Shown piece by piece: positions 1 through 64,000 of a DNA stretch of 64,000 nt. Under the pieces are notes generated by a model. The model was not told where the DNA came from and did not search any database. It saw nothing but the letters and a program-made list of their open reading frames with translations. Each line of letters opens with the position of its first letter. The stretch's first letter is position 1. Position numbers and translations under genes: made by a program. Source of the stretch: Cystobacter ferrugineus (GTDB lineage Bacteria; Myxococcota; Myxococcia; Myxococcales; Myxococcaceae); the NCBI RefSeq assembly GCF_001887355.1, contig NZ_MPIN01000009.1, positions 186,001-250,000 on the forward strand, read 5' to 3'.

Positions 1-123
1 CTCCTTCTCGGAGGCACAGGTGAACGCGGTGCTGTCCTTGCACGCATCGCCAGCCTTGGCGCCACATGCGGACAGGAGGAAGGAGCCGAGCAGCAACGAT
101 GACAGGACCCAGGTGCGATTCAT
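1..123 (-). CDS. lipoprotein, 3' part outside window (partial)
   Basis: A reading frame starts at ATG 123 and runs leftward off the window edge, so only the first 41 residues are visible. It begins with a positively charged end and a hydrophobic core, then a lipobox LSAC, typical of a type II signal peptide. The mature part starts GAKAGDACKD and is cysteine-containing. It lies on the same strand as the M19 dipeptidase, whose stop is 46 bases upstream, so the two could be co-transcribed. The function cannot be told from this fragment. Confidence 0.7.
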   Translation of the reverse strand, partial: MNRTWVLSSLLLGSFLLSACGAKAGDACKDSTAFTCASEKE

Positions 124-169
124 CACGGCGCGGGACGATCCCAGGCGCCGAGGGTCCGGTCAACCCAGC

Positions 170-1186
170 TCAACCCCCCAGGGTCTCGCGGAAGAACCTC
201 CGGAAGTTTCCCCCGAGCACGCGCTCCACGAGCGCCTCGGGGTGACGGCGCAGCAGCACCTGGGTGAGCTTGGGCAGATCCGTCACGTCCTGGATGCCCT
301 TGGGCAGGGCCACCATGCCGTCATAGTCCGAGCCGATCCCCACCCCCTCCTCCCCCATCACGTCCAGCGCATGCTCGATGTGGCGCACGACGTCATCGAT
401 GGCGTCCCCCCCCAGGTACACGGGCGCGAGGATGATGCCCACCACGCCGCCGCGCCGGGCGATGCCCCGCAGCACCTCGTCCGAGAGGTTGCGCCAGCCG
501 CCCCCCGCGCCACGCACCCCCGTGTGGGAGGAGAAGACACGGGCCGTGGGGTGGGCGAGGATGTCCGTCAGCGTCCGCTCGGAGGCATGGGCCAGGTCCA
601 CTCCCATGCCCACGCGCGCCATCTCCTCCAGTACCGCGTGCCCCAGGGGTGATAGGGGCCGGTTGCCCATCAGCGGAAAAGAGGAGCCTCCCGCCTCGTT
701 GTTGGACAGGTGCGTGAGCCCCATGAAGCGCACGCCGCGCTGGTGCAGCTCCGCCACGCGCTCCACCCGCCCCTCGAGCGCATGCGAGCCCTCGATGCCG
801 AGCACGGCCGACAGCCGCCCCGCCGCGAGGTTCTCCTCCAGTGCGCCCCCCGAGGTCACGATGCCCACCTGCCCCTCGGAGCGGCGGCAGAACTCCTCCA
901 GGCGCTCGATCTGCCACAGGGCGCGCGACCATTCACTCGCGCGGGCCGCCCGGGGCCACCCCCGCATCAGGGCGAAGGTCTCGAAGCCGCCGATGAAGGG
1001 AAAGCCGCGGGTGACGATCGTGAAGCATTGCAACTTCATCCCCACCTCGCGCAGGCGGGGAAAGTCCACGTGCCCCTCGGAGGAGCGCTCGCAGAGATCG
1101 CGATTCCACATCAGCGAGTCCGCGTGCCCGTCCGCGATGCACCAGCGCCGGTGCAACTCCATCACATCCTGCATCGAGGGATACAT
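170..1186 (-). CDS. membrane dipeptidase, peptidase family M19
   Basis: A 338-residue protein of the M19 (renal dipeptidase-like) family, which hydrolyses dipeptides with a binuclear zinc centre. The metal-site residues are all visible: H21 and D23 in DGHAD, bridging E132 in GIEGSH, H200 in DLAH, H221 in SSHT and D287 in GSDYDG. Length fits the family. There is no signal peptide, so a cytoplasmic location is likely. The start at ATG 1186 was chosen because the zinc motif follows within 21 residues; M5 is a possible alternative. The next gene upstream is 97 bases away, past a terminator-like hairpin. The natural substrate cannot be inferred. Confidence 0.9.
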   Translation of the reverse strand: MYPSMQDVMELHRRWCIADGHADSLMWNRDLCERSSEGHVDFPRLREVGMKLQCFTIVTRGFPFIGGFETFALMRGWPRAARASEWSRALWQIERLEEFCRRSEGQVGIVTSGGALEENLAAGRLSAVLGIEGSHALEGRVERVAELHQRGVRFMGLTHLSNNEAGGSSFPLMGNRPLSPLGHAVLEEMARVGMGVDLAHASERTLTDILAHPTARVFSSHTGVRGAGGGWRNLSDEVLRGIARRGGVVGIILAPVYLGGDAIDDVVRHIEHALDVMGEEGVGIGSDYDGMVALPKGIQDVTDLPKLTQVLLRRHPEALVERVLGGNFRRFFRETLGG

Positions 1187-1244
1187 GGTCAGCGAGTCTG
1201 GAGCCTCGCGCGTTCCAGCTCAAGCCCTCCTCACGGGCATGAAA

Positions 1245-1265
1245 GGGCGGACACCGTGTCCGCCC
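1245..1265 (-). terminator. hairpin downstream of 1284-1838 gene
   Basis: GGGCGGACAC at 1245-1254 is the exact complement of 1256-1265. On the minus strand it follows the stop of the 184-aa exported protein gene by about 18 bases and is followed by a short TTT. This is a plausible but T-poor terminator. Confidence 0.4.
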
Positions 1266-1283
1266 CCCCCGCGAGGCGCCCTG

Positions 1284-1838
1284 CTACTTCTTCTTCTTCG
1301 ATTGCGCGGCGCGCTCCTTGGTCACCTCGATGCCGCGCAGCACCTTGTCCCCGTCCTCGTTGAATTGATAGGTGGCCCGCACCTCGTCGCCCACCTGCAG
1401 GGTCGACAGGGCCAGGGGCTGATCGTCACGCATCAACTGCACCTGCTCGTCCACGTGCAGGGTCACGATGCGATTCTTCTTGGGAACGGAGATCGTCATC
1501 CCCTTGTCCGACACCGAGCGGATGACGCCCTTCTCCTGCATCGTGTCGGTGCGGAGCATGCCGCTGCCGCCCGTGCCGCTGCCGCCCGTTCCCTGGTTGT
1601 CGTCACCCCAGCCCGGCGTGGGCAACGTGACCATGGACTGCCGGACATCCTCTTCGAACGGCTGCTGCATTTGATCGAATTGCCGCTGGCCTGGCTGGTG
1701 GCTCCCGGCGCCCGAGCCTCCCATGGGCCATTGCTCGAACTGAGAGGAGTTGTTCCCCTGGGCATGGGCCACGCCCGGAACACCCATCGTCAGGGTCAGA
1801 CCCGCCACCACCACTGCCGAGATCATCCATTGACGCAT
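1284..1838 (-). CDS. exported protein with conserved C-terminal domain, paralogue of 2057-2647
   Basis: An unrecognised 184-residue protein. It opens with a signal peptide ending near GVAHAQ (about residue 27), followed by a low-complexity Gln/Gly/Ser-rich stretch with GTGGSGTGGSG repeats. A compact C-terminal domain of about 75 residues (roughly 105-180) contains VIRSVSDKG, LMRDDQPLALSTL and GDEVRATYQ. The same domain ends the next gene upstream, with matching GDEVRASYQ, so the two are paralogues with different N-terminal halves. The tail is Lys-rich (SKKKK). A Shine-Dalgarno-like AAAGGGA precedes ATG 1838. The role is unknown; a periplasmic location is inferred. Confidence 0.75.
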   Translation of the reverse strand: MRQWMISAVVVAGLTLTMGVPGVAHAQGNNSSQFEQWPMGGSGAGSHQPGQRQFDQMQQPFEEDVRQSMVTLPTPGWGDDNQGTGGSGTGGSGMLRTDTMQEKGVIRSVSDKGMTISVPKKNRIVTLHVDEQVQLMRDDQPLALSTLQVGDEVRATYQFNEDGDKVLRGIEVTKERAAQSKKKK

Positions 1839-2000
1839 GTGCCATTCCCTTTCAGGTTTTGTTCCCCGACACGGTCCCTTTCCACGGGTCCTGAAAGAAA
1901 ACTGGGCGTCGGCCCCCCTTCAGGAAAAGCCTTGACGCACGAGCACACGCACGCACGCATCCTCCTCGAACAGGATGCCAGAGCACGTGCGTCATGAATA

Positions 2001-2036
2001 AAAAACACGGCCCCGCCCGGAGAGCGGAGGCCGTGC
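2001..2036 (-). terminator. intrinsic terminator of 2057-2647 gene
   Basis: On the minus strand, GGCCGTG-type arms (2030-2036 with 2007-2013, extendable through GC-rich inner pairs) are followed directly by six T residues (A-run at 2001-2006). This is a standard Rho-independent terminator about 20 bases past the lipoprotein stop. Confidence 0.75.
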
Positions 2037-2056
2037 TGAATTCCCGCCGTCAGCAA

Positions 2057-2647
2057 CTACTTGGCCACGTCGGGCATGTCATTCAGGCTCTTGGCGCTCG
2101 TCTTGGTGACCTCGACGCTGCGCAGCAGCATCTGGCCATTCGGGTCCATCTGGTAGGAAGCCCGGACCTCGTCGCCCGCCTTGAGGCTGGACAGGGACAG
2201 CGGCTTGTCGTCATGCATCACCTTCACCTGCGCGTCCGACTTGAAGCGCATGAGCTGATTGTCCTTGTCGGGGACGATGAGCGTGAGATTGTTGCCCGAC
2301 GCCGACTGGATGGTGCCCTTCACCTCTTCCAGCTTGTTGACGGCCTGCTTGTCGCTGACCATGCCACTGCCACCCGTGGCCGTGTCCTGCTCGGAGAGTT
2401 GCTCATACTGCTTCTCGGCGAGCTTGTTCTGCTCCTCGGCCAGATCCTGACGGGCCTCGTTCACGTCCTCCTGCGCGTCCTGGGCGCTGGAGGCCACCTC
2501 CTGGTTCGCCTCGCTCTGCTCCTGAACCACCTCGCGCTGGGCCTCGGCCACGTTCTCCTGCTGCCGCTGGACGTCGCCCTTGCGCTCGCACCCCGTCACC
2601 AGACCCAGACCCGACACCACCATCACCGCCGCCATCAGCTTCCGCAT
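2057..2647 (-). CDS. coiled-coil lipoprotein with conserved C-terminal domain
   Basis: A 196-residue protein that begins with a lipoprotein signal (lipobox VTGC, Cys20). Residues about 25-95 are Gln/Glu/Ala-rich heptad-like sequence (EAQREVVQEQSE, ARQDLAEEQNK) predicted to be a coiled coil. The last 75 residues carry the same domain as the downstream paralogue: LTLIVPDKDN, VMHDDKPLSLSSL, GDEVRASYQ. A strong AAGGAG Shine-Dalgarno lies 8 bases before ATG 2647. It probably sits in the envelope with the coiled coil as a spacer. The function is not recognised. Confidence 0.8.
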   Translation of the reverse strand: MRKLMAAVMVVSGLGLVTGCERKGDVQRQQENVAEAQREVVQEQSEANQEVASSAQDAQEDVNEARQDLAEEQNKLAEKQYEQLSEQDTATGGSGMVSDKQAVNKLEEVKGTIQSASGNNLTLIVPDKDNQLMRFKSDAQVKVMHDDKPLSLSSLKAGDEVRASYQMDPNGQMLLRSVEVTKTSAKSLNDMPDVAK

Positions 2648-2734
2648 GTGCCGCTCCTTTTGTTGGTTGCGTGAGAACCTTTCGGTTCAGAGCGCGGGAA
2701 ACCTCCCCCCCCGCGTGGCAGGAAACTGGGACCC

Positions 2735-2751
2735 TGTACTTGGGATGTACA
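2735..2751. promoter_or_regulatory. 17-bp dyad upstream of lipoprotein gene
   Basis: TGTAC (2735-2739) and GTACA (2747-2751) form a perfect inverted repeat with a 7-base spacer, about 90 bases upstream of ATG 2647. The size and symmetry suit a dimeric regulator site; no regulator gene is adjacent. Confidence 0.35.
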
Positions 2752-2872
2752 GACTTGCCAAAGGCACACCGAGGACATACGGGACCAACCCGGCCAGGGA
2801 CGGCTCGGGTGCCCGCCTGCTCTACGGGGGAGCAGAACCCTCCGTACCGCCAGGGGAGGCGTCGGACGTGCG

Positions 2873-3409
2873 CTAGGCGCCACCGTCGCGAGAACCGCCA
2901 TCCGGGGTGCCCCCGTCGGCCGTCCCCTCGTCCCCACACAGGGGCGCGCCGCCGGTGACCCACCGGTCGAGGAGGGCACGCTGCTCCTCGGAGAAGTCGG
3001 TGCTGCCCGGAGGCGGCATGTTGCGCTCGGTGACGGCGCGCGCCTTGATGCGCGCCGCCATGTCCCGGGCTCCCAGCACGCCCCCATCGCCCTCGTACAC
3101 GTCGAGCCGGAAACCCTTGGGGCCAATGCCCGAGGCGCCATGGCACCCGGCCACGCACCCGGCCACCATCACCGGTTGGATGTCATTGCACCAGGTGGGC
3201 ACGAGCCCGCCAGGCGGCTCGGCGATTCCGGGCCCCCGCAGCAGCTCGCAGGTGCGCCCCGCGCCAGGACGTGCCGCGACACAGGTCAGGGGCGCGGGAC
3301 AGTCGGCCGCGGCGCCGCACGACTTGCCCGTGAAATCAGGGGCCTCGATGGTGCAGCCCGAGGCCAGCGCGGCCCCCAGACCCAGTATGCTCAAGCGGAT
3401 GTGCTTCAT
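2873..3409 (-). CDS. lipoprotein with c-type cytochrome CxxCH motif (copy 2)
   Basis: A 178-residue lipoprotein (lipobox ASGC) with an Asp/Gly-rich tail. A Cys-rich segment (SCGAAADCP, LTCVAA) is followed by WCNDIQPVMVAGC, the CVAGCHG haem-binding motif and NMPPPGS, whose Met could be the distal haem ligand. Together these resemble a mono-haem cytochrome c-like domain of the kind found in many myxobacterial lipoproteins. The start at ATG 3409 gives the signal peptide directly; longer forms run into the upstream gene. The gene begins 7 bases after its paralogue ends, so the two are co-transcribed. Electron carriage at the cell surface or periplasm is inferred; haem attachment is unproven. Confidence 0.8.
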   Translation of the reverse strand: MKHIRLSILGLGAALASGCTIEAPDFTGKSCGAAADCPAPLTCVAARPGAGRTCELLRGPGIAEPPGGLVPTWCNDIQPVMVAGCVAGCHGASGIGPKGFRLDVYEGDGGVLGARDMAARIKARAVTERNMPPPGSTDFSEEQRALLDRWVTGGAPLCGDEGTADGGTPDGGSRDGGA

Positions 3410-3416
3410 GATGAAC

Positions 3417-3932
3417 CTAGGGAGTGCCCGCGTCGTCGCAGAAGGGGGAACCGGCCGCCACCCAGCGCTTGATGAGATCGCGCTCGGCGGCGAGCGCGGT
3501 GGGGCTGGCGCCCGGAGGCATGTTGCGTTGATCCACCGCCCGGACCTTGATGCGCTCGGCCATCTCGAGCGCGCCCTTGGGCGAGGTGGACGAGTACTCG
3601 TCGAGCCGGAACTCCGGGTGGCCACTGCTCGACGTCGCGCCGTGACACGTGGACACGCAGTTGGCCACCATCACCGGTTGGATGTCATTGCACCAGGTGG
3701 GGGTGCGCACGGGCCCGGCGTCGGGGGGACTCCCGGCGTCGAAGTCCAGGGGCGCGGGCGGATAGAGCACCTCACACAGGCGCTCGCCCTCGGTGACAGT
3801 GACGCAGCGGTGGGTCGAGGGACAATCGGCGTCCTGCGCGCAGACCTGGGGCGGCACGGGGTTCTCGGAGATGAGGCACCCGGAGGCCGCCACGGCGCAG
3901 ACGAGGAGCCCTGGGGTGAGCGGAAGGCGCAT
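3417..3932 (-). CDS. lipoprotein with c-type cytochrome CxxCH motif (copy 1)
   Basis: A 171-residue lipoprotein (lipobox AASGC), clearly paralogous to the downstream gene: both share the WCNDIQPVMVA block, a CxxCH motif (here CVSTCHG), a FRLDEY/FRLDVY segment, AARIK/AERIK and NMPP. N-terminal cysteines (VCAQDADCP, HRCV) repeat the pattern of the paralogue. The tandem arrangement shows local duplication followed by divergence. It is the middle gene of a three-gene minus-strand operon. It is likely a membrane-anchored mono-haem cytochrome-like protein, with its haem supplied by the Ccm system encoded further along. Confidence 0.8.
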   Translation of the reverse strand: MRLPLTPGLLVCAVAASGCLISENPVPPQVCAQDADCPSTHRCVTVTEGERLCEVLYPPAPLDFDAGSPPDAGPVRTPTWCNDIQPVMVANCVSTCHGATSSSGHPEFRLDEYSSTSPKGALEMAERIKVRAVDQRNMPPGASPTALAAERDLIKRWVAAGSPFCDDAGTP

Positions 3933-3943
3933 GGTGTCTGCTC

Positions 3944-4345
3944 TCAGAAGTGGAAGGTGAGACTCGCCTTCTCGGCGGCGGGCTCGGGCAGAAGCTCCAA
4001 CACGAGCCCGTAGAGGAGCGTGGCGCCCGCCAGCCCGTAGAGCACGTTGGCGGTGGCGGCCTGAGCGCGGGCGCGGCCCAGCGCGGCGCTGGACTCGCTC
4101 GCCGAGGCGAGGGTCCGGGCACGTGCCGCCTCGCCCTGGGCGAAGTAGCCAAAGCCGATGCCGCCCAGCAGCAACACTCCCCCGCCGACGAAGGCATAGC
4201 GATGACCGTGGAGACCCGAGGACACCTGGGTGGGGGCATCCACGGCGGTGGGGGCCGCGGAGGCGGACGGCTCGGCGGCGAGGGCCGGAAGGCCCGGCGC
4301 GAGCACCAGGAAGGCGGCCAGGAGCCGGCTGCGGACGGAGTGCAT
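3944..4345 (-). CDS. small exported or membrane protein, first gene of cytochrome-lipoprotein operon
   Basis: An unrecognised 133-residue protein. It has an N-terminal signal peptide ending near PALAA and two hydrophobic segments (about residues 48-66 and 100-117) separated by an Ala/Ser/Arg-rich amphipathic stretch, so the mature part is probably anchored in the inner membrane. The tail KASLTFHF ends in Phe, a feature also seen in outer-membrane proteins, but the protein is too short to be a barrel. It is 11 bases upstream of the first CxxCH lipoprotein and probably heads that operon. Confidence 0.65.
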   Translation of the reverse strand: MHSVRSRLLAAFLVLAPGLPALAAEPSASAAPTAVDAPTQVSSGLHGHRYAFVGGGVLLLGGIGFGYFAQGEAARARTLASASESSAALGRARAQAATANVLYGLAGATLLYGLVLELLPEPAAEKASLTFHF

Positions 4346-4421
4346 GGCGGGAGACTATACCCGAGACGGGGCGCGGGGATGGAGCCCGAGTGCGGAGTGC
4401 CGGCCAGGAGGCACGCTTGCC

Positions 4422-5329
4422 CTAATCGAGGAAGCGGCGTTCCCAGCGGCGTACGTCCTCGGAAGGGAAATCGAGTCCGTAATTGTGAGTGTCGTAATAG
4501 AGCCAGGGCTCCAGCACGCGTGCCAGCTCGCGATAGGCGGGGAGCGTGCGGCCCTGCTCGGTGTCTCCCGCGTCCGGCCACGCGCCTAGAGTGACGACGG
4601 CGCGCTCCCCTCCCATCTCCTGGACCATGGTTCCCGGTGAGGACAGGCGAGAACGCAGTTGCGTCGCGCCACCCAGTTCGCCCAGCACCGGCTGGCCCAG
4701 GAAGGTCATCCAAGAGGGACCGCGTACTTTCGTACCCAGGCGCCACGAAAGCCAGCTCAGCTCAGGAATGTCCATGCCCGGATAGCAGAAGCACCGCTGG
4801 TGGATTTGCCGCATGACGCCCATCAGGTTCGTGGCACCGTTGAAGGCGAGGCCCGCCTGTCCAAAGTAAAAGGGGAGCGGAGCGGCCAGTTGCAATGCCA
4901 GCTCACGCACCCGCTCCGGGCCGTGCTCCTCCAGGTATTCCGTGGGAAGCCAGAAGCTCACCGCGCATGCCGCATTCGGTTCGTCCTTCAAGGACGGAGC
5001 GCCAAGCGGTTTACCGGCATATTCAAAACCATACCGGTTCTCGCTGCTGGACTCATCTCGGAGTTCGCACATGGGCCATTCAGCCTCGAGCAATTCACGC
5101 CGGATGCGATTCCACTCGGCATCAGATCTTGCAGGTACCCTTCTTCATCGACGTATCTGCCGAGCGCCCGGGGCCCCATCGCCTGAAGGTATATCTCCAG
5201 GGAATGAAGTACTCCGCGCGCTATCTCCTGGTGAGGGTGCCGGATGAAGAAAGAAAAATTCAGGCTATCGCGAAGCAGGCTGAATCCGGCCTGCGCCTTG
5301 AGGCGAATGCGTGGAGCGTACTCGCTCAT
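4422..5329 (-). pseudogene. DUF3396 / type VI immunity-like gene broken by a frameshift
   Basis: The start at ATG 5329 (preceded by GGGAG) reads MSEYAPRIRLKAQ through a DUF3396-like N-terminus (FFIRHPH, ALGRYVDEEGYLQDL) to about position 5125. Family-like sequence then continues in another frame (SDAEWNRIRRELLEAEW, then CELRDES, FYFGQAGLAFNGATN, WLSWRLGTKV, ending RWERRFLD at 4422). One missing base near 5125 explains the switch. DUF3396 proteins have been annotated as type VI secretion immunity proteins (TsiV-like), from family knowledge. Either the gene is decayed or the base is a sequencing error; the rest of both halves looks intact, which suggests a recent event. Confidence 0.75.
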
Positions 5330-5454
5330 GGGATGACTCCCATCCATGGAAGGATTTGAAGGGCTGTATGCCCGGTGAACCCAGGACAGGAGTCCTCCCG
5401 CCCATGGTCGATGACCCGGGCGGGAACCCTCAAGCGAGAGGGAATGGAGCGTCG

Positions 5455-6177
5455 TTACGCCAGGCCGTGGAACACCCGCTGGACGTCCTCGTCCTGCTCC
5501 AGCGTGTCCACCACCTTGAGTACCTCCTGAGCCTGCTCCTCGGGCAACGACACCGGGTTCTGGGGGATGTACTCGGACTCCGCGGACAGAGGAGTCAGCC
5601 CCTTCTCCTCGATGGCGTGCTGCAGGCGGCCGAAGTCGTTGAAGGCGCAGCGGATGATGAGCTGCTTCTCCCCCTTCTCGCCCGTCCCCTCGCCCATCTC
5701 CTGCAACCCGTGGTCGATGAGCTCCAGCTCCAGCGCGTCCTGATCTATCCCCTCGGGCGACAGGCGGAACACCCCCATGTGCTGGAACAGGAAGCCCACA
5801 CTCCCCGTGTTGCCCATGTTGCCGCCACCCGCCTTGAAGGCATGGCGTACGTTGGCCACCGTGCGCACCACGTTGTCCGTCGCCGTCTCCACCATGATGG
5901 GGATGCCGTGCGGGCCGTAGCCCTCGTACAGCACCACCTCGTAGCTCTTCACGTCCTGGCCGCTCGCGCGCTTGATCGCCGCCTCGACCTTGTCCTTCGG
6001 CATGTTGCCGTGACGGGCGTTCTGCAGCGCCCGGCGCAGGGCGGGGTTGTTGTCCGGGCTCGGGCCTCCGGCCTTCACCGCGATGGCGATGTCCTTGCTG
6101 ATGCGCGTGAACAGCTTCGCCATCTTGTTCCACCGCGCGAACATCGTCGACTTACGGGTCTCGAAAATGCGTCCCAT
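5455..6177 (-). CDS. yebC: YebC/PmpR family transcriptional regulator
   Basis: A full-length 240-residue member of the YebC family (TACO1-like), DNA-binding or translation-associated factors. Diagnostic segments are present: [49 protein letters not shown] and [18 protein letters not shown]. The start at ATG 6177 is the usual MGR-type start, although the family more often reads MGRKW. It stands alone, divergent from the membrane-protein operon, with only 56 bases between the starts, so the promoters are likely back to back. Confidence 0.92.
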
Positions 6178-6233
6178 GGCCGCGCAGAATGCCGCGCCCT
6201 CCCGCCAAGGGCCAGCGGGTATGCTGTCCCCCC

Positions 6234-7256
6234 GTGAGCCCTCCCCCCTCGGACCTGCGACCCCTCGCGCTCGGTGAGATCATCGACCGCTCCGCCACCT
6301 TCTGGCGCAGGCACTTCCGGCCCCTCTTCCTCCTCAGCCTCGGCTTCAACCTGACGACCTACATCCTCACCAAGGTCCTCCAGTTGACACTCCAGGAGAA
6401 CCTCGTGCTCCAGACGCGCGGCGGGGACCTGGAGGAGCTGAGCGCCTCGCTCTTGCGCACCCTGGTGTCGCTCGGGGGCGTCTTCCTGGTGTCCCTCTGG
6501 CTCTACTACCTCAACACCCTGGTGGTGGCGCGCTACGTGGTACCCACCCAGCTCGGGGACGAGGCGGCCCCGGCGTCCAGCCTCCAGCGGGCCTGGAAGC
6601 GGCTGGGCTCTCTCTCCGGCGCCTACCTGCTCTCGCTGCTCTGGGGGACGGGCATCCTCCTGCTCATGATGCTGCCGGGCGGGCTGATGCTCGTGGCAGG
6701 CGGCACGCTCGTCGCCCAGAGGGCCGGCGGCGTGTCTTCCCTGGCGGGCGCGGCCCTGCTCATCGGCGGGGTCATCGTGGTGTCGCTGGGCTTCGTGGGT
6801 GGCCTGCTCTGGTACCTCCTGCGCTTCTCGCTGCTCGCGCCCGTGCTCGCCATGGAGGACCTCTCCGCGGCGCGCTCCTTCCGCCGCTCGGGCGAGCTGC
6901 TCTCGGGCCGGGTGGAGCCCGGCTTCATCGGGCGGGTGACGGTACGGGCCATGCTGCTCGTCACCGTGGTGTCGCTCATCCTCCTCGCCGTGAGCGTCCT
7001 GTTCGGTCTGCCCGCGCTCTTCATCCAGTTCGCCTACCGCGACCCGAGCCAGCCCCTGCTCTCGCTCGCGCCCCAGTCGATCATCATCCCCGCGGAGCTG
7101 TTGCAGGTGGTGGGTCAGGCGGTGCTCAACCCCCTGGGCCTCGTCGTGTACGCGATGCTCTACCTGGACATGCGCGTGCGCCGTGAGGGCCTGGACATCG
7201 AGCGCCGTCTGGATGCCACCCCGCCCTCTCCCGCCCAGCCCGTGGGGGCCGCATGA
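6234..7256 (+). CDS. multi-pass membrane protein, first gene of DUF4129/DUF4350 operon
   Basis: A protein of about 340 residues with an N-terminal conserved [20 protein letters not shown] segment, then about six hydrophobic segments typical of the glycerophosphodiester-phosphodiesterase membrane-domain-like family found next to DUF4129 genes. I placed the start at GTG 6234, just before [10 protein letters not shown], because an earlier ATG (6189) would add an unlikely Pro/Arg-rich leader and crowd the yebC promoter; neither start has a clear Shine-Dalgarno. It overlaps the next gene by ATGA (7253-7256), so translation is coupled. The role is unknown; inner membrane location. Confidence 0.8.
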
Positions 7257-8131
7257 AAGTCGGGCTCGCCTTGCTGTGGCTCGCGGCCCTACCCTGTCCG
7301 GACGTCGAGCGGGACATCCAGGAGCTCACCGAGCTGGCCCGGAGCGAGCCCGAAGCGGTGGAAGGCGCCCTCGAGGCGCTGGAGGCCCGGTGGCAGGGCC
7401 TGCCGCTGCGCGCGCCCGGCGACGACACGCCCTTCAAGCACGTGGAGACGGTCCGCCTCCGCCTCCAGGGAGTCTGCGCCCCACTCGAGGCGGCGAACGC
7501 CGGGGTCTCCGCGCGAACGACCGACCGGGCGCGGCTGGAGGAGATCCTCTCCCGGCCCGAGTTCGCCCAGGCCCGGCAACGCCAGGGCGACGTGCTCAAG
7601 CGCTTGCTGCGCATGGTGAGGGGCTGGCTGGAAGAGCTGTTGCAGACGCGGGGCGCGCAGAGCTTCGCGACGAGCACACGCACGTTGGTGCTGGTGTTGG
7701 GAATCGCGGTGGTGCTCCTCACCGCGTTGCGTCTGCGCTCCTGGCGGCGGGCCCCCAGGAAGCGAGCGGGCGGCCCGGGCGCGGCGCCCGTCCCGGTGCG
7801 GCTCGATCCGCCCGGGGAGCACCTGTCGCGCGCGCGGGCGGCGCTGGCGTCCCAGCCGCGCTCGGCCATCCGGGAGGGGCTGCTGGCGCTGCTGTCCTCG
7901 CTGGAGTCGCGGCGGCTGGCGAGACCGGATCGCGTGAGGACGAACCGGGAACTGGTGGAGGAGCTGCCGGAACGGGGCGCCCCCGCCCACGTCACGGGAG
8001 AGGTGGAGCGGCTGGTGCGCTGGTATGACCGGGCCTTCTATTCGCTCGAGCCCGTGCCCACCGAGGACGCGGCGCGCTTCGTGGACGAGGTGGAGCAGTT
8101 GCACCAGGGCCTCGCGGGAGGCACGGCATGA
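7253..8131 (+). CDS. DUF4129-type membrane protein
   Basis: A 292-residue protein with a short hydrophobic N-terminus, an extracytoplasmic helical region, one strong transmembrane segment (about residues 143-162, TLVLVLGIAVVLLTAL) and a cytoplasmic C-terminal domain. The C-terminal LVRWYDRAFYS segment is characteristic of DUF4129. In other genomes this family accompanies MoxR ATPase, DUF58 and DUF4350 genes; here only DUF4350 follows. It overlaps both neighbours by ATGA, indicating one coupled operon. Confidence 0.8.
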   Translation: MKVGLALLWLAALPCPDVERDIQELTELARSEPEAVEGALEALEARWQGLPLRAPGDDTPFKHVETVRLRLQGVCAPLEAANAGVSARTTDRARLEEILSRPEFAQARQRQGDVLKRLLRMVRGWLEELLQTRGAQSFATSTRTLVLVLGIAVVLLTALRLRSWRRAPRKRAGGPGAAPVPVRLDPPGEHLSRARAALASQPRSAIREGLLALLSSLESRRLARPDRVRTNRELVEELPERGAPAHVTGEVERLVRWYDRAFYSLEPVPTEDAARFVDEVEQLHQGLAGGTA

Positions 8132-9330
8132 AGACGGCCCGGCTGGTGGCCTTCTACGGCGTGCTGGTGGCGCTCGCGCTCGCGCTGGGGCTCGCGACGA
8201 ACCAGGCGGAGCCCCCTTCTCCCCGGCCCTCGGTGGACAACCCGGGCGCCCTGGGGCTCCGGGCGCTGTACCTGTACCTCGAGGAGTCGGGAGCCCGGGT
8301 GTTGGCGCTCCGGGAGGCATTCGCTGGCGCTCCCCTGCCCGACGAGCTGCGCACGGTGGTGGTGGCCACGCCCATGGGCCGGCCCGTGACGCCCGCCGAG
8401 GTGCGGCGCCTGCGCGAGTGGGTGTCCCGGGGCGGCACCCTCGTCTACCTCGCGTCGAGGGAGGCCGGGATGCGGCCCCCGGCCCTGGAGGAGTGGCTTC
8501 CGTTGTCCGAGGCGCCCCTGGTGGCCGCGAGCGCCGAGGGCCTGCCTCCCGGCGAGAAGGATCTCACGGGAACGACGGTGCGCGTCTGGGGGCGCGTGGG
8601 CACCACGAGGGAGCTGGAGTGGCTGCGCGTGTCGCTGGATCAAGGCCTCACGGTGGACCGGCCCGAGGCGGTGCCGGTCGCGGGGGCCCGGGGGGTGGCG
8701 GTGATGTGGCGGGTGCCCGAGGGACGCGGCGAGGTGTACGTGCTGGCGGGGACGGATCTGGCGGAGAACCGGCGGCTGGAGCTGTTGGACAACCTGCGCT
8801 TCTGGGATGCGCTGGCGGCGCGAGGGCCCCTCGGCTTCGACGAGTACCACCAGGGAGTGGCTCCCGCCGGGGAGCCTCCGTCGGCCCGGGCGCTGTGGGT
8901 CTTCGCGGCGCAGATGCTGGCGGTGGGGTTGCTCTACGCGGTGTCCCGGGGGACGCGCTTCGGTGTGCCCCGGCCGCTGGTGGAGGAGCGGCACCGCTCG
9001 TCACTCGAGTACGTGCGCTCCCTGGGCTGGCTCGCGCGGCGCGCCCGGGTGGAGCGGGAGCTGGTGCCGGAGCTGGGGCGTCAGTTGCGGCGGCACATGC
9101 ATGAGCGCCTGGGCATCTCCCCCGAGCTGCCCGAGGAGGAGGCGGCGCGGCTCGTGGAGCAGCGCTGTGGACTGAGCGCGGCGGACTACCTGGCGGAGCG
9201 GGAAGCGCTCATCCGCACCCTGGAGCAGCGCGACATCCGCCCCGCGGACTACGCGCGGCTGGTGCGCCGGTACGCGCGGCTGGAGGCGCTCCTCACCGGA
9301 CGGGCGTCGCGTCCCGCGGGACCTTCCTAG
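8128..9330 (+). CDS. DUF4350-type membrane protein
   Basis: A 400-residue protein with an N-terminal transmembrane anchor (about residues 7-22) and a ThuA/GATase-like extracytoplasmic domain typical of DUF4350: VDNPGALGLRALYLYLEESG, then TVVVATPMGRPVTPAEVRRL. A second transmembrane segment (LWVFAAQMLAVGLLYAV, about residue 255) precedes a cytoplasmic tail. It is the last gene of the coupled operon. Its final 22 codons (9264-9330) are repeated perfectly at 18127-18193, which marks this 3' end as an insertion or duplication point. A downstream MoxR/DUF58 partner is not seen in the window. Confidence 0.85.
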   Translation: MKTARLVAFYGVLVALALALGLATNQAEPPSPRPSVDNPGALGLRALYLYLEESGARVLALREAFAGAPLPDELRTVVVATPMGRPVTPAEVRRLREWVSRGGTLVYLASREAGMRPPALEEWLPLSEAPLVAASAEGLPPGEKDLTGTTVRVWGRVGTTRELEWLRVSLDQGLTVDRPEAVPVAGARGVAVMWRVPEGRGEVYVLAGTDLAENRRLELLDNLRFWDALAARGPLGFDEYHQGVAPAGEPPSARALWVFAAQMLAVGLLYAVSRGTRFGVPRPLVEERHRSSLEYVRSLGWLARRARVERELVPELGRQLRRHMHERLGISPELPEEEAARLVEQRCGLSAADYLAEREALIRTLEQRDIRPADYARLVRRYARLEALLTGRASRPAGPS

Positions 9331-9335
9331 AAAAA
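9264..9335 (+). repeat. 72-bp direct repeat, left copy (att-like)
   Basis: Identical to 18127-18198 over 72 bases. It covers the last 22 codons and stop of the DUF4350 gene plus five A residues. The flanking bases differ (T9263 against A18126; G9336 against C18199). Beyond the perfect block, the adjoining terminator regions remain recognisably similar but diverged. Confidence 0.9.
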
Positions 9336-9338
9336 GGA

Positions 9339-9372
9339 GGACTCTGCTCGTCTTTCCAGGCGAGCGGAGTCC
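9339..9372 (-). terminator. terminator of the island operon
   Basis: GGACTCTGCTCG (9339-9350) pairs with CGAGCGGAGTCC (9361-9372) with one G-T-type mismatch. On the minus strand it is followed by TTTTT (A-run 9331-9335). It lies 27 bases past the lysozyme stop. It resembles, but is not identical to, the tolC terminator at 18204-18241. Confidence 0.8.
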
Positions 9373-9398
9373 CGGGCACGGCAGTTGAGTCCGCGCTC

Positions 9399-11435
9399 CT
9401 ACGTCTTCTTCGCCTCGATGGTGGCGGCGTACAGGAAAAGCGCCTTGCGCCAGGCGTTCCGGTTCTCGGGCGTGCCCGAGGTGTGGCAGTTCTCGGCGGC
9501 AACGACCCAGTTCCTGGCCCGCGCGGCCTTGGTGAAATTGTCGAACATGAACTCCTTGCCTGGCTTGTTTCCCTTTCCCGGGAACTTGCCCACGCCCACG
9601 TTGTAGACGAGATCGAGCATCCCGCGACGGGCGGCGCGGGGCGCCTTGTCGAAGTCGGGAAAGTAGCGCCGCAGATGAGGGAGGAACTCTCCTTCGAGTC
9701 GTTCCTTGGCGAGAGTACGGATGAACTGATCAGTGAGCGCGATACACGGCCGCAGCGCGTACTCCGTGGCCCGCATGGCCTTGGGCAATTCCATGACGCC
9801 ACGAAAAGCCTTCTCGATCTCCGCTTCGGTCGCTGGCTTGCCGGTGTCCATGTTCTGGAAGGGCAGTCCCTTGGCGGACAGCTTGTCGTTGGGAGAGGTC
9901 TTCTCCAGGCGGCTGATCAGGTTGCCCGCCCCCACCGTCACATGGCCCTCGGTATCCCGGTACATGTACGCGACCACGCCCTCCCAGGCGGTGATGTCGA
10001 GCCACATGTCGTCGAAGGTGATGGCCGTCTTTTGATCCCCAGCCTCGACCGGTGGCGCCGGACTCGTGGTGAGTCCCGACTTGCGCCGCTTGGGCTTCGG
10101 GGGCCGCTGCATCAGCGTCACGCCCTCCTCCGAGCAGATCCAGTCGGAATCCGGATCCCAGGACAGCACCTGCCCCTTGAAGGCGGAGAACTTGCCCTCA
10201 TCGAAGTCCAGGTAGGCCGCCATGGGGCCTGGCTGGCCGTCACGGGCGGCGGCGGGAAACGAGAGGATCGCGAAGGCACTCGGCCCGGAAGGAGGGAGGG
10301 CCGGGAGGATGACCGAGGGCTCCGCGGGCGCCAGGGGATTGGCGGACCAGGGCCAGTGCCGCTCTCCCAGATGACCCTCGAAGGATCCATCGTCGGCCAG
10401 GCCGAGCCGCACCTGGGTGGCACGGTAGTCCGGGGGCACCGAACCAGCGCTGGCCTCCGGCTCCACCAGCGACACATCGATCATGAGATGGGCGCGTGGG
10501 GCCACGCCCGAGATCCTTCCGCTCACCTCCCAGGTCCCTTCCCACGTCCTGTCGTAGTCGACCTTGAAGTCCTCGAGCTTCGGCTTCGGAATCCGCAGGA
10601 AGTCACGCTGCTCGAGCAGCAACGTCTGCGGGCCGCCCGCCCGGCTCGAGCCCCAGAGCTGCCAGCCGAACTCATAGCTGCCGGACTCCTCCTCGCCCAC
10701 GTCCACGAACTGCTCACAGGAGTTGTCCGTGAAACCAATGGCCCACTCCCGGTCACCCGACCACCAGCTACCCGCCGCCCATCGGTGGGCAAAGGCGCTC
10801 CGGGGTGGCCCGATCGAGGAGAACTCGGTCGAGCCGTCATCCACCTCGATGACGCGTAGCTCGAGCTCGGCCTTCTTGAAGATCCGTCCGAAGTCGGGCG
10901 AGAAGGTCACGAGCGAACCCAGGAAGGTCTCATCCGGCTTGGGGAGCTTCGCGCGGATGGCGCAGGTGTTGTTGAACCGCAAGGACGGCGGAAAGCTGGC
11001 CGGCTCGGCATGGGGAAAGTCCGGCGTCAGGGAGAAGCCGACAAGCCCCTCGCCGAGCAGACGATGGGCGATCACATCGAGGACGGGAGTCTTTCCCTCG
11101 ACCTCGACATGGAAGACTCCTCCCTGAGCGATCTTCATCACCGCGCCATCCACGGGGTACGACGCGGTCTTGCCCGAGATCGTCACCAACCAGGAAAGCG
11201 CGCACGGCAGGTCCCCGGGCGGAAGGTTCTTGCCCTCGCCACGGATGGGGACATCGATGAGCAACTCGCCTGGGCTCTTGATCTCTCGCGCGGCCGAGGC
11301 GTCCATCTCATGGAACGTGATGGCGATGCGAGGAACGAGCACGAGGGAGACGGAGTCTCTGTATCCCGCGCTCAGGCGGGTCGACTCCAGGTCCCTCGAG
11401 GCACTCTGTCCTGCGTTGCTCTGCGAGGTGCTCAT
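9399..11435 (-). CDS. large protein with C-terminal T4-type lysozyme (GH24) domain
   Basis: A 678-residue protein. Residues about 470-678 form a phage-type GH24 muramidase: W484-E485-G486, D494 and T500 reproduce the E-x8-D-x5-T catalytic spacing of T4 lysozyme, followed by VGAGNL and later LVYNVGVGKF. About 460 residues of beta-rich sequence (Ig-like or binding modules, not recognised) precede it. There is no signal peptide or holin, so export would need another route. The start at ATG 11435 overlaps the stop of the M15 gene by ATGA, so the two are made together. The predicted activity is cleavage of peptidoglycan glycan strands. A type VI or other secreted effector is a reasonable but unproven reading. 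Confidence 0.85.
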   Translation of the reverse strand: MSTSQSNAGQSASRDLESTRLSAGYRDSVSLVLVPRIAITFHEMDASAAREIKSPGELLIDVPIRGEGKNLPPGDLPCALSWLVTISGKTASYPVDGAVMKIAQGGVFHVEVEGKTPVLDVIAHRLLGEGLVGFSLTPDFPHAEPASFPPSLRFNNTCAIRAKLPKPDETFLGSLVTFSPDFGRIFKKAELELRVIEVDDGSTEFSSIGPPRSAFAHRWAAGSWWSGDREWAIGFTDNSCEQFVDVGEEESGSYEFGWQLWGSSRAGGPQTLLLEQRDFLRIPKPKLEDFKVDYDRTWEGTWEVSGRISGVAPRAHLMIDVSLVEPEASAGSVPPDYRATQVRLGLADDGSFEGHLGERHWPWSANPLAPAEPSVILPALPPSGPSAFAILSFPAAARDGQPGPMAAYLDFDEGKFSAFKGQVLSWDPDSDWICSEEGVTLMQRPPKPKRRKSGLTTSPAPPVEAGDQKTAITFDDMWLDITAWEGVVAYMYRDTEGHVTVGAGNLISRLEKTSPNDKLSAKGLPFQNMDTGKPATEAEIEKAFRGVMELPKAMRATEYALRPCIALTDQFIRTLAKERLEGEFLPHLRRYFPDFDKAPRAARRGMLDLVYNVGVGKFPGKGNKPGKEFMFDNFTKAARARNWVVAAENCHTSGTPENRNAWRKALFLYAATIEAKKT

Positions 11436-14400
11436 CTGACGAGTCCCATTTCCGTGGAGGTCACCACGGGAGCGGACACCGCCTGGACGGCGATGCCATG
11501 AACCTGGAGTGGGTCGCCTTCCTTCGCCACCCGAGGGCGCCAGGTGAAGCGGAAGGGTCCCGAGTCCTTCTTGAGCGCGGCCTTGGGAAGGGAAGCCTCG
11601 AAGACTCCCTCCTCCGTGCAACGCCCGAAGTGGTCGCGGGCCGAGACCTTGTACCGGATGGAGCCGGTGATGAACGCGTCCTCCGCCCATAGCGCCTCGA
11701 CGGGCTGCTCACGGGCGCTCTCCACGGACAGGTCTCCGGTGAGGGCAGACATCTCCTGCACCACGCCTTCGCGGATCATCCGCTCACAGACGATCTGGAG
11801 GTCGACATCCGTGGGGATGCAGTGGGCGCTGCCCACGAACCGGATCTCCGACTTCTTGAGCTCCAGCGTGAGCTCGTCGAGGCGCGGCTTGACCTCGACC
11901 GCCCAGCGCACTGGCGGCGGAGGCGTCGCCACCTTGTTGGGATGGGCGAGCCCGGCGGAGAACTCGAGCGTCGTTCCCCACCGGCCGGGCAGAAGCTCAT
12001 TCTTCTTGTTGACCAGCTCCCAGTCCGCCCGGAGCACAGAGCCCACGAGCGTGTTCTTCGATTCCGCGCCTCCCTCGAGCTTGATGAAGGGGCTGGCCCC
12101 GGACCATTGACGGAGATCGCCGTGCAGGCGCACCTCGGCGATGAGCTTGCCGCGGCCCATCTTGATCGCGGTATCGCCGAACTCGAACCGGCGCACGGGG
12201 GGCAGACTCCTGTCCGCGACGAGCTCGAGGTAATCATGGCCACAGGCAGCCTTGATGTCTTCCGCCGAGACCTCGATGAGGTCCTCCTGGCCCTCCACGG
12301 TGGCCTTCCCGGCCAGCAGCGAGTGCCCGCCATTGGGCGCGATGAAGCGGGGACGGACGTGGAGGCAGTCACCTGCCTCGGAGAGAGCCTGCGCGGCGAG
12401 CCGCCCCAGCACGGGCCCTGGATCGAATTCGAAGCCGAGTGGACCTGCGGAGCGTGGCGGAGTGTAGGTGAGCCGGATGGCCGGCTCGTCCTCCGCTCGC
12501 TCGACCTTGAGGTCAGGCTTTTCGGAGAGCAGCGGCAATCTATCCACAATGGCCTGGAGGTCCTCGGCTTTTTCCGAAGTGGGGACGACGAGCAGTTCGA
12601 GGCCGCTGGCTTCGAGCCGCGTCACCGTCAGGGGAATGCTCTTGTCCTTGCGGCTCTTGGCACGGCACACATCTTGTAACTCCTGCACACGCCTCGCCAG
12701 GGCAACCGCCAGATTGAAGTTCGCCAACGAGGTGCCCACGAAAACTGGCCCCAATCGTTTATGCCTGACGAAATCCATGAAGGAGAAGCTGGCCGTGACC
12801 TTGGGGTTGCTCTTCTCCTTTTCCACGCCCACGATGTTCTCGCCCCGGTATCTCAGCCCTCCCTCCACACGCTCCTCGGGAGGCCTGTGCGCAATGACTG
12901 GAAGCGCCAGATTGCTGAAGGCTGGTGCCTCGGGTTGACCACCCTTGGGCTCCCGCCAGTACTCGAACACAAGGTAGCCGGCGAGTGCGGCGGGCCAGTT
13001 CACACGGATGACGAAACTGCCCGTAAGGAGGGTGCGGAGCTTGCCGGAGGGATCCGGCCTGGCCGTGCCGAGCGCGAAGTTCTCCCCGGCAGGCTCGGGC
13101 TTGGACAGGACGAGTGCCGTCGTCCCGGTCTTGATGGGCTCGAAGCGCTGTGCATTCCCATTGGTGGCGTACATCTCCCACTGACCCCAGAAGGGGAAGC
13201 GAAGACGCCCAAGCGCAACCCCCTCGTTGTAGGGCGCACGGCACAAAACCAATGGAGATTGTGCATTCGCACCCGCCCCTTTCCCGGAGATCCAAAAGGT
13301 CACATCGGTCGCGTTCGCACCGTCGGTCGTGCCATAGCCGTGCTGTACCAGCACGGACAGCAACTCCATCCCAACCAGTGGCTGTGGCTCCTTGTAGAGC
13401 AGGCCCAGATAGAGCGGTTGCAGGGAGCCCTCGTCGCGCTTGAGCGTGACAGGTGGCCAGGCCTTCTTGAATGCGATGGCCTCCTTCTCGAGCAGCAGAT
13501 CGATGAGCCACAGCGCCGTGACCGGGTGCATGGTGACAAGATTGGCGTCCTCGGGCAGCAGATGACCATCCGCGCCGAAAAGACTCTTCCCGGTGTCCGC
13601 TCCCAGCACCGGAACCTCACCGAACTTGTCTTGCTCACTCTTCGGACGGGACCACCAGCACAGCGGTAGGAGTTGTTCCTTCAGCTTCTCGTAGGACTTG
13701 CCGCCATCCTCTGGCAGATCGAAGTAGCCGGCCTCCTTGCGCGCATCGAGTTGATCGACGAGGCCCTTCGGCGTCCACTCGTTCACGTGGTCCAATACGA
13801 GGTTGCGCCATTGCTGGGTCACGACCTTCGCGAAGAGCGCCTCGCGACTCTCGAGTCGCTTGGGGCGCACCTCCTCCACCTTCACCACCACGGGTTGATC
13901 GAGGAAGAAGTGCTCCGACCAGAGCACGATCTCATCCGCCTCCGCGGGCACGGTCAGTAAGACCTTGCCCTGATCCGGCATGAGGGTGATGCGCTCCCCT
14001 CGCCGTGCTTCCGGGAGTGGGGCTCCCGCCTTCTTATAGGTGACCTCGAGGTCGCAGGAGCCACGTCCTGGCTCGCCCTGGTACTTGTGCGGGTTCGAGA
14101 TCTCGAGTTCGAAGGGATAAGTGAAGGGAGCGGCATTGGTATCGCTAGAAGACGCCCCCGCCGGAAAGAACGCCTTACCTTCGTTGAAGTACCTCCGCAG
14201 CCGCATGCCGTACTTGTCGTTGAGCAACTCCTTGACGATCTGGACTCCCGTCTCCCCGAGGATGCTCTGGACCTCGTTGGTATCACCCGAGGTGTGCTCC
14301 GAAGGCATTTCCAGGAAGTTGTTGGGCCTGAGTTCCTGGACCTGCTTGAACAAGCGCTTCAAGTTCCCTGACTTCTCCAGGAGGACCTGGACCCCGCCCT

Positions 14401-15904
14401 TGTCTCCCGGAAGGGAGAACATTTCCCAATGCAGGTATCTGGGCGGCGGACTGGTGACGCGAACGCCCTGAGCGACAAAGCCGATCGTCTCACCCGCGGC
14501 CACGGGGAAGAGCGGACGATCAAAGGTGACGATGGAGCCCTCCTTGAAGGCCTTGAGGGCTTCCTCGACGTCCTTGGGACTGGGCTTGCCCAGGGCCACG
14601 ATGCGCTCGCCCTTCCTGGCGGACAGGGGCTTGTCGCGCTCCTGCACCCGAAAGGAGGACGCCTCGGGCTCCACCTTCGCCTGGGCCCAAAGGGTCTTGC
14701 CGACGCTTGCGCTTTCCGGATCGAGATCCACCACCGCGCCGAATTGCATCTTCAGGAAGGACGCGAGCCAGGGCGCCTTCTCGAACTCCTGGCACGCGAC
14801 GTCCCACTTCGGGGACGCCAGGTGCATGTACAAGCTATAGAGCGGATGGATCTGCTCGGACTCCTTCTTGTCCTCGAGCGTCACCAGATCGTGCCGGATC
14901 AGCACGAATCCCAGATGGCGGCCCTCGGTGGCCTCCTGGAGGACGGGATTGTCTCCACCCGTTCCCGGCGCCATGAGCCGCGCGGCCACGATGTACCCGG
15001 GCATGGCGGCCTGGACCGGCACCAGGGCGCCAGACGAGTCCGGCTCCAGATGCACGCCCCCGTGCAGGTTCTGTTGCTGTCCCAGCGGGAAGTAGCCGCC
15101 CTTGCCTCCCTCGTTGAGGAAGAAGTACTTGAGCGGAGACTCGCGCTTCTGCTCCGTGTTGAAGGGGAAGAACACCTGCGGCGGCTCCTCGTCGGACATC
15201 CCGGCGACGCTGGCACGCAGGTACTCGAAGTGCATGTAGTCGTGGTAGTAGCCTCCCCAGCGGAACCCGAAGCTCGCCATGATCTCCACGATCCTCCGGG
15301 GCATGTCGAAGCGCTTCTCGCTGCTGTAGGGATTCGTCGCGTCGTTGAGATCGATGGCGTTGCCCCACGAGTGATTGGAGAGCAGCGCCTTCTTGGCCCG
15401 GACACCTTTCTTGTACGGGATGATGTCGTCAAAGCTCTTGTGCTCGAGGTCGTGCCTGGCACATTCGATGTTCCAGCGGCCCTGGAAACCGGGCTGCTTG
15501 CGCAACTCCGCGTATTCAGGGCGATGAATGAGGGCATCCCGAACCGTGTCGTTCAGCTGATAGCGAAAGAAGTAACCACCGGACGCATGCAGGGTATAGG
15601 GCAGGTTGGCGGCCTTGATCTTCTCGAACGCCGCGGTGAAAAGAGGTGCCAGCTTGCGGTTGACGTCGATCTTCCAGACCTCGTTCTTCCGGGGACCGAA
15701 ACCCACCAAATCCACGGAGACGATGTGTTGCTGCTCGAAGCTCTTGAGGAGGGGGTTGCCGAAGATCTTGGAGATCTTCTCGAACGAGTCGTTGCCCTCG
15801 AACTCGTTTGGAACCTTCTGGGGACCATAGTTGGATTGGAGCGCAACCTCTTCCTTGGTTCTGCAGAGGCGTGTCGGCTCTTGATGGCTGTAGCTCCGTT
15901 TCAT
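11432..15904 (-). CDS. giant M15 (D-Ala-D-Ala-type) peptidase with degenerate M23-like region
   Basis: A 1490-residue protein. Residues about 60-230 form an M15C zinc peptidase domain: the SxHxxGxAxD motif gives H178 and D185, and YMHFEY gives H225. Residues about 270-500 look like an M23/LytM fold, with HGGVHLE (H281), YMHLASP (H361) and YLHWEM (H492), but the usual Asp and first His of HxH are replaced, so this part may only bind. The remaining 900 residues are beta-rich and unrecognised. It has no signal peptide. It overlaps both neighbours by ATGA. Cleavage of peptide stems in peptidoglycan is the expected activity. Confidence 0.85.
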   Translation of the reverse strand: MKRSYSHQEPTRLCRTKEEVALQSNYGPQKVPNEFEGNDSFEKISKIFGNPLLKSFEQQHIVSVDLVGFGPRKNEVWKIDVNRKLAPLFTAAFEKIKAANLPYTLHASGGYFFRYQLNDTVRDALIHRPEYAELRKQPGFQGRWNIECARHDLEHKSFDDIIPYKKGVRAKKALLSNHSWGNAIDLNDATNPYSSEKRFDMPRRIVEIMASFGFRWGGYYHDYMHFEYLRASVAGMSDEEPPQVFFPFNTEQKRESPLKYFFLNEGGKGGYFPLGQQQNLHGGVHLEPDSSGALVPVQAAMPGYIVAARLMAPGTGGDNPVLQEATEGRHLGFVLIRHDLVTLEDKKESEQIHPLYSLYMHLASPKWDVACQEFEKAPWLASFLKMQFGAVVDLDPESASVGKTLWAQAKVEPEASSFRVQERDKPLSARKGERIVALGKPSPKDVEEALKAFKEGSIVTFDRPLFPVAAGETIGFVAQGVRVTSPPPRYLHWEMFSLPGDKGGVQVLLEKSGNLKRLFKQVQELRPNNFLEMPSEHTSGDTNEVQSILGETGVQIVKELLNDKYGMRLRRYFNEGKAFFPAGASSSDTNAAPFTYPFELEISNPHKYQGEPGRGSCDLEVTYKKAGAPLPEARRGERITLMPDQGKVLLTVPAEADEIVLWSEHFFLDQPVVVKVEEVRPKRLESREALFAKVVTQQWRNLVLDHVNEWTPKGLVDQLDARKEAGYFDLPEDGGKSYEKLKEQLLPLCWWSRPKSEQDKFGEVPVLGADTGKSLFGADGHLLPEDANLVTMHPVTALWLIDLLLEKEAIAFKKAWPPVTLKRDEGSLQPLYLGLLYKEPQPLVGMELLSVLVQHGYGTTDGANATDVTFWISGKGAGANAQSPLVLCRAPYNEGVALGRLRFPFWGQWEMYATNGNAQRFEPIKTGTTALVLSKPEPAGENFALGTARPDPSGKLRTLLTGSFVIRVNWPAALAGYLVFEYWREPKGGQPEAPAFSNLALPVIAHRPPEERVEGGLRYRGENIVGVEKEKSNPKVTASFSFMDFVRHKRLGPVFVGTSLANFNLAVALARRVQELQDVCRAKSRKDKSIPLTVTRLEASGLELLVVPTSEKAEDLQAIVDRLPLLSEKPDLKVERAEDEPAIRLTYTPPRSAGPLGFEFDPGPVLGRLAAQALSEAGDCLHVRPRFIAPNGGHSLLAGKATVEGQEDLIEVSAEDIKAACGHDYLELVADRSLPPVRRFEFGDTAIKMGRGKLIAEVRLHGDLRQWSGASPFIKLEGGAESKNTLVGSVLRADWELVNKKNELLPGRWGTTLEFSAGLAHPNKVATPPPPVRWAVEVKPRLDELTLELKKSEIRFVGSAHCIPTDVDLQIVCERMIREGVVQEMSALTGDLSVESAREQPVEALWAEDAFITGSIRYKVSARDHFGRCTEEGVFEASLPKAALKKDSGPFRFTWRPRVAKEGDPLQVHGIAVQAVSAPVVTSTEMGLVR

Positions 15905-16803
15905 GGAGCCTTCACCTCGGAGAACTTCCCCTTGCTCCATTTGAGCACCGAGGTGCGCTCCCCAGTCCCCGCGACGGTGCGAACAATCTCGGGAATGCCA
16001 TCCTCATCGATGTCCTGGACACTCATCAACTCGGTCTCCGGGCCTCCGTCATGGCCGGCATCGATGGAGTGCAGCCGCTTCTTCCTGGCGATGTCGTAGA
16101 CGCGCAGACGGACCTGTGTTCCCTGGGCTGGTGCCGAATAGGAGTGCTCGAACGCGACGACTCCCGGCACGACGGGGTAGATGCAGGAGTTGACCCGGCC
16201 CATGTCGCAAGGCACCTTCACCGAGTCAGTCATCAGGTTCTTCATTCCATCGCACGACACCACGGTGATGGTCTTGGTGAACTGACCCTTCTTGCACTCG
16301 GTCTGCGCCCCCACCAACAGCACGTTGTCCTTCTCCATGATCCAGGAGGCGGGATCGATGATGGGGTTCTTCCGGTTGATCTTGCATGTAGCCAGGTCAG
16401 TCACCAGATACGCCCCAGGGTTGGTGAGAAACGGAGGGTATGCTCCCGTATAGAGATGGGTCATCTCGGAGTAGACGTGCTTCCAAGCCGCGTCTCCCTC
16501 CTCCCGGTTCTGGAACTTGCCCACGGCCCGGTAGACCTTGCCCTTCTGTCCCAAGTGGTAGCGAGCCCCGGCAAACTCGTAGGGTTTCATCGGTTGCTTG
16601 GGGTCGTATGGCTCCAGCGGGGTGTCGTCTTTCTTCCGCTCGCCAATCTGGACGATGAGGTTGGCGCCATCCCAATTCTGATCGCAGAGCGGCTCGGCGC
16701 GGGCCCACTGTGGCGCGGCCACCACCACCAGGGCGCCTACGGCCGAAAGGGTCCTCCACCCCGCCGCGAGACCATGGGACGCACCACCATCGACAGGGAA
16801 CAC
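15901..16803 (-). CDS. exported protein with EF-hand/FG-GAP-like motif, second gene of island operon
   Basis: About 300 residues starting at GTG 16803 (AAAGGCGG Shine-Dalgarno upstream). It opens FPVDGGASHGLAAGWRTL, then a hydrophobic signal core and a cleavage site near WARA. The mature part has several cysteines (CKINRK, TECKKG, SCDGMK) and, near the C-terminus, a calcium-loop-like DIDEDGIPEIV, typical of FG-GAP/VCBS-like repeats. The N-terminus closely matches that of the upstream island gene although the mature parts differ. The stop overlaps the M15 gene start (ATGA 15901-15904). A periplasmic protein that protects against the downstream hydrolases is one hypothesis. Confidence 0.75.
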   Translation of the reverse strand: MFPVDGGASHGLAAGWRTLSAVGALVVVAAPQWARAEPLCDQNWDGANLIVQIGERKKDDTPLEPYDPKQPMKPYEFAGARYHLGQKGKVYRAVGKFQNREEGDAAWKHVYSEMTHLYTGAYPPFLTNPGAYLVTDLATCKINRKNPIIDPASWIMEKDNVLLVGAQTECKKGQFTKTITVVSCDGMKNLMTDSVKVPCDMGRVNSCIYPVVPGVVAFEHSYSAPAQGTQVRLRVYDIARKKRLHSIDAGHDGGPETELMSVQDIDEDGIPEIVRTVAGTGERTSVLKWSKGKFSEVKAP

Positions 16804-16954
16804 AAGGAACCGCCTTTCTGATTCAAGGGTCGAAGGAGCATCCCCCCCGACAAGGACACGTGACGAGCAAACCCGGGGCGCGATTCTAGAGCAACGCGAT
16901 GACGGCGGAGAACCCACCCCCCATGCCGGAAGAGGGCCTCGGTTCGCGAGCCGG

Positions 16955-18076
16955 TCAATCCAGGCGTTCCACGACCTCGAGAACTCCCTTGGAGCGTGTG
17001 CGGGTCAGCACGAAGGCCGCCTGGTCGGAAATGGTTCCACCGGTGGCGCCCAGACTGCGGAAGACGAGCACATCCTCGTACCCGTCTGCATTGAAGTCCC
17101 CGGTCGCCCACCACTCCAGGTATCCCTCAATGACAGCGCCGTGCACTTCAAGCTCGCCTCCTCGTGTCTCGTCCGGCGAAACCTCCAAGCGCAGTTGTTC
17201 GTCGACGTCATGCCAGGAGCGCCCCGCGTGCCGCGCCTGGGCCATCCGCGCGGCGTCTTCGTCGGAGAACACTTGAGCCAGGGCCGCCGGAAGCACCTCG
17301 CCTGGCTTCTTCATCGAGAGGAGCTCTCTCACGTGGCTGGTACGCGAAGGTTGCGCCTGGGCCACCCGCCGAAGGGCGCGACAATGGATGGACTTCATCC
17401 GGAAGGCGTAGAAGTCGTTTGTCACCGTGACGTCGACATCCCTCACGTCGACCCCGTCCAGGTCGGTACAACGGCGGAGTTCGCGCTCCCGTCGTGCCGG
17501 CAAAGCCCCCTCGCGAAGCTCATAGGGCGCGCGCCATTCGCGGGTGAGCGCCGTGGAAGCTTCTTGCGGAGACGAAACCCGGAGCCCCGCCATCACCTGT
17601 ACTGGGAGGGAGGTTCCCGGTGTGGTGGCCGGAGGGGCCGCGACAGACGCTCCGGTACAGAGTCCCCGATTGTGCGCGATGGCCCGCGCGACGCGTGACT
17701 GGGGCTCGAGTTCCCTGGGCGCCTCGGCGAGTATCTGGAGACAGAAGTCCGGTTGACCGGCGCGCAGCGCGGCGAGTCCGAGGTCGGACACCAACCAGCC
17801 GCGGGCCGTGGCGTCGAGAGCCCCCCAGCAGCTCTCCTTCGCGCGTCGCAAGGTCTCGACAGCCTGGGTGTACTCGCCCGCCCCATAGGCTTGCTGGAAG
17901 CGCCGCCGGCTTTTGGCGTAGTCGGCCTTGGAGCAGTGGGTGACGCCCACCACGGGCGGCTGCGCATGGACCGGGGCGAGGGGCGCCAGTGAGATGAGAA
18001 ACAGGACGGCGGGAAGGAGGGACCTCCACCCAACAGCGAGGCCACGGGAAGCAGAACCATCATCGACGGGGAACAT
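16955..18076 (-). CDS. exported helical-repeat protein, first gene of island operon
   Basis: About 373 residues from ATG 18076 (GAAGAGG upstream); a longer form from TTG 18112 is possible but would bury the signal peptide. The leader FPVDDGSASRGLAVGWRSLL is nearly the same as in the next gene. The mature N-terminal half is helical and TPR-like (FQQAYGAGEYTQAVETLRRA, LGLAALRAGQPDFCLQILAEA). The C-terminal half holds a calcium-loop-like DFNADGYEDVLVF. It heads the operon, with 151 bases before the next gene. A periplasmic or outer-membrane location is inferred. Function unknown; a partner or immunity role is hypothetical. Confidence 0.7.
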   Translation of the reverse strand: MFPVDDGSASRGLAVGWRSLLPAVLFLISLAPLAPVHAQPPVVGVTHCSKADYAKSRRRFQQAYGAGEYTQAVETLRRAKESCWGALDATARGWLVSDLGLAALRAGQPDFCLQILAEAPRELEPQSRVARAIAHNRGLCTGASVAAPPATTPGTSLPVQVMAGLRVSSPQEASTALTREWRAPYELREGALPARRERELRRCTDLDGVDVRDVDVTVTNDFYAFRMKSIHCRALRRVAQAQPSRTSHVRELLSMKKPGEVLPAALAQVFSDEDAARMAQARHAGRSWHDVDEQLRLEVSPDETRGGELEVHGAVIEGYLEWWATGDFNADGYEDVLVFRSLGATGGTISDQAAFVLTRTRSKGVLEVVERLD

Positions 18077-18126
18077 GGGCTGCTTTTCCCTCTTCTCGCC
18101 CGCCCCGGGCAACCCATGGACGATGA

Positions 18127-18198
18127 GCGCCGGTACGCGCGGCTGGAGGCGCTCCTCACCGGACGGGCGTCGCGTCCCGCGGGACCTTCCTAGAAAAA
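18127..18198 (+). repeat. 72-bp direct repeat, right copy (orphan DUF4350 3' end)
   Basis: A perfect copy of 9264-9335. Here no intact DUF4350 gene precedes it: the codons begin abruptly after the 5' region of the island operon. It probably marks the original chromosomal junction between DUF4350 and tolC. Confidence 0.9.
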
Positions 18199-18203
18199 CA
18201 GAC

Positions 18204-18241
18204 GGGGACTCCGCTCCCCCGGGCAGAGGAGCGGAGTCCCC
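18204..18241 (-). terminator. terminator of the tolC-RND operon
   Basis: A perfect 14-bp stem (GGGGACTCCGCTCC at 18204-18217 with 18228-18241) and a 10-base loop. On the minus strand a T5 tract lies just beyond it (A-run 18194-18198). It starts 7 bases after the tolC stop. Confidence 0.85.
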
Positions 18242-18248
18242 GGGTACG

Positions 18249-19541
18249 TCAGTCTTCCGCCGCGAAGAGGCCGGCGGCGCGCTGCAGCCGCAGGGCGGCG
18301 AGCGAGGTCTGCAGACGCTCGGAGATGGCGCCCACCTCGGCGTTGGTCAGCGCGGAGTTGGCGTCCGCCACTTCCAGGTACGTCGCCACGCCCGCCTTGA
18401 AGCTGATCTCCGTGAGCCGCTGCGTCTCACGCGCCAGGGCCAGGGCCTCCTCGGCCTTGGACAGGTTGGAGCGGGCGTTTTCGTAGTCCAGCCGCGCCGT
18501 GGCCACTTCCTGCGTCACCTTGGTCTCCGCCGCCGTCTGGAGGGCGGAGGCCTCGGCCACCCGGGCGGACTCCTCGCGCAGGGCGACCTCGCGCAGACCG
18601 CCGTCCCACAGCGTCCACGAGCCGTTGAGCGTCAACGTCCACGTGCCCGCCTGGCCCGTGAAGCCCGCGGCGTTGGTCAACCGGTAGACGCCCGAGAAGC
18701 CCACATTGGGCAGGTAGGCGAACCACGCGCCGGTGCGGCGGCCCACCGCGAGGTCCAGGTTGCGCCGCGCGGCGAGCACGTCCGGACGCGCCTCCTGCGC
18801 CTTGCGGGCGAGTTCCTGATCCACCGCCGGCACCTCGGGCACCTCGGGAAGCTGCAGGGTGAAGTTCGGCGACTCGCGCTGCAGGAGCGTGGCGAGCGCC
18901 AGCCGCGCGGAGTCATAGGAGTTGCGCGCCCGGACCAGGTCCTGCTCGGCGCGCGCCCGGTCGAGCTGCGCGCGCAGGAGGGCCACGCGCGTGACGGTGC
19001 CCGCGTCGAAGCGGGTCTGCGTGTCCTTCTCGCGCGCCTGGTTGACCTCCAGGAGGAACTGCGTGGCGCGGATGGCCTCCTGGAGGCTCGCCGCGCTGAA
19101 GTAGGCCTGGGCCACGCCGAAGAGGATCTCCCGGCGCGTGTACTCCGTGTTCAGCGTGGACACCTCCTCGGCGATGCCCGCGTTGCGGATGGCGGGCCAG
19201 AGCGTCGGCGCGAGGATGGCCTGGCGCACCTCGGCCTGGGCGCCGAGCTGATCATACGGCTGGATGGTGACCGGTTCTCCACCACCGGGCAGCGTCAGGA
19301 CGGCTTCCGCGGAGTTGCGCGTGTAGCTGCCGCCCACCGTGACGGTGGGCAGGTAGCCGGCCCAGGCGCGGCGCGACTGCAACAGCGCCTGATCCAACCG
19401 GGCGCGCGCCACCTTCAGGTCCAGGTTCTTCTCGCGTGCCTCCTGGAGGGCCTCGTTGAGCGTGAGCACCGGCGGCGTCGCGGGCTCGGCGGCTTCAGCG
19501 GCCCCCAGGGTGAGGGAAACCACCGTGAGCAGGGCGATCAT
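18249..19541 (-). CDS. TolC-family outer-membrane efflux protein
   Basis: A 430-residue outer-membrane factor. A signal peptide (cleavage near AEA/AEP) is followed by two repeated helical/strand halves typical of TolC/OprM: LTLNEALQEAREKNLDLKVAR at the start of the first, ARPDVLAARRNLDLAVGRR in the second, with long coiled-coil segments (DTQTRFDAGTVTRVALLRAQLD; LTEISFKAGVATYLEVADA). It forms the exit duct of the tripartite pump. The start at ATG 19541 overlaps the RND stop by ATGA, so it is the third and last gene of the operon. Confidence 0.93.
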   Translation of the reverse strand: MIALLTVVSLTLGAAEAAEPATPPVLTLNEALQEAREKNLDLKVARARLDQALLQSRRAWAGYLPTVTVGGSYTRNSAEAVLTLPGGGEPVTIQPYDQLGAQAEVRQAILAPTLWPAIRNAGIAEEVSTLNTEYTRREILFGVAQAYFSAASLQEAIRATQFLLEVNQAREKDTQTRFDAGTVTRVALLRAQLDRARAEQDLVRARNSYDSARLALATLLQRESPNFTLQLPEVPEVPAVDQELARKAQEARPDVLAARRNLDLAVGRRTGAWFAYLPNVGFSGVYRLTNAAGFTGQAGTWTLTLNGSWTLWDGGLREVALREESARVAEASALQTAAETKVTQEVATARLDYENARSNLSKAEEALALARETQRLTEISFKAGVATYLEVADANSALTNAEVGAISERLQTSLAALRLQRAAGLFAAED

Positions 19542-22500
19542 GCGGCCTCCTTGCCGTGCGCCGGGCGCAGCTCGGCGAGGGTGTCGCCGCCATAGGCCCG
19601 CTCCACCTCCGCCTCGCCCGTCTCCTCGGGCGTGCGCTTGGAGCCGAACTTGCGGTTGAACCACGACGACGCGTCGTCCATCAGCGAGTACGCCACGGGG
19701 GTCACCAGCAGCGTGAGCACCAGCGACAGCGTCTGGCCACCCACCACCACGCCGGCGGTGGCCTGGTTGAAGCTCGCGCCGACGCCGCGGGAGAACAGCA
19801 GCGGGAGCATGCCCGCCACGAAGGACAACGTGGTCATCAGGATGGGGCGCAAGCGGTCCTTGCTGCCGTGGATGATGGCCTCCAGCCGCGGCAGTCCCTC
19901 GCCGCGCAACTGGTTGGTGTGGTCGATCTGCAAGATGGAGTTCTTCTTCACGACGCCGAAGAGCACCAACAGGCCGAGCATCGAGTACATGTCGAGCTGC
20001 TGCCTGAAGATGACCAGGGAGATGAGCGCGAAAGGCACGGTGAGGGGCAGAGACAGGAGGATGGTGATGGGGTGGATCCACGAGCCGAACTGCGCCGCGA
20101 GGATGAGGTACATGAAGACGAAGGCCATGCCGAAGGCCACGATGAAGTTCTGGAACGTGCGGCCAATCTCACGCGACATGCCCGCGGGCGCCGCCGAGTA
20201 GCCCGGCGGAAGCTTCGTGTCGGCGATGAGCTTGTTGAACTGCTCGACGACCTGGCCGGTGCTCACGCCCGGAATCGTGTTGGCGCTGATCATGATCTGC
20301 CGCTGGCGGTTCATGCGGTTGATCTGCGAGGGGCCTTCCTCGCGCTTGAGCGTCACCACGTCCGTGAGTGGCACGGTGCCCAGACGCGTGGAGGGCACGG
20401 TGAGCTGCGAGAGCGCCTCCATGCTGTCACGCGCATCATACTCGGCGCGCAGCCGCACGTCGTACAAATTGCCGGCCTCCGCGTAGTTGGACACCTCGAG
20501 ACCGCCCACCGCCATCTGCATGGTGGTGGCCACGTCGGACACCTGCACGCCCAGGTCCGCGGCACGCGAACGGTTGATGTACGCGCTCACCTCGGGCTTG
20601 CCGATGATGAGGTTGCTGTCCACGTCCACCACGCCATGGATGCCCTTGAGCTTCTCCATGAGGATGGTGGCCTGCTTGCCCAGCTCGTCGAAGTCGGGCC
20701 CGCGCACCACGTACTGCACCGCGGCCTGGGTGCCACCGCCGCCGAACAGCGGCGCGTTGGTCACGCTCACCCGGTACTCCTTGGGCAGCTTCGAGGTGAT
20801 GTCCCGGCGCACCCGGTCCATGATGTCGTCCTGGGTCTCGCTGCGCTGATCCGGGTTGACGATCTTGATGAAGAGCGCGGCCACGTTGGGCGTCTTGTCG
20901 GTGTTGTCACCGATGGTGACGAGCGTGGAGGTGGTCTCCGGAATCGTCTCGCGGATCTCCCGCGCCACGCGCTCGGCCTCCAGGAGGGTGGTCTCCATGC
21001 TCATGCCCTCCGGGGTGCGGATGGACACCTGGAACTGGGCCTCGTCGCTCTTGGGCAGGAAGCCCGCGGGGACCGACTTCGCCAGGGGGATGCACGAGCC
21101 CAGCGCGGCCACCGACGCCACCACGGCCACCCAGCGGTGCGCCATCACCCAGCGCAGGGCGCGCTCATAGGCGCGCTCGATGGGCATGTAGACCTTGTCC
21201 GTGATGCGCTCGAGCAACGGCTTGCGTTCATGACCATGCTCGGGCGCCGCCGAGCCACCCACCAGCCAGCGCGCGCACAGCATGGGCGTGAGCGTGAAGG
21301 ACACCACCAGCGACACGGCGATGGAGAAGGCCATCGTCCAGCCGAAGCTGGCCAGGAAGCGCCCGGGGATGCCGCCCATGAAGGCCACCGGGAGGAACAC
21401 CGCGATGAGCGACAGCGTGGTGGCGAGCACCGCGAGGCCGATCTCCTTGGTGGCCAGGATGGCGGCCGGGAAGGGCTTGAGCTTCTTCTCGTGGATGAAG
21501 CGGTGGATGTTCTCGAGCACCACGATGGCGTCGTCGATGACGATGCCCACCGCGAGCGCGAGCGCCAGCAGGCTGATGGTGTTCAGGTTGAGCCCCGCCA
21601 TCTGCATCATCCCGAAGGTGCCGATGATGGACACGGGAATGGCGAGCGCGGAGATGATGGTGCTGCGCCAGCTCCCCAGGAACAGGAGCACCACGAGCGC
21701 GGCGAAGAACGCGCCGAGGATGAGGTGCTCCTGCACCGCGTGCACGCTGGTGATGGTGGTCTCCGAGTTGTCGCGCACCACCTCCAGCGTGTAGCCCGGC
21801 GGCAGCGTCGAGTTGAGCTCGCCCACGCGCCGGCGCACCTCCTGCACGAGCGACACGGTGTTCTCACCCGACTGCTTGCGGATGGACAGGAGCACCGCCG
21901 GACTGCCATCGCGCCGGGCCGCCGTCGTCGCCTCCTCCTGGCCGTCCTCCACCCGGGCCACGTCCTGCACGCGCAGGATGTTGCCCCCGTTCTCGCGCAG
22001 CACGAGCTGGCCCATCTCCTCCACGCTGGTGACGCGACCACGCAGGCGCAGGGTGAGGTTCTGCGGACCCGTCTCGATGCTGCCGCCCGGCAGCGACATG
22101 TTCTGGCCGGCGATGGCGCGCTGCACTTCCGCCGCGCTCACCCCCGCCGCCCGCATCTTCACCGGATCCAACCACACGTTCACCTGGCGCTTGGTGCCAC
22201 CGATGAGCGACACCTGACCCACGCCCTGCACCGTCTCCAGCCGGCGGCGCAGCACGCGGTCCGCGTACTCGGTGATCTCCCGCACGGGCCGGTTGGACTG
22301 CAACGACAGGATGATGACCGGCACCGCGTCCGGATCGAACTTCTGGACGATCGGCGTCTCCACGTCCTTGGGCAGCTCGTAGGCGATCTGGTTGATGCGG
22401 TCGCGCACTTCCTGCACGGCCACATCCACGTCCTTCTCCAGCACGAACGTGATGATGACCGTGCTGACGCCCTCGGACGTGACGGAGGACAGCTCGTCGA

Positions 22501-22732
22501 TGCCGGCGACGGTGTTGACCGCCTCCTCGACCTTGTCCGTGATGTCCGTCTCCATCTCCTCGGCGGCGGAGCCCGGCAGACGCGTCACCACCACCACGGT
22601 GGGAAAGTCCAGCTTGGGGAAACGATCGACGGTGAGCTTCGAGTAGCCGACGCCGCCGAGCACGCAGATCAGCAGGATGAGCACCGACGCGAGGACGGGC
22701 TTACGAACACAAATACTGGCGAGCCATTGCAT
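19538..22732 (-). CDS. RND efflux transporter, inner-membrane permease (HAE1/AcrB type)
   Basis: A 1064-residue RND permease, full length. Visible hallmarks are the N-terminal ICVRKPVLASVLILLICVLGG segment, FPKLDFPTVVVVTRLPGSAAEE, the TM4 proton-relay acidic pair in GIVIDDAIVVLENIHRF, and GIPGRFLASFG. Two large periplasmic loops separate twelve predicted transmembrane helices. It exports lipophilic compounds or drugs by proton antiport together with the adaptor upstream (17 bases away) and TolC downstream (ATGA overlap). The substrate cannot be told from sequence. Confidence 0.95.
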   Translation of the reverse strand: MQWLASICVRKPVLASVLILLICVLGGVGYSKLTVDRFPKLDFPTVVVVTRLPGSAAEEMETDITDKVEEAVNTVAGIDELSSVTSEGVSTVIITFVLEKDVDVAVQEVRDRINQIAYELPKDVETPIVQKFDPDAVPVIILSLQSNRPVREITEYADRVLRRRLETVQGVGQVSLIGGTKRQVNVWLDPVKMRAAGVSAAEVQRAIAGQNMSLPGGSIETGPQNLTLRLRGRVTSVEEMGQLVLRENGGNILRVQDVARVEDGQEEATTAARRDGSPAVLLSIRKQSGENTVSLVQEVRRRVGELNSTLPPGYTLEVVRDNSETTITSVHAVQEHLILGAFFAALVVLLFLGSWRSTIISALAIPVSIIGTFGMMQMAGLNLNTISLLALALAVGIVIDDAIVVLENIHRFIHEKKLKPFPAAILATKEIGLAVLATTLSLIAVFLPVAFMGGIPGRFLASFGWTMAFSIAVSLVVSFTLTPMLCARWLVGGSAAPEHGHERKPLLERITDKVYMPIERAYERALRWVMAHRWVAVVASVAALGSCIPLAKSVPAGFLPKSDEAQFQVSIRTPEGMSMETTLLEAERVAREIRETIPETTSTLVTIGDNTDKTPNVAALFIKIVNPDQRSETQDDIMDRVRRDITSKLPKEYRVSVTNAPLFGGGGTQAAVQYVVRGPDFDELGKQATILMEKLKGIHGVVDVDSNLIIGKPEVSAYINRSRAADLGVQVSDVATTMQMAVGGLEVSNYAEAGNLYDVRLRAEYDARDSMEALSQLTVPSTRLGTVPLTDVVTLKREEGPSQINRMNRQRQIMISANTIPGVSTGQVVEQFNKLIADTKLPPGYSAAPAGMSREIGRTFQNFIVAFGMAFVFMYLILAAQFGSWIHPITILLSLPLTVPFALISLVIFRQQLDMYSMLGLLVLFGVVKKNSILQIDHTNQLRGEGLPRLEAIIHGSKDRLRPILMTTLSFVAGMLPLLFSRGVGASFNQATAGVVVGGQTLSLVLTLLVTPVAYSLMDDASSWFNRKFGSKRTPEETGEAEVERAYGGDTLAELRPAHGKEAA

Positions 22733-22749
22733 GGAACGAGACCCTCGGA

Positions 22750-23868
22750 CTACTGCAGCTTCAAGCCGTCGCGCAGCTCCGGCCGCGCCACCGCCACCAC
22801 GCGCTCACCCACGCGCACGCCCGCCATCACCCCCACCTCGTCTCCGGAGCTCTCGCTCACCTGCACGAAGCGCTCCTCGAGCCGGCCGTCGCTCACCACG
22901 AAGAGCTTGCGCCGGCCCCCCTCGTCCACCAGCGCCGTGCGCGGCACCACCGGCATCGGCTGCTCGCCGAGCTGCACGCGCGCCGTGGCGAACTGGCCCG
23001 GCAACAGCGCGCGATCCTTGTTGGGCACCAGCGCCTCCACCACCAGGTCCCGGCTGCCCGAGCGCAGGCCCGCGCCCACGTACGTCACCTTGGCCTTGTG
23101 CACCACGTTGGGCGCCGCCGTGAGGGTGAACTCCACCGGCTGATCCTTCTGGATGAACGCCGCCGAGGCCTCCGGCACCGAGAGCTGCAGGCGCAGCGGA
23201 TCCAACGACACCAGCGTCACGATCTTCGAGGGCGGCTGCACATACTCGCCCACGGACACCGCGCGCTCGGCCACCACGCCGTCGAAGGGCGCGCGGATGG
23301 AGGCGTCCGCCACGTTGATCTCCAGCAAGGCCAGGCGAGCCTGGGTGCCCGCGACCTGGGCCGCCGCGTTGCGGCACTGCGCCTGGGTGCGATCATGATC
23401 CGCCGCGGAGATGGTGCCGCTGGCGAAGAGCTTCTGGTTGCGCTCGCAGTCGGCGTTGGCCAGCTCCTGCTGGCTCTTGGCCTGCACCACCTGCGCCCGG
23501 GCCTCCTCGAGGCTGGCGGAGGAGGCGCGCGCGTCCAGCTTCGCCAGCACCTCCCCCTTCTTCACCACGGTGCCGCGCTCGGCGTGCACGGACACCACCT
23601 TGCCCGTCACCCCCGCGGCCACGTCCGAGTCCTCGTTGGCCAACAGCGAGCCGGTGAGCGTGAGGAAGCGCGGCACCTTCTGCTCGCCCACCTGCACCGT
23701 GTCCGCCTTCACCGCGCTCTCCGCGGCGACCTGACGCGCCGCGGCGCCGGGCTTGTTCTCCGCCGCGTCCACCCGCGACCCGCAGCCCGCGCCCAACGTC
23801 AGCACCAGCCCACCCACGACCACGCCCTGGAACGTCCTGCCCTGCCGATGAAGATGAAACTTCCGCAT
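22750..23868 (-). CDS. RND efflux periplasmic adaptor (AcrA/HlyD type)
   Basis: A 372-residue membrane-fusion protein. It has an N-terminal hydrophobic segment ending in GAGC, so probably a lipoprotein anchor. A split lipoyl domain (VVSVHAERGTVVKKGEVLAKLD and SIRAPFDGVVAERAVSVGEYV) flanks a coiled-coil hairpin rich in Ala/Gln. A beta-barrel region follows (LRLQLSVPEASAAFI, VHKAKVTYVGAGL). As first gene of the operon it probably carries the promoter, where a 24-bp palindrome lies about 50 bases upstream of its start. Confidence 0.93.
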   Translation of the reverse strand: MRKFHLHRQGRTFQGVVVGGLVLTLGAGCGSRVDAAENKPGAAARQVAAESAVKADTVQVGEQKVPRFLTLTGSLLANEDSDVAAGVTGKVVSVHAERGTVVKKGEVLAKLDARASSASLEEARAQVVQAKSQQELANADCERNQKLFASGTISAADHDRTQAQCRNAAAQVAGTQARLALLEINVADASIRAPFDGVVAERAVSVGEYVQPPSKIVTLVSLDPLRLQLSVPEASAAFIQKDQPVEFTLTAAPNVVHKAKVTYVGAGLRSGSRDLVVEALVPNKDRALLPGQFATARVQLGEQPMPVVPRTALVDEGGRRKLFVVSDGRLEERFVQVSESSGDEVGVMAGVRVGERVVAVARPELRDGLKLQ

Positions 23869-23917
23869 ACCGTCACTCCCGCAGGCCCCGCCCTCCTGGG
23901 CAGTTCCTCGGCCGAGA

Positions 23918-23941
23918 TAGTTAGTAACGGGAAACTAACTA
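23918..23941. promoter_or_regulatory. TetR/MarR-like operator upstream of RND operon
   Basis: A perfect inverted repeat of 8 bases (TAGTTAGT at 23918-23925, ACTAACTA at 23934-23941) with an 8-base spacer, 50 bases upstream of the adaptor start. AT-rich sequence stands out from the GC-rich surroundings. The arrangement is typical of operators for TetR or MarR repressors of efflux pumps, but no regulator gene is adjacent. Confidence 0.6.
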
Positions 23942-24111
23942 ACGCTGGCTCCAAGGGAGTGTCAAGTCTCGGTAACTAGCGGGCGGGCAGGCGCTGGGGA
24001 GTGCCCTGGCGGGCATGCCGCCTCGCGTCAACTCCCCCCTGGAAGACTGGAAAAAGTCGGGTATCGTGCGCCCTCCTCCCCCTCCGAAGGAGTCGCCGTC
24101 AAGGGCCCGCC

Positions 24112-25275
24112 ATGAACGTCGTCTTCATCTCGCCCCAGTTCCCGCCCCACTTCTTCCACTTCGTGGCCGCCTTGCGCGAGCGGGGCGTCAACGTCCTGGG
24201 CCTGGGGGATTGCCCCTACGATGCCCTGCGTCGGGAGCTGCGCGAGTCGTTGTCGGAGTACTTTTTCACCCCCAATCTCCACGATAACGAAGCGCTGGTG
24301 CGCGCCGTGGGCTACTTCACCTGGCGGCACGGCCGCATCCACCGCATCGACTCGCTCAACGAGACGTGGCTGGAGGTGGAGGCGAACCTGCGCGAGGCCT
24401 TCCACGTCCCGGGCCTGCTGCCCGCGGACATCGCCCGGCTGCGCTCCAAGCTGGGCATGCATGACTTGTTCAAGCAGGCGGGCCTGCCCCACCCCGACGC
24501 CACCGCCGTGCACGACGCGGCCCAGGTGAAGGACTTCGCCCGCCGTGTGGGCTACCCGCTCGTGCTCAAGCCGGACGTGGGCGTGGGCGCCGCGCGCACC
24601 TTCAAGGTGTCCAGCGAGGCGGAGGTGGACGAGGCCTTCCGCGGACCGCCGCTCACCGGCTACGTGGCCCAGGCCTTCGTCAAGGGCACCATCGTCACCT
24701 ATGACGGACTCGTGGATGGCAACGGCCACATCGTCTTCACCACCAGCCACGAGTACAGCGACGGCATCATGGAGTCCGTGCTCGAGCAGCGCGACCTGGC
24801 CATCTGGAGCCACCGGCAGCTTCCCACCGCGCTCGACACCATGGGGCGCAAGATGGTGGAGGCGCTGGGCCTGCGCGAGCGCTGGTTCCACCTGGAGTTC
24901 TTCCGCCTCGCGGACGGCAGCTTCGTCGCGCTCGAGGCCAACCTGCGGCCCCCCGGCGCCTTCGTGGTGGACATGATGAACTACGCGGGGGACACGGACG
25001 TGTACCGGCTGTGGGCCCGCCTCATCGCCGGCGAGGATCTGCGCGGATTTCGCTACGAGCCCAAGTACCACGTGTGTCACATCGCCCGGCGCACCGGCCG
25101 CACGTACCGCTACGGACACTCGGAGGTGGTGGCGCGGCTGGGCGAGACGCTCCTGCAGCACGCCACCCTGCCCTCCGTCTTCACCAGCGCCCTGGGGGAT
25201 GAGATGTACCTCACCCGGCACCAGGACATCGAGGCGATGCGCGAGGCGATGCAGCTCGTCCAGGCCCGGAGCTGA
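24112..25275 (+). CDS. ATP-grasp family ligase
   Basis: A 387-residue ATP-grasp enzyme; the N-terminal MNVVFISPQFPPHF region forms the pre-ATP-grasp fold. ATP-grasp elements: RRVGYPLVLKPDVGVGAARTF (about residues 143-163), then the metal-binding HLEFFRLADGSF and ALEANLRPPGAF. It probably joins a carboxylate to an amine or thiol through an acyl phosphate; the substrate is not indicated. ATG 24112 was chosen because AAGGG lies 6 bases before it and the domain starts at once. It is a single gene facing the convergent esterase. Confidence 0.85.
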   Translation: MNVVFISPQFPPHFFHFVAALRERGVNVLGLGDCPYDALRRELRESLSEYFFTPNLHDNEALVRAVGYFTWRHGRIHRIDSLNETWLEVEANLREAFHVPGLLPADIARLRSKLGMHDLFKQAGLPHPDATAVHDAAQVKDFARRVGYPLVLKPDVGVGAARTFKVSSEAEVDEAFRGPPLTGYVAQAFVKGTIVTYDGLVDGNGHIVFTTSHEYSDGIMESVLEQRDLAIWSHRQLPTALDTMGRKMVEALGLRERWFHLEFFRLADGSFVALEANLRPPGAFVVDMMNYAGDTDVYRLWARLIAGEDLRGFRYEPKYHVCHIARRTGRTYRYGHSEVVARLGETLLQHATLPSVFTSALGDEMYLTRHQDIEAMREAMQLVQARS

Positions 25276-25299
25276 ACGAGCCGCCGCCCGCGCGGCGCC

Positions 25300-26073
25300 T
25301 CAGCTCAACAGCCAGTTCATCGCGAGCGGGAGCCGGCGCTGCCAGTCCCGCTCGTGGTGGTGGCCCTCCGGCTCGAGCACGAGCGCCAGCTCGTGCTCGC
25401 CGTACCCCAGGCCCTTGAGGTGGTGGTAGAAGTCGCGCGTGGCCTCGCCGTAGCGCATGACGTAGCCCACGGGATCCACCGTCTCGTGCAGGCCGGCGTC
25501 CAGGTAGATGCGCGACCAGCGCCGGGTGTGCCGGGTCCACTCCGAGAAGAAGCGACCCCACCCCCACATCACCGAGGGCGACAGGCCACCGATGCGACCG
25601 AACAGCTCCGGGTACCGCCAGCCCATGTACAGGGAGATGAGACCCCCGAGCGACGAGCCCATGACGGCCGTCCACTCGGGGCCCGTGCGGGTGCGGTAGA
25701 CGGACTCCACGTAGGGCTTGAGCGTCTGGATGACGAAGCGCACGTAGGCGTCACCGCTCGCCCGCACGTGGCTGCGCGGCTCGTCCCAGGGCGAGTACTC
25801 GGAGAGCCGGTTGTGCGTGGAGTCCACGGCGACGATGATCCACGGCTCCACCCGCCCCTCGGCCACGAGCGAATCCAGGGTGGCGTTGGCACACCACGTC
25901 TCGTAGATGGCCGACTCGGGGTGGGCGAAGACGTTCTGCCCGTCGTGCATGTAGAGCACCGGAAAGCGCTGGTCCGGCGCGTGGTCATACGCGTCCGGGG
26001 TGTAGATGCGCACGGTGCGGGAAATCCCCTCTTGGGGCGATGCGAAGTCTCGGATGATGTGGACGTAGCCCAT
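25300..26073 (-). CDS. putative esterase (PF00756-like alpha/beta hydrolase)
   Basis: About 257 residues of an esterase-D/enterochelin-esterase-like alpha/beta hydrolase. The early RTVRIYTPDAYDH and PVLYMHDGQNVF strands are followed by the nucleophile elbow GSSLGGLIS (Ser in GxSxGG), an Asp-bearing IYLDAGLHE and His-rich PEGHHHERDW near the C-terminus, giving a likely Ser-Asp-His triad. No signal peptide is visible. The start is uncertain: ATG 26073 or ATG 26106, eleven residues longer. It lies 154 bases after the glycosyltransferase gene on the same strand and may be a late member of that operon, for example removing acyl groups. Confidence 0.8.
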   Translation of the reverse strand: MGYVHIIRDFASPQEGISRTVRIYTPDAYDHAPDQRFPVLYMHDGQNVFAHPESAIYETWCANATLDSLVAEGRVEPWIIVAVDSTHNRLSEYSPWDEPRSHVRASGDAYVRFVIQTLKPYVESVYRTRTGPEWTAVMGSSLGGLISLYMGWRYPELFGRIGGLSPSVMWGWGRFFSEWTRHTRRWSRIYLDAGLHETVDPVGYVMRYGEATRDFYHHLKGLGYGEHELALVLEPEGHHHERDWQRRLPLAMNWLLS

Positions 26074-26227
26074 GAACGATTCCGGCCGATTGCCGCGAAG
26101 CGCCATACTAGGCGGACTCGCCCTCCTCTCGCCATCACTCCCGAGCACGGAAAAACCGCGCCACCGCCCCCTACTCTCGGGAGGCGGCGCGCGGTGATGA
26201 ACCAATGAACCCCTGGGGACCGGAGGC

Positions 26228-27430
26228 CTACAGCCCGCGTCCGGCCTTCACCATGGCCTCGCCCACGTATTGGCGGATCTCCTCCACCTTGGCCTCCCAG
26301 CTCTCGTGGCGGATGCGCTCGGCGCGCTCACGGGAGGGGCCGGCCCCCTCGGCGAGGCACTCGTCGATCTTCCGCACGAAGTCCGCCTCGTCCTTGGCCA
26401 GCTTGCACAGCCCCACCTTGCGCACCTCGGGGATGTCCGAGGAGACCACCGGCAGACCGGCCGCCAGGTACTCGCGCACCTTGAGCGGGTTGGCGTTGAG
26501 GGTGAGCTCGTTCACCCGGAAGGGCATGAGCGCCACGTCGAAGGCGCGGCAGTAGCCGGGCAGCTCCGAGTAGGCCTTGCGGCCGAGGAAGTGCACGTTG
26601 GGCAGCGCCTTGAGCGCCGAGGGATCCACGTCCGGCGCCACCTTGCCGATGATGACCACCGAGCCCTCGGGGTGCGCCTTGGCCGCCGCGGCGATGGCCT
26701 CGGTGTCCACCCAGTCGGCCACCAGCCCGAAGAAGCCCAGGATGGGCTTGGGCAGGTTCGCGATGTCCGCCGGAATGGGCGTGGACGCGTCGCAGGCCTT
26801 GGCGAAGTGGTTGAAGTCCACGCCGTGGCGCACCAGCACCGTGCTCGGGTTGACGCGCGCCTTGTTCTCCCTGAGCCGCTCGGCCGAGGTGATGACCAGG
26901 TCGGCGCGCTTGAGCAGTTGCTCCTCCAGCTCCGCGATGTGCCGGCCGTTGGTGTCGCTGAAGGCGGAGAACTCGTCCACGCAGTGGTAGACGACGAACT
27001 CCTCGCCCAGCCGCCCGGACACCGGCGCCGAGGCCGGCAGGAAGGACCAGGAGATGGGCCGCTTGAAGTGGAGCTGGCGCATGGCGCGCTGCACCTGGGC
27101 GCGCAGGAGCGTGCGGTTCAACGCGCGCACCGCCTCCGAGCCGTAGAAGGGCACCGCCAGCGGCGCGAGCACGAAGAGGTTGGGCTCCACCTCGCGCACG
27201 CCCTCGGTGAACTTGGCCAGCTTGTTCCAGATGCGCCTGGCGTCGTGCGCGTTGGCCTTGGGCGCGCGGTTGCCAATGCTGTTCACCCAGAGCACGCGAT
27301 TGTCGCGTGAGAGGATGCGCATGATGTGGACCTTCGACAGCGGATCCCCATCCCAGTCGTTCGAGAACACCACCAGATCCCTGCCACGAAGGGCCCGGCG
27401 GGCCAGATCCATTTCCTCACTGCGCCGCAT
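26228..27430 (-). CDS. glycosyltransferase, GT-B fold (family 1/4 type)
   Basis: A 400-residue glycosyltransferase. The N-terminal domain begins DLVVFSNDWDGDPLSKVHIM; the C-terminal nucleotide-sugar half shows GFFGLVADWVD, PNVHFLGRKAYSELPGYC and the GT4-like E-x7-E region PLKVREYLAAGLPVVSSD. The start at ATG 27430 has GGAGG 8 bases before it; it overlaps the end of the upstream glycosyltransferase gene by 14 bases. An upstream GTG (27448) lacks such a site. It probably adds a sugar in assembly of a surface polysaccharide. Donor and acceptor unknown. Confidence 0.88.
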   Translation of the reverse strand: MRRSEEMDLARRALRGRDLVVFSNDWDGDPLSKVHIMRILSRDNRVLWVNSIGNRAPKANAHDARRIWNKLAKFTEGVREVEPNLFVLAPLAVPFYGSEAVRALNRTLLRAQVQRAMRQLHFKRPISWSFLPASAPVSGRLGEEFVVYHCVDEFSAFSDTNGRHIAELEEQLLKRADLVITSAERLRENKARVNPSTVLVRHGVDFNHFAKACDASTPIPADIANLPKPILGFFGLVADWVDTEAIAAAAKAHPEGSVVIIGKVAPDVDPSALKALPNVHFLGRKAYSELPGYCRAFDVALMPFRVNELTLNANPLKVREYLAAGLPVVSSDIPEVRKVGLCKLAKDEADFVRKIDECLAEGAGPSRERAERIRHESWEAKVEEIRQYVGEAMVKAGRGL

Positions 27431-28475
27431 GTAGCTCGCCTCCGACACTCGTCGATTGAGTCAATTCACCGTAAAGCTTCATCAGGACCGGTCCGGCATC
27501 GGGCGACACCACCCGCGCGGGTCCGGCCTCCAGGGCATGCAGCACCCGCCGCGCCAGGTCCTCCGCACTGCCCGCGCGGAAGGTGGTGGCCCCCTCGGGC
27601 CGGGCGCACACGTCGCTCGCCACGCATGGCACGCCCAGCGCGAGCGCCTCGCGCACGGAGATGGCATCCCCGTCATGCGTGGTGGGCCGGATGAAGGCGT
27701 CGCAGCGCGCGATCAACGCGAGCGCCTCCGGGTGCGCCAGCTCCCCCAGGTTCTCCAGGAGCGACTCGACTCCGTGCTCCCGGGCGTCCCGCTGGAACTC
27801 CTCGGAGTGGGTTCCCGGTCCGAACACCGCGAGCCCCACGCCGGGCCGCGCGTCCGCGAGCTGGCGCAACGCACGGAACATCAACCCGCGCCCATAGACG
27901 GGCGAGGGATGGTGCGCCATGGCCAGCAGCACCTGACGGCGCTCGCGTGCCGCCTGAATGGCCGGCGTCACCGCACCCGGACGCACCTGCGAGCCGCAGA
28001 AAGCCGGGTACACGAGGATCTTCTCCCCGGGGACCCCGCAGCGCACCAGCGCCGCGCGCACCGCCTCGGACACGGCCACCACGTGTGAGTAGCCCAGGAG
28101 CACCAGGCGCGCGAACACCCGCCGCGACAGGGACGCGGCCAGGTAGTCCGGCAACAGCCCCGAGTGCAGGGTGATGACGCGCGCGGAGCCAGGGCCGCGC
28201 AGGGCCCCGGTGGCGGCGAGCACCCACGACTTCGGGTTGTTCCCACTGGTGTGGACATGCACCGTCCACCCCTCGCGGATGAACCCCGCGAGCCGCCTGG
28301 CGTACCAGGCCGGGGTGCGCACGGAGATGACGCCCGGAGCCGGACGGCCACCCTTGCCGATGTCCAACACCACCGACTCCACTCCGTGCTCGCGCAGGGA
28401 GTCGTGTAGCTGCTGCACGTGGACCGCCACGCCACCATGCGGTGGCGGATAGTCGCCAACGAGGAGCACTCGCAT
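27417..28475 (-). CDS. glycosyltransferase family 4 protein
   Basis: A 352-residue GT4-type enzyme: MRVLLVGDYPPPHGGVAVHV at the N-terminus (GG acceptor loop), VHTSGNNPKSW, LHSGLLPDY, and the C-terminal sugar-nucleotide site IRPTTHDGDAISVREALALG, with the EX7E-like motif, then GVPCVASD. It is cytoplasmic or membrane-associated. It lies 20 bases after the acyltransferase and overlaps the next glycosyltransferase gene. It is inferred to extend a lipid-linked oligosaccharide that the flippase in the same operon would export. Confidence 0.9.
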   Translation of the reverse strand: MRVLLVGDYPPPHGGVAVHVQQLHDSLREHGVESVVLDIGKGGRPAPGVISVRTPAWYARRLAGFIREGWTVHVHTSGNNPKSWVLAATGALRGPGSARVITLHSGLLPDYLAASLSRRVFARLVLLGYSHVVAVSEAVRAALVRCGVPGEKILVYPAFCGSQVRPGAVTPAIQAARERRQVLLAMAHHPSPVYGRGLMFRALRQLADARPGVGLAVFGPGTHSEEFQRDAREHGVESLLENLGELAHPEALALIARCDAFIRPTTHDGDAISVREALALGVPCVASDVCARPEGATTFRAGSAEDLARRVLHALEAGPARVVSPDAGPVLMKLYGELTQSTSVGGELHAAQ

Positions 28476-28495
28476 GTCGATGGTCTCCCCGGACC

Positions 28496-29026
28496 CTAGC
28501 GCGTGACGGACGAGGCGGGCGGAATGGGCGTCACCACCTCGTTGCGCCGCGCCATCGGAGGCCGCAGGCCCATCTCCCGCTCGTAGGTGGCGAGCGGATC
28601 CGGATCCTTGCGGATCTCCCGGGCCGGGATGCCACCCACCACCGTACCGGGCGCCACGTCCTTCACCACCACGGCGTTGGCGCCGATGATGGCGAAGTCC
28701 CCGATGCGCACGTTGCCGAGAATCTTGGCGCCCGCGCCAATGCGCACGTAGTCGCCGATCACCGGCAGATCCTTGAGCCCCGAGCGGCCACCCACCGTCA
28801 CCTGGTGCGAGATGAGGCAGTGGCGCCCGATCTTCGCGTCCTTGTGGATGACGATGCCCATGCCGCCATAACCGAGCTGTGTTCCCTCGCCGATCTCCGC
28901 CTCGGGCGGGAGATACGAACCATGCAGGAAGTGAATGGCCTTGCGCAGCACCGCGGGAAGAACAGGCACGCCCCTCCGGTGCAGCTTGTGTCCGAGCCGG
29001 TACAGCGACATCGCATCGATCCCCAT
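28496..29026 (-). CDS. left-handed beta-helix O-acyltransferase (serine acetyltransferase-like)
   Basis: A 176-residue hexapeptide-repeat acetyltransferase of the CysE-like subgroup. The repeats read IGEGTQLGYGGMGIVIH, IGRHCLISHQVTVGG, GDYVRIGAGAKILGNVRIG, followed by the GANAVVVKDVAPGTVVGGIPAR hallmark. Its position in a glycosyltransferase operon suggests it O-acetylates a sugar rather than serine. ATG 29026 was chosen for its GGAGAGG Shine-Dalgarno; the ORF extends further upstream but without a site. Confidence 0.88.
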   Translation of the reverse strand: MGIDAMSLYRLGHKLHRRGVPVLPAVLRKAIHFLHGSYLPPEAEIGEGTQLGYGGMGIVIHKDAKIGRHCLISHQVTVGGRSGLKDLPVIGDYVRIGAGAKILGNVRIGDFAIIGANAVVVKDVAPGTVVGGIPAREIRKDPDPLATYEREMGLRPPMARRNEVVTPIPPASSVTR

Positions 29027-29128
29027 CACGCCTCTCCCCTGTTGAATGAGCCCCAAGCTAGATACGCCCCCCGAGTACCGGGAGTCCCCCTGGCTCACCC
29101 GGTGTCGGTTAGTCGAAGCTCGGTGCGA

Positions 29129-30643
29129 TCACCCGCCGCGGCGGGCACGCGCGAGCAGCCCGAGGGGCCGCACCCCCGTGGCGTACAGAACACCCACGTA
29201 GCCGAGGACGAACAGCAGCCCGGCCACGGCCAGCGGCAGCGTCCTCCAGACGAAGCCCTCGGGCAGACCACCCCACGCCTGCTGCGTCCCCAGGCGCAGC
29301 ACGAAGACCGCCGCGGCGGCGGCGAACGCGGCGAGCGACGCCTTGCCCAGCTCGCGCCAGGGGATGATGTCCCGGATGCGCAGACGCAGCGACGGCGTGG
29401 ACAGGGCCGCCGGCACCCGGACGAGCAGCGAGCACTTGCCCACCAGCTCCGCCAGGGCCCACGACACCACGCCCCCCATCATTCCGAACTGGCGCACGCC
29501 CACCCAGACGAGCGGCACCGTCACCGCCGCCTTGATGAGGTAGGACAGGAAGATGGCCCGCGTGTGTCCCCGGGCCCGCAGCACCCCGTCCATGGGCAGG
29601 ATGGCGAGCACCACGCCCACCACGCTCACGCGGAAGATGGGCACGGCGGGCAGGAACTTCGCGCCGAACAGCGCCCCGATGAACTCGGGCGCGGCGGCGA
29701 AGAGGAACGCGGCGAAGGGCAGGAAGAGGAAGGCCAGCTTGCCCGCGGCCTCGCGGAACGCCCCCACGCCCTCCTCCAGACGGCCCTGTTTCTCCAGCTC
29801 GCCCAGGCGCACCATGAGCACCTCGCTCGTGGGCGTGTAGAGCAGATCCACCACGGGCAACTGGAAGCAGCCCACGCGGTAGAGCGCGTACAAGGCCGGG
29901 CTCACCACGCCCGCCACCATGTAGAGGTGGGCGTTCTGCTGCGGAATCGCGAGCGCCATGGCGGCCCCGAAGGGGGCCGCGTAGACGAGTTGCTGGCGCC
30001 ACAGCTCCGCGCGCGCCAGCGGTCCGGTGGTGCCCCGCGGCGCCACCACCCACGTGGCCACGTAGCGCAGGAAGGTGAAGCCCACCACCGCCAGCATCAT
30101 CCCATGCAGGCCGGCGCCCAACAGGCACGGCACCACCATGGCGGCCGCCCGCACGGCGTCCGACACCAGATAGACGATCGCCGACTGCTTCGTCCTCCCC
30201 TGGCTGGTGAGGGAGATCTCCAGCGGGAAGGAGCCGAGCAGGAAGGCGGTGTAGAGCGCCAGCGTCCCCCGGTGCTCGAGCAGCGCCGGGTTGTCGAAGT
30301 GCCTGGCCACCAGGCCGAGCAGGCCCCACACCAGCGCCGCGGCCACCGCCCCCGCGCCGGACATGAAGAGCAGCGTCTGCCCGAGCCACGGCCGCTTCTC
30401 CTCGGCGCGCGGCAGGAAGTAGTAGAGGCTCTGCACCACCCCGAAGGGCAGCACGTAGTAGAGCGTCGTGGCGATGAGGAAGAGCTGGTAGTAGGTGCCA
30501 TACTCCTCGAGGCTCAGCACCCGGGCCAGCACGAGGGGAATGGACAGCGTCAGCCCGGCGGTGAACAACCGGGCCAGCACCAGGGGGCCCGCCTTTCCCA
30601 TGAAGGAAGCGGCGGGCACGGCGGACCCCGACTTCTCACTCAC
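29129..30643 (-). CDS. Wzx-type polysaccharide flippase (MOP superfamily)
   Basis: A 504-residue membrane protein with about 12-14 hydrophobic segments. The start region (GPLVLARLFTAGLTLSIPLVLARVLSLEEYGTYYQ in part) is typical of O-antigen/exopolysaccharide flippases. It would flip undecaprenyl-linked repeat units across the inner membrane. Translation begins at GTG 30643 overlapping the deacetylase stop (GTGA), so it is the second gene of the operon. No Wzy polymerase is visible nearby, so polymerisation must be encoded elsewhere or only a short glycan is made. Confidence 0.9.
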   Translation of the reverse strand: MSEKSGSAVPAASFMGKAGPLVLARLFTAGLTLSIPLVLARVLSLEEYGTYYQLFLIATTLYYVLPFGVVQSLYYFLPRAEEKRPWLGQTLLFMSGAGAVAAALVWGLLGLVARHFDNPALLEHRGTLALYTAFLLGSFPLEISLTSQGRTKQSAIVYLVSDAVRAAAMVVPCLLGAGLHGMMLAVVGFTFLRYVATWVVAPRGTTGPLARAELWRQQLVYAAPFGAAMALAIPQQNAHLYMVAGVVSPALYALYRVGCFQLPVVDLLYTPTSEVLMVRLGELEKQGRLEEGVGAFREAAGKLAFLFLPFAAFLFAAAPEFIGALFGAKFLPAVPIFRVSVVGVVLAILPMDGVLRARGHTRAIFLSYLIKAAVTVPLVWVGVRQFGMMGGVVSWALAELVGKCSLLVRVPAALSTPSLRLRIRDIIPWRELGKASLAAFAAAAAVFVLRLGTQQAWGGLPEGFVWRTLPLAVAGLLFVLGYVGVLYATGVRPLGLLARARRGG

Positions 30644-31836
30644 CAGGCGGCTCCTTCCGTCATGACGAGGGAGTTGGGCGTGTTGGTCCCGGACGGAAGG
30701 GCCTCCTGCGACTCCTTCTTCACGCGCTGCGGACGCCGGCCCAGCACCGGCTCGCGCATGCCGAGCGTGCCGAAGCAGTCATCCAACTGGCACACCGTGA
30801 GGCTCGACGAGTAGCCGCCCGTCACGCCCACGCTGAAGTTCTCCCACAGCACCTTGCGCTTGAGGGTGAAGGGGTTGCCGCCGATGCGGTTGGCCATGTC
30901 CTCGGTGGTGACGGCCGAGCGGAAGCCGTTGCGCATCAGCACGTCGATGACGTCGTCCGAGTACCAGCCGTTGCAGTAGGCGAAGTCGCGCACGGGCTTG
31001 CCCAGCTCGCGCTCGATGAGGGCCTTGGACTCGCGCACCTCGCGCTCCACCACGTCGAGCGGCTCGTGCGTGAGCACCACGTGGCCGAGCGTGTGCGCGC
31101 CGAACTCGAAGCCGTCCCGCGACATGGTGCGCACCTCGTCCCAGTCCATCAGGTCGCCCTGTTCGGGCAGCAGCTGCGCGTCCGGGCCGAGCCGCTCCTC
31201 CAGCGCGCGGATGGTGTCCATGAGCGTGGCCGAGGAGTGCACGCCGATGAAGTCATCGAGCGCCGCGGACAGGCGCTTGCGCCCGGACATCACCTCCACC
31301 ATCAGCCCCGCGGCCGGCTCGGGCAGCACGTCGAACAGCGGCTGATAGCCCTTGGCCTGGACGCTGTGCACCAGGTGGAAGAGCCGATCATGGTTGAAGC
31401 GGTGATTGGTGCCGATGAGCTCCGCCGGCAGGTAGGTGATGGCCGGCACACCCATCTCCTTCAGCACGGGATAGGCGTAGCGGTACACGTCACGGTAGCC
31501 ATCGTCGAAGGTGACGACGCACAGGTCATCGTGCGCGGTGCGCGCCCCCGACATCACGTCCAGCGCCTCGCCCAGGGTCGCGAACTTGTAGCCCGCCGCC
31601 GACAGGCCCTCCAGGTGACGCCGGAACGTCTCCTGGGAGATGAGCAACCCCGGAATGGAGCGCTGCAGTTCACCAAAGAAGTCCTCCACCACCCGGTGGT
31701 AGCTGACGATGAGGATGCGCCGCCCACCCGACTGATGCCGCCGGTAAGCCGCCAGTGCCTTGCGCAACCCACTGTGGTGCAGCACCCCGGCCGCCGCGGA
31801 TTTCATCGCCCTCCGAACAACCCCTCGCATGTCCAT
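30640..31836 (-). CDS. polysaccharide deacetylase (NodB/CE4 family)
   Basis: A 398-residue CE4 deacetylase. NodB motif 1 is TFDDGYRD (catalytic base and metal Asp), motif 2 is HTLGHVVLTH (zinc His pair), motif 3 is the RDFAYCNGW region. About 60 residues precede the domain (ILIVSYHRVVEDFFGEL) and the C-terminus is Pro/Arg-rich and probably disordered. No signal peptide is visible, so action on cytoplasmic lipid-linked sugar or export by another route are both possible. The start at ATG 31836 has GAGAGGA 8 bases upstream. First gene of the polysaccharide operon. Confidence 0.9.
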   Translation of the reverse strand: MDMRGVVRRAMKSAAAGVLHHSGLRKALAAYRRHQSGGRRILIVSYHRVVEDFFGELQRSIPGLLISQETFRRHLEGLSAAGYKFATLGEALDVMSGARTAHDDLCVVTFDDGYRDVYRYAYPVLKEMGVPAITYLPAELIGTNHRFNHDRLFHLVHSVQAKGYQPLFDVLPEPAAGLMVEVMSGRKRLSAALDDFIGVHSSATLMDTIRALEERLGPDAQLLPEQGDLMDWDEVRTMSRDGFEFGAHTLGHVVLTHEPLDVVEREVRESKALIERELGKPVRDFAYCNGWYSDDVIDVLMRNGFRSAVTTEDMANRIGGNPFTLKRKVLWENFSVGVTGGYSSSLTVCQLDDCFGTLGMREPVLGRRPQRVKKESQEALPSGTNTPNSLVMTEGAAW

Positions 31837-32292
31837 CGCTGATTCCTCTCCAGATGACGCCGCATGCTTCCCGCCCCGGATGGTCTGCACACGGTGTGCC
31901 ATCCACGGGGCCCTCCCACGCCGGGCAAGCGAGTCATCGAGAAGGGTAAGTCTGTTCCCTCGGCATGAAGTTCACGCGGAAGGATCGGCGCAAGTGAGGT
32001 GTCTTCGGCCGGAAAGAGCATTCGTTCCGCCGAAGACAAGGGGTACCCCGCATGGCTGGCCGCCTGCTGCCGGGGCCTGGAGTGCTGAAGGCCCCTGTCT
32101 CGAGATCTGAAAAAACTTCCACTTCGTAGGCGGATGTAGGGAGGACCCTGGGGCGAGGAAAATGCCCTCCCAGGGCCATCTCCTGCCCCCGCGGGGCGTC
32201 CCCCATGGCCGCGCGTCCCGTCTCCTATCCAGGCAGCCGGAGGTGCTTTCGCTGGAGTGCGAAGAAGTTTCCAGTTACGAACGCTCCCGCCG
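31837..32292. other. 456-bp divergent intergenic region, promoters of deacetylase and ccm operons
   Basis: No convincing gene is present. It must hold the promoters of two long operons reading in opposite directions. It contains a long imperfect inverted repeat (32001-32037, listed separately) and, near each start, similar short blocks: AAACTTCCACTTCG around 32114-32127 and AAGTTTCCAGTTACGA around 32265-32280. Confidence 0.6.
32001..32037. promoter_or_regulatory. imperfect 14-bp inverted repeat in divergent promoter region
   Basis: GTCTTCGGCCGGAA (32001-32014) pairs with TTCCGCCGAAGAC (32025-32037) with a single bulged base and a 10-base centre. It has no T-tract on either side, so an operator or RNA hairpin is more likely than a terminator. 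Confidence 0.45.
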
Positions 32293-32955
32293 ATGGACGC
32301 CTCCCCCGCCGCGCCCCCCGCGCTCGCCCTCCACGATGTCAGCAAGCGGTATGGCCGCCATTGGGCGCTCGCGCGCCTGAGTTATGCCCTGCCCCAGGGC
32401 CGCTCGCTGCTGCTCACCGGGCACAACGGATCTGGAAAGACGACGCTCCTGAGACTGGTGGCCACGGCGCTCTCCCCCACCCATGGCCGGGTGGAGGTGC
32501 GGGGCCTGGACTGCGTGGCCCAGCGCGACAGCGTACGCCGCGAGGTCGCCCTGCTGTCCCACGCGAGCTTCCTCTATGAAGACCTCACCGCCCGGCAGAA
32601 CCTGATGGTGCTCGCGCGGCTGCTCGGGATGGAGTCCCCCACGGACGTGGCGGACACGCTGCTCGTCAAGGTGGGGCTGACGAAGCGCTCGCAGAGCCCC
32701 GTGCGCCAGTTCTCCGCCGGCATGCGCAAGCGCCTGGCCATCGCCCGGTTGCTGCTCAAGGCGCCCAAGGTGGCGCTCCTGGACGAGCCCTTCGGAGAGT
32801 TGGATCCCTCGGGCATCGAGGCCATGGAGAAGATCATCGCCGAGCTGAAGGAGTCCGGAGTCACGGTGGTGCTGGCCACGCACCTCATCGAGCAGGGGTT
32901 GAGCCTGTGCGAGGAGCGGCTGCACCTGTCGGATGGACGGGCGGTGGCGGCATGA
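32293..32955 (+). CDS. ccmA: heme exporter ATP-binding protein CcmA
   Basis: A 220-residue ABC ATPase for cytochrome c biogenesis. The Walker A is GHNGSGKTTL, the signature is QFSAGMRKRLAIAR, and the Walker B is VALLDEPFGELD. The following ccmB, C, D, E, F and G identify it as the CcmA subunit, which powers release of haem-loaded CcmE with CcmB and CcmC. The start at ATG 32293 fits the CcmA length; a longer form from 32257 has no support. It is first gene of the operon and overlaps ccmB by ATGA. Confidence 0.92.
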   Translation: MDASPAAPPALALHDVSKRYGRHWALARLSYALPQGRSLLLTGHNGSGKTTLLRLVATALSPTHGRVEVRGLDCVAQRDSVRREVALLSHASFLYEDLTARQNLMVLARLLGMESPTDVADTLLVKVGLTKRSQSPVRQFSAGMRKRLAIARLLLKAPKVALLDEPFGELDPSGIEAMEKIIAELKESGVTVVLATHLIEQGLSLCEERLHLSDGRAVAA

Positions 32956-33647
32956 AGCCCGGGCGCACCATTTCCCTGCCGAGGTCGGTGGGTGTCCTGC
33001 TGGCCAAGGATCTGCTCATCGAGTGGCGCACGCGCGCGCGCCTCAACGCGCTCGTCTTCTTCGCGCTCGCCACGCTGCTGCTCTTCTCGTTCGCGGTGGG
33101 GCCGGACACGAAGCTCCTGGCGCGCAACGCCGGGGGCTACCTGTGGCTCGCGCTGCTCTTCGCCAGCGTGCTCGCCCTGGGCGAGTCCTTCCGGGTGGAG
33201 CAGGAGAACCTCACCCTGGACGGGCTGCGGCTGGCCCCGGCGGACGCGCGCGCCATCTTCCTGTCCAAGGCGGTGGGCAACACGCTCCTGCTCGTGGCGC
33301 TGGGCGCGCTGCTCATCCCCGTCATGGTGGCGCTCTATGGCGTGCAGGTGGCCATGGGCCCGCTCCCCTTCGCGATCACCCTGGTGCTCGGCTGCATGGC
33401 CATCAGCGCACCGGGCACGGTGTATTCGGCCATCGCCAGCAACGCGCGGGCAAGAGACGTGCTGCTCCCGCTGTTGCTTTTCCCACTCATCATTCCGGCA
33501 CTGCTCGCCGCCGCCAAGGCGACGGCGCTCGTGCTCCAGGGTGATCCCATGGAGCAGCTCGGCTCATGGTACGGGCTGCTTTCCGGGTTCAACCTGATTT
33601 ATTGGGGGCTAGGCTTCGCGCTCTTCCCCCGGGTCATCGAGGATTGA
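32952..33647 (+). CDS. ccmB: heme exporter membrane protein CcmB
   Basis: A 231-residue membrane protein with six predicted helices and the CcmB-type start SVGVLLAKDLLIEWRTRARLNALVFF. It is the permease partner of CcmA in system I cytochrome c maturation. Translation starts at ATG 32952 within ATGA, coupling it to ccmA. Confidence 0.92.
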   Translation: MKPGRTISLPRSVGVLLAKDLLIEWRTRARLNALVFFALATLLLFSFAVGPDTKLLARNAGGYLWLALLFASVLALGESFRVEQENLTLDGLRLAPADARAIFLSKAVGNTLLLVALGALLIPVMVALYGVQVAMGPLPFAITLVLGCMAISAPGTVYSAIASNARARDVLLPLLLFPLIIPALLAAAKATALVLQGDPMEQLGSWYGLLSGFNLIYWGLGFALFPRVIED

Positions 33648-33654
33648 GATCGTC

Positions 33655-34458
33655 ATGAACACGGTGCTGCAGCTCGTATCGACGACAGCGGCGTTGGTGT
33701 CCGTCGTGCTGGGAATCTACCTGGGCGTGAAGTGGGCGCCGGTGGGCTCGCGCTTCAACGCCCGGCCGGCGCTCTACGCCATGACGGGGGCGGCGGTGGT
33801 GCTGCTGGCGCTCGGCTCCTGGATGGGCCTGGTCTGGACGCCGCCCGAGCGGGAGATGGGGCACGTCTACCGCATCATCTACGTGCACGTGCCGGCCATG
33901 TGGATGGCCATGCTGGCGCTGGTGATCAACTTCGGCTGCTGCATCGCCTACCTCTTCAAGGCGAGCTGGAAGACGGACGCGCTGGCGGAGGCGTCGGCCG
34001 AGATCGGGCTGCTCTTCGGCACGTACGGCCTGGTGCTCGGCTCCATCTGGGGCAAGCCCACCTGGGGCGTGTACTGGGACTGGGATCCGCGGCTGACGGC
34101 CATGGCCATCATGCTGGTGACGTACGTGGGCTACACGGCGCTGCGCCGCTTCGTGGAGGATCCGGAGAAGCGCGCGGTGTGGAGCTCCGTGGTGGGCATC
34201 ATCTCCGGCATCAACATGCCCATCGTCTGGAAGAGCGTGCAGTGGTGGCGCAGCCTGCACCAGGTGCAGTCCACGCCCAAGACGGTGGATCCGGACATGG
34301 TGCTGGCGCTGCGCGTCAACGCCTGGGCCTCGCTCATCCTGCTCGTGCTCTTCCTGTTGCACCGCTACCGCATCGCCCTCGCCACGCGCGAGGCGGAGGT
34401 GGCCCTGCCCTCGGCGCTGCCCACGGACACGCGCACAAATCCCTCGGAGGTGGTTTGA
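33655..34458 (+). CDS. ccmC: heme-handling protein CcmC
   Basis: A 267-residue membrane protein of the haem-handling family. It carries the tryptophan-rich motif WGKPTWGVYWDWDPRLT, flanked by histidines (IYVHVPAMWM) that ligate haem before transfer to CcmE. About six helices. It starts 7 bases after ccmB and its stop overlaps ccmD (TGATG). The C-terminal tail of about 30 hydrophilic residues is somewhat longer than usual. Confidence 0.93.
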   Translation: MNTVLQLVSTTAALVSVVLGIYLGVKWAPVGSRFNARPALYAMTGAAVVLLALGSWMGLVWTPPEREMGHVYRIIYVHVPAMWMAMLALVINFGCCIAYLFKASWKTDALAEASAEIGLLFGTYGLVLGSIWGKPTWGVYWDWDPRLTAMAIMLVTYVGYTALRRFVEDPEKRAVWSSVVGIISGINMPIVWKSVQWWRSLHQVQSTPKTVDPDMVLALRVNAWASLILLVLFLLHRYRIALATREAEVALPSALPTDTRTNPSEVV

Positions 34459-34634
34459 TGATGTCGGCAATGCACACGGGCCTCGTGCTCGCCGAGGTCG
34501 GCGCGGGTCGCATCCAGGGAGGCTGGGGCTACATCTGGAGCTCCTACGCCATCGCCTGGGGCTCGCTCGCGCTCTATGCCCTGTCCCTGTGGCTTCGCCG
34601 TCCCGGCAAGGCCGTGAACGACTCGAAGGAGTAA
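34458..34634 (+). CDS. ccmD: small membrane protein CcmD
   Basis: A 58-residue protein with a single transmembrane helix (GYIWSSYAIAWGSLALYAL) and a basic stop (LWLRRPGK). Its size, helix and place between ccmC and ccmE identify it as CcmD, which helps release haem-CcmE. ATG 34458 or ATG 34461 could start it. Confidence 0.85.
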   Translation: MMSAMHTGLVLAEVGAGRIQGGWGYIWSSYAIAWGSLALYALSLWLRRPGKAVNDSKE

Positions 34635-34638
34635 CGCC

Positions 34639-35124
34639 ATGACGCAGCAGACGCGCAACCGTCTCATCGCCGTGGTGGCCTTGCTGGTGGCCGGCGGCGG
34701 CCTGTCCCTGGTGGCCTTTGGCAACATCGGGGAGAACCTCGTCTACTACTGGCGGCCCTCGGAGATGATCTCCCAGGGCGACAAGGCCTACGGTCCCATC
34801 ATCCGCCTGGGCGGCCAGGTGCAGCCGGGCAGCATCCAGTGGGACGAGCAGCACACCACCCTGCACTTCCGCGTCATGGACGACGAGAAGCCCGGGGCGG
34901 CCCACGTGCTCGTGCGCACCAACGAGGTGCCGCCGCAGATGTTCCGCGAGCGCATCGGCGTGGTCGTCGAGGGCACCTTCGACAAGTCCCAGACGTTCCA
35001 GGGCAGCCGGCTCATGGTGAACCACTCCAACGAGTACCGGGCGCCCAAGACGGATGACGACGTGAAGAAGATGTTCGAGGAGATGCAGCGGCAGGAAGCC
35101 ACCACGGCGTCGAGGGCTCCGTGA
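34639..35124 (+). CDS. ccmE: cytochrome c maturation haem chaperone CcmE
   Basis: A 161-residue protein with an N-terminal signal-anchor and a periplasmic OB-fold domain. The haem-attaching histidine lies in VNHSNEY (about residue 133), equivalent to the HDENY motif of CcmE with a slightly altered second position. It receives haem from CcmC and hands it to the CcmF ligase. The stop overlaps ccmF (GTGA). Confidence 0.93.
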   Translation: MTQQTRNRLIAVVALLVAGGGLSLVAFGNIGENLVYYWRPSEMISQGDKAYGPIIRLGGQVQPGSIQWDEQHTTLHFRVMDDEKPGAAHVLVRTNEVPPQMFRERIGVVVEGTFDKSQTFQGSRLMVNHSNEYRAPKTDDDVKKMFEEMQRQEATTASRAP

Positions 35125-37145
35125 AGGCGACGCTCGGCTATGCGCTGGTGCTCGGGGGGCTCGCGTTCGCGAGCTTCGGGGCGCTGGTGGGACTGGTGAG
35201 CGGGATGCGCCGCAACGACGCGGCCTTCCCCTGGGTGATGCGCTGCGTGTACGGCTTCGCCGCCTGCATGGTGGGCGCCAACCTCGTCATGGAGTGGGCG
35301 CTGCTCACCGATGACTTCAGCGTCCAGTACGTGGCGCAGGTGGGCAGCCGCGCCACGCCGACGGTCTACAAGATCGTCTCGCTGTGGAGCGCGCTGGAAG
35401 GCTCCATCCTCTTCTGGGGCCTCATCATGGGCGGCTACGTGCTGGCGTTCGCCCTCACGCACCGGCGCGAGCACGCGCGCTACATGTCGCTCGCGCTGGG
35501 CACCATGCTCGCGGTGGGCGTCTTCTTCACCTTCCTCATCGCGGGGCCGGCCAACCCCTTCCACCAGATGTCGCCGGTGCCCCCGGACGGGCCGGGCCCC
35601 AACGCGCTTTTGCAGAACCACTACCTGATGATCATCCACCCGCCCATGCTGTACCTGGGCTACGTGGGGATGACGGTGCCTTTCGGCATCGCCGTGGCGG
35701 CGCTGTTGCGCGGGGAGATGGGGGATGCATGGATGGCGCCCCTGCGGCGCTGGACGCTCTTCGCCTGGCTGTTCCTGTCCATCGGCATCATCCTCGGCGC
35801 GTGGTGGGCGTACGCGGTGCTCGGCTGGGGCGGCTACTGGGCGTGGGATCCGGTGGAGAACGCGTCCTTCCTGCCGTGGCTGACGTCCACCGCCTTCATG
35901 CACTCCACGCTCGTGCACGAGCGCAAGAAGATGCTCAAGCTGTGGACGCTGAGCCTGGTGCTCTCCAGCTTCGTGCTCACGGTGCTGGGCACGTTCATGA
36001 CGCGCTCGGGCATCTTCAACTCGGTGCACAGCTTCACCCAGTCGGACATCGGGCCCACGTTCCTGGTGTTCATCGCCATCCTGCTCTTCGTGTCCATCGC
36101 GCTGCTGACCGTGCGCGGGCACCTGCTGGTGGCCGAGAGCCAGGTCAAGTCGCTCCTGTCGCGTGAGACGACCATCCTGGTGAACAACCTGGTGTTCGTG
36201 GCCATCACCTTCACGGTGCTGCTCGGCACGCTCTACCCGCTCATCTCCGAGGCGATGCGCGACGTCAAGGTGAGCGTGGGCGAGCCGTACTTCAACAAGA
36301 TGGCGGTGCCCGGCGGCATCATGGTGCTCTTCCTCATGGGCGTGGGGCCGATGCTGCCCTGGGGCAGCGCGGATCCGAAGACGGTGCGCGATCGCTTCTG
36401 GATTCCGGCGGCGGTGGGCGTGGCGATCGTCGCCGCGTGCCTCGCCGGGGGCCTGAGGGGCTTCTACCCGCTGCTCACCTTCGGGCTGGCGGGCTTCGTC
36501 ACCGTCATCACCCTGCGCGAGCTCTTCCTGCCGGTGAAGGTGCGCATGAGCGAGCACCGCGAGGGCTTCGTCACCGCGCTGGTGGGGAGCGCCGCCAAGG
36601 CGCGCCGCCGCTTCGGCGGCTATATCGTCCACCTGGGAATCGTCATCATCTTCGTGGCGGTGGGCGCCTCGTCGGCCTACGTGACGCGCAACTCGGGCAC
36701 GGTGCGCGTGGGCCAGACGCTGAAGATTGGCGACTACGGGGTGAAGTACCTGGGGCTCACGAGCGGCAAGGAGCCCCACCGCACCTTCGTGGCCACGCGC
36801 GTGGAGGTGACGGCGCCCAACGGGGAGGTCAGCGAGATGGCCCCCCGGATGAACTACTACGAGCGGATGACGGATCCGGTGGGCACCCCCGCGGTGCGCT
36901 CGACGCCCAAGGAGGACCTGTACCTGTCGCTCATGGCCTTCTCCGAGGACCGGGGCACGGCGAGCTTCAACGCGTGGATCTTCCCGCTGGTGGGGTGGAT
37001 CTGGTGGAGCATCCCCCTGTTGGTGCTGGGCTCGCTCATCGCGCTGTGGCCGGCGCGCCGGACCCGGGCGGTGGTGGAGTCGCGCCCCCCCGTGGCGAGC
37101 GCGCCTCCTGGCTCGGAGGGTGAGATGAATCGGGGGACGGCATGA
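35121..37145 (+). CDS. ccmF: cytochrome c haem lyase subunit CcmF
   Basis: A 674-residue polytopic membrane protein. The haem-handling tryptophan-rich motif reads WGGYWAWDPVENASFLPW, with flanking conserved histidines (IHPPMLYLGY). A C-terminal periplasmic region precedes the last helix. It attaches haem to apocytochrome CxxCH motifs. The translation start is GTG 35121, overlapping ccmE. Confidence 0.94.
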   Translation: MKATLGYALVLGGLAFASFGALVGLVSGMRRNDAAFPWVMRCVYGFAACMVGANLVMEWALLTDDFSVQYVAQVGSRATPTVYKIVSLWSALEGSILFWGLIMGGYVLAFALTHRREHARYMSLALGTMLAVGVFFTFLIAGPANPFHQMSPVPPDGPGPNALLQNHYLMIIHPPMLYLGYVGMTVPFGIAVAALLRGEMGDAWMAPLRRWTLFAWLFLSIGIILGAWWAYAVLGWGGYWAWDPVENASFLPWLTSTAFMHSTLVHERKKMLKLWTLSLVLSSFVLTVLGTFMTRSGIFNSVHSFTQSDIGPTFLVFIAILLFVSIALLTVRGHLLVAESQVKSLLSRETTILVNNLVFVAITFTVLLGTLYPLISEAMRDVKVSVGEPYFNKMAVPGGIMVLFLMGVGPMLPWGSADPKTVRDRFWIPAAVGVAIVAACLAGGLRGFYPLLTFGLAGFVTVITLRELFLPVKVRMSEHREGFVTALVGSAAKARRRFGGYIVHLGIVIIFVAVGASSAYVTRNSGTVRVGQTLKIGDYGVKYLGLTSGKEPHRTFVATRVEVTAPNGEVSEMAPRMNYYERMTDPVGTPAVRSTPKEDLYLSLMAFSEDRGTASFNAWIFPLVGWIWWSIPLLVLGSLIALWPARRTRAVVESRPPVASAPPGSEGEMNRGTA

Positions 37146-37681
37146 AGTGGCGCATCACGCTGAGCTTCGTCGTGCTGTGTCTGGCGCTGGTGGGCGTGCT
37201 CTACAAGGGCTTCGGGCGCAACCCGCACGAGGTGCCCTTCATGCTCAAGGGCCAGCCGGCGCCCACCTTCACCCTGGCGGCGCTGGACAGCGGCGAGCGG
37301 GTGAGCCTGGCGGAGCTCAAGGGCCGGCCGGTGGTGCTCAACTTCTGGGCGTCCTGGTGTGGCCCCTGCAAGATGGAGCACCCGGTGCTCGAGTGGGGCG
37401 CGCGGGAGTTCGGCCACCAGGCCCAGTTCCTGGGGGTGCTCTTCGAGGACACCGAGGACAACGCGCGGCAGTTCCTGTCGCAGCTCGGCGCGAGCTTCCC
37501 CCAGTTGGTGGATCCGCGCTCGCGCATGGCGGTGGACTACGGGGTGGCGGGCGTGCCGGAGACGTACTTCATCGACCGACAGGGCATCATCCGGGGCAAG
37601 CACGTGGGCCCGATCGATCCGCAGACGCTGGCGACGTGGATGAAGGAGTTGACCGCGGAAGGGCCCACCGCGAAGCAGTGA
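37142..37681 (+). CDS. ccmG: thiol:disulfide oxidoreductase CcmG/DsbE
   Basis: A 179-residue membrane-anchored thioredoxin-fold protein with the active site [13 protein letters not shown] (about residues 72-84) and a cis-Pro segment [11 protein letters not shown]. It keeps apocytochrome cysteines reduced before haem attachment. It overlaps ccmF by ATGA and ends the operon. No ccmH follows within the window. Confidence 0.92.
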
Positions 37682-37743
37682 GCCAGCAGGCGCCGCCCCG
37701 GCCCGGGGCAGCGTGAAGGACCCGGGGAGCGGAGGCCATACCC

Positions 37744-38862
37744 ATGCAGTGCCAGGAGTGCGGAGAGATCGCGCGGGATACCACCCTGCGCTACTGCGAG
37801 AACTGTGGGGCGAAGATGCCCACGCCCCCTCCCGGAGCGCGCCGCACCGCCGCCCGGCCCGCGCTCCCGGCCGAGAGGCGCGCCGCACCGGCGCGGGCCG
37901 CCCTTCCCGGAGATGACACCGAGGAGCAGCCCGAGGACACTCCGGTGAGACGCGTCGCGCGGGAGCCGGAACGCGCGGAGCCGGAGGAGCTCCGGGGTCC
38001 GCCCTACGACGGTCCCATCTGGCTGGCGCACGTGCCGGCCCACTCGCCGAGCGTGCTGGGCGTGGGTCTGCTGGCGGTGGCGCTGGTGCTCTCCATCCTC
38101 CCCTTCTTCGCGGACGTCGGGCCGTTGTGGTCGCTGGTGACGTTGGCGGGAGGCTGGCTGGTGGTGGCGCGGGAGCTGCGCGCGGTGGGCGAGCGGCACT
38201 CGTTGGTGGACTGGATACCCGACTCCCTGCTGCACCCGGCGGTGCCCGCGCTGTACGCGGTGGTGGTGGCGGTGCTGGCGATCCGGATGCTCGGCGTGGG
38301 CGTCACCCCGGTGTTGTGGGCGGGAGGCGCGGCGCTGATCGGCGTCGATCAGTACCGCAAGGTGTACGTGGGAGAGGAGGGCTGGAGCCGCTTCCTCGAT
38401 CCGCGCCAGTTGCGGGTCGGAATGGCCCCCGTGGCGCTCGCCGGCGTGGCGCTGTGCCTGCTGTCGCTGTTCCTCTCCTGGGAGGCCAAGGCCACCGCGG
38501 CGACCGCTCGGGGCCCCATCCCCTCGGGGCCGTCGGAATTGCGCGTGATGGATCAGACGCCCGCCTCGTCCGACGTCGTCTACAACCTGCTCGACATGCC
38601 GCACGACGCGGGTTGGGATCAGCCCCTGTCCGTCCTCGTGGCGCTGCTGCTGCTCGGGGTGTTGGGCTTGATGGCGCTGCGCCCGGAGGTGCCGCGTCCC
38701 GAGGCGCTGCGCTTCGCCCCCCTGGGGGTGCTGGTGGTGTGCCTCGCGTGGTTGATCTTCAACGGCGTCCTGTCGTGGGGGCCCGTGTTGTTCCTGGTGG
38801 GCCTGGTGGCGACGGGATTCGTCTCGGTGTACGGCTCCTTCTCGTTCTCACGCGAGGCCTGA
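37744..38862 (+). CDS. zinc-ribbon membrane protein
   Basis: A 372-residue protein. The N-terminus is a zinc ribbon (CQECGEIA, then YCENCGAKM; four Cys), followed by a Pro/Arg/Glu-rich linker and about eight transmembrane segments from residue 100. It is not recognised as a known family beyond zinc-ribbon-plus-membrane proteins common in myxobacteria. It lies 62 bases after ccmG on the same strand and could be read by the same transcript, but nothing shows a role in haem handling. Confidence 0.75.
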   Translation: MQCQECGEIARDTTLRYCENCGAKMPTPPPGARRTAARPALPAERRAAPARAALPGDDTEEQPEDTPVRRVAREPERAEPEELRGPPYDGPIWLAHVPAHSPSVLGVGLLAVALVLSILPFFADVGPLWSLVTLAGGWLVVARELRAVGERHSLVDWIPDSLLHPAVPALYAVVVAVLAIRMLGVGVTPVLWAGGAALIGVDQYRKVYVGEEGWSRFLDPRQLRVGMAPVALAGVALCLLSLFLSWEAKATAATARGPIPSGPSELRVMDQTPASSDVVYNLLDMPHDAGWDQPLSVLVALLLLGVLGLMALRPEVPRPEALRFAPLGVLVVCLAWLIFNGVLSWGPVLFLVGLVATGFVSVYGSFSFSREA

Positions 38863-38904
38863 GAGGACGGGCGGGGCCCCCTTTCGGGAGGCCCCTGGAA
38901 CGGC

Positions 38905-40251
38905 TCAGGTCTCCTCGCCTTCCTCCAGGAGCTGCGAGATGCCGGTGCCGGTGGCGCCGGGCAGGCGGCGGACGCTGGAGAGGTGGTGCAGGAGCAGGCT
39001 GCGGTTGTCGCCCACGGAGAGGTTCTGCATCTCCAGGGCGCCGATGCGATCCTCGGGGCTGAAGGCGCTCTCGACCTTCTCCATGGAGAGCTTGCTCGGA
39101 TCGTAGGCCATGTGCTCGGCCTGGGTGTCGAGCAGCGTGTAGTCGTCGCCGCGGCGCAGCTCCAGGGTGACGCTGCCGGTGATGCTCGGGGCCACCCACC
39201 GGGTGAGCGAGTCCTTGAGCAGCAGGGCCTCGGGATCGAACCACTTGCCCTCGTAGAGCAGCCGGCCGAGGCGGCGGCCCAGGGTGAAGTAGAGGTCCGT
39301 GGTGTTCTCGTTGTGGATGGAGGACAGCAGGCGCTCGTAGACGATGTGGAGCAGCGCCATGCCGGGCGCCTCGTAGATGCCGCGGCTCTTGGCGTCGATG
39401 ACGCGGTTCTCGATCTGATCGCTCGAGCCCAGGCCGTGCCGCCCGCCGATGCGGTTGCACTCCAGGAAGAGCTCGAAGAGGGAGTCGAAGCGCTTGCCGT
39501 TGAGGGACACCGGCAGGCCCTGGGCGAACTCCACCGTGATGCGCTCGGCGCGGATGTCCACCTCGGGGCGCCAGTGCGCCACGCTCATGATGGGCTCCAC
39601 GATGTTCATGCCCTTGTTCAGGTGCTCCAGATCCTTGGCCTCGTGCGTGGCGCCCAGCACGTTGGCGTCGGTGGAGTAGGCCTTCTCGGTGCCCATGCGG
39701 TAGGGGAGCTGGAGCGAGTTCAGGTACTCGCTCATCTCCTTGCGGCCACCGAAGGCGCTGACGAACTCGGGATCCAGCCAGGGCTTGTAGATGTGCAGCG
39801 CCGGGTCCACGAGGATGCCGTAGCGGTAGAAGCGCTGGATGTCGTTGCCCTTGTGGGTGCTGCCATCGCCGAAGACGTGCACGCCGTCCTCGCGCATGGC
39901 GCGCACGATGGCGGTGCTGGTGACGGCGCGGCCGAGCGGCGTGGTGTTGAAGTACTTCTTGCCGCCCACGGACAGGTGGAAGGCGCCGCACTGGATGGCG
40001 ACGAGGCCCTCGCGCACCATGGCCTCGCGGCAGTCCACGAGCTTCGCCTGCTTCGCGCCGTGGCCCAGGGCGATGGGGGGGATGTCGGCGGGGTTCTTCT
40101 CGTCGGGTTGGGCGAGGTCGGCCGTGTAGGCGTACACGTCGAGTCCCTTGCGGGACATCCACGCGACGGCGGCGCGGGTGTCGAGACCGCCCGAGAAGGC
40201 GAGACCGATGCGGGTACCAGCGGGAGGAAGCGAACGGTAGATGCGGCTCAT
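38905..40251 (-). CDS. argG: argininosuccinate synthase
   Basis: A 448-residue argininosuccinate synthase of the longer E. coli-like class (type 2), which joins citrulline and aspartate using ATP. The ATP pyrophosphatase P-loop reads [15 protein letters not shown], followed by [23 protein letters not shown], and [11 protein letters not shown]. The reading frame extends upstream, but ATG 40251 fits the family start. It is a single gene; no other arginine genes are near. Confidence 0.94.
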
Positions 40252-40315
40252 GACGCGGCGCCCTAGCACGGAATGACCCGGACGTCCCGTGTCTCCTATG
40301 CGATACCGCTCCACC

Positions 40316-40882
40316 ATGAGGAGCCCGACCCCTACCTGGAGTGGAGTGCGCCCCGCCCTGCTCCTGATGCTCTGCCTGCTCCCCCTGAGGGTGCTCGGAA
40401 ATCCCCCCTTACCAGGGGACGACTCGATCCGGGCCCGGCTCAAGGCGTGCCTGCTGGCGGGGGATATGGCGTGTGTCGTCGACCAGTACCTGGCGCTCCA
40501 GGACATCGGCCGGGTGCCGGGGTGGCTGGTATCGTTCCAGAACGCCTTCGCCCTCACCAACCGCAAGGCGGGCGAGTGCGAGCGGGTCGCACGGACCGTT
40601 CACGAGGGACTCGTCAAACTCGGTGAGCGACCGGAATTCATCCGCTTCTCGGTCAGTGGCCCGTCACGAGTGCGAGTGCTGGGCTTCGATGAGACCACAC
40701 AAGGCGTGGTGGTCAAAACCCATCAGGTCTCCACAACGGGTGTGCATGTCACCATTCGGCTGGGAAACAAGATCATCGACGCCTACACAGGTCTGACCGG
40801 GTTGCCCTTTCAGGACTACGTGGCCCGGCTCCGCACGAGCCCGGGCAACAGGATCGTCGACGAGGTGCTCAAAGAGCTATGA
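40316..40882 (+). CDS. exported papain-fold-like protein, tandem unit copy 1 (A1)
   Basis: A 188-residue protein. It has a signal peptide (basic start, then [15 protein letters not shown]) with likely cleavage near residue 28. The mature region has C88 in KAGECERVA at the start of a helix, H144 in [10 protein letters not shown] and D155 in IIDAYTGL. This Cys/His/Asp order and the HVxxxxGxxxxDAYTG strand pattern resemble papain-fold (Tox-PL-like) toxin domains. It overlaps the partner gene by ATGA. Longer forms from GTG 40289 exist, but ATG 40316 matches the other copies. A secreted cysteine-protease or deamidase-type toxin is an inference; a structural match would decide. Confidence 0.7.
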
Positions 40883-41265
40883 CCGAGAAGCGAGTCGTCA
40901 AAGAAGAGCCGATTCCGGAGGAGTGGCGTGGTCGAAGGGTAGGCCTCATGGATGCACTGCTCTATGCCCGACAACAGCTTCTCGAGAAGCGTGGACTCTG
41001 GTTCGTCACTGGCTTCGACACCGTCGAGTCGCTCGTCGCGTTCACCATCGGCTGGGCCTCCAACACCCAATTCAACGGAGAGAGCGATCAGGAGTGGTGC
41101 GACTTCCTGGATTGGTTCGATGAGGTGGAGCCCGCGGCGCGCTACGAGGGCTGGCACGTGACGTTCCTGCGCGAGTGCGGCGGGGACCACGAGCGCGCGG
41201 TCCTGAAGTTCCTCGATCGCGCCCACGAGTTCATCTCCATGCGCCGCTCGTCACCCAAGTCCTGA
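40879..41265 (+). CDS. small cytosolic partner protein, copy 1 (B1)
   Basis: A 128-residue protein with no signal peptide or transmembrane segment. Conserved features among the three copies: RxVGLMDALLYAR, a central FTIGWASNTQFNG, DQEWCDFLDW, EVEPAARYEGWHVTFLRECGGDHERAV and a C-terminal KFLDRAHEF. Acidic and aromatic residues dominate, as in many immunity proteins. Translation starts inside the A1 stop (ATGA at 40879-40882), so the pair is coupled. The family is not recognised. Immunity to, or chaperoning of, the A protein is inferred only from the pairing. Confidence 0.7.
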   Translation: MTEKRVVKEEPIPEEWRGRRVGLMDALLYARQQLLEKRGLWFVTGFDTVESLVAFTIGWASNTQFNGESDQEWCDFLDWFDEVEPAARYEGWHVTFLRECGGDHERAVLKFLDRAHEFISMRRSSPKS

Positions 41266-41352
41266 GAATTCCAGGCGATTTCGTACAATCCGGCGACGCT
41301 TCCGCTTCGGCACGAGAGTTCTGTCTGAAGCATTCGTGCTAGACGCCCCTTC
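41266..41352 (+). repeat. 87-bp inter-unit leader, copy 1
   Basis: Nearly identical to 42304-42390. It starts with GAATTCCAGGCGATTTCGT and runs to the next unit's start codon. It contains a 6-bp dyad (GCACGA with TCGTGC). It probably carries a promoter or ribosome-binding region for copy 2. Confidence 0.8.
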
Positions 41353-41917
41353 ATGGAGGCCCCGACCCCTACTCGGCGTGGAGCACGCCCCACCCTGCTC
41401 CTGCTGCTGCTCTGCCTGCTCCCCTGGGGGTGCTCGGCCATCCCTCCCGCACCGGGGGACGAACTCGATCCGGGCCCGGCTCAAGGCGTGCCTGCTGGCG
41501 GGGGACATGGCGTGTGTCGTCGAGCAGTACCTGGTGCTCCAGGACATCGGGCGGATGCCGGGGTGGCTGGTGGCCTTCCAGAACGCCTTCAGCATCGCCA
41601 ACCGCAAGGCGGGCGAGTGCGAGCGGGTCGCACGGACCGTTCACGACGGATTGACCAGGTTGGGTCAACGGCCTGAGTACATCCGCTTCACCGTCGATGG
41701 AAGGGTGAAACTGCTGAGTTTCAGTGACGTCTCCAATGGAGTCGTGGTCAAGACTCATCAAGTCGCGACCACGGGTAACCATGTCGCCGTGAAGCTCGGG
41801 GACAAAATCATTGATGCCTACACGGGATTGGCAGGTCTTCCATTGAGGGAATACATGACGAGACTCGGAACATCCGGCTCAAGCCAGATTCTCTACAGGG
41901 TGGTGGAAGCCCTATGA
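41353..41917 (+). pseudogene. papain-fold-like protein, tandem unit copy 2 (A2), frameshifted
   Basis: Compared with copies 1 and 3, this copy has a one-base deletion in a C-run near 41421, a compensating extra base near 41445 (so the signal region reads PWGCSAIPP) and an uncompensated extra A at 41461-41463. The last shifts the mature domain out of the signal-peptide frame: the ATG 41353 frame ends at 41676. The catalytic-looking residues (GECERVA, GNHVAVKLG, DAYTGL) remain intact in the second frame. A GTG at 41336 opens that frame without a stop, so a product lacking a signal peptide could still be made. Sequencing error is possible. Confidence 0.75.
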
Positions 41918-42303
41918 GCAGCGAGTGGACGGTGGGCAAGGTGGAGCCCCTCCCGGCCGAATGGCAGGGCCGCAAGGTGGGGCTCATGGATGCGCTGCTG
42001 TATGCACGGAAGCGTATCATGGAACGACGAGGACTCTGGTCCGTGACAGGCGGAGAAACCATCGAGTCACTCTTCCACTTCACCATTGGCTGGGCTTCCA
42101 ACACCCAATTCAATGGGGAGAGCGATCAGGAGTGGTGCGACTTCCTGGATTGGCTCGATGAGGTGGAGCCCGCGGCGCGCTACGAGGGCTGGCACGTGAC
42201 GTTCCTGCGCGAGTGCGGCGGGGACCACGAGCGCGCGGTCCTGAAGTTCCTCGATCGCGCCCACGAGTTCGTCTCGCTGCGTCGCTCGTCACCCAAGCCC
42301 TGA
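41914..42303 (+). CDS. small cytosolic partner protein, copy 2 (B2)
   Basis: A 129-residue paralogue of B1, intact even though its A gene is frameshifted. The C-terminal half (WASNTQFNGESDQEWCDFL to the end) is almost identical to B1, while the first 45 residues differ more (LYARKRIMERRGLWSVTGG). This pattern fits a specificity-bearing N-terminus or recent gene conversion of the 3' half. It begins within ATGA of the A2 stop. Keeping an intact B next to a broken A is typical of orphaned immunity genes, though this remains inference. Confidence 0.7.
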   Translation: MSSEWTVGKVEPLPAEWQGRKVGLMDALLYARKRIMERRGLWSVTGGETIESLFHFTIGWASNTQFNGESDQEWCDFLDWLDEVEPAARYEGWHVTFLRECGGDHERAVLKFLDRAHEFVSLRRSSPKP

Positions 42304-42390
42304 GAATTCCAGGCGATTTCGTACAATCCGGCGACGCTTCCGCTTCGGCACGAGAGTTCTGTCTGAAGCATTCGTGCTAGACGCCCTTTC
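42304..42390 (+). repeat. 87-bp inter-unit leader, copy 2
   Basis: Second copy of the leader at 41266-41352, differing at only a few bases (for example CCCCTT against CCCTTT just before the start codon). Confidence 0.8.
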
Positions 42391-42957
42391 ATGGAGGCCC
42401 CGACCCCTACTCGGCGTGGAGCACGCCCCGCCCTGCTCCTGCTGCTGCTCTGCCTGCTCCCCCTGAGGGTGCTCGGCCATCCCCCCATACCGGGGGACGA
42501 CTCCATCCGGGCCCGCCTCAAGGCGTGCCTGCTGGCGGGGGACATGGCGTGTGTCGTCGAGCAGTACCTGGTGCTCCAAGACATCGGTCGGGTGCCGGGC
42601 TGGCTGGTATCGTTCCAGAACGCCTTCGCCCTCACCAACCGCAAGGCGGGCGAGTGCGAGCGGGTCGCCAGGACCGTTCACGACGGATTGACCAGGCTGG
42701 GTCAACGGCCTGAGTACGTCCGCTTCAGGGTCGAAGGAGAGTCCGGTTTACTGAGTTTCAGCGACATTTCCACCAATGGCGCCGTGATCAAGACCTATCA
42801 AGTCGCGATCACAGGCAATCATCTCGCCGTGAAGCTCGGGGATAAAGTCATTGATGCCTATACAGGACTGGCGGGCCTCCCACTGACGGAATACATGAAA
42901 AGGCTCGGAACATCTGGCATGAGCCAGGTCCTTCATGAAGTGGTGAAAGCACCATGA
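42391..42957 (+). CDS. exported papain-fold-like protein, tandem unit copy 3 (A3)
   Basis: A 188-residue intact paralogue of A1. It has a signal peptide with an uninterrupted hydrophobic core ([16 protein letters not shown]). Candidate catalytic residues C89 (GECERVA), H144 (GNHLAVKLG) and D155 (IDAYTGL) fall at the same spacing as in A1. Divergence from A1 is concentrated between residues 105 and 145 and in the C-terminal 30 residues. It overlaps B3 by ATGA. Start at ATG 42391. Confidence 0.7.
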   Translation: MEAPTPTRRGARPALLLLLLCLLPLRVLGHPPIPGDDSIRARLKACLLAGDMACVVEQYLVLQDIGRVPGWLVSFQNAFALTNRKAGECERVARTVHDGLTRLGQRPEYVRFRVEGESGLLSFSDISTNGAVIKTYQVAITGNHLAVKLGDKVIDAYTGLAGLPLTEYMKRLGTSGMSQVLHEVVKAP

Positions 42958-43340
42958 GTGAATGGAAGGTGGGCAAGGAGGTGCCTCTTGCCGAAAAGTG
43001 GCAGGGGCGCCAGGTGGGACTCATGGATGCCCTGCTGCACGCGCGCGAGTCCATCTTGGAAGGACGAGGACTCTGGTCCGTCACCGGCTTTGACACCGTC
43101 GAGTCGCTCGTCGCGTTCACCATCGGCTGGGCCTCCAACACTCAGTTCAACGGTGGCAAGGACCAGGAGTGGCGTGACTTCCGGCGTTGGCTCGACGACG
43201 TGGAACCCGCGGCGCGCTACGAGGGCTGGCACGTGACGTTCCTGCGCGAGTGCGGCGGGGATCACGAGCGCGCGGTCATGAAGTTCCTCGATCGCGCCCA
43301 CGAGTTCGTCTCGCTGCGTCGCGCATCACCCAACCCCTGA
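42954..43340 (+). CDS. small cytosolic partner protein, copy 3 (B3)
   Basis: A 128-residue paralogue of B1 and B2. It keeps the RQVGLMDALLHAR and FTIGWASNTQFNG segments and the near-identical AARYEGWHVTFLRECGGDH block. The middle (GGKDQEWRDFRRWLDDVEP) has changed Cys and Leu positions relative to B1 and B2. A truncated relic of the inter-unit leader follows its stop, which marks the end of the tandem array. Confidence 0.7.
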   Translation: MSEWKVGKEVPLAEKWQGRQVGLMDALLHARESILEGRGLWSVTGFDTVESLVAFTIGWASNTQFNGGKDQEWRDFRRWLDDVEPAARYEGWHVTFLRECGGDHERAVMKFLDRAHEFVSLRRASPNP

Positions 43341-43436
43341 GAATTGCAGGCGATTTCGTACAATCGGGCGACGCGAAACGCGCATCCGGCCACCTCCTGG
43401 GTTAGGGTCCGGGCACCAAGGACCCCTGAGGAACAC

Positions 43437-45092
<1,656 letters not shown>

Positions 45093-45096
45093 CGCG

Positions 45097-46362
45097 ATGG
45101 AAACCCTGGAGCTGCTCATCCGCAACACCTCCGAGGTGCTCACCGTGGAGGGCTCCCCCCAGGAGCCCGCCGAGCGCGCCCTCACGCCCCAGCCCCACGC
45201 CTGCGTCGGCGTGCGCCGCGGGCGCATCTGGTACGTGGGCTCCGAGAGCGCCCTGCCCCCGGGCGCGGTGGGACCCTCCACCCGGGTGCTGGACGCCCAT
45301 GGCCAGTTCGTGGGCCCGGGCTTCGTGGACCCCCACACCCATGCCGTCTTCGCCGGCGAGCGCGCGGCCGAGTTCGACCTGCGCTGCCAGGGCGCCACCT
45401 ACCTGCAGATCGCCCAGGCCGGCGGCGGCATCGCCAACACCGTGCGCGCCACCCGCTTCGCCAGCGAGGAGGATCTCATCCGGCTCGCCCTGCCCCGGCT
45501 CCAGTTGATGCTCGAGTACGGCATCACCACCGCCGAGGTGAAGAGCGGCTACGGCCTCACGCTCCAGGACGAGCTGAAGATGCTCCGGGTGGTGCAGCGG
45601 CTGTCCACCCTCCAGCCCGTGGAGCTCATCCCCACCCTCATGTGCGCCCACGCGGTGCCGGAGGAGTACCGCGAGTGGCGCGAGTCCTACCTCGACTTGT
45701 GCATCCAGGAGATCCTCCCCGCGGTGGCCGAGCAGGGTCTGGCGCGCTTCTGCGACGTGTTCGTCGAACAGGGTGCCTTCACGCATGCGGAGGCACGCCG
45801 CCTGCTCCTGGCGGCCCGGAAGCGGGGGCTGCAGGTGCGGCTGCACGTGGATCAACTCAGCGCCTCGGGAGGCGCGGAGCTGGCGGCCGAGCTGGGCGCG
45901 GCCTCCGCGGACCACCTGGAGCACGTGAGCGAGGCGGGCATCCAGGCCCTGGCGGCCGCGGGGGTATCGGCCGTGCTCGTGCCCACCGCCACCCTCTTCC
46001 TGCGAGTGCGCCCCTACGCCCCCGGGCGCAAGCTGCGCGACGCGGGCGTCAACGTGGCGCTCGGCACCAACCTCAATCCCGGCTCGGCCATGAGCGAGAA
46101 CCTCCCCCTCGCCCTGGGGCTCGCCTGCCTGGAGAACGGGCTGACGGCCGCCGAGGCCTATTGGGCAGCCACCCGGGGGGCCGCGCTCGCACTTGGTTTG
46201 AGTTCCGAAGGACGGATCTCCGTGGGAGATCCCGCCAATCTCGTCATCTTTTCGTGTTCAAACTATCGCCACCTTCCCTATCACCTGGGAATCAATCACG
46301 CACGGATAGTGATCAAGGGAGGCCATGTCGTGGTAGAGCAGGAACGAGCCCTCTGTGCATGA
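45097..46362 (+). CDS. hutI: imidazolonepropionase
   Basis: A 421-residue amidohydrolase for the third step of histidine degradation. Metal-site motifs: PHTHAVFAGERAAEF, KSGYGLTLQ, ADHLEH. The usual TDxNPG motif bearing the catalytic Asp reads GTNLNPGSAM here, so the Asp is Asn. The start is ATG 45097 rather than the frame's earlier codon, which lies within hutU. Probably co-transcribed with hutU. Most of the sequence is canonical, so the assignment is firm even if the changed residue affects activity. Confidence 0.92.
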   Translation: METLELLIRNTSEVLTVEGSPQEPAERALTPQPHACVGVRRGRIWYVGSESALPPGAVGPSTRVLDAHGQFVGPGFVDPHTHAVFAGERAAEFDLRCQGATYLQIAQAGGGIANTVRATRFASEEDLIRLALPRLQLMLEYGITTAEVKSGYGLTLQDELKMLRVVQRLSTLQPVELIPTLMCAHAVPEEYREWRESYLDLCIQEILPAVAEQGLARFCDVFVEQGAFTHAEARRLLLAARKRGLQVRLHVDQLSASGGAELAAELGAASADHLEHVSEAGIQALAAAGVSAVLVPTATLFLRVRPYAPGRKLRDAGVNVALGTNLNPGSAMSENLPLALGLACLENGLTAAEAYWAATRGAALALGLSSEGRISVGDPANLVIFSCSNYRHLPYHLGINHARIVIKGGHVVVEQERALCA

Positions 46363-46434
46363 TTTTGGTCGCACAAGAGGCATTCGAGGGAACTTCCGCT
46401 CTGGGCCGGCCGTTATCATCAAACAAGCAAGCCT

Positions 46435-47274
46435 ATGTGCCGCCTCTTTGGTTTCAGATCCACTGTCCCCGCCGCCGTTCATCCTTCCCTGGTCACGGAG
46501 AAGAATTCCCTCCTGCGTCAATCGCGGGAGCACAAGGATGGATGGGGAATCGCCGCCTATGAAACGGGAGACAATCCGTTCGTCGCGCACGGACTGGGCC
46601 CGGCGCACTGCGACCCGGACTTCGAGCGGGTCAGCAGCCGGGTGTCTTCCCGCACGGTGGTAGCGCACATCCGCCTGGCGTCCGTGGGCCAGGTGGAGAA
46701 GTGCAACGCCCACCCCTTCACCCATGGCCGATGGTGCTTCGTGCACAACGGCACGTTGAGGAACTTCGCCCAGCACCGGGCGGCGGTGGAGGCGCTCATC
46801 CGGGAGGATCTGCGTGCGCTCATCCAGGGAGCCACGGACTCCGAGCGCTGCTTCTACCTCTTCCTCACCCGGCTGGCCGAGCAGGGGCAGCACTTCGAGG
46901 CTCCGGCGTGCGTGGAGAAGGTGGCCCGGGCGCTCGCGGAGACGATGGGGATGGTGTCGCGCATCACGGATGAGCCCGGGCAGGACGGCTCGTCCATGAA
47001 CTTCCTGGTGACCAACGGGGACGTGATGGTGGCCACGCGGCGCAACCGCTCGCTCTTCCTGTCGGACACCGCCCCCGAGACGGGCCGGTGCCCCCACCGC
47101 AAGTACATGGGGGCGCCCAAGCCGGGGGCTCGGCTGGAGCAATTCGTGCTCGCCAGTGAGCAGCTCTCGGGAGAGGACCACTGGCACGTGGTGGAAGAGG
47201 ACAGCGTCATCGGCGTGGACAGCGGCCTCGTGTTCCACCAGTGGAAGGTGCAGGACCTGGACATCCTGCACTGA
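46435..47274 (+). CDS. class II glutamine amidotransferase (YafJ-like)
   Basis: A 279-residue Ntn-type glutaminase. Met1 is followed by the nucleophile Cys2 (CRLFGFRS), then EHKDGWGIAAYE, VVAHIRLASVG and HPFTHGRWCFVHNGTL, the four standard class II motifs. No synthase domain is fused, so the acceptor of the released ammonia is unknown. It is preceded by a 72-bp gap after hutI and ends against a convergent lipoprotein gene. Confidence 0.92.
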   Translation: MCRLFGFRSTVPAAVHPSLVTEKNSLLRQSREHKDGWGIAAYETGDNPFVAHGLGPAHCDPDFERVSSRVSSRTVVAHIRLASVGQVEKCNAHPFTHGRWCFVHNGTLRNFAQHRAAVEALIREDLRALIQGATDSERCFYLFLTRLAEQGQHFEAPACVEKVARALAETMGMVSRITDEPGQDGSSMNFLVTNGDVMVATRRNRSLFLSDTAPETGRCPHRKYMGAPKPGARLEQFVLASEQLSGEDHWHVVEEDSVIGVDSGLVFHQWKVQDLDILH

Positions 47275-47296
47275 GGCCCGGGCGGCGCGGCGGCCC

Positions 47297-47731
47297 TCAG
47301 AGCGATGGAGGGCCCTGGAGCGGTTGCCCCCAGCGGGCCATCTGGGCACTCACCGTCATGTCCCCTGTCACCCGGAAGGAGCGGCGCGGCATGGCCGTGC
47401 CCTCCGGGGACAATTCCGGAGTCCAGACGTCCTCCCGCCAGAGCGTGTAGGAGACCTCCGCGTCGATCGCGAGGCGCACCATCCCCGTGTAGTGCCCGTT
47501 GGCCTGGCGGCGCAGGTAGAAGCCCGGGGCCGTATTCCCGCCCAACGAGGAATGCGAGCCCAGGACGGTGATGATGGCGTCGGACGGTGTGCCCTCGGGG
47601 ACCGTCACGTCGAAGGTCACGGTGGCGTGAGGGTACTCCGGAGGCGGGGGCTCGATGGCGCCACATCCCACCAGCACCGCACTGGCGAGCGGGATGAGCA
47701 GGAACCACTTCACGGCGTGGGAGGGGCTCAT
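47297..47731 (-). CDS. lipoprotein with beta-sandwich, possibly carbohydrate-binding, domain
   Basis: A 144-residue lipoprotein (lipobox VLVGC). The mature part begins Pro/Glu-rich and then forms one beta-sandwich-like domain: VTFDVTVPEGTPSDAIITVLGSH, YTGMVRLAIDAEVSYTLWRED, RRSFRVTGDMT. The strand pattern and aromatic residues recall starch-binding (CBM20-like) domains, but key residues are not clear, so this is tentative. ATG 47731 is chosen because it starts the signal peptide directly. Confidence 0.7.
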   Translation of the reverse strand: MSPSHAVKWFLLIPLASAVLVGCGAIEPPPPEYPHATVTFDVTVPEGTPSDAIITVLGSHSSLGGNTAPGFYLRRQANGHYTGMVRLAIDAEVSYTLWREDVWTPELSPEGTAMPRRSFRVTGDMTVSAQMARWGQPLQGPPSL

Positions 47732-47826
47732 GGGCGCAGGATATGCCAACCCCTCACTCCGGAGGGCACGGCCCGCTCATCTGTTGTTCGCTGCACGTAC
47801 CTCCCCACGCCACCCGTGTTGCCCGG

Positions 47827-48312
47827 TCAGCGCTCGGCCAGCAACCAGTCCGTCAACAATCCGACAGGCCGCGCGCCCCAGGCCTCGGCCACCAGCTCGC
47901 GGGACTCCTCGCCTACCTCGCGCAGGGTGAGCCGCAGGTACTCGCGCGGCGCGGCCTCGGGGATGCGATCCAACCACTCCACCAGCAGCGCGCCATCGCC
48001 CCCCACCATGTCCAGGAAGCCCGTGGCGTACAGCTCGTCGTAGTCGGCCAGCCGGTAGAGGTCCGCGTGGTAGAGCGTCAGGCGCCCCTGGTAGGGGTAG
48101 ACGATGGCGAAGGTGGGGCTGGCCACCTGCGAGCGCTCCACCCCGGCGCCCTCGGCCACGCCGCGCACCAGGTGCGTCTTGCCCGCCCCCAGATCGCCCA
48201 CCAGCCCCACGAAGTCTCCCGGCTGGAGCAACCGCCCGAGCCGCATCCCCAGCTCGTGGGTCTCCTCGGGCGAGCCCGAGCGCACCGAGTGCCTCAGCGT
48301 GGGCGCGCTCAT
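47827..48312 (-). CDS. tsaE: tRNA threonylcarbamoyladenosine biosynthesis protein TsaE
   Basis: A 161-residue P-loop ATPase needed, with TsaB, TsaC and TsaD, for t6A37 of ANN-decoding tRNAs. It shows LVGDLGAGKTHLVRG, ASPTFAIVYPY, YHADLYRLADYDEL and WLDRIPEAAPREYL. The start at ATG 48312 overlaps the nnr stop by ATGA. It ends the housekeeping operon pdxJ-acpS-nnr-tsaE. Confidence 0.93.
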   Translation of the reverse strand: MSAPTLRHSVRSGSPEETHELGMRLGRLLQPGDFVGLVGDLGAGKTHLVRGVAEGAGVERSQVASPTFAIVYPYQGRLTLYHADLYRLADYDELYATGFLDMVGGDGALLVEWLDRIPEAAPREYLRLTLREVGEESRELVAEAWGARPVGLLTDWLLAER

Positions 48313-49841
48313 CGCTCCCACCGCGTCCACACCGAGCACAACCCCTTCACCACGTCCGAGGCGATGAGTCCCAACCGGCCCCGCCGCCCGGCGGCGAGAT
48401 CTCCCGCCAGCCCGTGCGCGTACACGGCCGTCCAGGCGGCCTCGGGGAGCTTCAGGCCCTGCGCGAGCAGCGCGCCCAGCACACCGCTGAGCACGTCCCC
48501 CGTGCCGCCGGTGGCCATGCCCGGGTTGCCCGTGGGGTTGACGTACACGGTGCCATCCGCGTGGGCGATGAGCGTGCGCGCCCCCTTGAGCACGAGCGTC
48601 ACCCCATGCGTGCGCGCGAAGTCCCGCGCCACCTTCACCCGATCCTTCTGCAGCTCCTTGGTGGGCAGGCCGGACAACCGCGACATCTCTCCCGGGTGGG
48701 GCGTGAGCACCACGGGCCCCTTGGCCCGGCGCAGCACCCCCAGGTCCGTGGAGACGGCGTTGAGCGCGTCCGCGTCCAGCACCACGGGCACGTCCACGCG
48801 CTCGAGCAGCTCGCCGAGCAGCGCCGTCGTCTCCTCGCCGCGGGGGATGCCCGGACCCACCACCAGCGCGTCCTTCTGAGCCGCCGCGGCGAGCAGGGAC
48901 TCCAGATCCGCCCGCCCCAGGGGACCGCGATCCTCCAGGGGCCAGCCCATCAGCTCCGGGGCATGGCCGAGCACCGACTCCACCACCTGGGCGCGCGTGG
49001 CCACGGTGACGAGCCCCGCTCCGGCGCGCAGGGCGCTCAACGCGCTCAGGGCCGCCGCCCCGGACTTGCCCAGGCTGCCGGCCACCACCAGCACGTGCCC
49101 GTAGGTGCCCTTGTGGGTGTCCGAGCGGCGCGGGGCGATGGCTCCCCGGGCATCGGCCTCCTCGACGAGGAAGACCTCCGCGCCCGCGTGGGCCTCGACG
49201 GCCTCGGCGGGGATGCCGATGTCCACGCACCGCACCTCGCCGCACAGCGTGGCGCCGGGCTCCAGCACCTGCCCCTGCTTGAGGAAGCCGAAGGTGACGG
49301 TGGCGTCCGCCTCCACGCAGGGCTCGAAGGGTGCTCCGGTGTCCGAGTGCAGCCCCGAGGGCACGTCCGCGGCCACCACCTTCGCCCCCGCCGCGCGCCA
49401 GCGGCGCACGTGCTCGATCGCCTTGGCGAACTCCCCGCTGGGAGGCCGGGTGAGCCCGGTGCCGAAGATGGCGTCCACCACCACGTCCCCCACCCGCGGC
49501 TCCTCCACCGCCCCGAGCGCCTGGGGCTCGAGACCCGAGGGCCCCAGGGCGAGCAGGTTGCGCTGGGAGTCCGGCGTGAGCTTGTCCCGGGGACCCACGA
49601 GCACCAGCGTCACCCGCCGGCCCCAGGCATGGAGCAGCCGCGCCGCCACCAGCCCGTCACCGCCGTTGTTGCCGGGTCCGCACACGACGAGGAAGCGCCC
49701 GCCCGGAGAGCCCAGCGCCCGGGCCACCTCCGCCAGCTCCCGTCCGGCGTTCTCCATCAACAAGGGGGACGGCATGCCGAACTGCTCTCCGGCGGCGCGG
49801 TCGGCCGCGCGCATGCGATCAGCGGTGAGGACACGGCGCAT
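48309..49841 (-). CDS. nnr: bifunctional NAD(P)H-hydrate repair enzyme (epimerase and dehydratase)
   Basis: A 510-residue two-domain protein. Residues about 1-215 are the NnrE epimerase (MRAADRAAGEQFG, VVCGPGNNGGDGLVAAR, DVPSGLHSDTG). The rest is the NnrD dehydratase, a ribokinase-like fold (GHVLVVAGSLGKSGAA, VVLTPHPGEMSRL, GNPGMATGGTGDVLSG). It repairs hydrated NADH and NADPH. It sits between acpS (5 bases) and tsaE (ATGA overlap). Confidence 0.94.
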   Translation of the reverse strand: MRRVLTADRMRAADRAAGEQFGMPSPLLMENAGRELAEVARALGSPGGRFLVVCGPGNNGGDGLVAARLLHAWGRRVTLVLVGPRDKLTPDSQRNLLALGPSGLEPQALGAVEEPRVGDVVVDAIFGTGLTRPPSGEFAKAIEHVRRWRAAGAKVVAADVPSGLHSDTGAPFEPCVEADATVTFGFLKQGQVLEPGATLCGEVRCVDIGIPAEAVEAHAGAEVFLVEEADARGAIAPRRSDTHKGTYGHVLVVAGSLGKSGAAALSALSALRAGAGLVTVATRAQVVESVLGHAPELMGWPLEDRGPLGRADLESLLAAAAQKDALVVGPGIPRGEETTALLGELLERVDVPVVLDADALNAVSTDLGVLRRAKGPVVLTPHPGEMSRLSGLPTKELQKDRVKVARDFARTHGVTLVLKGARTLIAHADGTVYVNPTGNPGMATGGTGDVLSGVLGALLAQGLKLPEAAWTAVYAHGLAGDLAAGRRGRLGLIASDVVKGLCSVWTRWER

Positions 49842-49846
49842 GACGT

Positions 49847-50224
49847 TCAGCTCCTCTCTTGCAGGACCACGGTGGCGGCGGCGACGCCCGCGTCATGGGT
49901 GAGCGCGAGGAAGGCCTCCGCGCGCCGCCTCTCCATCTCCACGCGCGCCACGCCCGACAGGCGGAAGCCCGGGGGGCCGCCCGCGCGCACCACTTCCATG
50001 TCGTGCCAGGTGAGGCCCTTGGGCGCGCCCAGGGCCTTGATGAGCGCTTCCTTGGCGGCGAAGCGCGCCGCGTAGGCGCTCGCCTTGTCCGAGCGCGCGT
50101 TGCACAGCTCGCGCTCGGCCGGCGTGTACACGCGCTCGAGGAAGCGCTCGGCGCGGGCCCCGTCCAGGATGCGCTGGATGCGGGCCACCGAGCAGATGTC
50201 CAACCCCAGGCCGATGATCGCCAT
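49847..50224 (-). CDS. acpS: holo-[acyl-carrier-protein] synthase
   Basis: A 125-residue AcpS-type phosphopantetheinyl transferase that activates acyl carrier protein with coenzyme A. Both signature parts are visible: GLGLDICSVARIQRI (metal Asp at residue 9) and ARFAAKEALIKALG (Glu near residue 58). It lies 8 bases after pdxJ, a common pairing in proteobacteria. Confidence 0.94.
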   Translation of the reverse strand: MAIIGLGLDICSVARIQRILDGARAERFLERVYTPAERELCNARSDKASAYAARFAAKEALIKALGAPKGLTWHDMEVVRAGGPPGFRLSGVARVEMERRRAEAFLALTHDAGVAAATVVLQERS

Positions 50225-50232
50225 GGCGCGCC

Positions 50233-50958
50233 CTAGCCCGGGTTGCGCATCAGCTCGAGCATCTCGCGCACCGCGCGCTCGAAGCCCACGAGCACGGCGC
50301 GCGCGACGATGGCATGGCCGATGTTCAGCTCGTCGATCTCCTGGATGCGCGCGATGGCGCGCACGTTGTCGTAGTTGAGCCCATGGCCCGCGGCCACGCC
50401 CATGCCCAGCCGCGCGCCCGCCTTGGCCGCGTCCACGATGCGGCTGAACTCGCGCTCGCGCTCGCGCTCGTTGCGCGCCTCGCAGTAGCGCCCGGTGTGC
50501 AATTCAATCCGGTCCGCGTTCACCTTGTGGGAGGCGCGCACCTGATCCAGGTCCGGATCGATGAACAGCGAGACGGTGATCTCCCCGTCCTTGAGGTTCT
50601 TGATCGTCTTGGCGAGCGCGTCCTTCTGGCCGTTGACCTCCAGGCCGCCCTCGGTGGTGAGCTCCTCGCGCCGCTCGGGCACGAGTGTCACCACGTCCGG
50701 CTTGTGCTCGTAGGCGATCTTCACCATGTCCTGGGTGGCCGCCATCTCCAGGTTGAGCAGCGTCTGCACCGTCTCGCGCAGGATGCGCAGGTCGCGCTCC
50801 TGGATGTGGCGGCGATCCTCACGCAGGTGGATGGTGATCTGCCCGGCGCCGGCCAGCTCGGCCAGGGCGGCGGCCGTCACCGGATCCGGATACGACACGC
50901 GACGCGCCTGCCGCAGCGTCGCCACGTGGTCCACATTCACACCCAGTCGCTGTCCCAT
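50233..50958 (-). CDS. pdxJ: pyridoxine 5'-phosphate synthase
   Basis: A 241-residue PdxJ, which condenses 1-deoxyxylulose 5-phosphate with 3-amino-2-oxopropyl phosphate for vitamin B6. Signatures: [70 protein letters not shown]. Length is standard. A gap of 96 bases separates it from glmM upstream, where a hairpin without a T-tract lies. Confidence 0.95.
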
Positions 50959-50986
50959 TTCGGCCGCTCTCCCTCACGAGGGCACA

Positions 50987-51018
50987 CCGGGCGGAAGTCG
51001 TACACCGCTTCCGCCCGG
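50987..51018. promoter_or_regulatory. 11-bp stem-loop between glmM and pdxJ
   Basis: CCGGGCGGAAG (50987-50997) is complementary to 51008-51018. It lies just downstream of the glmM stop and upstream of pdxJ. Without a T-run it may be a weak terminator or processing site. Confidence 0.4.
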
Positions 51019-51054
51019 GCGCGCGCCCTTCTATTCGCGGCCCGGGACTGGATG

Positions 51055-52449
51055 TCAACCGTTGAGCGCCGCGGACAGCTCCTGGGCGATCTGCTGCGCG
51101 TACTGCTCGTTGCGCGTGGCGTCCGTGCCCTCGATGAGGACGCGGGCCTTGGGCTCGGTGCCGGAGAAGCGCACCAGCACGCGGCCGTCCTTGCCCAGCT
51201 TCTTCTCCACGTCCTGGATGGCGCGCATCACCGAGGGCAGCTCACCCAGCTCGCGCTTGTTCTTGACGACCACGTTGAGCAGCGTCTGGGGCACGGGCTG
51301 GAAGATGGAGGCCAGCTCGCTCACGGGCTTCTGCTGCCGGCACATCACGGCGAGCAACTGGAGCGCCGCCAGGGTGCCGTCACCCGTGGTGGTGTGATCG
51401 GAGAAGATGAGGTGGCCGCTCTGCTCGCCGCCCAGGTTGTAGCCGTTCTTGCGCATCTCCTCGACGACGTAGCGGTCACCCACCTTGGTGCGCACCACCT
51501 TGACGCCGTAGTTGGCCACCGCGCGCTCCAGGCCCACGTTGCTCATCACCGTGGCCACGAGCGTCTTCTTCTTGAGCTCCTTGCGCGTGACGAGCTCGCC
51601 CGTGCAGATGGCCATGATGGCGTCGCCATCCACGACCTGGCCCTTCTCGTCCACGACGATGAGGCGGTCGGCGTCGCCGTCCAGCGCGATGCCCAGGTGG
51701 GCGCCGTTCTTCACCACGCACTTGGCGAGGTTCTCCGGGTGGAGCGCGCCGCACTTGTGGTTGATGTTCTTGCCGTCCGGCTGCACGCCCAGGGTGATGA
51801 CCTTGGCGCCCAGCTCCTCGAGCACCGCGGGGGCCGTCTTGTAGGCGGCGCCGTTGGCGCAATCGACGACCACGGTGAGCCCCTCGAGCGTCAGCTCGCG
51901 CGGGAAGGTCGTCTTGAGGAAGACGATGTAGCGGCCGCGCGCATCCTCCAGGCGGAAGGCCCGGCCAATCTTGGTCGCCGTGGGGCGGATGGAGTCGATG
52001 GCGCCGCTGGCCACCAGCTCCTCGATCTTCGCCTCGGTCTCATCCGGCAGCTTGAAGCCATCGCGCCAGAAGAACTTGATGCCGTTGTCCTGGTACGGGT
52101 TGTGGGAGGCGGAGATGACGGCGCCCGCGTCGGCCCGCATGGAGGTGGTGAGGTTGGCGATGCCCGGAGTGGGCAGCGGACCCACCAGGTCCACGTCCAC
52201 GCCCATGGAGATGATGCCCGCGGCGAGCGCCTGCTCCAGCATGTAACCCGACAGGCGCGTGTCCTTGCCGATGATGACGCGGTGGCGGTGAGGTCCATTG
52301 CGGATGAGGTGGGCCAGCGCGCGGCCCAGCTGCATCGCGACCTCCGCCGTCATCGGGTAGACGTTGGCGACGCCCCGGACTCCATCCGTGCCGAACAGCC
52401 GCTGCGACGCCCTCTCTTCATTCGGGGGCATGTTCATCCTGTACGCCAT
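51055..52449 (-). CDS. glmM: phosphoglucosamine mutase
   Basis: A protein of about 464 residues that interconverts glucosamine-6- and 1-phosphate for peptidoglycan and [16 protein letters not shown] opens the domain, the phosphoserine lies in [13 protein letters not shown], the metal loop in [13 protein letters not shown] and the sugar loop in [16 protein letters not shown] 52449 is favoured since AGGTGGAG lies 10 bases upstream; MPP at 52431 is the alternative. The reading frame is open far upstream through folP but that part is not coding for GlmM. Confidence 0.95.
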
Positions 52450-52652
52450 AAAATTACCGCTCCACCTTTCCCTGGCCGGCCACGCGGGCCGGTCCGCCCA
52501 CGCCAGAGGGCTTATAGCGTGCCCTCCACAGAGCCCGAAGCTAGGGAGTGGAAGTTCCCTGGACAAGCGTGCGACCCTAGAAGATGGACTGGCACCTCGG
52601 GGCAGTCGGTACGGGTCGCACCTTCTCGTGCATGGTGGGCCCGCGTCGCCCT

Positions 52653-53882
52653 CTAGTAGAGCGAGCCGCCTTCCAGCGCCCCGCGCACGGCGTCCACCAC
52701 GGCGAGGGCATCCCGGGCCTCGGCCACGTCGTGGACCCGGACGAAGTCCGCGTCTCCCGCGGCGGCCACGGTGGCGACCGAGCCCAGGGTCGCCGCCAGC
52801 CGCTGCTCCACCGGACGGCCTCCCGCCAGCTTGCCCAGGAAGCCCTTGCGGCTGGTGCCCACCAGGACGGGCAGGCCCAGCACGCGCAGCTCCCCCAGGC
52901 GCCTGAGCAGGAAGAGGTTGTGCCCCAGCGTCTTGCCGAAGCCGATGCCCGGGTCCACCAGCACACGCTCGCGCGGAATGCCCGCGGCCACCGCGCGCGC
53001 CACGCCCTCCTCCAGGAAGGAGAGCACCTCGTCCACCACGTCCTCGTAGTGGGGGGCGAGCTGCATGGTCTCGGGGGTGCCTTGAATGTGCATGAGGCAG
53101 CAGGCCGCGCCCGCCTCGGCCGTCACCCGGGGCAGCTCCGGATCGAAGCGGAAGCCGCTGATGTCGTTGACGAGCACCACGCCCGCGCGCAGCGCCTCGC
53201 GCGCCACCGCCGCCAGGGTGGTGTCCACGGAGAGCGGCACGTCCGTGCGGGCGCGCAGCCCCTCGATGACGGGCATCAGCCGCGCGAGCTGCTCCTCGGC
53301 GGGCACGGGCGCGGAGCCGGGCCGCGTGGTCTCCGCCCCCACGTCCAGCACGTCCGCACCCGCCTCGGCCAGCCGCAGCCCATGGGCCACGGCGTCCTCG
53401 GCGCGCAGGTAGCGCCCTCCGTCGGAGAAGCTGTCCGGGGTGACGTTCACCACGCCCATGACGTGGGTGCGCGCGCCAAAGGTGAAGGTCCGCGCCCCGA
53501 GCGTCAGCGGCGCCGGGGGCCGTGAGCTCTCCAGCAGGCGCGCCACGGCGTCGGCGAGTCCGGCCAGCTCCGTGCGCTCCCGGGCGCGGGACACCACACG
53601 CTCGAACTGATCCTTGCGTCCGGAGAGCAGCCCCGTGCCGGGCCGGGTGCGCGGATCTCCCGCGACCCACGAGGGGTACTCCTCGCGCCCCGGGTCGGTG
53701 CAGTCGGCGAAGAGGCCCGCGAGGAAGCGGCCGTGCTCGCGCTCGAGCCCCGTGAGCAGCACGTGCAGCGCGGGCACCTTCTCGCGCAGGTACTCGCGGG
53801 CGGGGGTGGGCAGCCCCAGGCGCAGCAGGGCGGGCTCGAGGTCGGCGGGGCGATCGAGGCGGACGGGACGGGCTCGAATCAT
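52653..53882 (-). CDS. folP: dihydropteroate synthase with N-terminal extension
   Basis: A 409-residue protein. The DHPS core begins near residue 130 ([16 protein letters not shown], then [58 protein letters not shown]) and is complete. It makes dihydropteroate for folate and is the sulfonamide target. The first 130 residues form a separate domain ([40 protein letters not shown]) absent from E. coli FolP. The start is ATG 53882. It follows ftsH after a terminator and precedes glmM by 203 bases. Confidence 0.93.
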
Positions 53883-53915
53883 GGGCGGAGCGGCTCCGGC
53901 GGGACGCGCGAAAAA

Positions 53916-53951
53916 GACGAAGGCCCTCCCCACGTGGAGTGGAGAGGGCCT
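53916..53951 (-). terminator. terminator of ftsH
   Basis: AGGCCCTC (53921-53928) pairs with GAGGGCCT (53944-53951), extendable inward. On the minus strand it is followed by a T5 tract (A-run around 53911-53915) 30 bases past the ftsH stop. folP starts just beyond it. Confidence 0.75.
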
Positions 53952-53980
53952 GGGTTCTACCTGAGCGGAGGGCCGCGGCT

Positions 53981-55900
<1,920 letters not shown>

Positions 55901-56082
55901 GTGGCAGCAGCCCTTTCGGTGCTCGGCGGCAGAGGTGGGCACGGACGGAAAAGCCCAGCACTTCCGACCGGTTGTCACGACACCGGGCGTATTGCCCGTG
56001 TGTTTGACGGTAACAGCAACAACAAAAACGCCTCAACTATTTTGGGGGTTCCTCTCCTGGCGGGCCCCCAAAGTGTCCGACT

Positions 56083-57456
56083 CTATAACGCAGAGCCCCC
56101 GGGCATGCCCGTGCCAGGAGGCAGCGCCCAGAGATACAGCCGTACAGCGCCCGCGTCCGGCGAATTCCACACCCCTGGCACCCAGAGCACCCCCCCCCCG
56201 GCGTCCGTGACGACCGGCACCCGGTCCCGGTGCTCACGGGGAACGCGGCCGTCCACCAGCACGTCCTGCAGCTTCCGGGAGCCGGCGGGACCGCGCACCC
56301 TGTCTCCGGCGCGGCGCGTCCTCACCGTGAGCGGCCACCGGGTTTCCTCCCGCAGCGGCAGGGCGAGCGCCCCCGGAGGCGGTGTCCCGGACCCCACCCC
56401 GAAGTGCCATTGCGTTCCGGGCTGGATGCCCTGGCTCCCCTCCCCTTCCAGGACCAGGCAGGCCACCGCCTCGCCTGCGGGCTCCTCCCGGCGCACGCAG
56501 CGCACCCGTCCCCCCATGGCCATGAGCCGCAGGCCCCCCGGCACATGCCCCCCGCGCAGCGTCACCGTCCCCCCCTCCGCCACCGCGTCCAGCACCCGGT
56601 CGAGCGAGGGCCCATCCACTTCCGCTCCCACTCCGGTCATCAGGCGGACGAGCACCCGGCGGCGCAGGGCCGGCTCCAGGGCGCGCACGCCCACCGCGTC
56701 CAGACTCCCATCCGGCAGCACGAGCCGGCCCCAGGCCTCGTCGGCCAGGCGGGCGAGCAGCGCCTCATCCTCGGCCGCCACGCGGGTGAAGGCCGCCAGG
56801 TGCGGCACCACGGAGAAGCCCACCGCCGCGGAGAGCGCGGGCAGCAGATCGTGCCTCAGCCGCGCCCGGAGGAAGGTCCGATCCTCGTTCATGCCGTCAT
56901 GCACGAAGCCCGTGCCCTGCTCGGCGAGAAAGGCCTCCACCTCCTCGCGCGTATACCCGAGGAGCGGGCGAACGAGCGCGGGACCCGCCCGGTGGATGCC
57001 GATGGCGCCGCGCAGGGCGGTGCCTCGCAGCAGCCGCATGAGGAGCGTCTCGGCCTGGTCCGTCGCCGTGTGCGCCGTGGCCACCACTCCCAACCCACGC
57101 TCGCGCCGCAACGCCTCCAGCGCCGCGTAGCGGGCGTGCCGGGCCCGCTCCTCCACCCCCGGGCCCCGCCGCAGGCCCAGCTCACGGACATGACACGGCA
57201 GTTCCCACCGAGCCGCCAGCCGGACGACCGCCTCGGTGTCCCGCCGGGCCTCGGGCCGCAGACCATGATCGAGCGTGGCCACCTCCACCCGCAGCGACAG
57301 CGCCTCGCGCACGAGCGCCGTTCCCACCAGCAGGGCGCACGAGTCCGCGCCCCCCGAGACGGCCAACAGCACCGAGCCTCCCTCCAGGCCGAGCTGGCGG
57401 TAGCACCCCGAGAGGTTTCGCGAAAACAAGAGGCTCTTCTCACCCATGACCGGCAT
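56083..57456 (-). CDS. tilS: tRNA(Ile)-lysidine synthase
   Basis: A 457-residue N-type ATP pyrophosphatase that modifies C34 of tRNA-Ile(CAU). The PP-loop is AVSGGADSCALL, followed by ATLDHGLRPEARRD, ERARHARYAAL and ATAHTATDQAETLLMRLLRGT. The C-terminal substrate-binding region is present, with LPLREETRWPLTVRTRRAGDR. It lies upstream of ftsH, as in many delta-proteobacteria. The exact start (57456 or 57447) is uncertain since no clear Shine-Dalgarno is visible. Confidence 0.93.
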   Translation of the reverse strand: MPVMGEKSLLFSRNLSGCYRQLGLEGGSVLLAVSGGADSCALLVGTALVREALSLRVEVATLDHGLRPEARRDTEAVVRLAARWELPCHVRELGLRRGPGVEERARHARYAALEALRRERGLGVVATAHTATDQAETLLMRLLRGTALRGAIGIHRAGPALVRPLLGYTREEVEAFLAEQGTGFVHDGMNEDRTFLRARLRHDLLPALSAAVGFSVVPHLAAFTRVAAEDEALLARLADEAWGRLVLPDGSLDAVGVRALEPALRRRVLVRLMTGVGAEVDGPSLDRVLDAVAEGGTVTLRGGHVPGGLRLMAMGGRVRCVRREEPAGEAVACLVLEGEGSQGIQPGTQWHFGVGSGTPPPGALALPLREETRWPLTVRTRRAGDRVRGPAGSRKLQDVLVDGRVPREHRDRVPVVTDAGGGVLWVPGVWNSPDAGAVRLYLWALPPGTGMPGGSAL

Positions 57457-57529
57457 CGAACACGCGGGGGAATCAGAATCGCGCGGGCCGGGTTACACCA
57501 GATGCGGCTGGTTGAAGCAGCCGAAGACG

Positions 57530-57757
57530 ATTCCTATGCTCTTCACTGGGGGTCGCGACGGTCGGGGAAAAGAGGACGGGGGTGGGAATGGCCGAGCGGC
57601 TCGAAGGGTTACAATGATGGATTTTCAACGGAGTTGGGCCTAGGGGTCCCCCCCCTCCCCCTCTGGGCCCACGGGGCCGCTGGGACACGTCCTGGCGGTC
57701 CTTCTTTCCGGAACGCCCCGGATCCTGCCTGCCAGGATCCGGGGCGTTCTCTTTTCG
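57530..57757 (+). ncRNA. candidate small RNA ending at a strong terminator
   Basis: The only plus-strand transcript that the terminator at 57711-57753 could end is non-coding and must begin after the tilS start. The 5' end given is a guess. A short hairpin is visible just upstream (GGCTG with CAGCC, 57509-57525). The alternative is an attenuator in the leader of the RHH genes. Expression data would decide. Confidence 0.3.
57711..57757 (+). terminator. strong intrinsic terminator with no upstream gene
   Basis: A perfect 17-bp stem: GAACGCCCCGGATCCTG at 57711-57727 with 57733-57749, a 5-base loop, then TCTTTT and a further T7 at 57762-57768. It points along the plus strand. Confidence 0.85.
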
Positions 57758-57898
57758 CGGGTTTTTTTCGCACACGCGGAATACCCGGCGGCATACGGTG
57801 GGGACACACTCCTAAACCGTTGACCCGTCAGGAGGTCTGTCGGATAACGGCTCCAGTGTGTTCAGGTCGTCACCTCGTATCCGTTCCGGAGACCCAGG

Positions 57899-58111
57899 AT
57901 GGCAGGCACCGACAAGCGCAAGCAGTCCCTCTACTTCCCCGAGGAGATGCTCAAGGAGATCCAGGAGGAAGCCAACCGCCAGGACCGTTCGCTCTCGTGG
58001 GTCGTCCAGCAGGCCTGGAAGATCGCTCGTGACCGCATCAAGTCGTTCCCCGCCGTCAACGACGTGACGGGTGACGAGCGACAGGACCCACGTGAGGAAG
58101 GAAGGTCCTAA
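57899..58111 (+). CDS. small ribbon-helix-helix protein, myxobacterial family (copy 1)
   Basis: A 70-residue protein. RKQSLYFPEEMLKEIQEEA forms the strand and first helix, and RSLSWVVQQAWKIARD the second helix of a ribbon-helix-helix fold (MetJ/Arc type). Very similar small proteins are widespread in myxobacteria (a TIGR04563-like family, from memory). It would bind DNA as a dimer. The acidic tail differs from the copy that follows 5 bases later. Targets unknown. Confidence 0.85.
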   Translation: MAGTDKRKQSLYFPEEMLKEIQEEANRQDRSLSWVVQQAWKIARDRIKSFPAVNDVTGDERQDPREEGRS

Positions 58112-58116
58112 AACCC

Positions 58117-58332
58117 ATGGCCGCCACTGATCATCGAAAACAAAGCCTCTACTTCCCCGAAGACATGCTGGATGAAATCCAGCGCGAGGCGACGCGGCAG
58201 GATCGCTCGCTGTCGTGGATCGTCCAACAGGCCTGGAAGGTGGCCCGAGGCGATCTGCGCAAGATGCCCTCGCCCAACGATGTCTTCGGCGCCCCGCCGC
58301 CCCGCGCCGACGGCTCGTCGGACGGGACGTAG
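58117..58332 (+). CDS. small ribbon-helix-helix protein, myxobacterial family (copy 2)
   Basis: A 71-residue paralogue of the preceding gene: RKQSLYFPEDMLDEIQREA and RSLSWIVQQAWKVAR are conserved, while the start (MAATDH) and the Pro-rich tail differ. It is clearly a tandem duplicate in the same transcript, ended by the hairpin at 58344-58378. Confidence 0.85.
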   Translation: MAATDHRKQSLYFPEDMLDEIQREATRQDRSLSWIVQQAWKVARGDLRKMPSPNDVFGAPPPRADGSSDGT

Positions 58333-58343
58333 TCCCCAAGCAC

Positions 58344-58378
58344 CCTTCCCGGCCCTAGCGAACCACGGGCCGGGAAGG
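58344..58378 (+). terminator. terminator of the RHH pair
   Basis: A perfect 12-bp stem: CCTTCCCGGCCC at 58344-58355 with 58367-58378, an 11-base loop, then TTTC. Its right arm lies in the end of the convergent 5'-nucleotidase-like gene. Confidence 0.75.
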
Positions 58379-59194
58379 TTTCGCGCAGTGCTCCAGGATG
58401 ATGCGCTCCTCCTCGTACAAGGGGGGCTTCGGGTCGGCATGCTGGTCACGCATCCTCGCCACGGTGAGGGTCACGTCCGTGGTCCGGCCTTTGGAAGGCG
58501 TGCTCGCCGTGGCGGGGTTGCGCGCCACGTCGGAAGCCGCGTCCTTGAAGATGGCGCCGTAGCCGTCTCCGCCCAGTGCCAGGAACGACGACATGGCCAC
58601 CCGGTAGTACGGGACGTTGTCGCGCGGGGGCAAGGACACCACGCGGTCATTCACCTTCAGCTCCAGCACGCGCTGTCCCACCGGACGCGAGCAGTCCACG
58701 CGCAGCGAGGTGCCCTCGGACACCTGCAGGAAGGCACCCGAGGGCGCGAGGATGGGCTGACCCTCCGGTGACAGTCCCTCCACCGAGTGCTCGAACATGG
58801 CCACGAGCTGCTTCTCGGTGAGGTCCACCGTCACCACGGAGTTCTCGAAGAGCATCACCTCGTGCATGAGGCCATTCTTCAGCGGCCCCGGGGGGATGGA
58901 CGTGCGGGTGACGCACAGGCCCTCGGCACGCAGGGCGCCTCCGTTGAGGATGCCCAGGTCCGCGGGGGCCCGGGAGCCGTCCTCGGCGTGGCGCAGCGCA
59001 TCCGCGGCGAGCTGCCCGAGCGCATGGTTGTCATGCCGCGTGTAGATGCGGTCGAGGTAGACAGCCTCGCCCAGGTTGCCGAGGACCGTCTCGGGATCCT
59101 CCACCAGGGGCTGACACTGGTCGTTGTAGCGCAGGCAGCTCAGGCCCGGAGCCAGGGCCAGCGCCAGCAGCGTGACGGTGAGCGGTCGAGACAT
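58355..59194 (-). CDS. lipoprotein consisting of a 5'-nucleotidase C-terminal domain
   Basis: A 279-residue protein whose leader ends in LSC, suggesting a lipoprotein. The whole mature part matches the C-terminal substrate-binding domain of 5'-nucleotidases: ILNGGALRAEG, LFENSVVTVDLTEKQLV, SGAFLQVSEGTSLRVDCS and YRVAMSSFLALGGDGY. The N-terminal metallophosphatase domain that does the chemistry is missing, so it may bind nucleotides rather than cleave them. The start ATG overlaps the stop of the TonB receptor gene by one base (TGATG), so the two are co-expressed; uptake of nucleotide-like ligands is a possibility. Confidence 0.85.
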   Translation of the reverse strand: MSRPLTVTLLALALAPGLSCLRYNDQCQPLVEDPETVLGNLGEAVYLDRIYTRHDNHALGQLAADALRHAEDGSRAPADLGILNGGALRAEGLCVTRTSIPPGPLKNGLMHEVMLFENSVVTVDLTEKQLVAMFEHSVEGLSPEGQPILAPSGAFLQVSEGTSLRVDCSRPVGQRVLELKVNDRVVSLPPRDNVPYYRVAMSSFLALGGDGYGAIFKDAASDVARNPATASTPSKGRTTDVTLTVARMRDQHADPKPPLYEEERIILEHCAKPSRPVVR

Positions 59195-62025
59195 CACAGG
59201 TGGGCCCTCAAGGTCAGGAAGGCGGACAAGCCCTCGCGGGGAAGCAGGTTGGGGATGCGGTCCGGACGGGGCACATCGTCGCGCAGGTCGAAGTCGAAGA
59301 CGTTCTGCACCAGCAGCGCCAGCTCGAAGTGATCGGCGATGGGCTCGGTGCGCACCTGCGCGGTGATGAGGTTGTAGGCGGGGATCCGGTAGCGGCGCAC
59401 CAGCTCCAGCACCGAGCGCGTGTTGTTGCGCCGCTCGGCGCCCGCGCGCACCACGAGATCGAAGTTGACGAGATCTCCAATGGGCATGGAGATGCCGGCG
59501 TTGAAGCGCGCCTGGGGCGTGTCGGTGAGGTAGAGGTGGTTGGCGGGCAGCTCCAGATCCTCGGCGCGGAAGAGGCTCGCGTTGACCCAGGCGGTGGCGC
59601 GCTTGCTGGCCTCCAGCCGGGCCTCGCCCTCCACGCCGTACACGCGCACCCCCAGCTCGCGGTTGCGCACCGGGACGATGTTGCCCGAGGTGTCCACGGC
59701 GGCGATGGGATCGGAGAAGCTCTCGTAGAAGGCATTGCCGCGCAGGCGCACGCGCGCCTCGCCCGCCGTCTGGATGAGGTCCGCGCCCAGCTCGATCGTG
59801 TCCACCACGGCGGGCTGCAGGGCCGGGTTCCCCTCGAAGCGGCCCTGGTTGTAGTAGGTGTTGGGGATCTGCTCGAGCAGCTCCTGGAGCGTGGGCGGAC
59901 GGAAGGCCCGGCCGTAGAGCAGCTTGAGCACGAGCGAGTCGGTGGCCGAGAAGACGAGCCCCGCCCGGGGATTGAGGCTCGTCACCAGGTGCGTGCCGGT
60001 GATGGTGTTGGTGCTGGTGTCCACGGACGGCAGCTGCGTCACGTCCGCGCGCAATCCGAGGGTGAGCGTGAGCGGCTCCACCACCGTCCATTGATCCTGC
60101 ACGAAGGCGCCGAACGTCATCCGCCGCGAGGCCGCGCCCTGCGCGATGTCCTGGATGTCCACGAGCCCCGTCGGCGGCGCCAGCTCGTCACGGCGGCGGC
60201 TGTCGGAGGTGTAGTTGGTGAGGTAGGCGTAGTCGTCCAGCGCCTGCAGCTCCCCCACCGCGCCGAAGGACAGGCGGTTGCCCTCGAAGAGCGACATGTC
60301 CGCGTCCACGGTGGCGCCCAGGGTGCTCACCGTGACGAGCGTCTGCTCGAGCATGCCCTCGGGGAAGAGCTGGGTGATGTCATCCGGCCCGGTGCGGAAG
60401 TTGTCCGGGCCGATCTGGAAGAGCCGGTCCGTGTACTGCCGATCCGCGGACAGGCGCGCGCGCACCCTCACCCGCTCGTTCACCTGGTGCTCGTAGGTGA
60501 TGTCGCCCAGCAGCACCATCCACTTGAGGCGCGAGTCCGGCCCCATGGTGTCGAACAAGCCCAGGAGCGCGGCGCGGTTCTCGGACATGAACCGCACGGA
60601 CGCGGAGAGGCGGTTGCGCGAGGAGAGCGCGTACTCGGCGCCCAGGCCGAGGTTGAGCAGGAAGCGGTCGTCATGGGTGTAGCCCGCGGGATCCAACGGC
60701 TCGCGCAGCCGCTGCGCGAGCGTGTCCGCGTCGAGCGCGTCCTTCTCGACGGCCGTGGAGCCGCCTTCCTGGTACCAGACGTCCCCGTCCCCGAAGAGCT
60801 TGAGGCGATCGAGGCCGAGGGCACCCGACAGGTGCAGATCCGCGGCGGGCGCGAGCCCCTGCTCCACCTTCTTGGGCACACCGCCCACGGAGGCGGAGGA
60901 GAACAGGCCCTCCTCGCGCTGCGTGACGAGGTTCACCACGCCCAGGAAGGCCCCCGCGCCATACAGCGACGAGCCCGGACCCCGGATGACCTCGATGCGC
61001 TCGAGGTTCTCCACCGGCAGGTTCATCAGCGCCTTGCCGTCGAAGAAGTTGTTGAGCCGGTGGCCATTGAGCAGGAAGAGCACCTCGGCGTCGTTGCGCA
61101 GGCCGCGCACGGCCGTGCGGTGGAAGCCCTGCACGTCGCGGCTGATGGAGAGCCCGGGCACCACGTCCAGCACGTCCGCCACCGTGCGCGCCCCGAGTGA
61201 CCGGATCTGCTCGCGCCCGAACGAGGCGGCGATGGCGGGCACCTTCTTCACCGACTCCTCGTGCCGCGTGGCCAGCGCCAGCGTGTCCTCGGCGGTGTAG
61301 AGCGCCAACTCCTCCTCCATCTGCGAGCGCGTCGACTCGACGGGAGCGGGCTCGGCGGGACTCGGACGGGAGGGCCGCTCCGGAGCCGCCTGGGGAGCGG
61401 CGACCGGCTCCGAGTCCGCGGGCAGCTCGGCGTTGAGCGCCGCCATGGCGTCATCGGAGTCGGACTTCCGGGCCGGCTCGGCCTTGCGCGCGGGCTCGGG
61501 GCGGGCGGGCTCGGACCTGGAGGGCTCGGGCTTGCGCGCGGACTTCGCGGGCTCGGAGGCTCGGGAGGACGGGGGCGGACGCGGGGAGGCCGCCGGCTCC
61601 GGGGGCGTCCGGGACGACAGGGGCGGCGCCCGGGCCGGAGGCTCCGCGCCCGCGACGAGGACCCGGGCCGGACGCGTGGCGCTCTTGAAGAGCGGCACCC
61701 GCTCTCCACCGGGCGTGAAACCCTCCACGTAGTACTCGACGCCGGGCGCGGCCAGGTGCGAGCCCGGAATGACGCCCCGGTAGAGGTCTCCGTACTGCAA
61801 CTCCATGGGCGTCTCGGTGTAGGGCTCACCGGAGCCGCGGTAGCGCAGCACCATGCGGAGGATGCGCTGCGTGCCGGTGAGCACGCCATCCACCACCAGG
61901 GCCTGGCCGGCTTCCGCCTGGTCCGGGGGGTTGTGAAGCAGGGACGACTGCTCCTGCGAGTGGACGGGCAGCGCCACGAGCAGCACGAGCGCGAGGACGA
62001 TGGAGCGGGGGCGTGAGCGGACCAC
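59194..62025 (-). CDS. TonB-dependent outer-membrane receptor with N-terminal extension
   Basis: About 943 residues. After a signal peptide (SIVLALVLLVALPVHSQ) come an extra Ig-like domain (about 30-120) and a long Pro/Ser/Glu/Arg/Lys-rich linker with repeated EPAR/EPAK units (about 120-210). A plug (AASFGREQIRSLGARTVADVL, VPGLSISRDVQ, GAGAFLGVVNLVT) and a beta-barrel ending in LSAFLTLRAHL follow. The start is uncertain: GTG 62025 gives the signal peptide at once, while the first ATG (62130) adds 35 Pro-rich residues. It is coupled to the 5'-nucleotidase-C lipoprotein. The substrate is not known. Confidence 0.88.
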   Translation of the reverse strand: MVRSRPRSIVLALVLLVALPVHSQEQSSLLHNPPDQAEAGQALVVDGVLTGTQRILRMVLRYRGSGEPYTETPMELQYGDLYRGVIPGSHLAAPGVEYYVEGFTPGGERVPLFKSATRPARVLVAGAEPPARAPPLSSRTPPEPAASPRPPPSSRASEPAKSARKPEPSRSEPARPEPARKAEPARKSDSDDAMAALNAELPADSEPVAAPQAAPERPSRPSPAEPAPVESTRSQMEEELALYTAEDTLALATRHEESVKKVPAIAASFGREQIRSLGARTVADVLDVVPGLSISRDVQGFHRTAVRGLRNDAEVLFLLNGHRLNNFFDGKALMNLPVENLERIEVIRGPGSSLYGAGAFLGVVNLVTQREEGLFSSASVGGVPKKVEQGLAPAADLHLSGALGLDRLKLFGDGDVWYQEGGSTAVEKDALDADTLAQRLREPLDPAGYTHDDRFLLNLGLGAEYALSSRNRLSASVRFMSENRAALLGLFDTMGPDSRLKWMVLLGDITYEHQVNERVRVRARLSADRQYTDRLFQIGPDNFRTGPDDITQLFPEGMLEQTLVTVSTLGATVDADMSLFEGNRLSFGAVGELQALDDYAYLTNYTSDSRRRDELAPPTGLVDIQDIAQGAASRRMTFGAFVQDQWTVVEPLTLTLGLRADVTQLPSVDTSTNTITGTHLVTSLNPRAGLVFSATDSLVLKLLYGRAFRPPTLQELLEQIPNTYYNQGRFEGNPALQPAVVDTIELGADLIQTAGEARVRLRGNAFYESFSDPIAAVDTSGNIVPVRNRELGVRVYGVEGEARLEASKRATAWVNASLFRAEDLELPANHLYLTDTPQARFNAGISMPIGDLVNFDLVVRAGAERRNNTRSVLELVRRYRIPAYNLITAQVRTEPIADHFELALLVQNVFDFDLRDDVPRPDRIPNLLPREGLSAFLTLRAHL

Positions 62026-62128
62026 GGGGAATCGGATCGTCCACCGTGGGCCCGGACGCGTCAAGGAAGGGGGACGGGGTCGCTGAATTTTTGCCGGTCC
62101 GTCGGGTGCGTGCGAGTGGTGACCGCCC

Positions 62129-63679
62129 ATGCGCGCGTCGCTCGCCCTCCACCTCGCCCTGTTCCGCCGCCAGAAGGCCCAGATTGCCCGGGTCGTCGAA
62201 GGACAGTCGGCGGCCTTTCGCGCCTACGAGGCCCGCTACCGCCGGCGGACCTCCGACTACCGCCAGATCCTCTCCGCCCACGCCGTCTCCCAGCAGGTGC
62301 GCGCCGCGGACGTCGTCTACGTGGGCGACTACCACACGCTGCCGCTCGCGCAGGAGACCTACCTGAACCTCGTGGAGGGCGTCCGGGAGGCGGGCCGCCG
62401 GGTGGCGCTCGCGCTCGAGTGCGTGGAGGGCCGGCACCAGGCGTCCGTCGACGCGTACCTGGCTGGACGGCTCACCGAACGCGCCCTGCTCTCCCGCCTG
62501 GGACTCGGCGCGGGACAAGGTGCCTGGTCCGGGGCGCGCTCGCTGCTCGCCTACGCCCGGCGCCACCGCCTGCGCGTGGTGGGCATCGATCGCCGCGCCC
62601 AGGGCGAGCGCTCCCTGGAACTCCGGGACGCCTACGCGGCGGAGCGCATCGCCCGGGCACTTCGGGCCGAGGACTCCCCCCGGGTGGTGGTGCTCGTGGG
62701 CCAGTACCACGTGGCGCCCTGCCACCTCCCCGCCCAGGTGGAGCGGGCACTCGGCGAGGCACACGGCCTCAAGGGGCTCGTGGTGTACCAGAACGCCGAG
62801 GGCGTCTACTGGCGGCTCGCCCGCGAGGGCAAGGTGGGCGCGGCCCAGGCGGTGGAGCTGGCGGACGGAGCGCTGTGTCTGCTCAACGCCTCACCGGTGG
62901 TGTGCCAGCAGAGCTTCCTGGACTACCTCGAGGCCGAGTCCGGGGATGCTCCGCTGCGGGAGCGCGGCGCCGCCGAGCGCTTCCGGGAGATGGCGGGCCT
63001 CATCGGACGGCTCGCGGGCGTGCCGGTGGGCCGCTGGCTGGACGAGGCCGAGGTGGTGACGGCGGCGGACGGTGACGCGCTCGAGCGCATCCAGCAGCGG
63101 GGGCGCTTCACGCAGGGTGAACTCGTACAACTGCGCCGGTACATCCTCTCGCGCGAGAGCTACTACATCCCCCGGGCGCGCACGGCCTACCTGGCGTCAC
63201 TCTCCCTCAACCACGCGGCCGAGGAGGCGGCGCACTTCGTGCGGCACTGCGCCGTGGGCGACGCCATGGAGGCGCCGCGCCGGGCCTCGGATGCCTTCTA
63301 CGCGCGCTGCCTGGAAGAGGCGCTGGGCTTCTTCGGCTCGAAGCTGGTGAACCCGCGGCGTGTCTGTGTGGGGGCCGGCGAGTGGGCCTTGCGCTTTGGC
63401 CAGGCCCGGGGCGTGGAGCGGCAGATCGCCGCGTTCGTGCTCGCGCACAAGGCGGCCGAGGTGGAGGTGCCGGACGAGGCGGTGAAGCTCTTGCCCCTGC
63501 GCAAGGACCGGCTCTTCCATGGCGTCAGCCACGCGCTGGGCTACCTGCTGGGCGATGCGCTCTACCAGGGCTTCGACGCGGGCCGGGTCGAGCGCGCCGA
63601 GGTGCGTGCCCTGTTCCGGGATCCCCTCGAGGACCCGCGCGCCACCTACTTCCAGTGGGTGCGCCGCCTCTCCGCCTGA
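62129..63679 (+). CDS. ChaN-like (DUF399/Tiki-type) protein with long C-terminal domain
   Basis: A 516-residue protein. The region about 60-260 matches the ChaN-like/Tiki fold: DVVYVGDYHTLPLAQETY (family motif usually GExH, here GDYH), ALALECVEGRH, VVGIDRRAQG and VVLVGQYHVAP. Known members bind haem or cleave peptides, but the residues here do not settle which. The last 250 residues are helical and unrecognised. No signal peptide is visible. It is divergent from the TonB receptor, and depending on the receptor start the two genes overlap or are 100 bases apart. Confidence 0.75.
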   Translation: MRASLALHLALFRRQKAQIARVVEGQSAAFRAYEARYRRRTSDYRQILSAHAVSQQVRAADVVYVGDYHTLPLAQETYLNLVEGVREAGRRVALALECVEGRHQASVDAYLAGRLTERALLSRLGLGAGQGAWSGARSLLAYARRHRLRVVGIDRRAQGERSLELRDAYAAERIARALRAEDSPRVVVLVGQYHVAPCHLPAQVERALGEAHGLKGLVVYQNAEGVYWRLAREGKVGAAQAVELADGALCLLNASPVVCQQSFLDYLEAESGDAPLRERGAAERFREMAGLIGRLAGVPVGRWLDEAEVVTAADGDALERIQQRGRFTQGELVQLRRYILSRESYYIPRARTAYLASLSLNHAAEEAAHFVRHCAVGDAMEAPRRASDAFYARCLEEALGFFGSKLVNPRRVCVGAGEWALRFGQARGVERQIAAFVLAHKAAEVEVPDEAVKLLPLRKDRLFHGVSHALGYLLGDALYQGFDAGRVERAEVRALFRDPLEDPRATYFQWVRRLSA

Positions 63680-63703
63680 AGACGTGAGAGGATGGGCGGC
63701 GAC

Positions 63704-64000
63704 ATGAAACTCTGGGTGGATGCCGATGCCTGTCCCGGTCCCGTGCGGGACATCCTCCTGCGCGCCTCGCAGCGCTTGCGGATACCCATCGTCTTCGTGG
63801 CCAACAAGTCGCTCTCCCTGCCCCGCTCGGAGCTCGTCTCCTCGGTGCGCGTGGGCGCCGGGCTCGACGCCGCGGACAACTACATCGCGCAGCAGGCCCG
63901 GTCCGGAGATCTCGCCGTCACCCAGGACATCCCGCTCGCGGCCCTGCTCGTGCCCAAGGGCGTCGTCGTGCTCGATCCCCGTGGCGAGCTGTTCACCGAG
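63704..64000 (+). CDS. YaiI/YqxD family protein (UPF0178), partial at window end
   Basis: The first 99 codons are visible and run off the window. KLWVDADACPGPVRDILLRAS, IVFVANKSLSLP, VGAGLDAADNYI and LAVTQDIPLAALLVPKG are characteristic of the UPF0178 (DUF188) family, a PIN-like fold of unknown function of about 150 residues. ATG 63704 fits the family start (MKLWVDADAC); ATG 63692 is the alternative. Confidence 0.9.
   Translation, partial: MKLWVDADACPGPVRDILLRASQRLRIPIVFVANKSLSLPRSELVSSVRVGAGLDAADNYIAQQARSGDLAVTQDIPLAALLVPKGVVVLDPRGELFTE

Follow-up and report, generated by a model that had tools for sequence, protein, structure and literature searches.

A candidate small RNA gene with a conserved C-rich hairpin loop and an ECF-type promoter-like motif beside tilS in myxobacteria

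The window analysed in this work, a 64-kb stretch of DNA from Cystobacter ferrugineus, contains a 442-bp gap that separates the tilS gene, on the minus strand, from a pair of TIGR04563 genes on the plus strand. An earlier note on this DNA had pointed out a perfect 17-bp stem with T-tracts in the gap, oriented along the plus strand and preceded by no gene, and had proposed that it either ends a small RNA or acts as an attenuator in the leader of the downstream genes. The features of the locus are as follows.

56083 to 57456, minus strand: tilS, encoding tRNA lysidine synthetase, the divergent neighbour (TIGR02432 and TIGR02433, both above cut-off).
57585 to 57589, plus strand: GGAAT, resembling the −35 element of ECF-type (SigH/SigR-like) promoters.
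57608 to 57610, plus strand: GTT, −10-like, 18 nt after GGAAT and fitting the consensus GGAAT-N18-19-GTT.
57618 to 57757, plus strand: proposed small RNA of about 140 nt, both ends placed from the promoter motif and the terminator.
57633 to 57672, plus strand: SL1, conserved hairpin, in which the stem strands 57635-57646 and 57660-57671 enclose a C-rich apical loop (57647-57659).
57652 to 57659, plus strand: CCCCUCCC, the invariant part of the SL1 loop and putative pairing seed.
57673 to 57702, plus strand: SL2, hairpin of 13 pairs in the fold of the window sequence, followed by a weak T-tract (TTCTTT, 57702-57707).
57711 to 57755, plus strand: SL3, intrinsic terminator (17-bp stem plus TCTTTT), with a second T-run at 57762-57768.
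57820 to 57825, plus strand: TTGACC, 3′ of the terminator, probable −35 element of a separate promoter of the RHH-like genes.
57899 to 58111 and 58117 to 58332, plus strand: two TIGR04563 (RHH-like) genes, both above the family cut-off and outside the RNA gene.

The terminator described in the earlier note was borne out by the sequence, the fold and a stem scan. The two strands of the SL3 stem (57711-57727 and 57733-57749) form 17 Watson-Crick pairs out of 17 around a five-nucleotide loop (57728-57732), and after the stem come TCTTTT (57750-57755) and a run of seven T (57762-57768), the latter beyond position 57757, where the end had previously been placed. No other perfect stem with a loop of 3-10 nt in the 64 kb scanned is as long, and no such stem of at least 12 bp was found in ten windows generated by a first-order Markov model. 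The predicted folding energy of the 57690-57770 segment was −42.5 kcal/mol (z = −5.7), a value equalled by none of 200 shuffled sequences. SL3 was retrieved with a purpose-written stem scan, and was not listed by a simple rule-based terminator scan. Positions 18203-18242 of the window contain another perfect stem (15 bp, 10-nt loop), which has no T-tract after it.

The earlier statement that no gene precedes the terminator also held. A mechanically called 65-aa ORF (57446-57643) matched no NCBIfam or Pfam family at E 0.001, and its homologs show insertions and deletions of one or two bases within the C-run, so a coding role was rejected. ARAGORN identified no tRNA or tmRNA in the window.

Comparison of the 442-bp gap with other genomes produced matches in 40 out of 59, its own genome included, and many of the weaker matches spanned the SL1 hairpin alone. 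The most conserved part of the gap was SL1 (57633-57672), located upstream of the terminator and absent from the earlier note. Judged from sequence, the SL3 terminator is only the 3′ end of a larger object, a putative small RNA gene of about 140 nt. The SL1 loop (U-C8-U-C3) is C-rich and exposed in the predicted fold; the loops of SL2 and SL3 are CACG and CCUGC, SL1 being the only hairpin with a C-rich loop. The octamer CCCCUCCC was identical in all 36 distinct SL1 sequences compared, and the C-run preceding it varied in length.

Evidence for SL1 as a paired RNA element came from covariation. Among the 36 distinct sequences, two-sided changes were observed in 9 of the 12 pairs (42 cells vs 9.2 in shuffled alignments), and 98.8% of the pair cells corresponded to standard pairs, a value that dropped to about 64% when the partner was slid by one column. 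In a larger alignment of 81 distinct sequences (A1), a U-G pair at columns 15-39 was present in 64 sequences and a G-U pair at columns 18-36 in 79. Conserved U-G and G-U combinations pair only as RNA, so an RNA is favoured and the alternative of a DNA palindrome bound by a protein was rejected. The analysis of the three helices in 62 Myxococcaceae-type sequences revealed paired cells at levels of 100%, 90.6% and 97.9% for SL1, SL2 and SL3, respectively, and two-sided changes in 12 of the 39 pairs (119 cells vs 34 in shuffled alignments). In this set SL2 was the weakest helix, unpaired at one position in 22 sequences and at another in 27, with two-sided changes in 6 of its 13 pairs. In Anaeromyxobacter-type sequences and in several other families the T-tract directly follows SL2 and SL3 is absent, indicating a minimal gene made up of SL1 and a terminator. 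In the window, the long form may give rise to two RNA ends.

The distribution of the element was determined with patterns and with a covariance model. A 26-mer from SL1, searched with up to three mismatches in a phylum sample of 195 genomes, was present as a single copy in each of 91 genomes, all of them from the order of the window, and the reversed pattern gave no match in the 195. The covariance model R1, built from the 81 distinct sequences and run with stricter search filters at the cost of some weak matches, scored 98.4 bits in the window and matched 128 of the 195 genomes: 126 of the 145 in the order, including the own genome, and 2 of the 50 outside it. The earlier note had named a lack of conservation outside the terminator stem as grounds for dismissing its reading; SL1, which lies outside that stem, is conserved in these 126 genomes, so the reading was not refuted on this ground. 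One of the two matches outside the order (G163) combines a C-loop hairpin, a hairpin with a T-tract and a divergent tilS gene, and looks like a true relative on the basis of these sequence features. The other one (G064) and a match inside the order (G006) are weak, have neither tilS nor the C-loop, and were rejected. R1 gave no match in 19 of the 145 genomes of the order, some of them 97-100% complete (such as G113, 100%, and G049, 99%, along with G022 and G040), which points to losses, to divergence, or to a poly-C stretch missing from some assemblies.

An exact-pattern scan of a named genome collection (84,980 species) retrieved 51 stretches, 47 of which bear a myxobacterial label (Myxococcus, Corallococcus, Pyxidicoccus, Archangium, Hyalangium, Citreicoccus, Anaeromyxobacter, or a metagenome-assembled genome assigned to Myxococcales, Myxococcaceae or Archangiaceae). 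The other four are labelled 'Proteobacteria' (L168 and L200), 'Deltaproteobacteria' (L183) and 'Comamonas' (L173). The last label, Comamonas sp. KCTC 72670, is probably wrong, as its contig is equal in length to one of G142, a member of the window's family.

Examination of the region upstream of SL1 revealed a promoter-like motif, first spotted by eye in 58 of the 114 distinct loci compared. The pattern GGAA(A)T/C-N18/19-GTT was present in 90 of 114 distinct upstream regions, a figure that describes conservation and is not a probability, since the motif had been picked out by eye beforehand and related genomes are not independent. With spacers of 14 to 23 nt the motif was found in 98 regions, and in 16 of the 114 it was missing at any spacer tried. 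Control searches yielded 0.79 regions on average, and never more than 4, in 200 rounds of letter shuffling, and none in the reverse complement. The combination of promoter motif and SL1 occurs once in the genome. A strict terminator within 120 nt after SL1 was likewise identified in 90 of the 114 loci (2.55 in shuffles, none on the other strand) and was not found in the remaining 24. At the sequence level, then, the conserved promoter motif and the intrinsic terminator looked for as marks of a stand-alone small RNA gene were each found in 90 of the 114 loci. These locus counts were drawn from 60 + 70 genome matches, a part of all matching genomes, after removal of duplicates; they omit the rejected matches (L156 of G006 and L157 of G064) and the second SL1 copy of locus L106, the promoter count skips loci with too little upstream sequence, and the locus of G163 (L155) was left out of the promoter count and kept in the synteny count.

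The motif upstream of SL1 is equal to the SigH consensus GGAAT-N18-19-GTT given in PMC10012870, and the small RNA is probably switched on by a stress-type (ECF) sigma factor, to judge from this motif. Among 28 genomic matches for a SigH/SigR-like ECF sigma gene, the clear best (G000:C5:754998-755555, locus L304) reached 179.6 bits vs 96.4 for the next best, and stayed below the curated cut-off of 251.55. No GGAAT/C-N16-20-GTT sequence was detected in L304 around this gene, so the search links no sigma factor to the small RNA promoter. A reading frame with an HxxxCxxC motif, which we take to be like that of a zinc-binding anti-sigma factor, follows the sigma gene in L304.

The sequence comparison as a whole shows the RNA structure, the conserved loop, the synteny, the promoter-like motif and the terminator, and from these we infer transcription itself, the sigma factor, the pairing with mRNA and the stress signal. 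The reading that we favour, and consider reasonably likely, is that of an ECF-controlled, stand-alone, trans-acting small RNA whose anti-Shine-Dalgarno-like loop pairs with G-rich ribosome-binding sites. According to this model, a stress-responsive ECF sigma factor of the SigH/SigR type, together with RNA polymerase, would start transcription just after position 57610, and termination at SL3 would give a 3′ end near 57757. The RNA would fold into SL1, with its U-C8-U-C3 loop exposed, then SL2 and then SL3; the SL1 loop, which contains CCUCC and is in this respect like the anti-Shine-Dalgarno end of 16S rRNA, would pair with several mRNAs at ribosome-binding or leader sequences that are G-rich (GGGAGGGG-like), and this pairing would alter the translation of those mRNAs under stress. 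More tentatively, and with a good deal of doubt, the RNA might be a core riboregulator of Myxococcales, encoded beside tilS by one gene per genome, whose loop would compete for G-rich ribosome-binding sites with 16S rRNA, thereby coupling an ECF stress sigma factor to broad translation control in bacteria without Hfq.

A functional precedent for such a role, by its description, is GsrN of Caulobacter, which carries six tandem C in its 5′ loop, is under the control of sigma-T and pairs with the G-rich leader of katG (PMC5869019). The C-rich exposed loop expected from a likeness to GsrN is present in SL1 (U-C8-U-C3, folded and covarying), and control by an ECF-type general stress sigma factor, as in GsrN, may apply here too, given the motif in 90 of 114 regions. 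They differ in terminator, neighbours and loop, and the promoter motif of the present RNA is GGAAT-N18/19-GTT.

Searches for mRNA targets gave an excess of candidates over reversed patterns. In the own genome, GGGGAGGGGG-N2-11-ATG matched 22 times vs 7 for the reversed pattern, with six matches leading ORFs of at least 100 aa; in three genomes, GGGGAGGGG-N4-9-ATG matched 70 times vs 18, and 41 of the 70 led ORFs of at least 60 aa. Such an excess is expected from ordinary Shine-Dalgarno sites and is no evidence for targets. BLASTP comparison at 1e-5 among these 41 ORFs of the three genomes detected one related pair, within the own genome, and none between genomes.

The lack of shared mRNA targets among these three genomes fits the strongest of the alternatives, in which the C-rich loop would bind a protein instead of mRNA, the RNA acting as a sponge or scaffold for, e.g., a poly-C-binding or translation factor. 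In addition, a seed for changing targets would not require the constancy observed over the entire loop, and M. xanthus, described in the available text of PMC5684412 as having no hfq homolog, is likely to use other partners. On the other hand, GsrN and NfeR1 use their C-rich loops for pairing, as far as the parts of those reports at hand describe, and this RNA has no known protein partner. We consider protein binding rather unlikely.

The neighbourhood of the gene was compared across loci. The tilS gene was divergent and upstream of SL1 in 114 of 114 distinct loci, and a TIGR04563 relative was located downstream in 85 of the 109 loci with at least 950 nt of downstream sequence and absent in the other 24, indicating that the RNA is tied to the tilS end and not to the RHH genes. 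Where the RHH gene is present, on the same strand as the RNA, TTGAC was found within 150 nt upstream of its start in 88 of 88 loci, a raw count without a chance control; TTGAC combined with the −10 rule of this analysis was present in 9 of the 88. With a downstream gene in only 85 of 109 loci, a TTGAC upstream of that gene, and a conservation of SL1 loop and stem that does not depend on its presence, a leader or attenuator of the TIGR04563 genes is unsupported and, in our view, very improbable. Altogether, the small RNA half of the earlier proposal gained support from conservation, covariation, synteny and the promoter-like motif, and its leader half did not. The two TIGR04563 proteins of the window have 70 and 71 aa, and one of them is highly conserved, being 100% identical in some other species; no paper using the TIGR04563 name was found in the literature searched.

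Known small RNAs were also considered as relatives. Pxr, a developmental small RNA of myxobacteria, is likewise a three-stem RNA with a C-run in its SL1 loop, consisting of seven C (PMC5568312, PMC5684412), and the present RNA could be regarded as a diverged paralog of it. However, the Pxr model (RF01812) gave the stretch 19.2 bits vs a gathering score of 80, and the pxr copies are located on a different contig, where R1 gave none of their four loci more than 9.4 bits. In addition, Pxr is described in the available text of both reports as limited to Cystobacterineae and adjoining a two-component system, and the genes found here are tilS and TIGR04563 instead of nla19 / pxrR-pxrK. Pxr further differs by its separate locus, its four tandem copies in the genome and its reported sigma-54 promoter. 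Membership was rejected, and paralogy appears extremely unlikely. The four copies correspond to tandem RF01812 matches with C7 loops at G000:C8:51241-52323 (L001-L004), one above the gathering score and three below, and tandem pxr paralogs have been described for Cystobacter (PMC5568312). The Pxr literature bears on loop function as well: Pxr loses its function upon a C-to-A change in the loop (PMC5568312), and the predicted contact with the likely target pxrA lies mainly in SL3 and not in the C-loop (PMC11928866), which counts against the C-loop pairing model.

The chance that the RNA is a true member of the alpha-r14 family (RF02344) is close to nil: this was the best Rfam match, spanning the whole model (33.2 bits, E 0.00016), but it failed two defining tests, with a score below the gathering value of 58.8 and no gathering match in 18 homologous loci, and with a C-rich loop in one hairpin of three where alpha-r14 carries CCUCCUCCC unpaired in all three. 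What both share, as far as PMC10746234 describes alpha-r14/NfeR1, is the set of three hairpins and an unpaired, anti-Shine-Dalgarno-like C-rich sequence, the loop sequence itself being different; NfeR1, with its anti-Shine-Dalgarno motifs, is thus a precedent for pairing through a C-rich loop.

Runs of C in hairpin loops are also a feature of the 6C RNA of actinobacteria. That RNA differs in having two C-loop hairpins, and it gave no gathering match in the window and was absent from the list of matches at E ≤ 10 for 57400-57920. No Rfam 15 family reached its gathering score in the window or in the 18 homologous loci, so that the RNA would form a new family. By its sequence features it is apparently a strongly conserved gene for a small RNA; its kind is known, and its family is, as far as checked, undescribed. 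The literature searched, including the available text of the Pxr papers, makes no mention of it, and a transcript may be listed in the 2020 survey of M. xanthus non-coding RNAs by Whitworth and Swain, cited in the review PMC8538405. Pxr was the only myxobacterial small RNA with a studied function found in that literature. Compared with Pxr, the present RNA is more widespread and usually single-copy; its loop octamer is invariant and its ECF-type promoter motif is conserved. Its wide distribution, octamer and promoter motif make it well suited to deletion, northern and pairing experiments in the genetically tractable M. xanthus, and it would allow the action of a C-loop small RNA to be probed where, according to the available text of PMC5684412, no hfq homolog is known.

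At locus L106 (G035:C55:28288-28472), two SL1 copies stand in tandem, each with its own hairpin and T-tract, and the RNA gene is thus locally duplicated.
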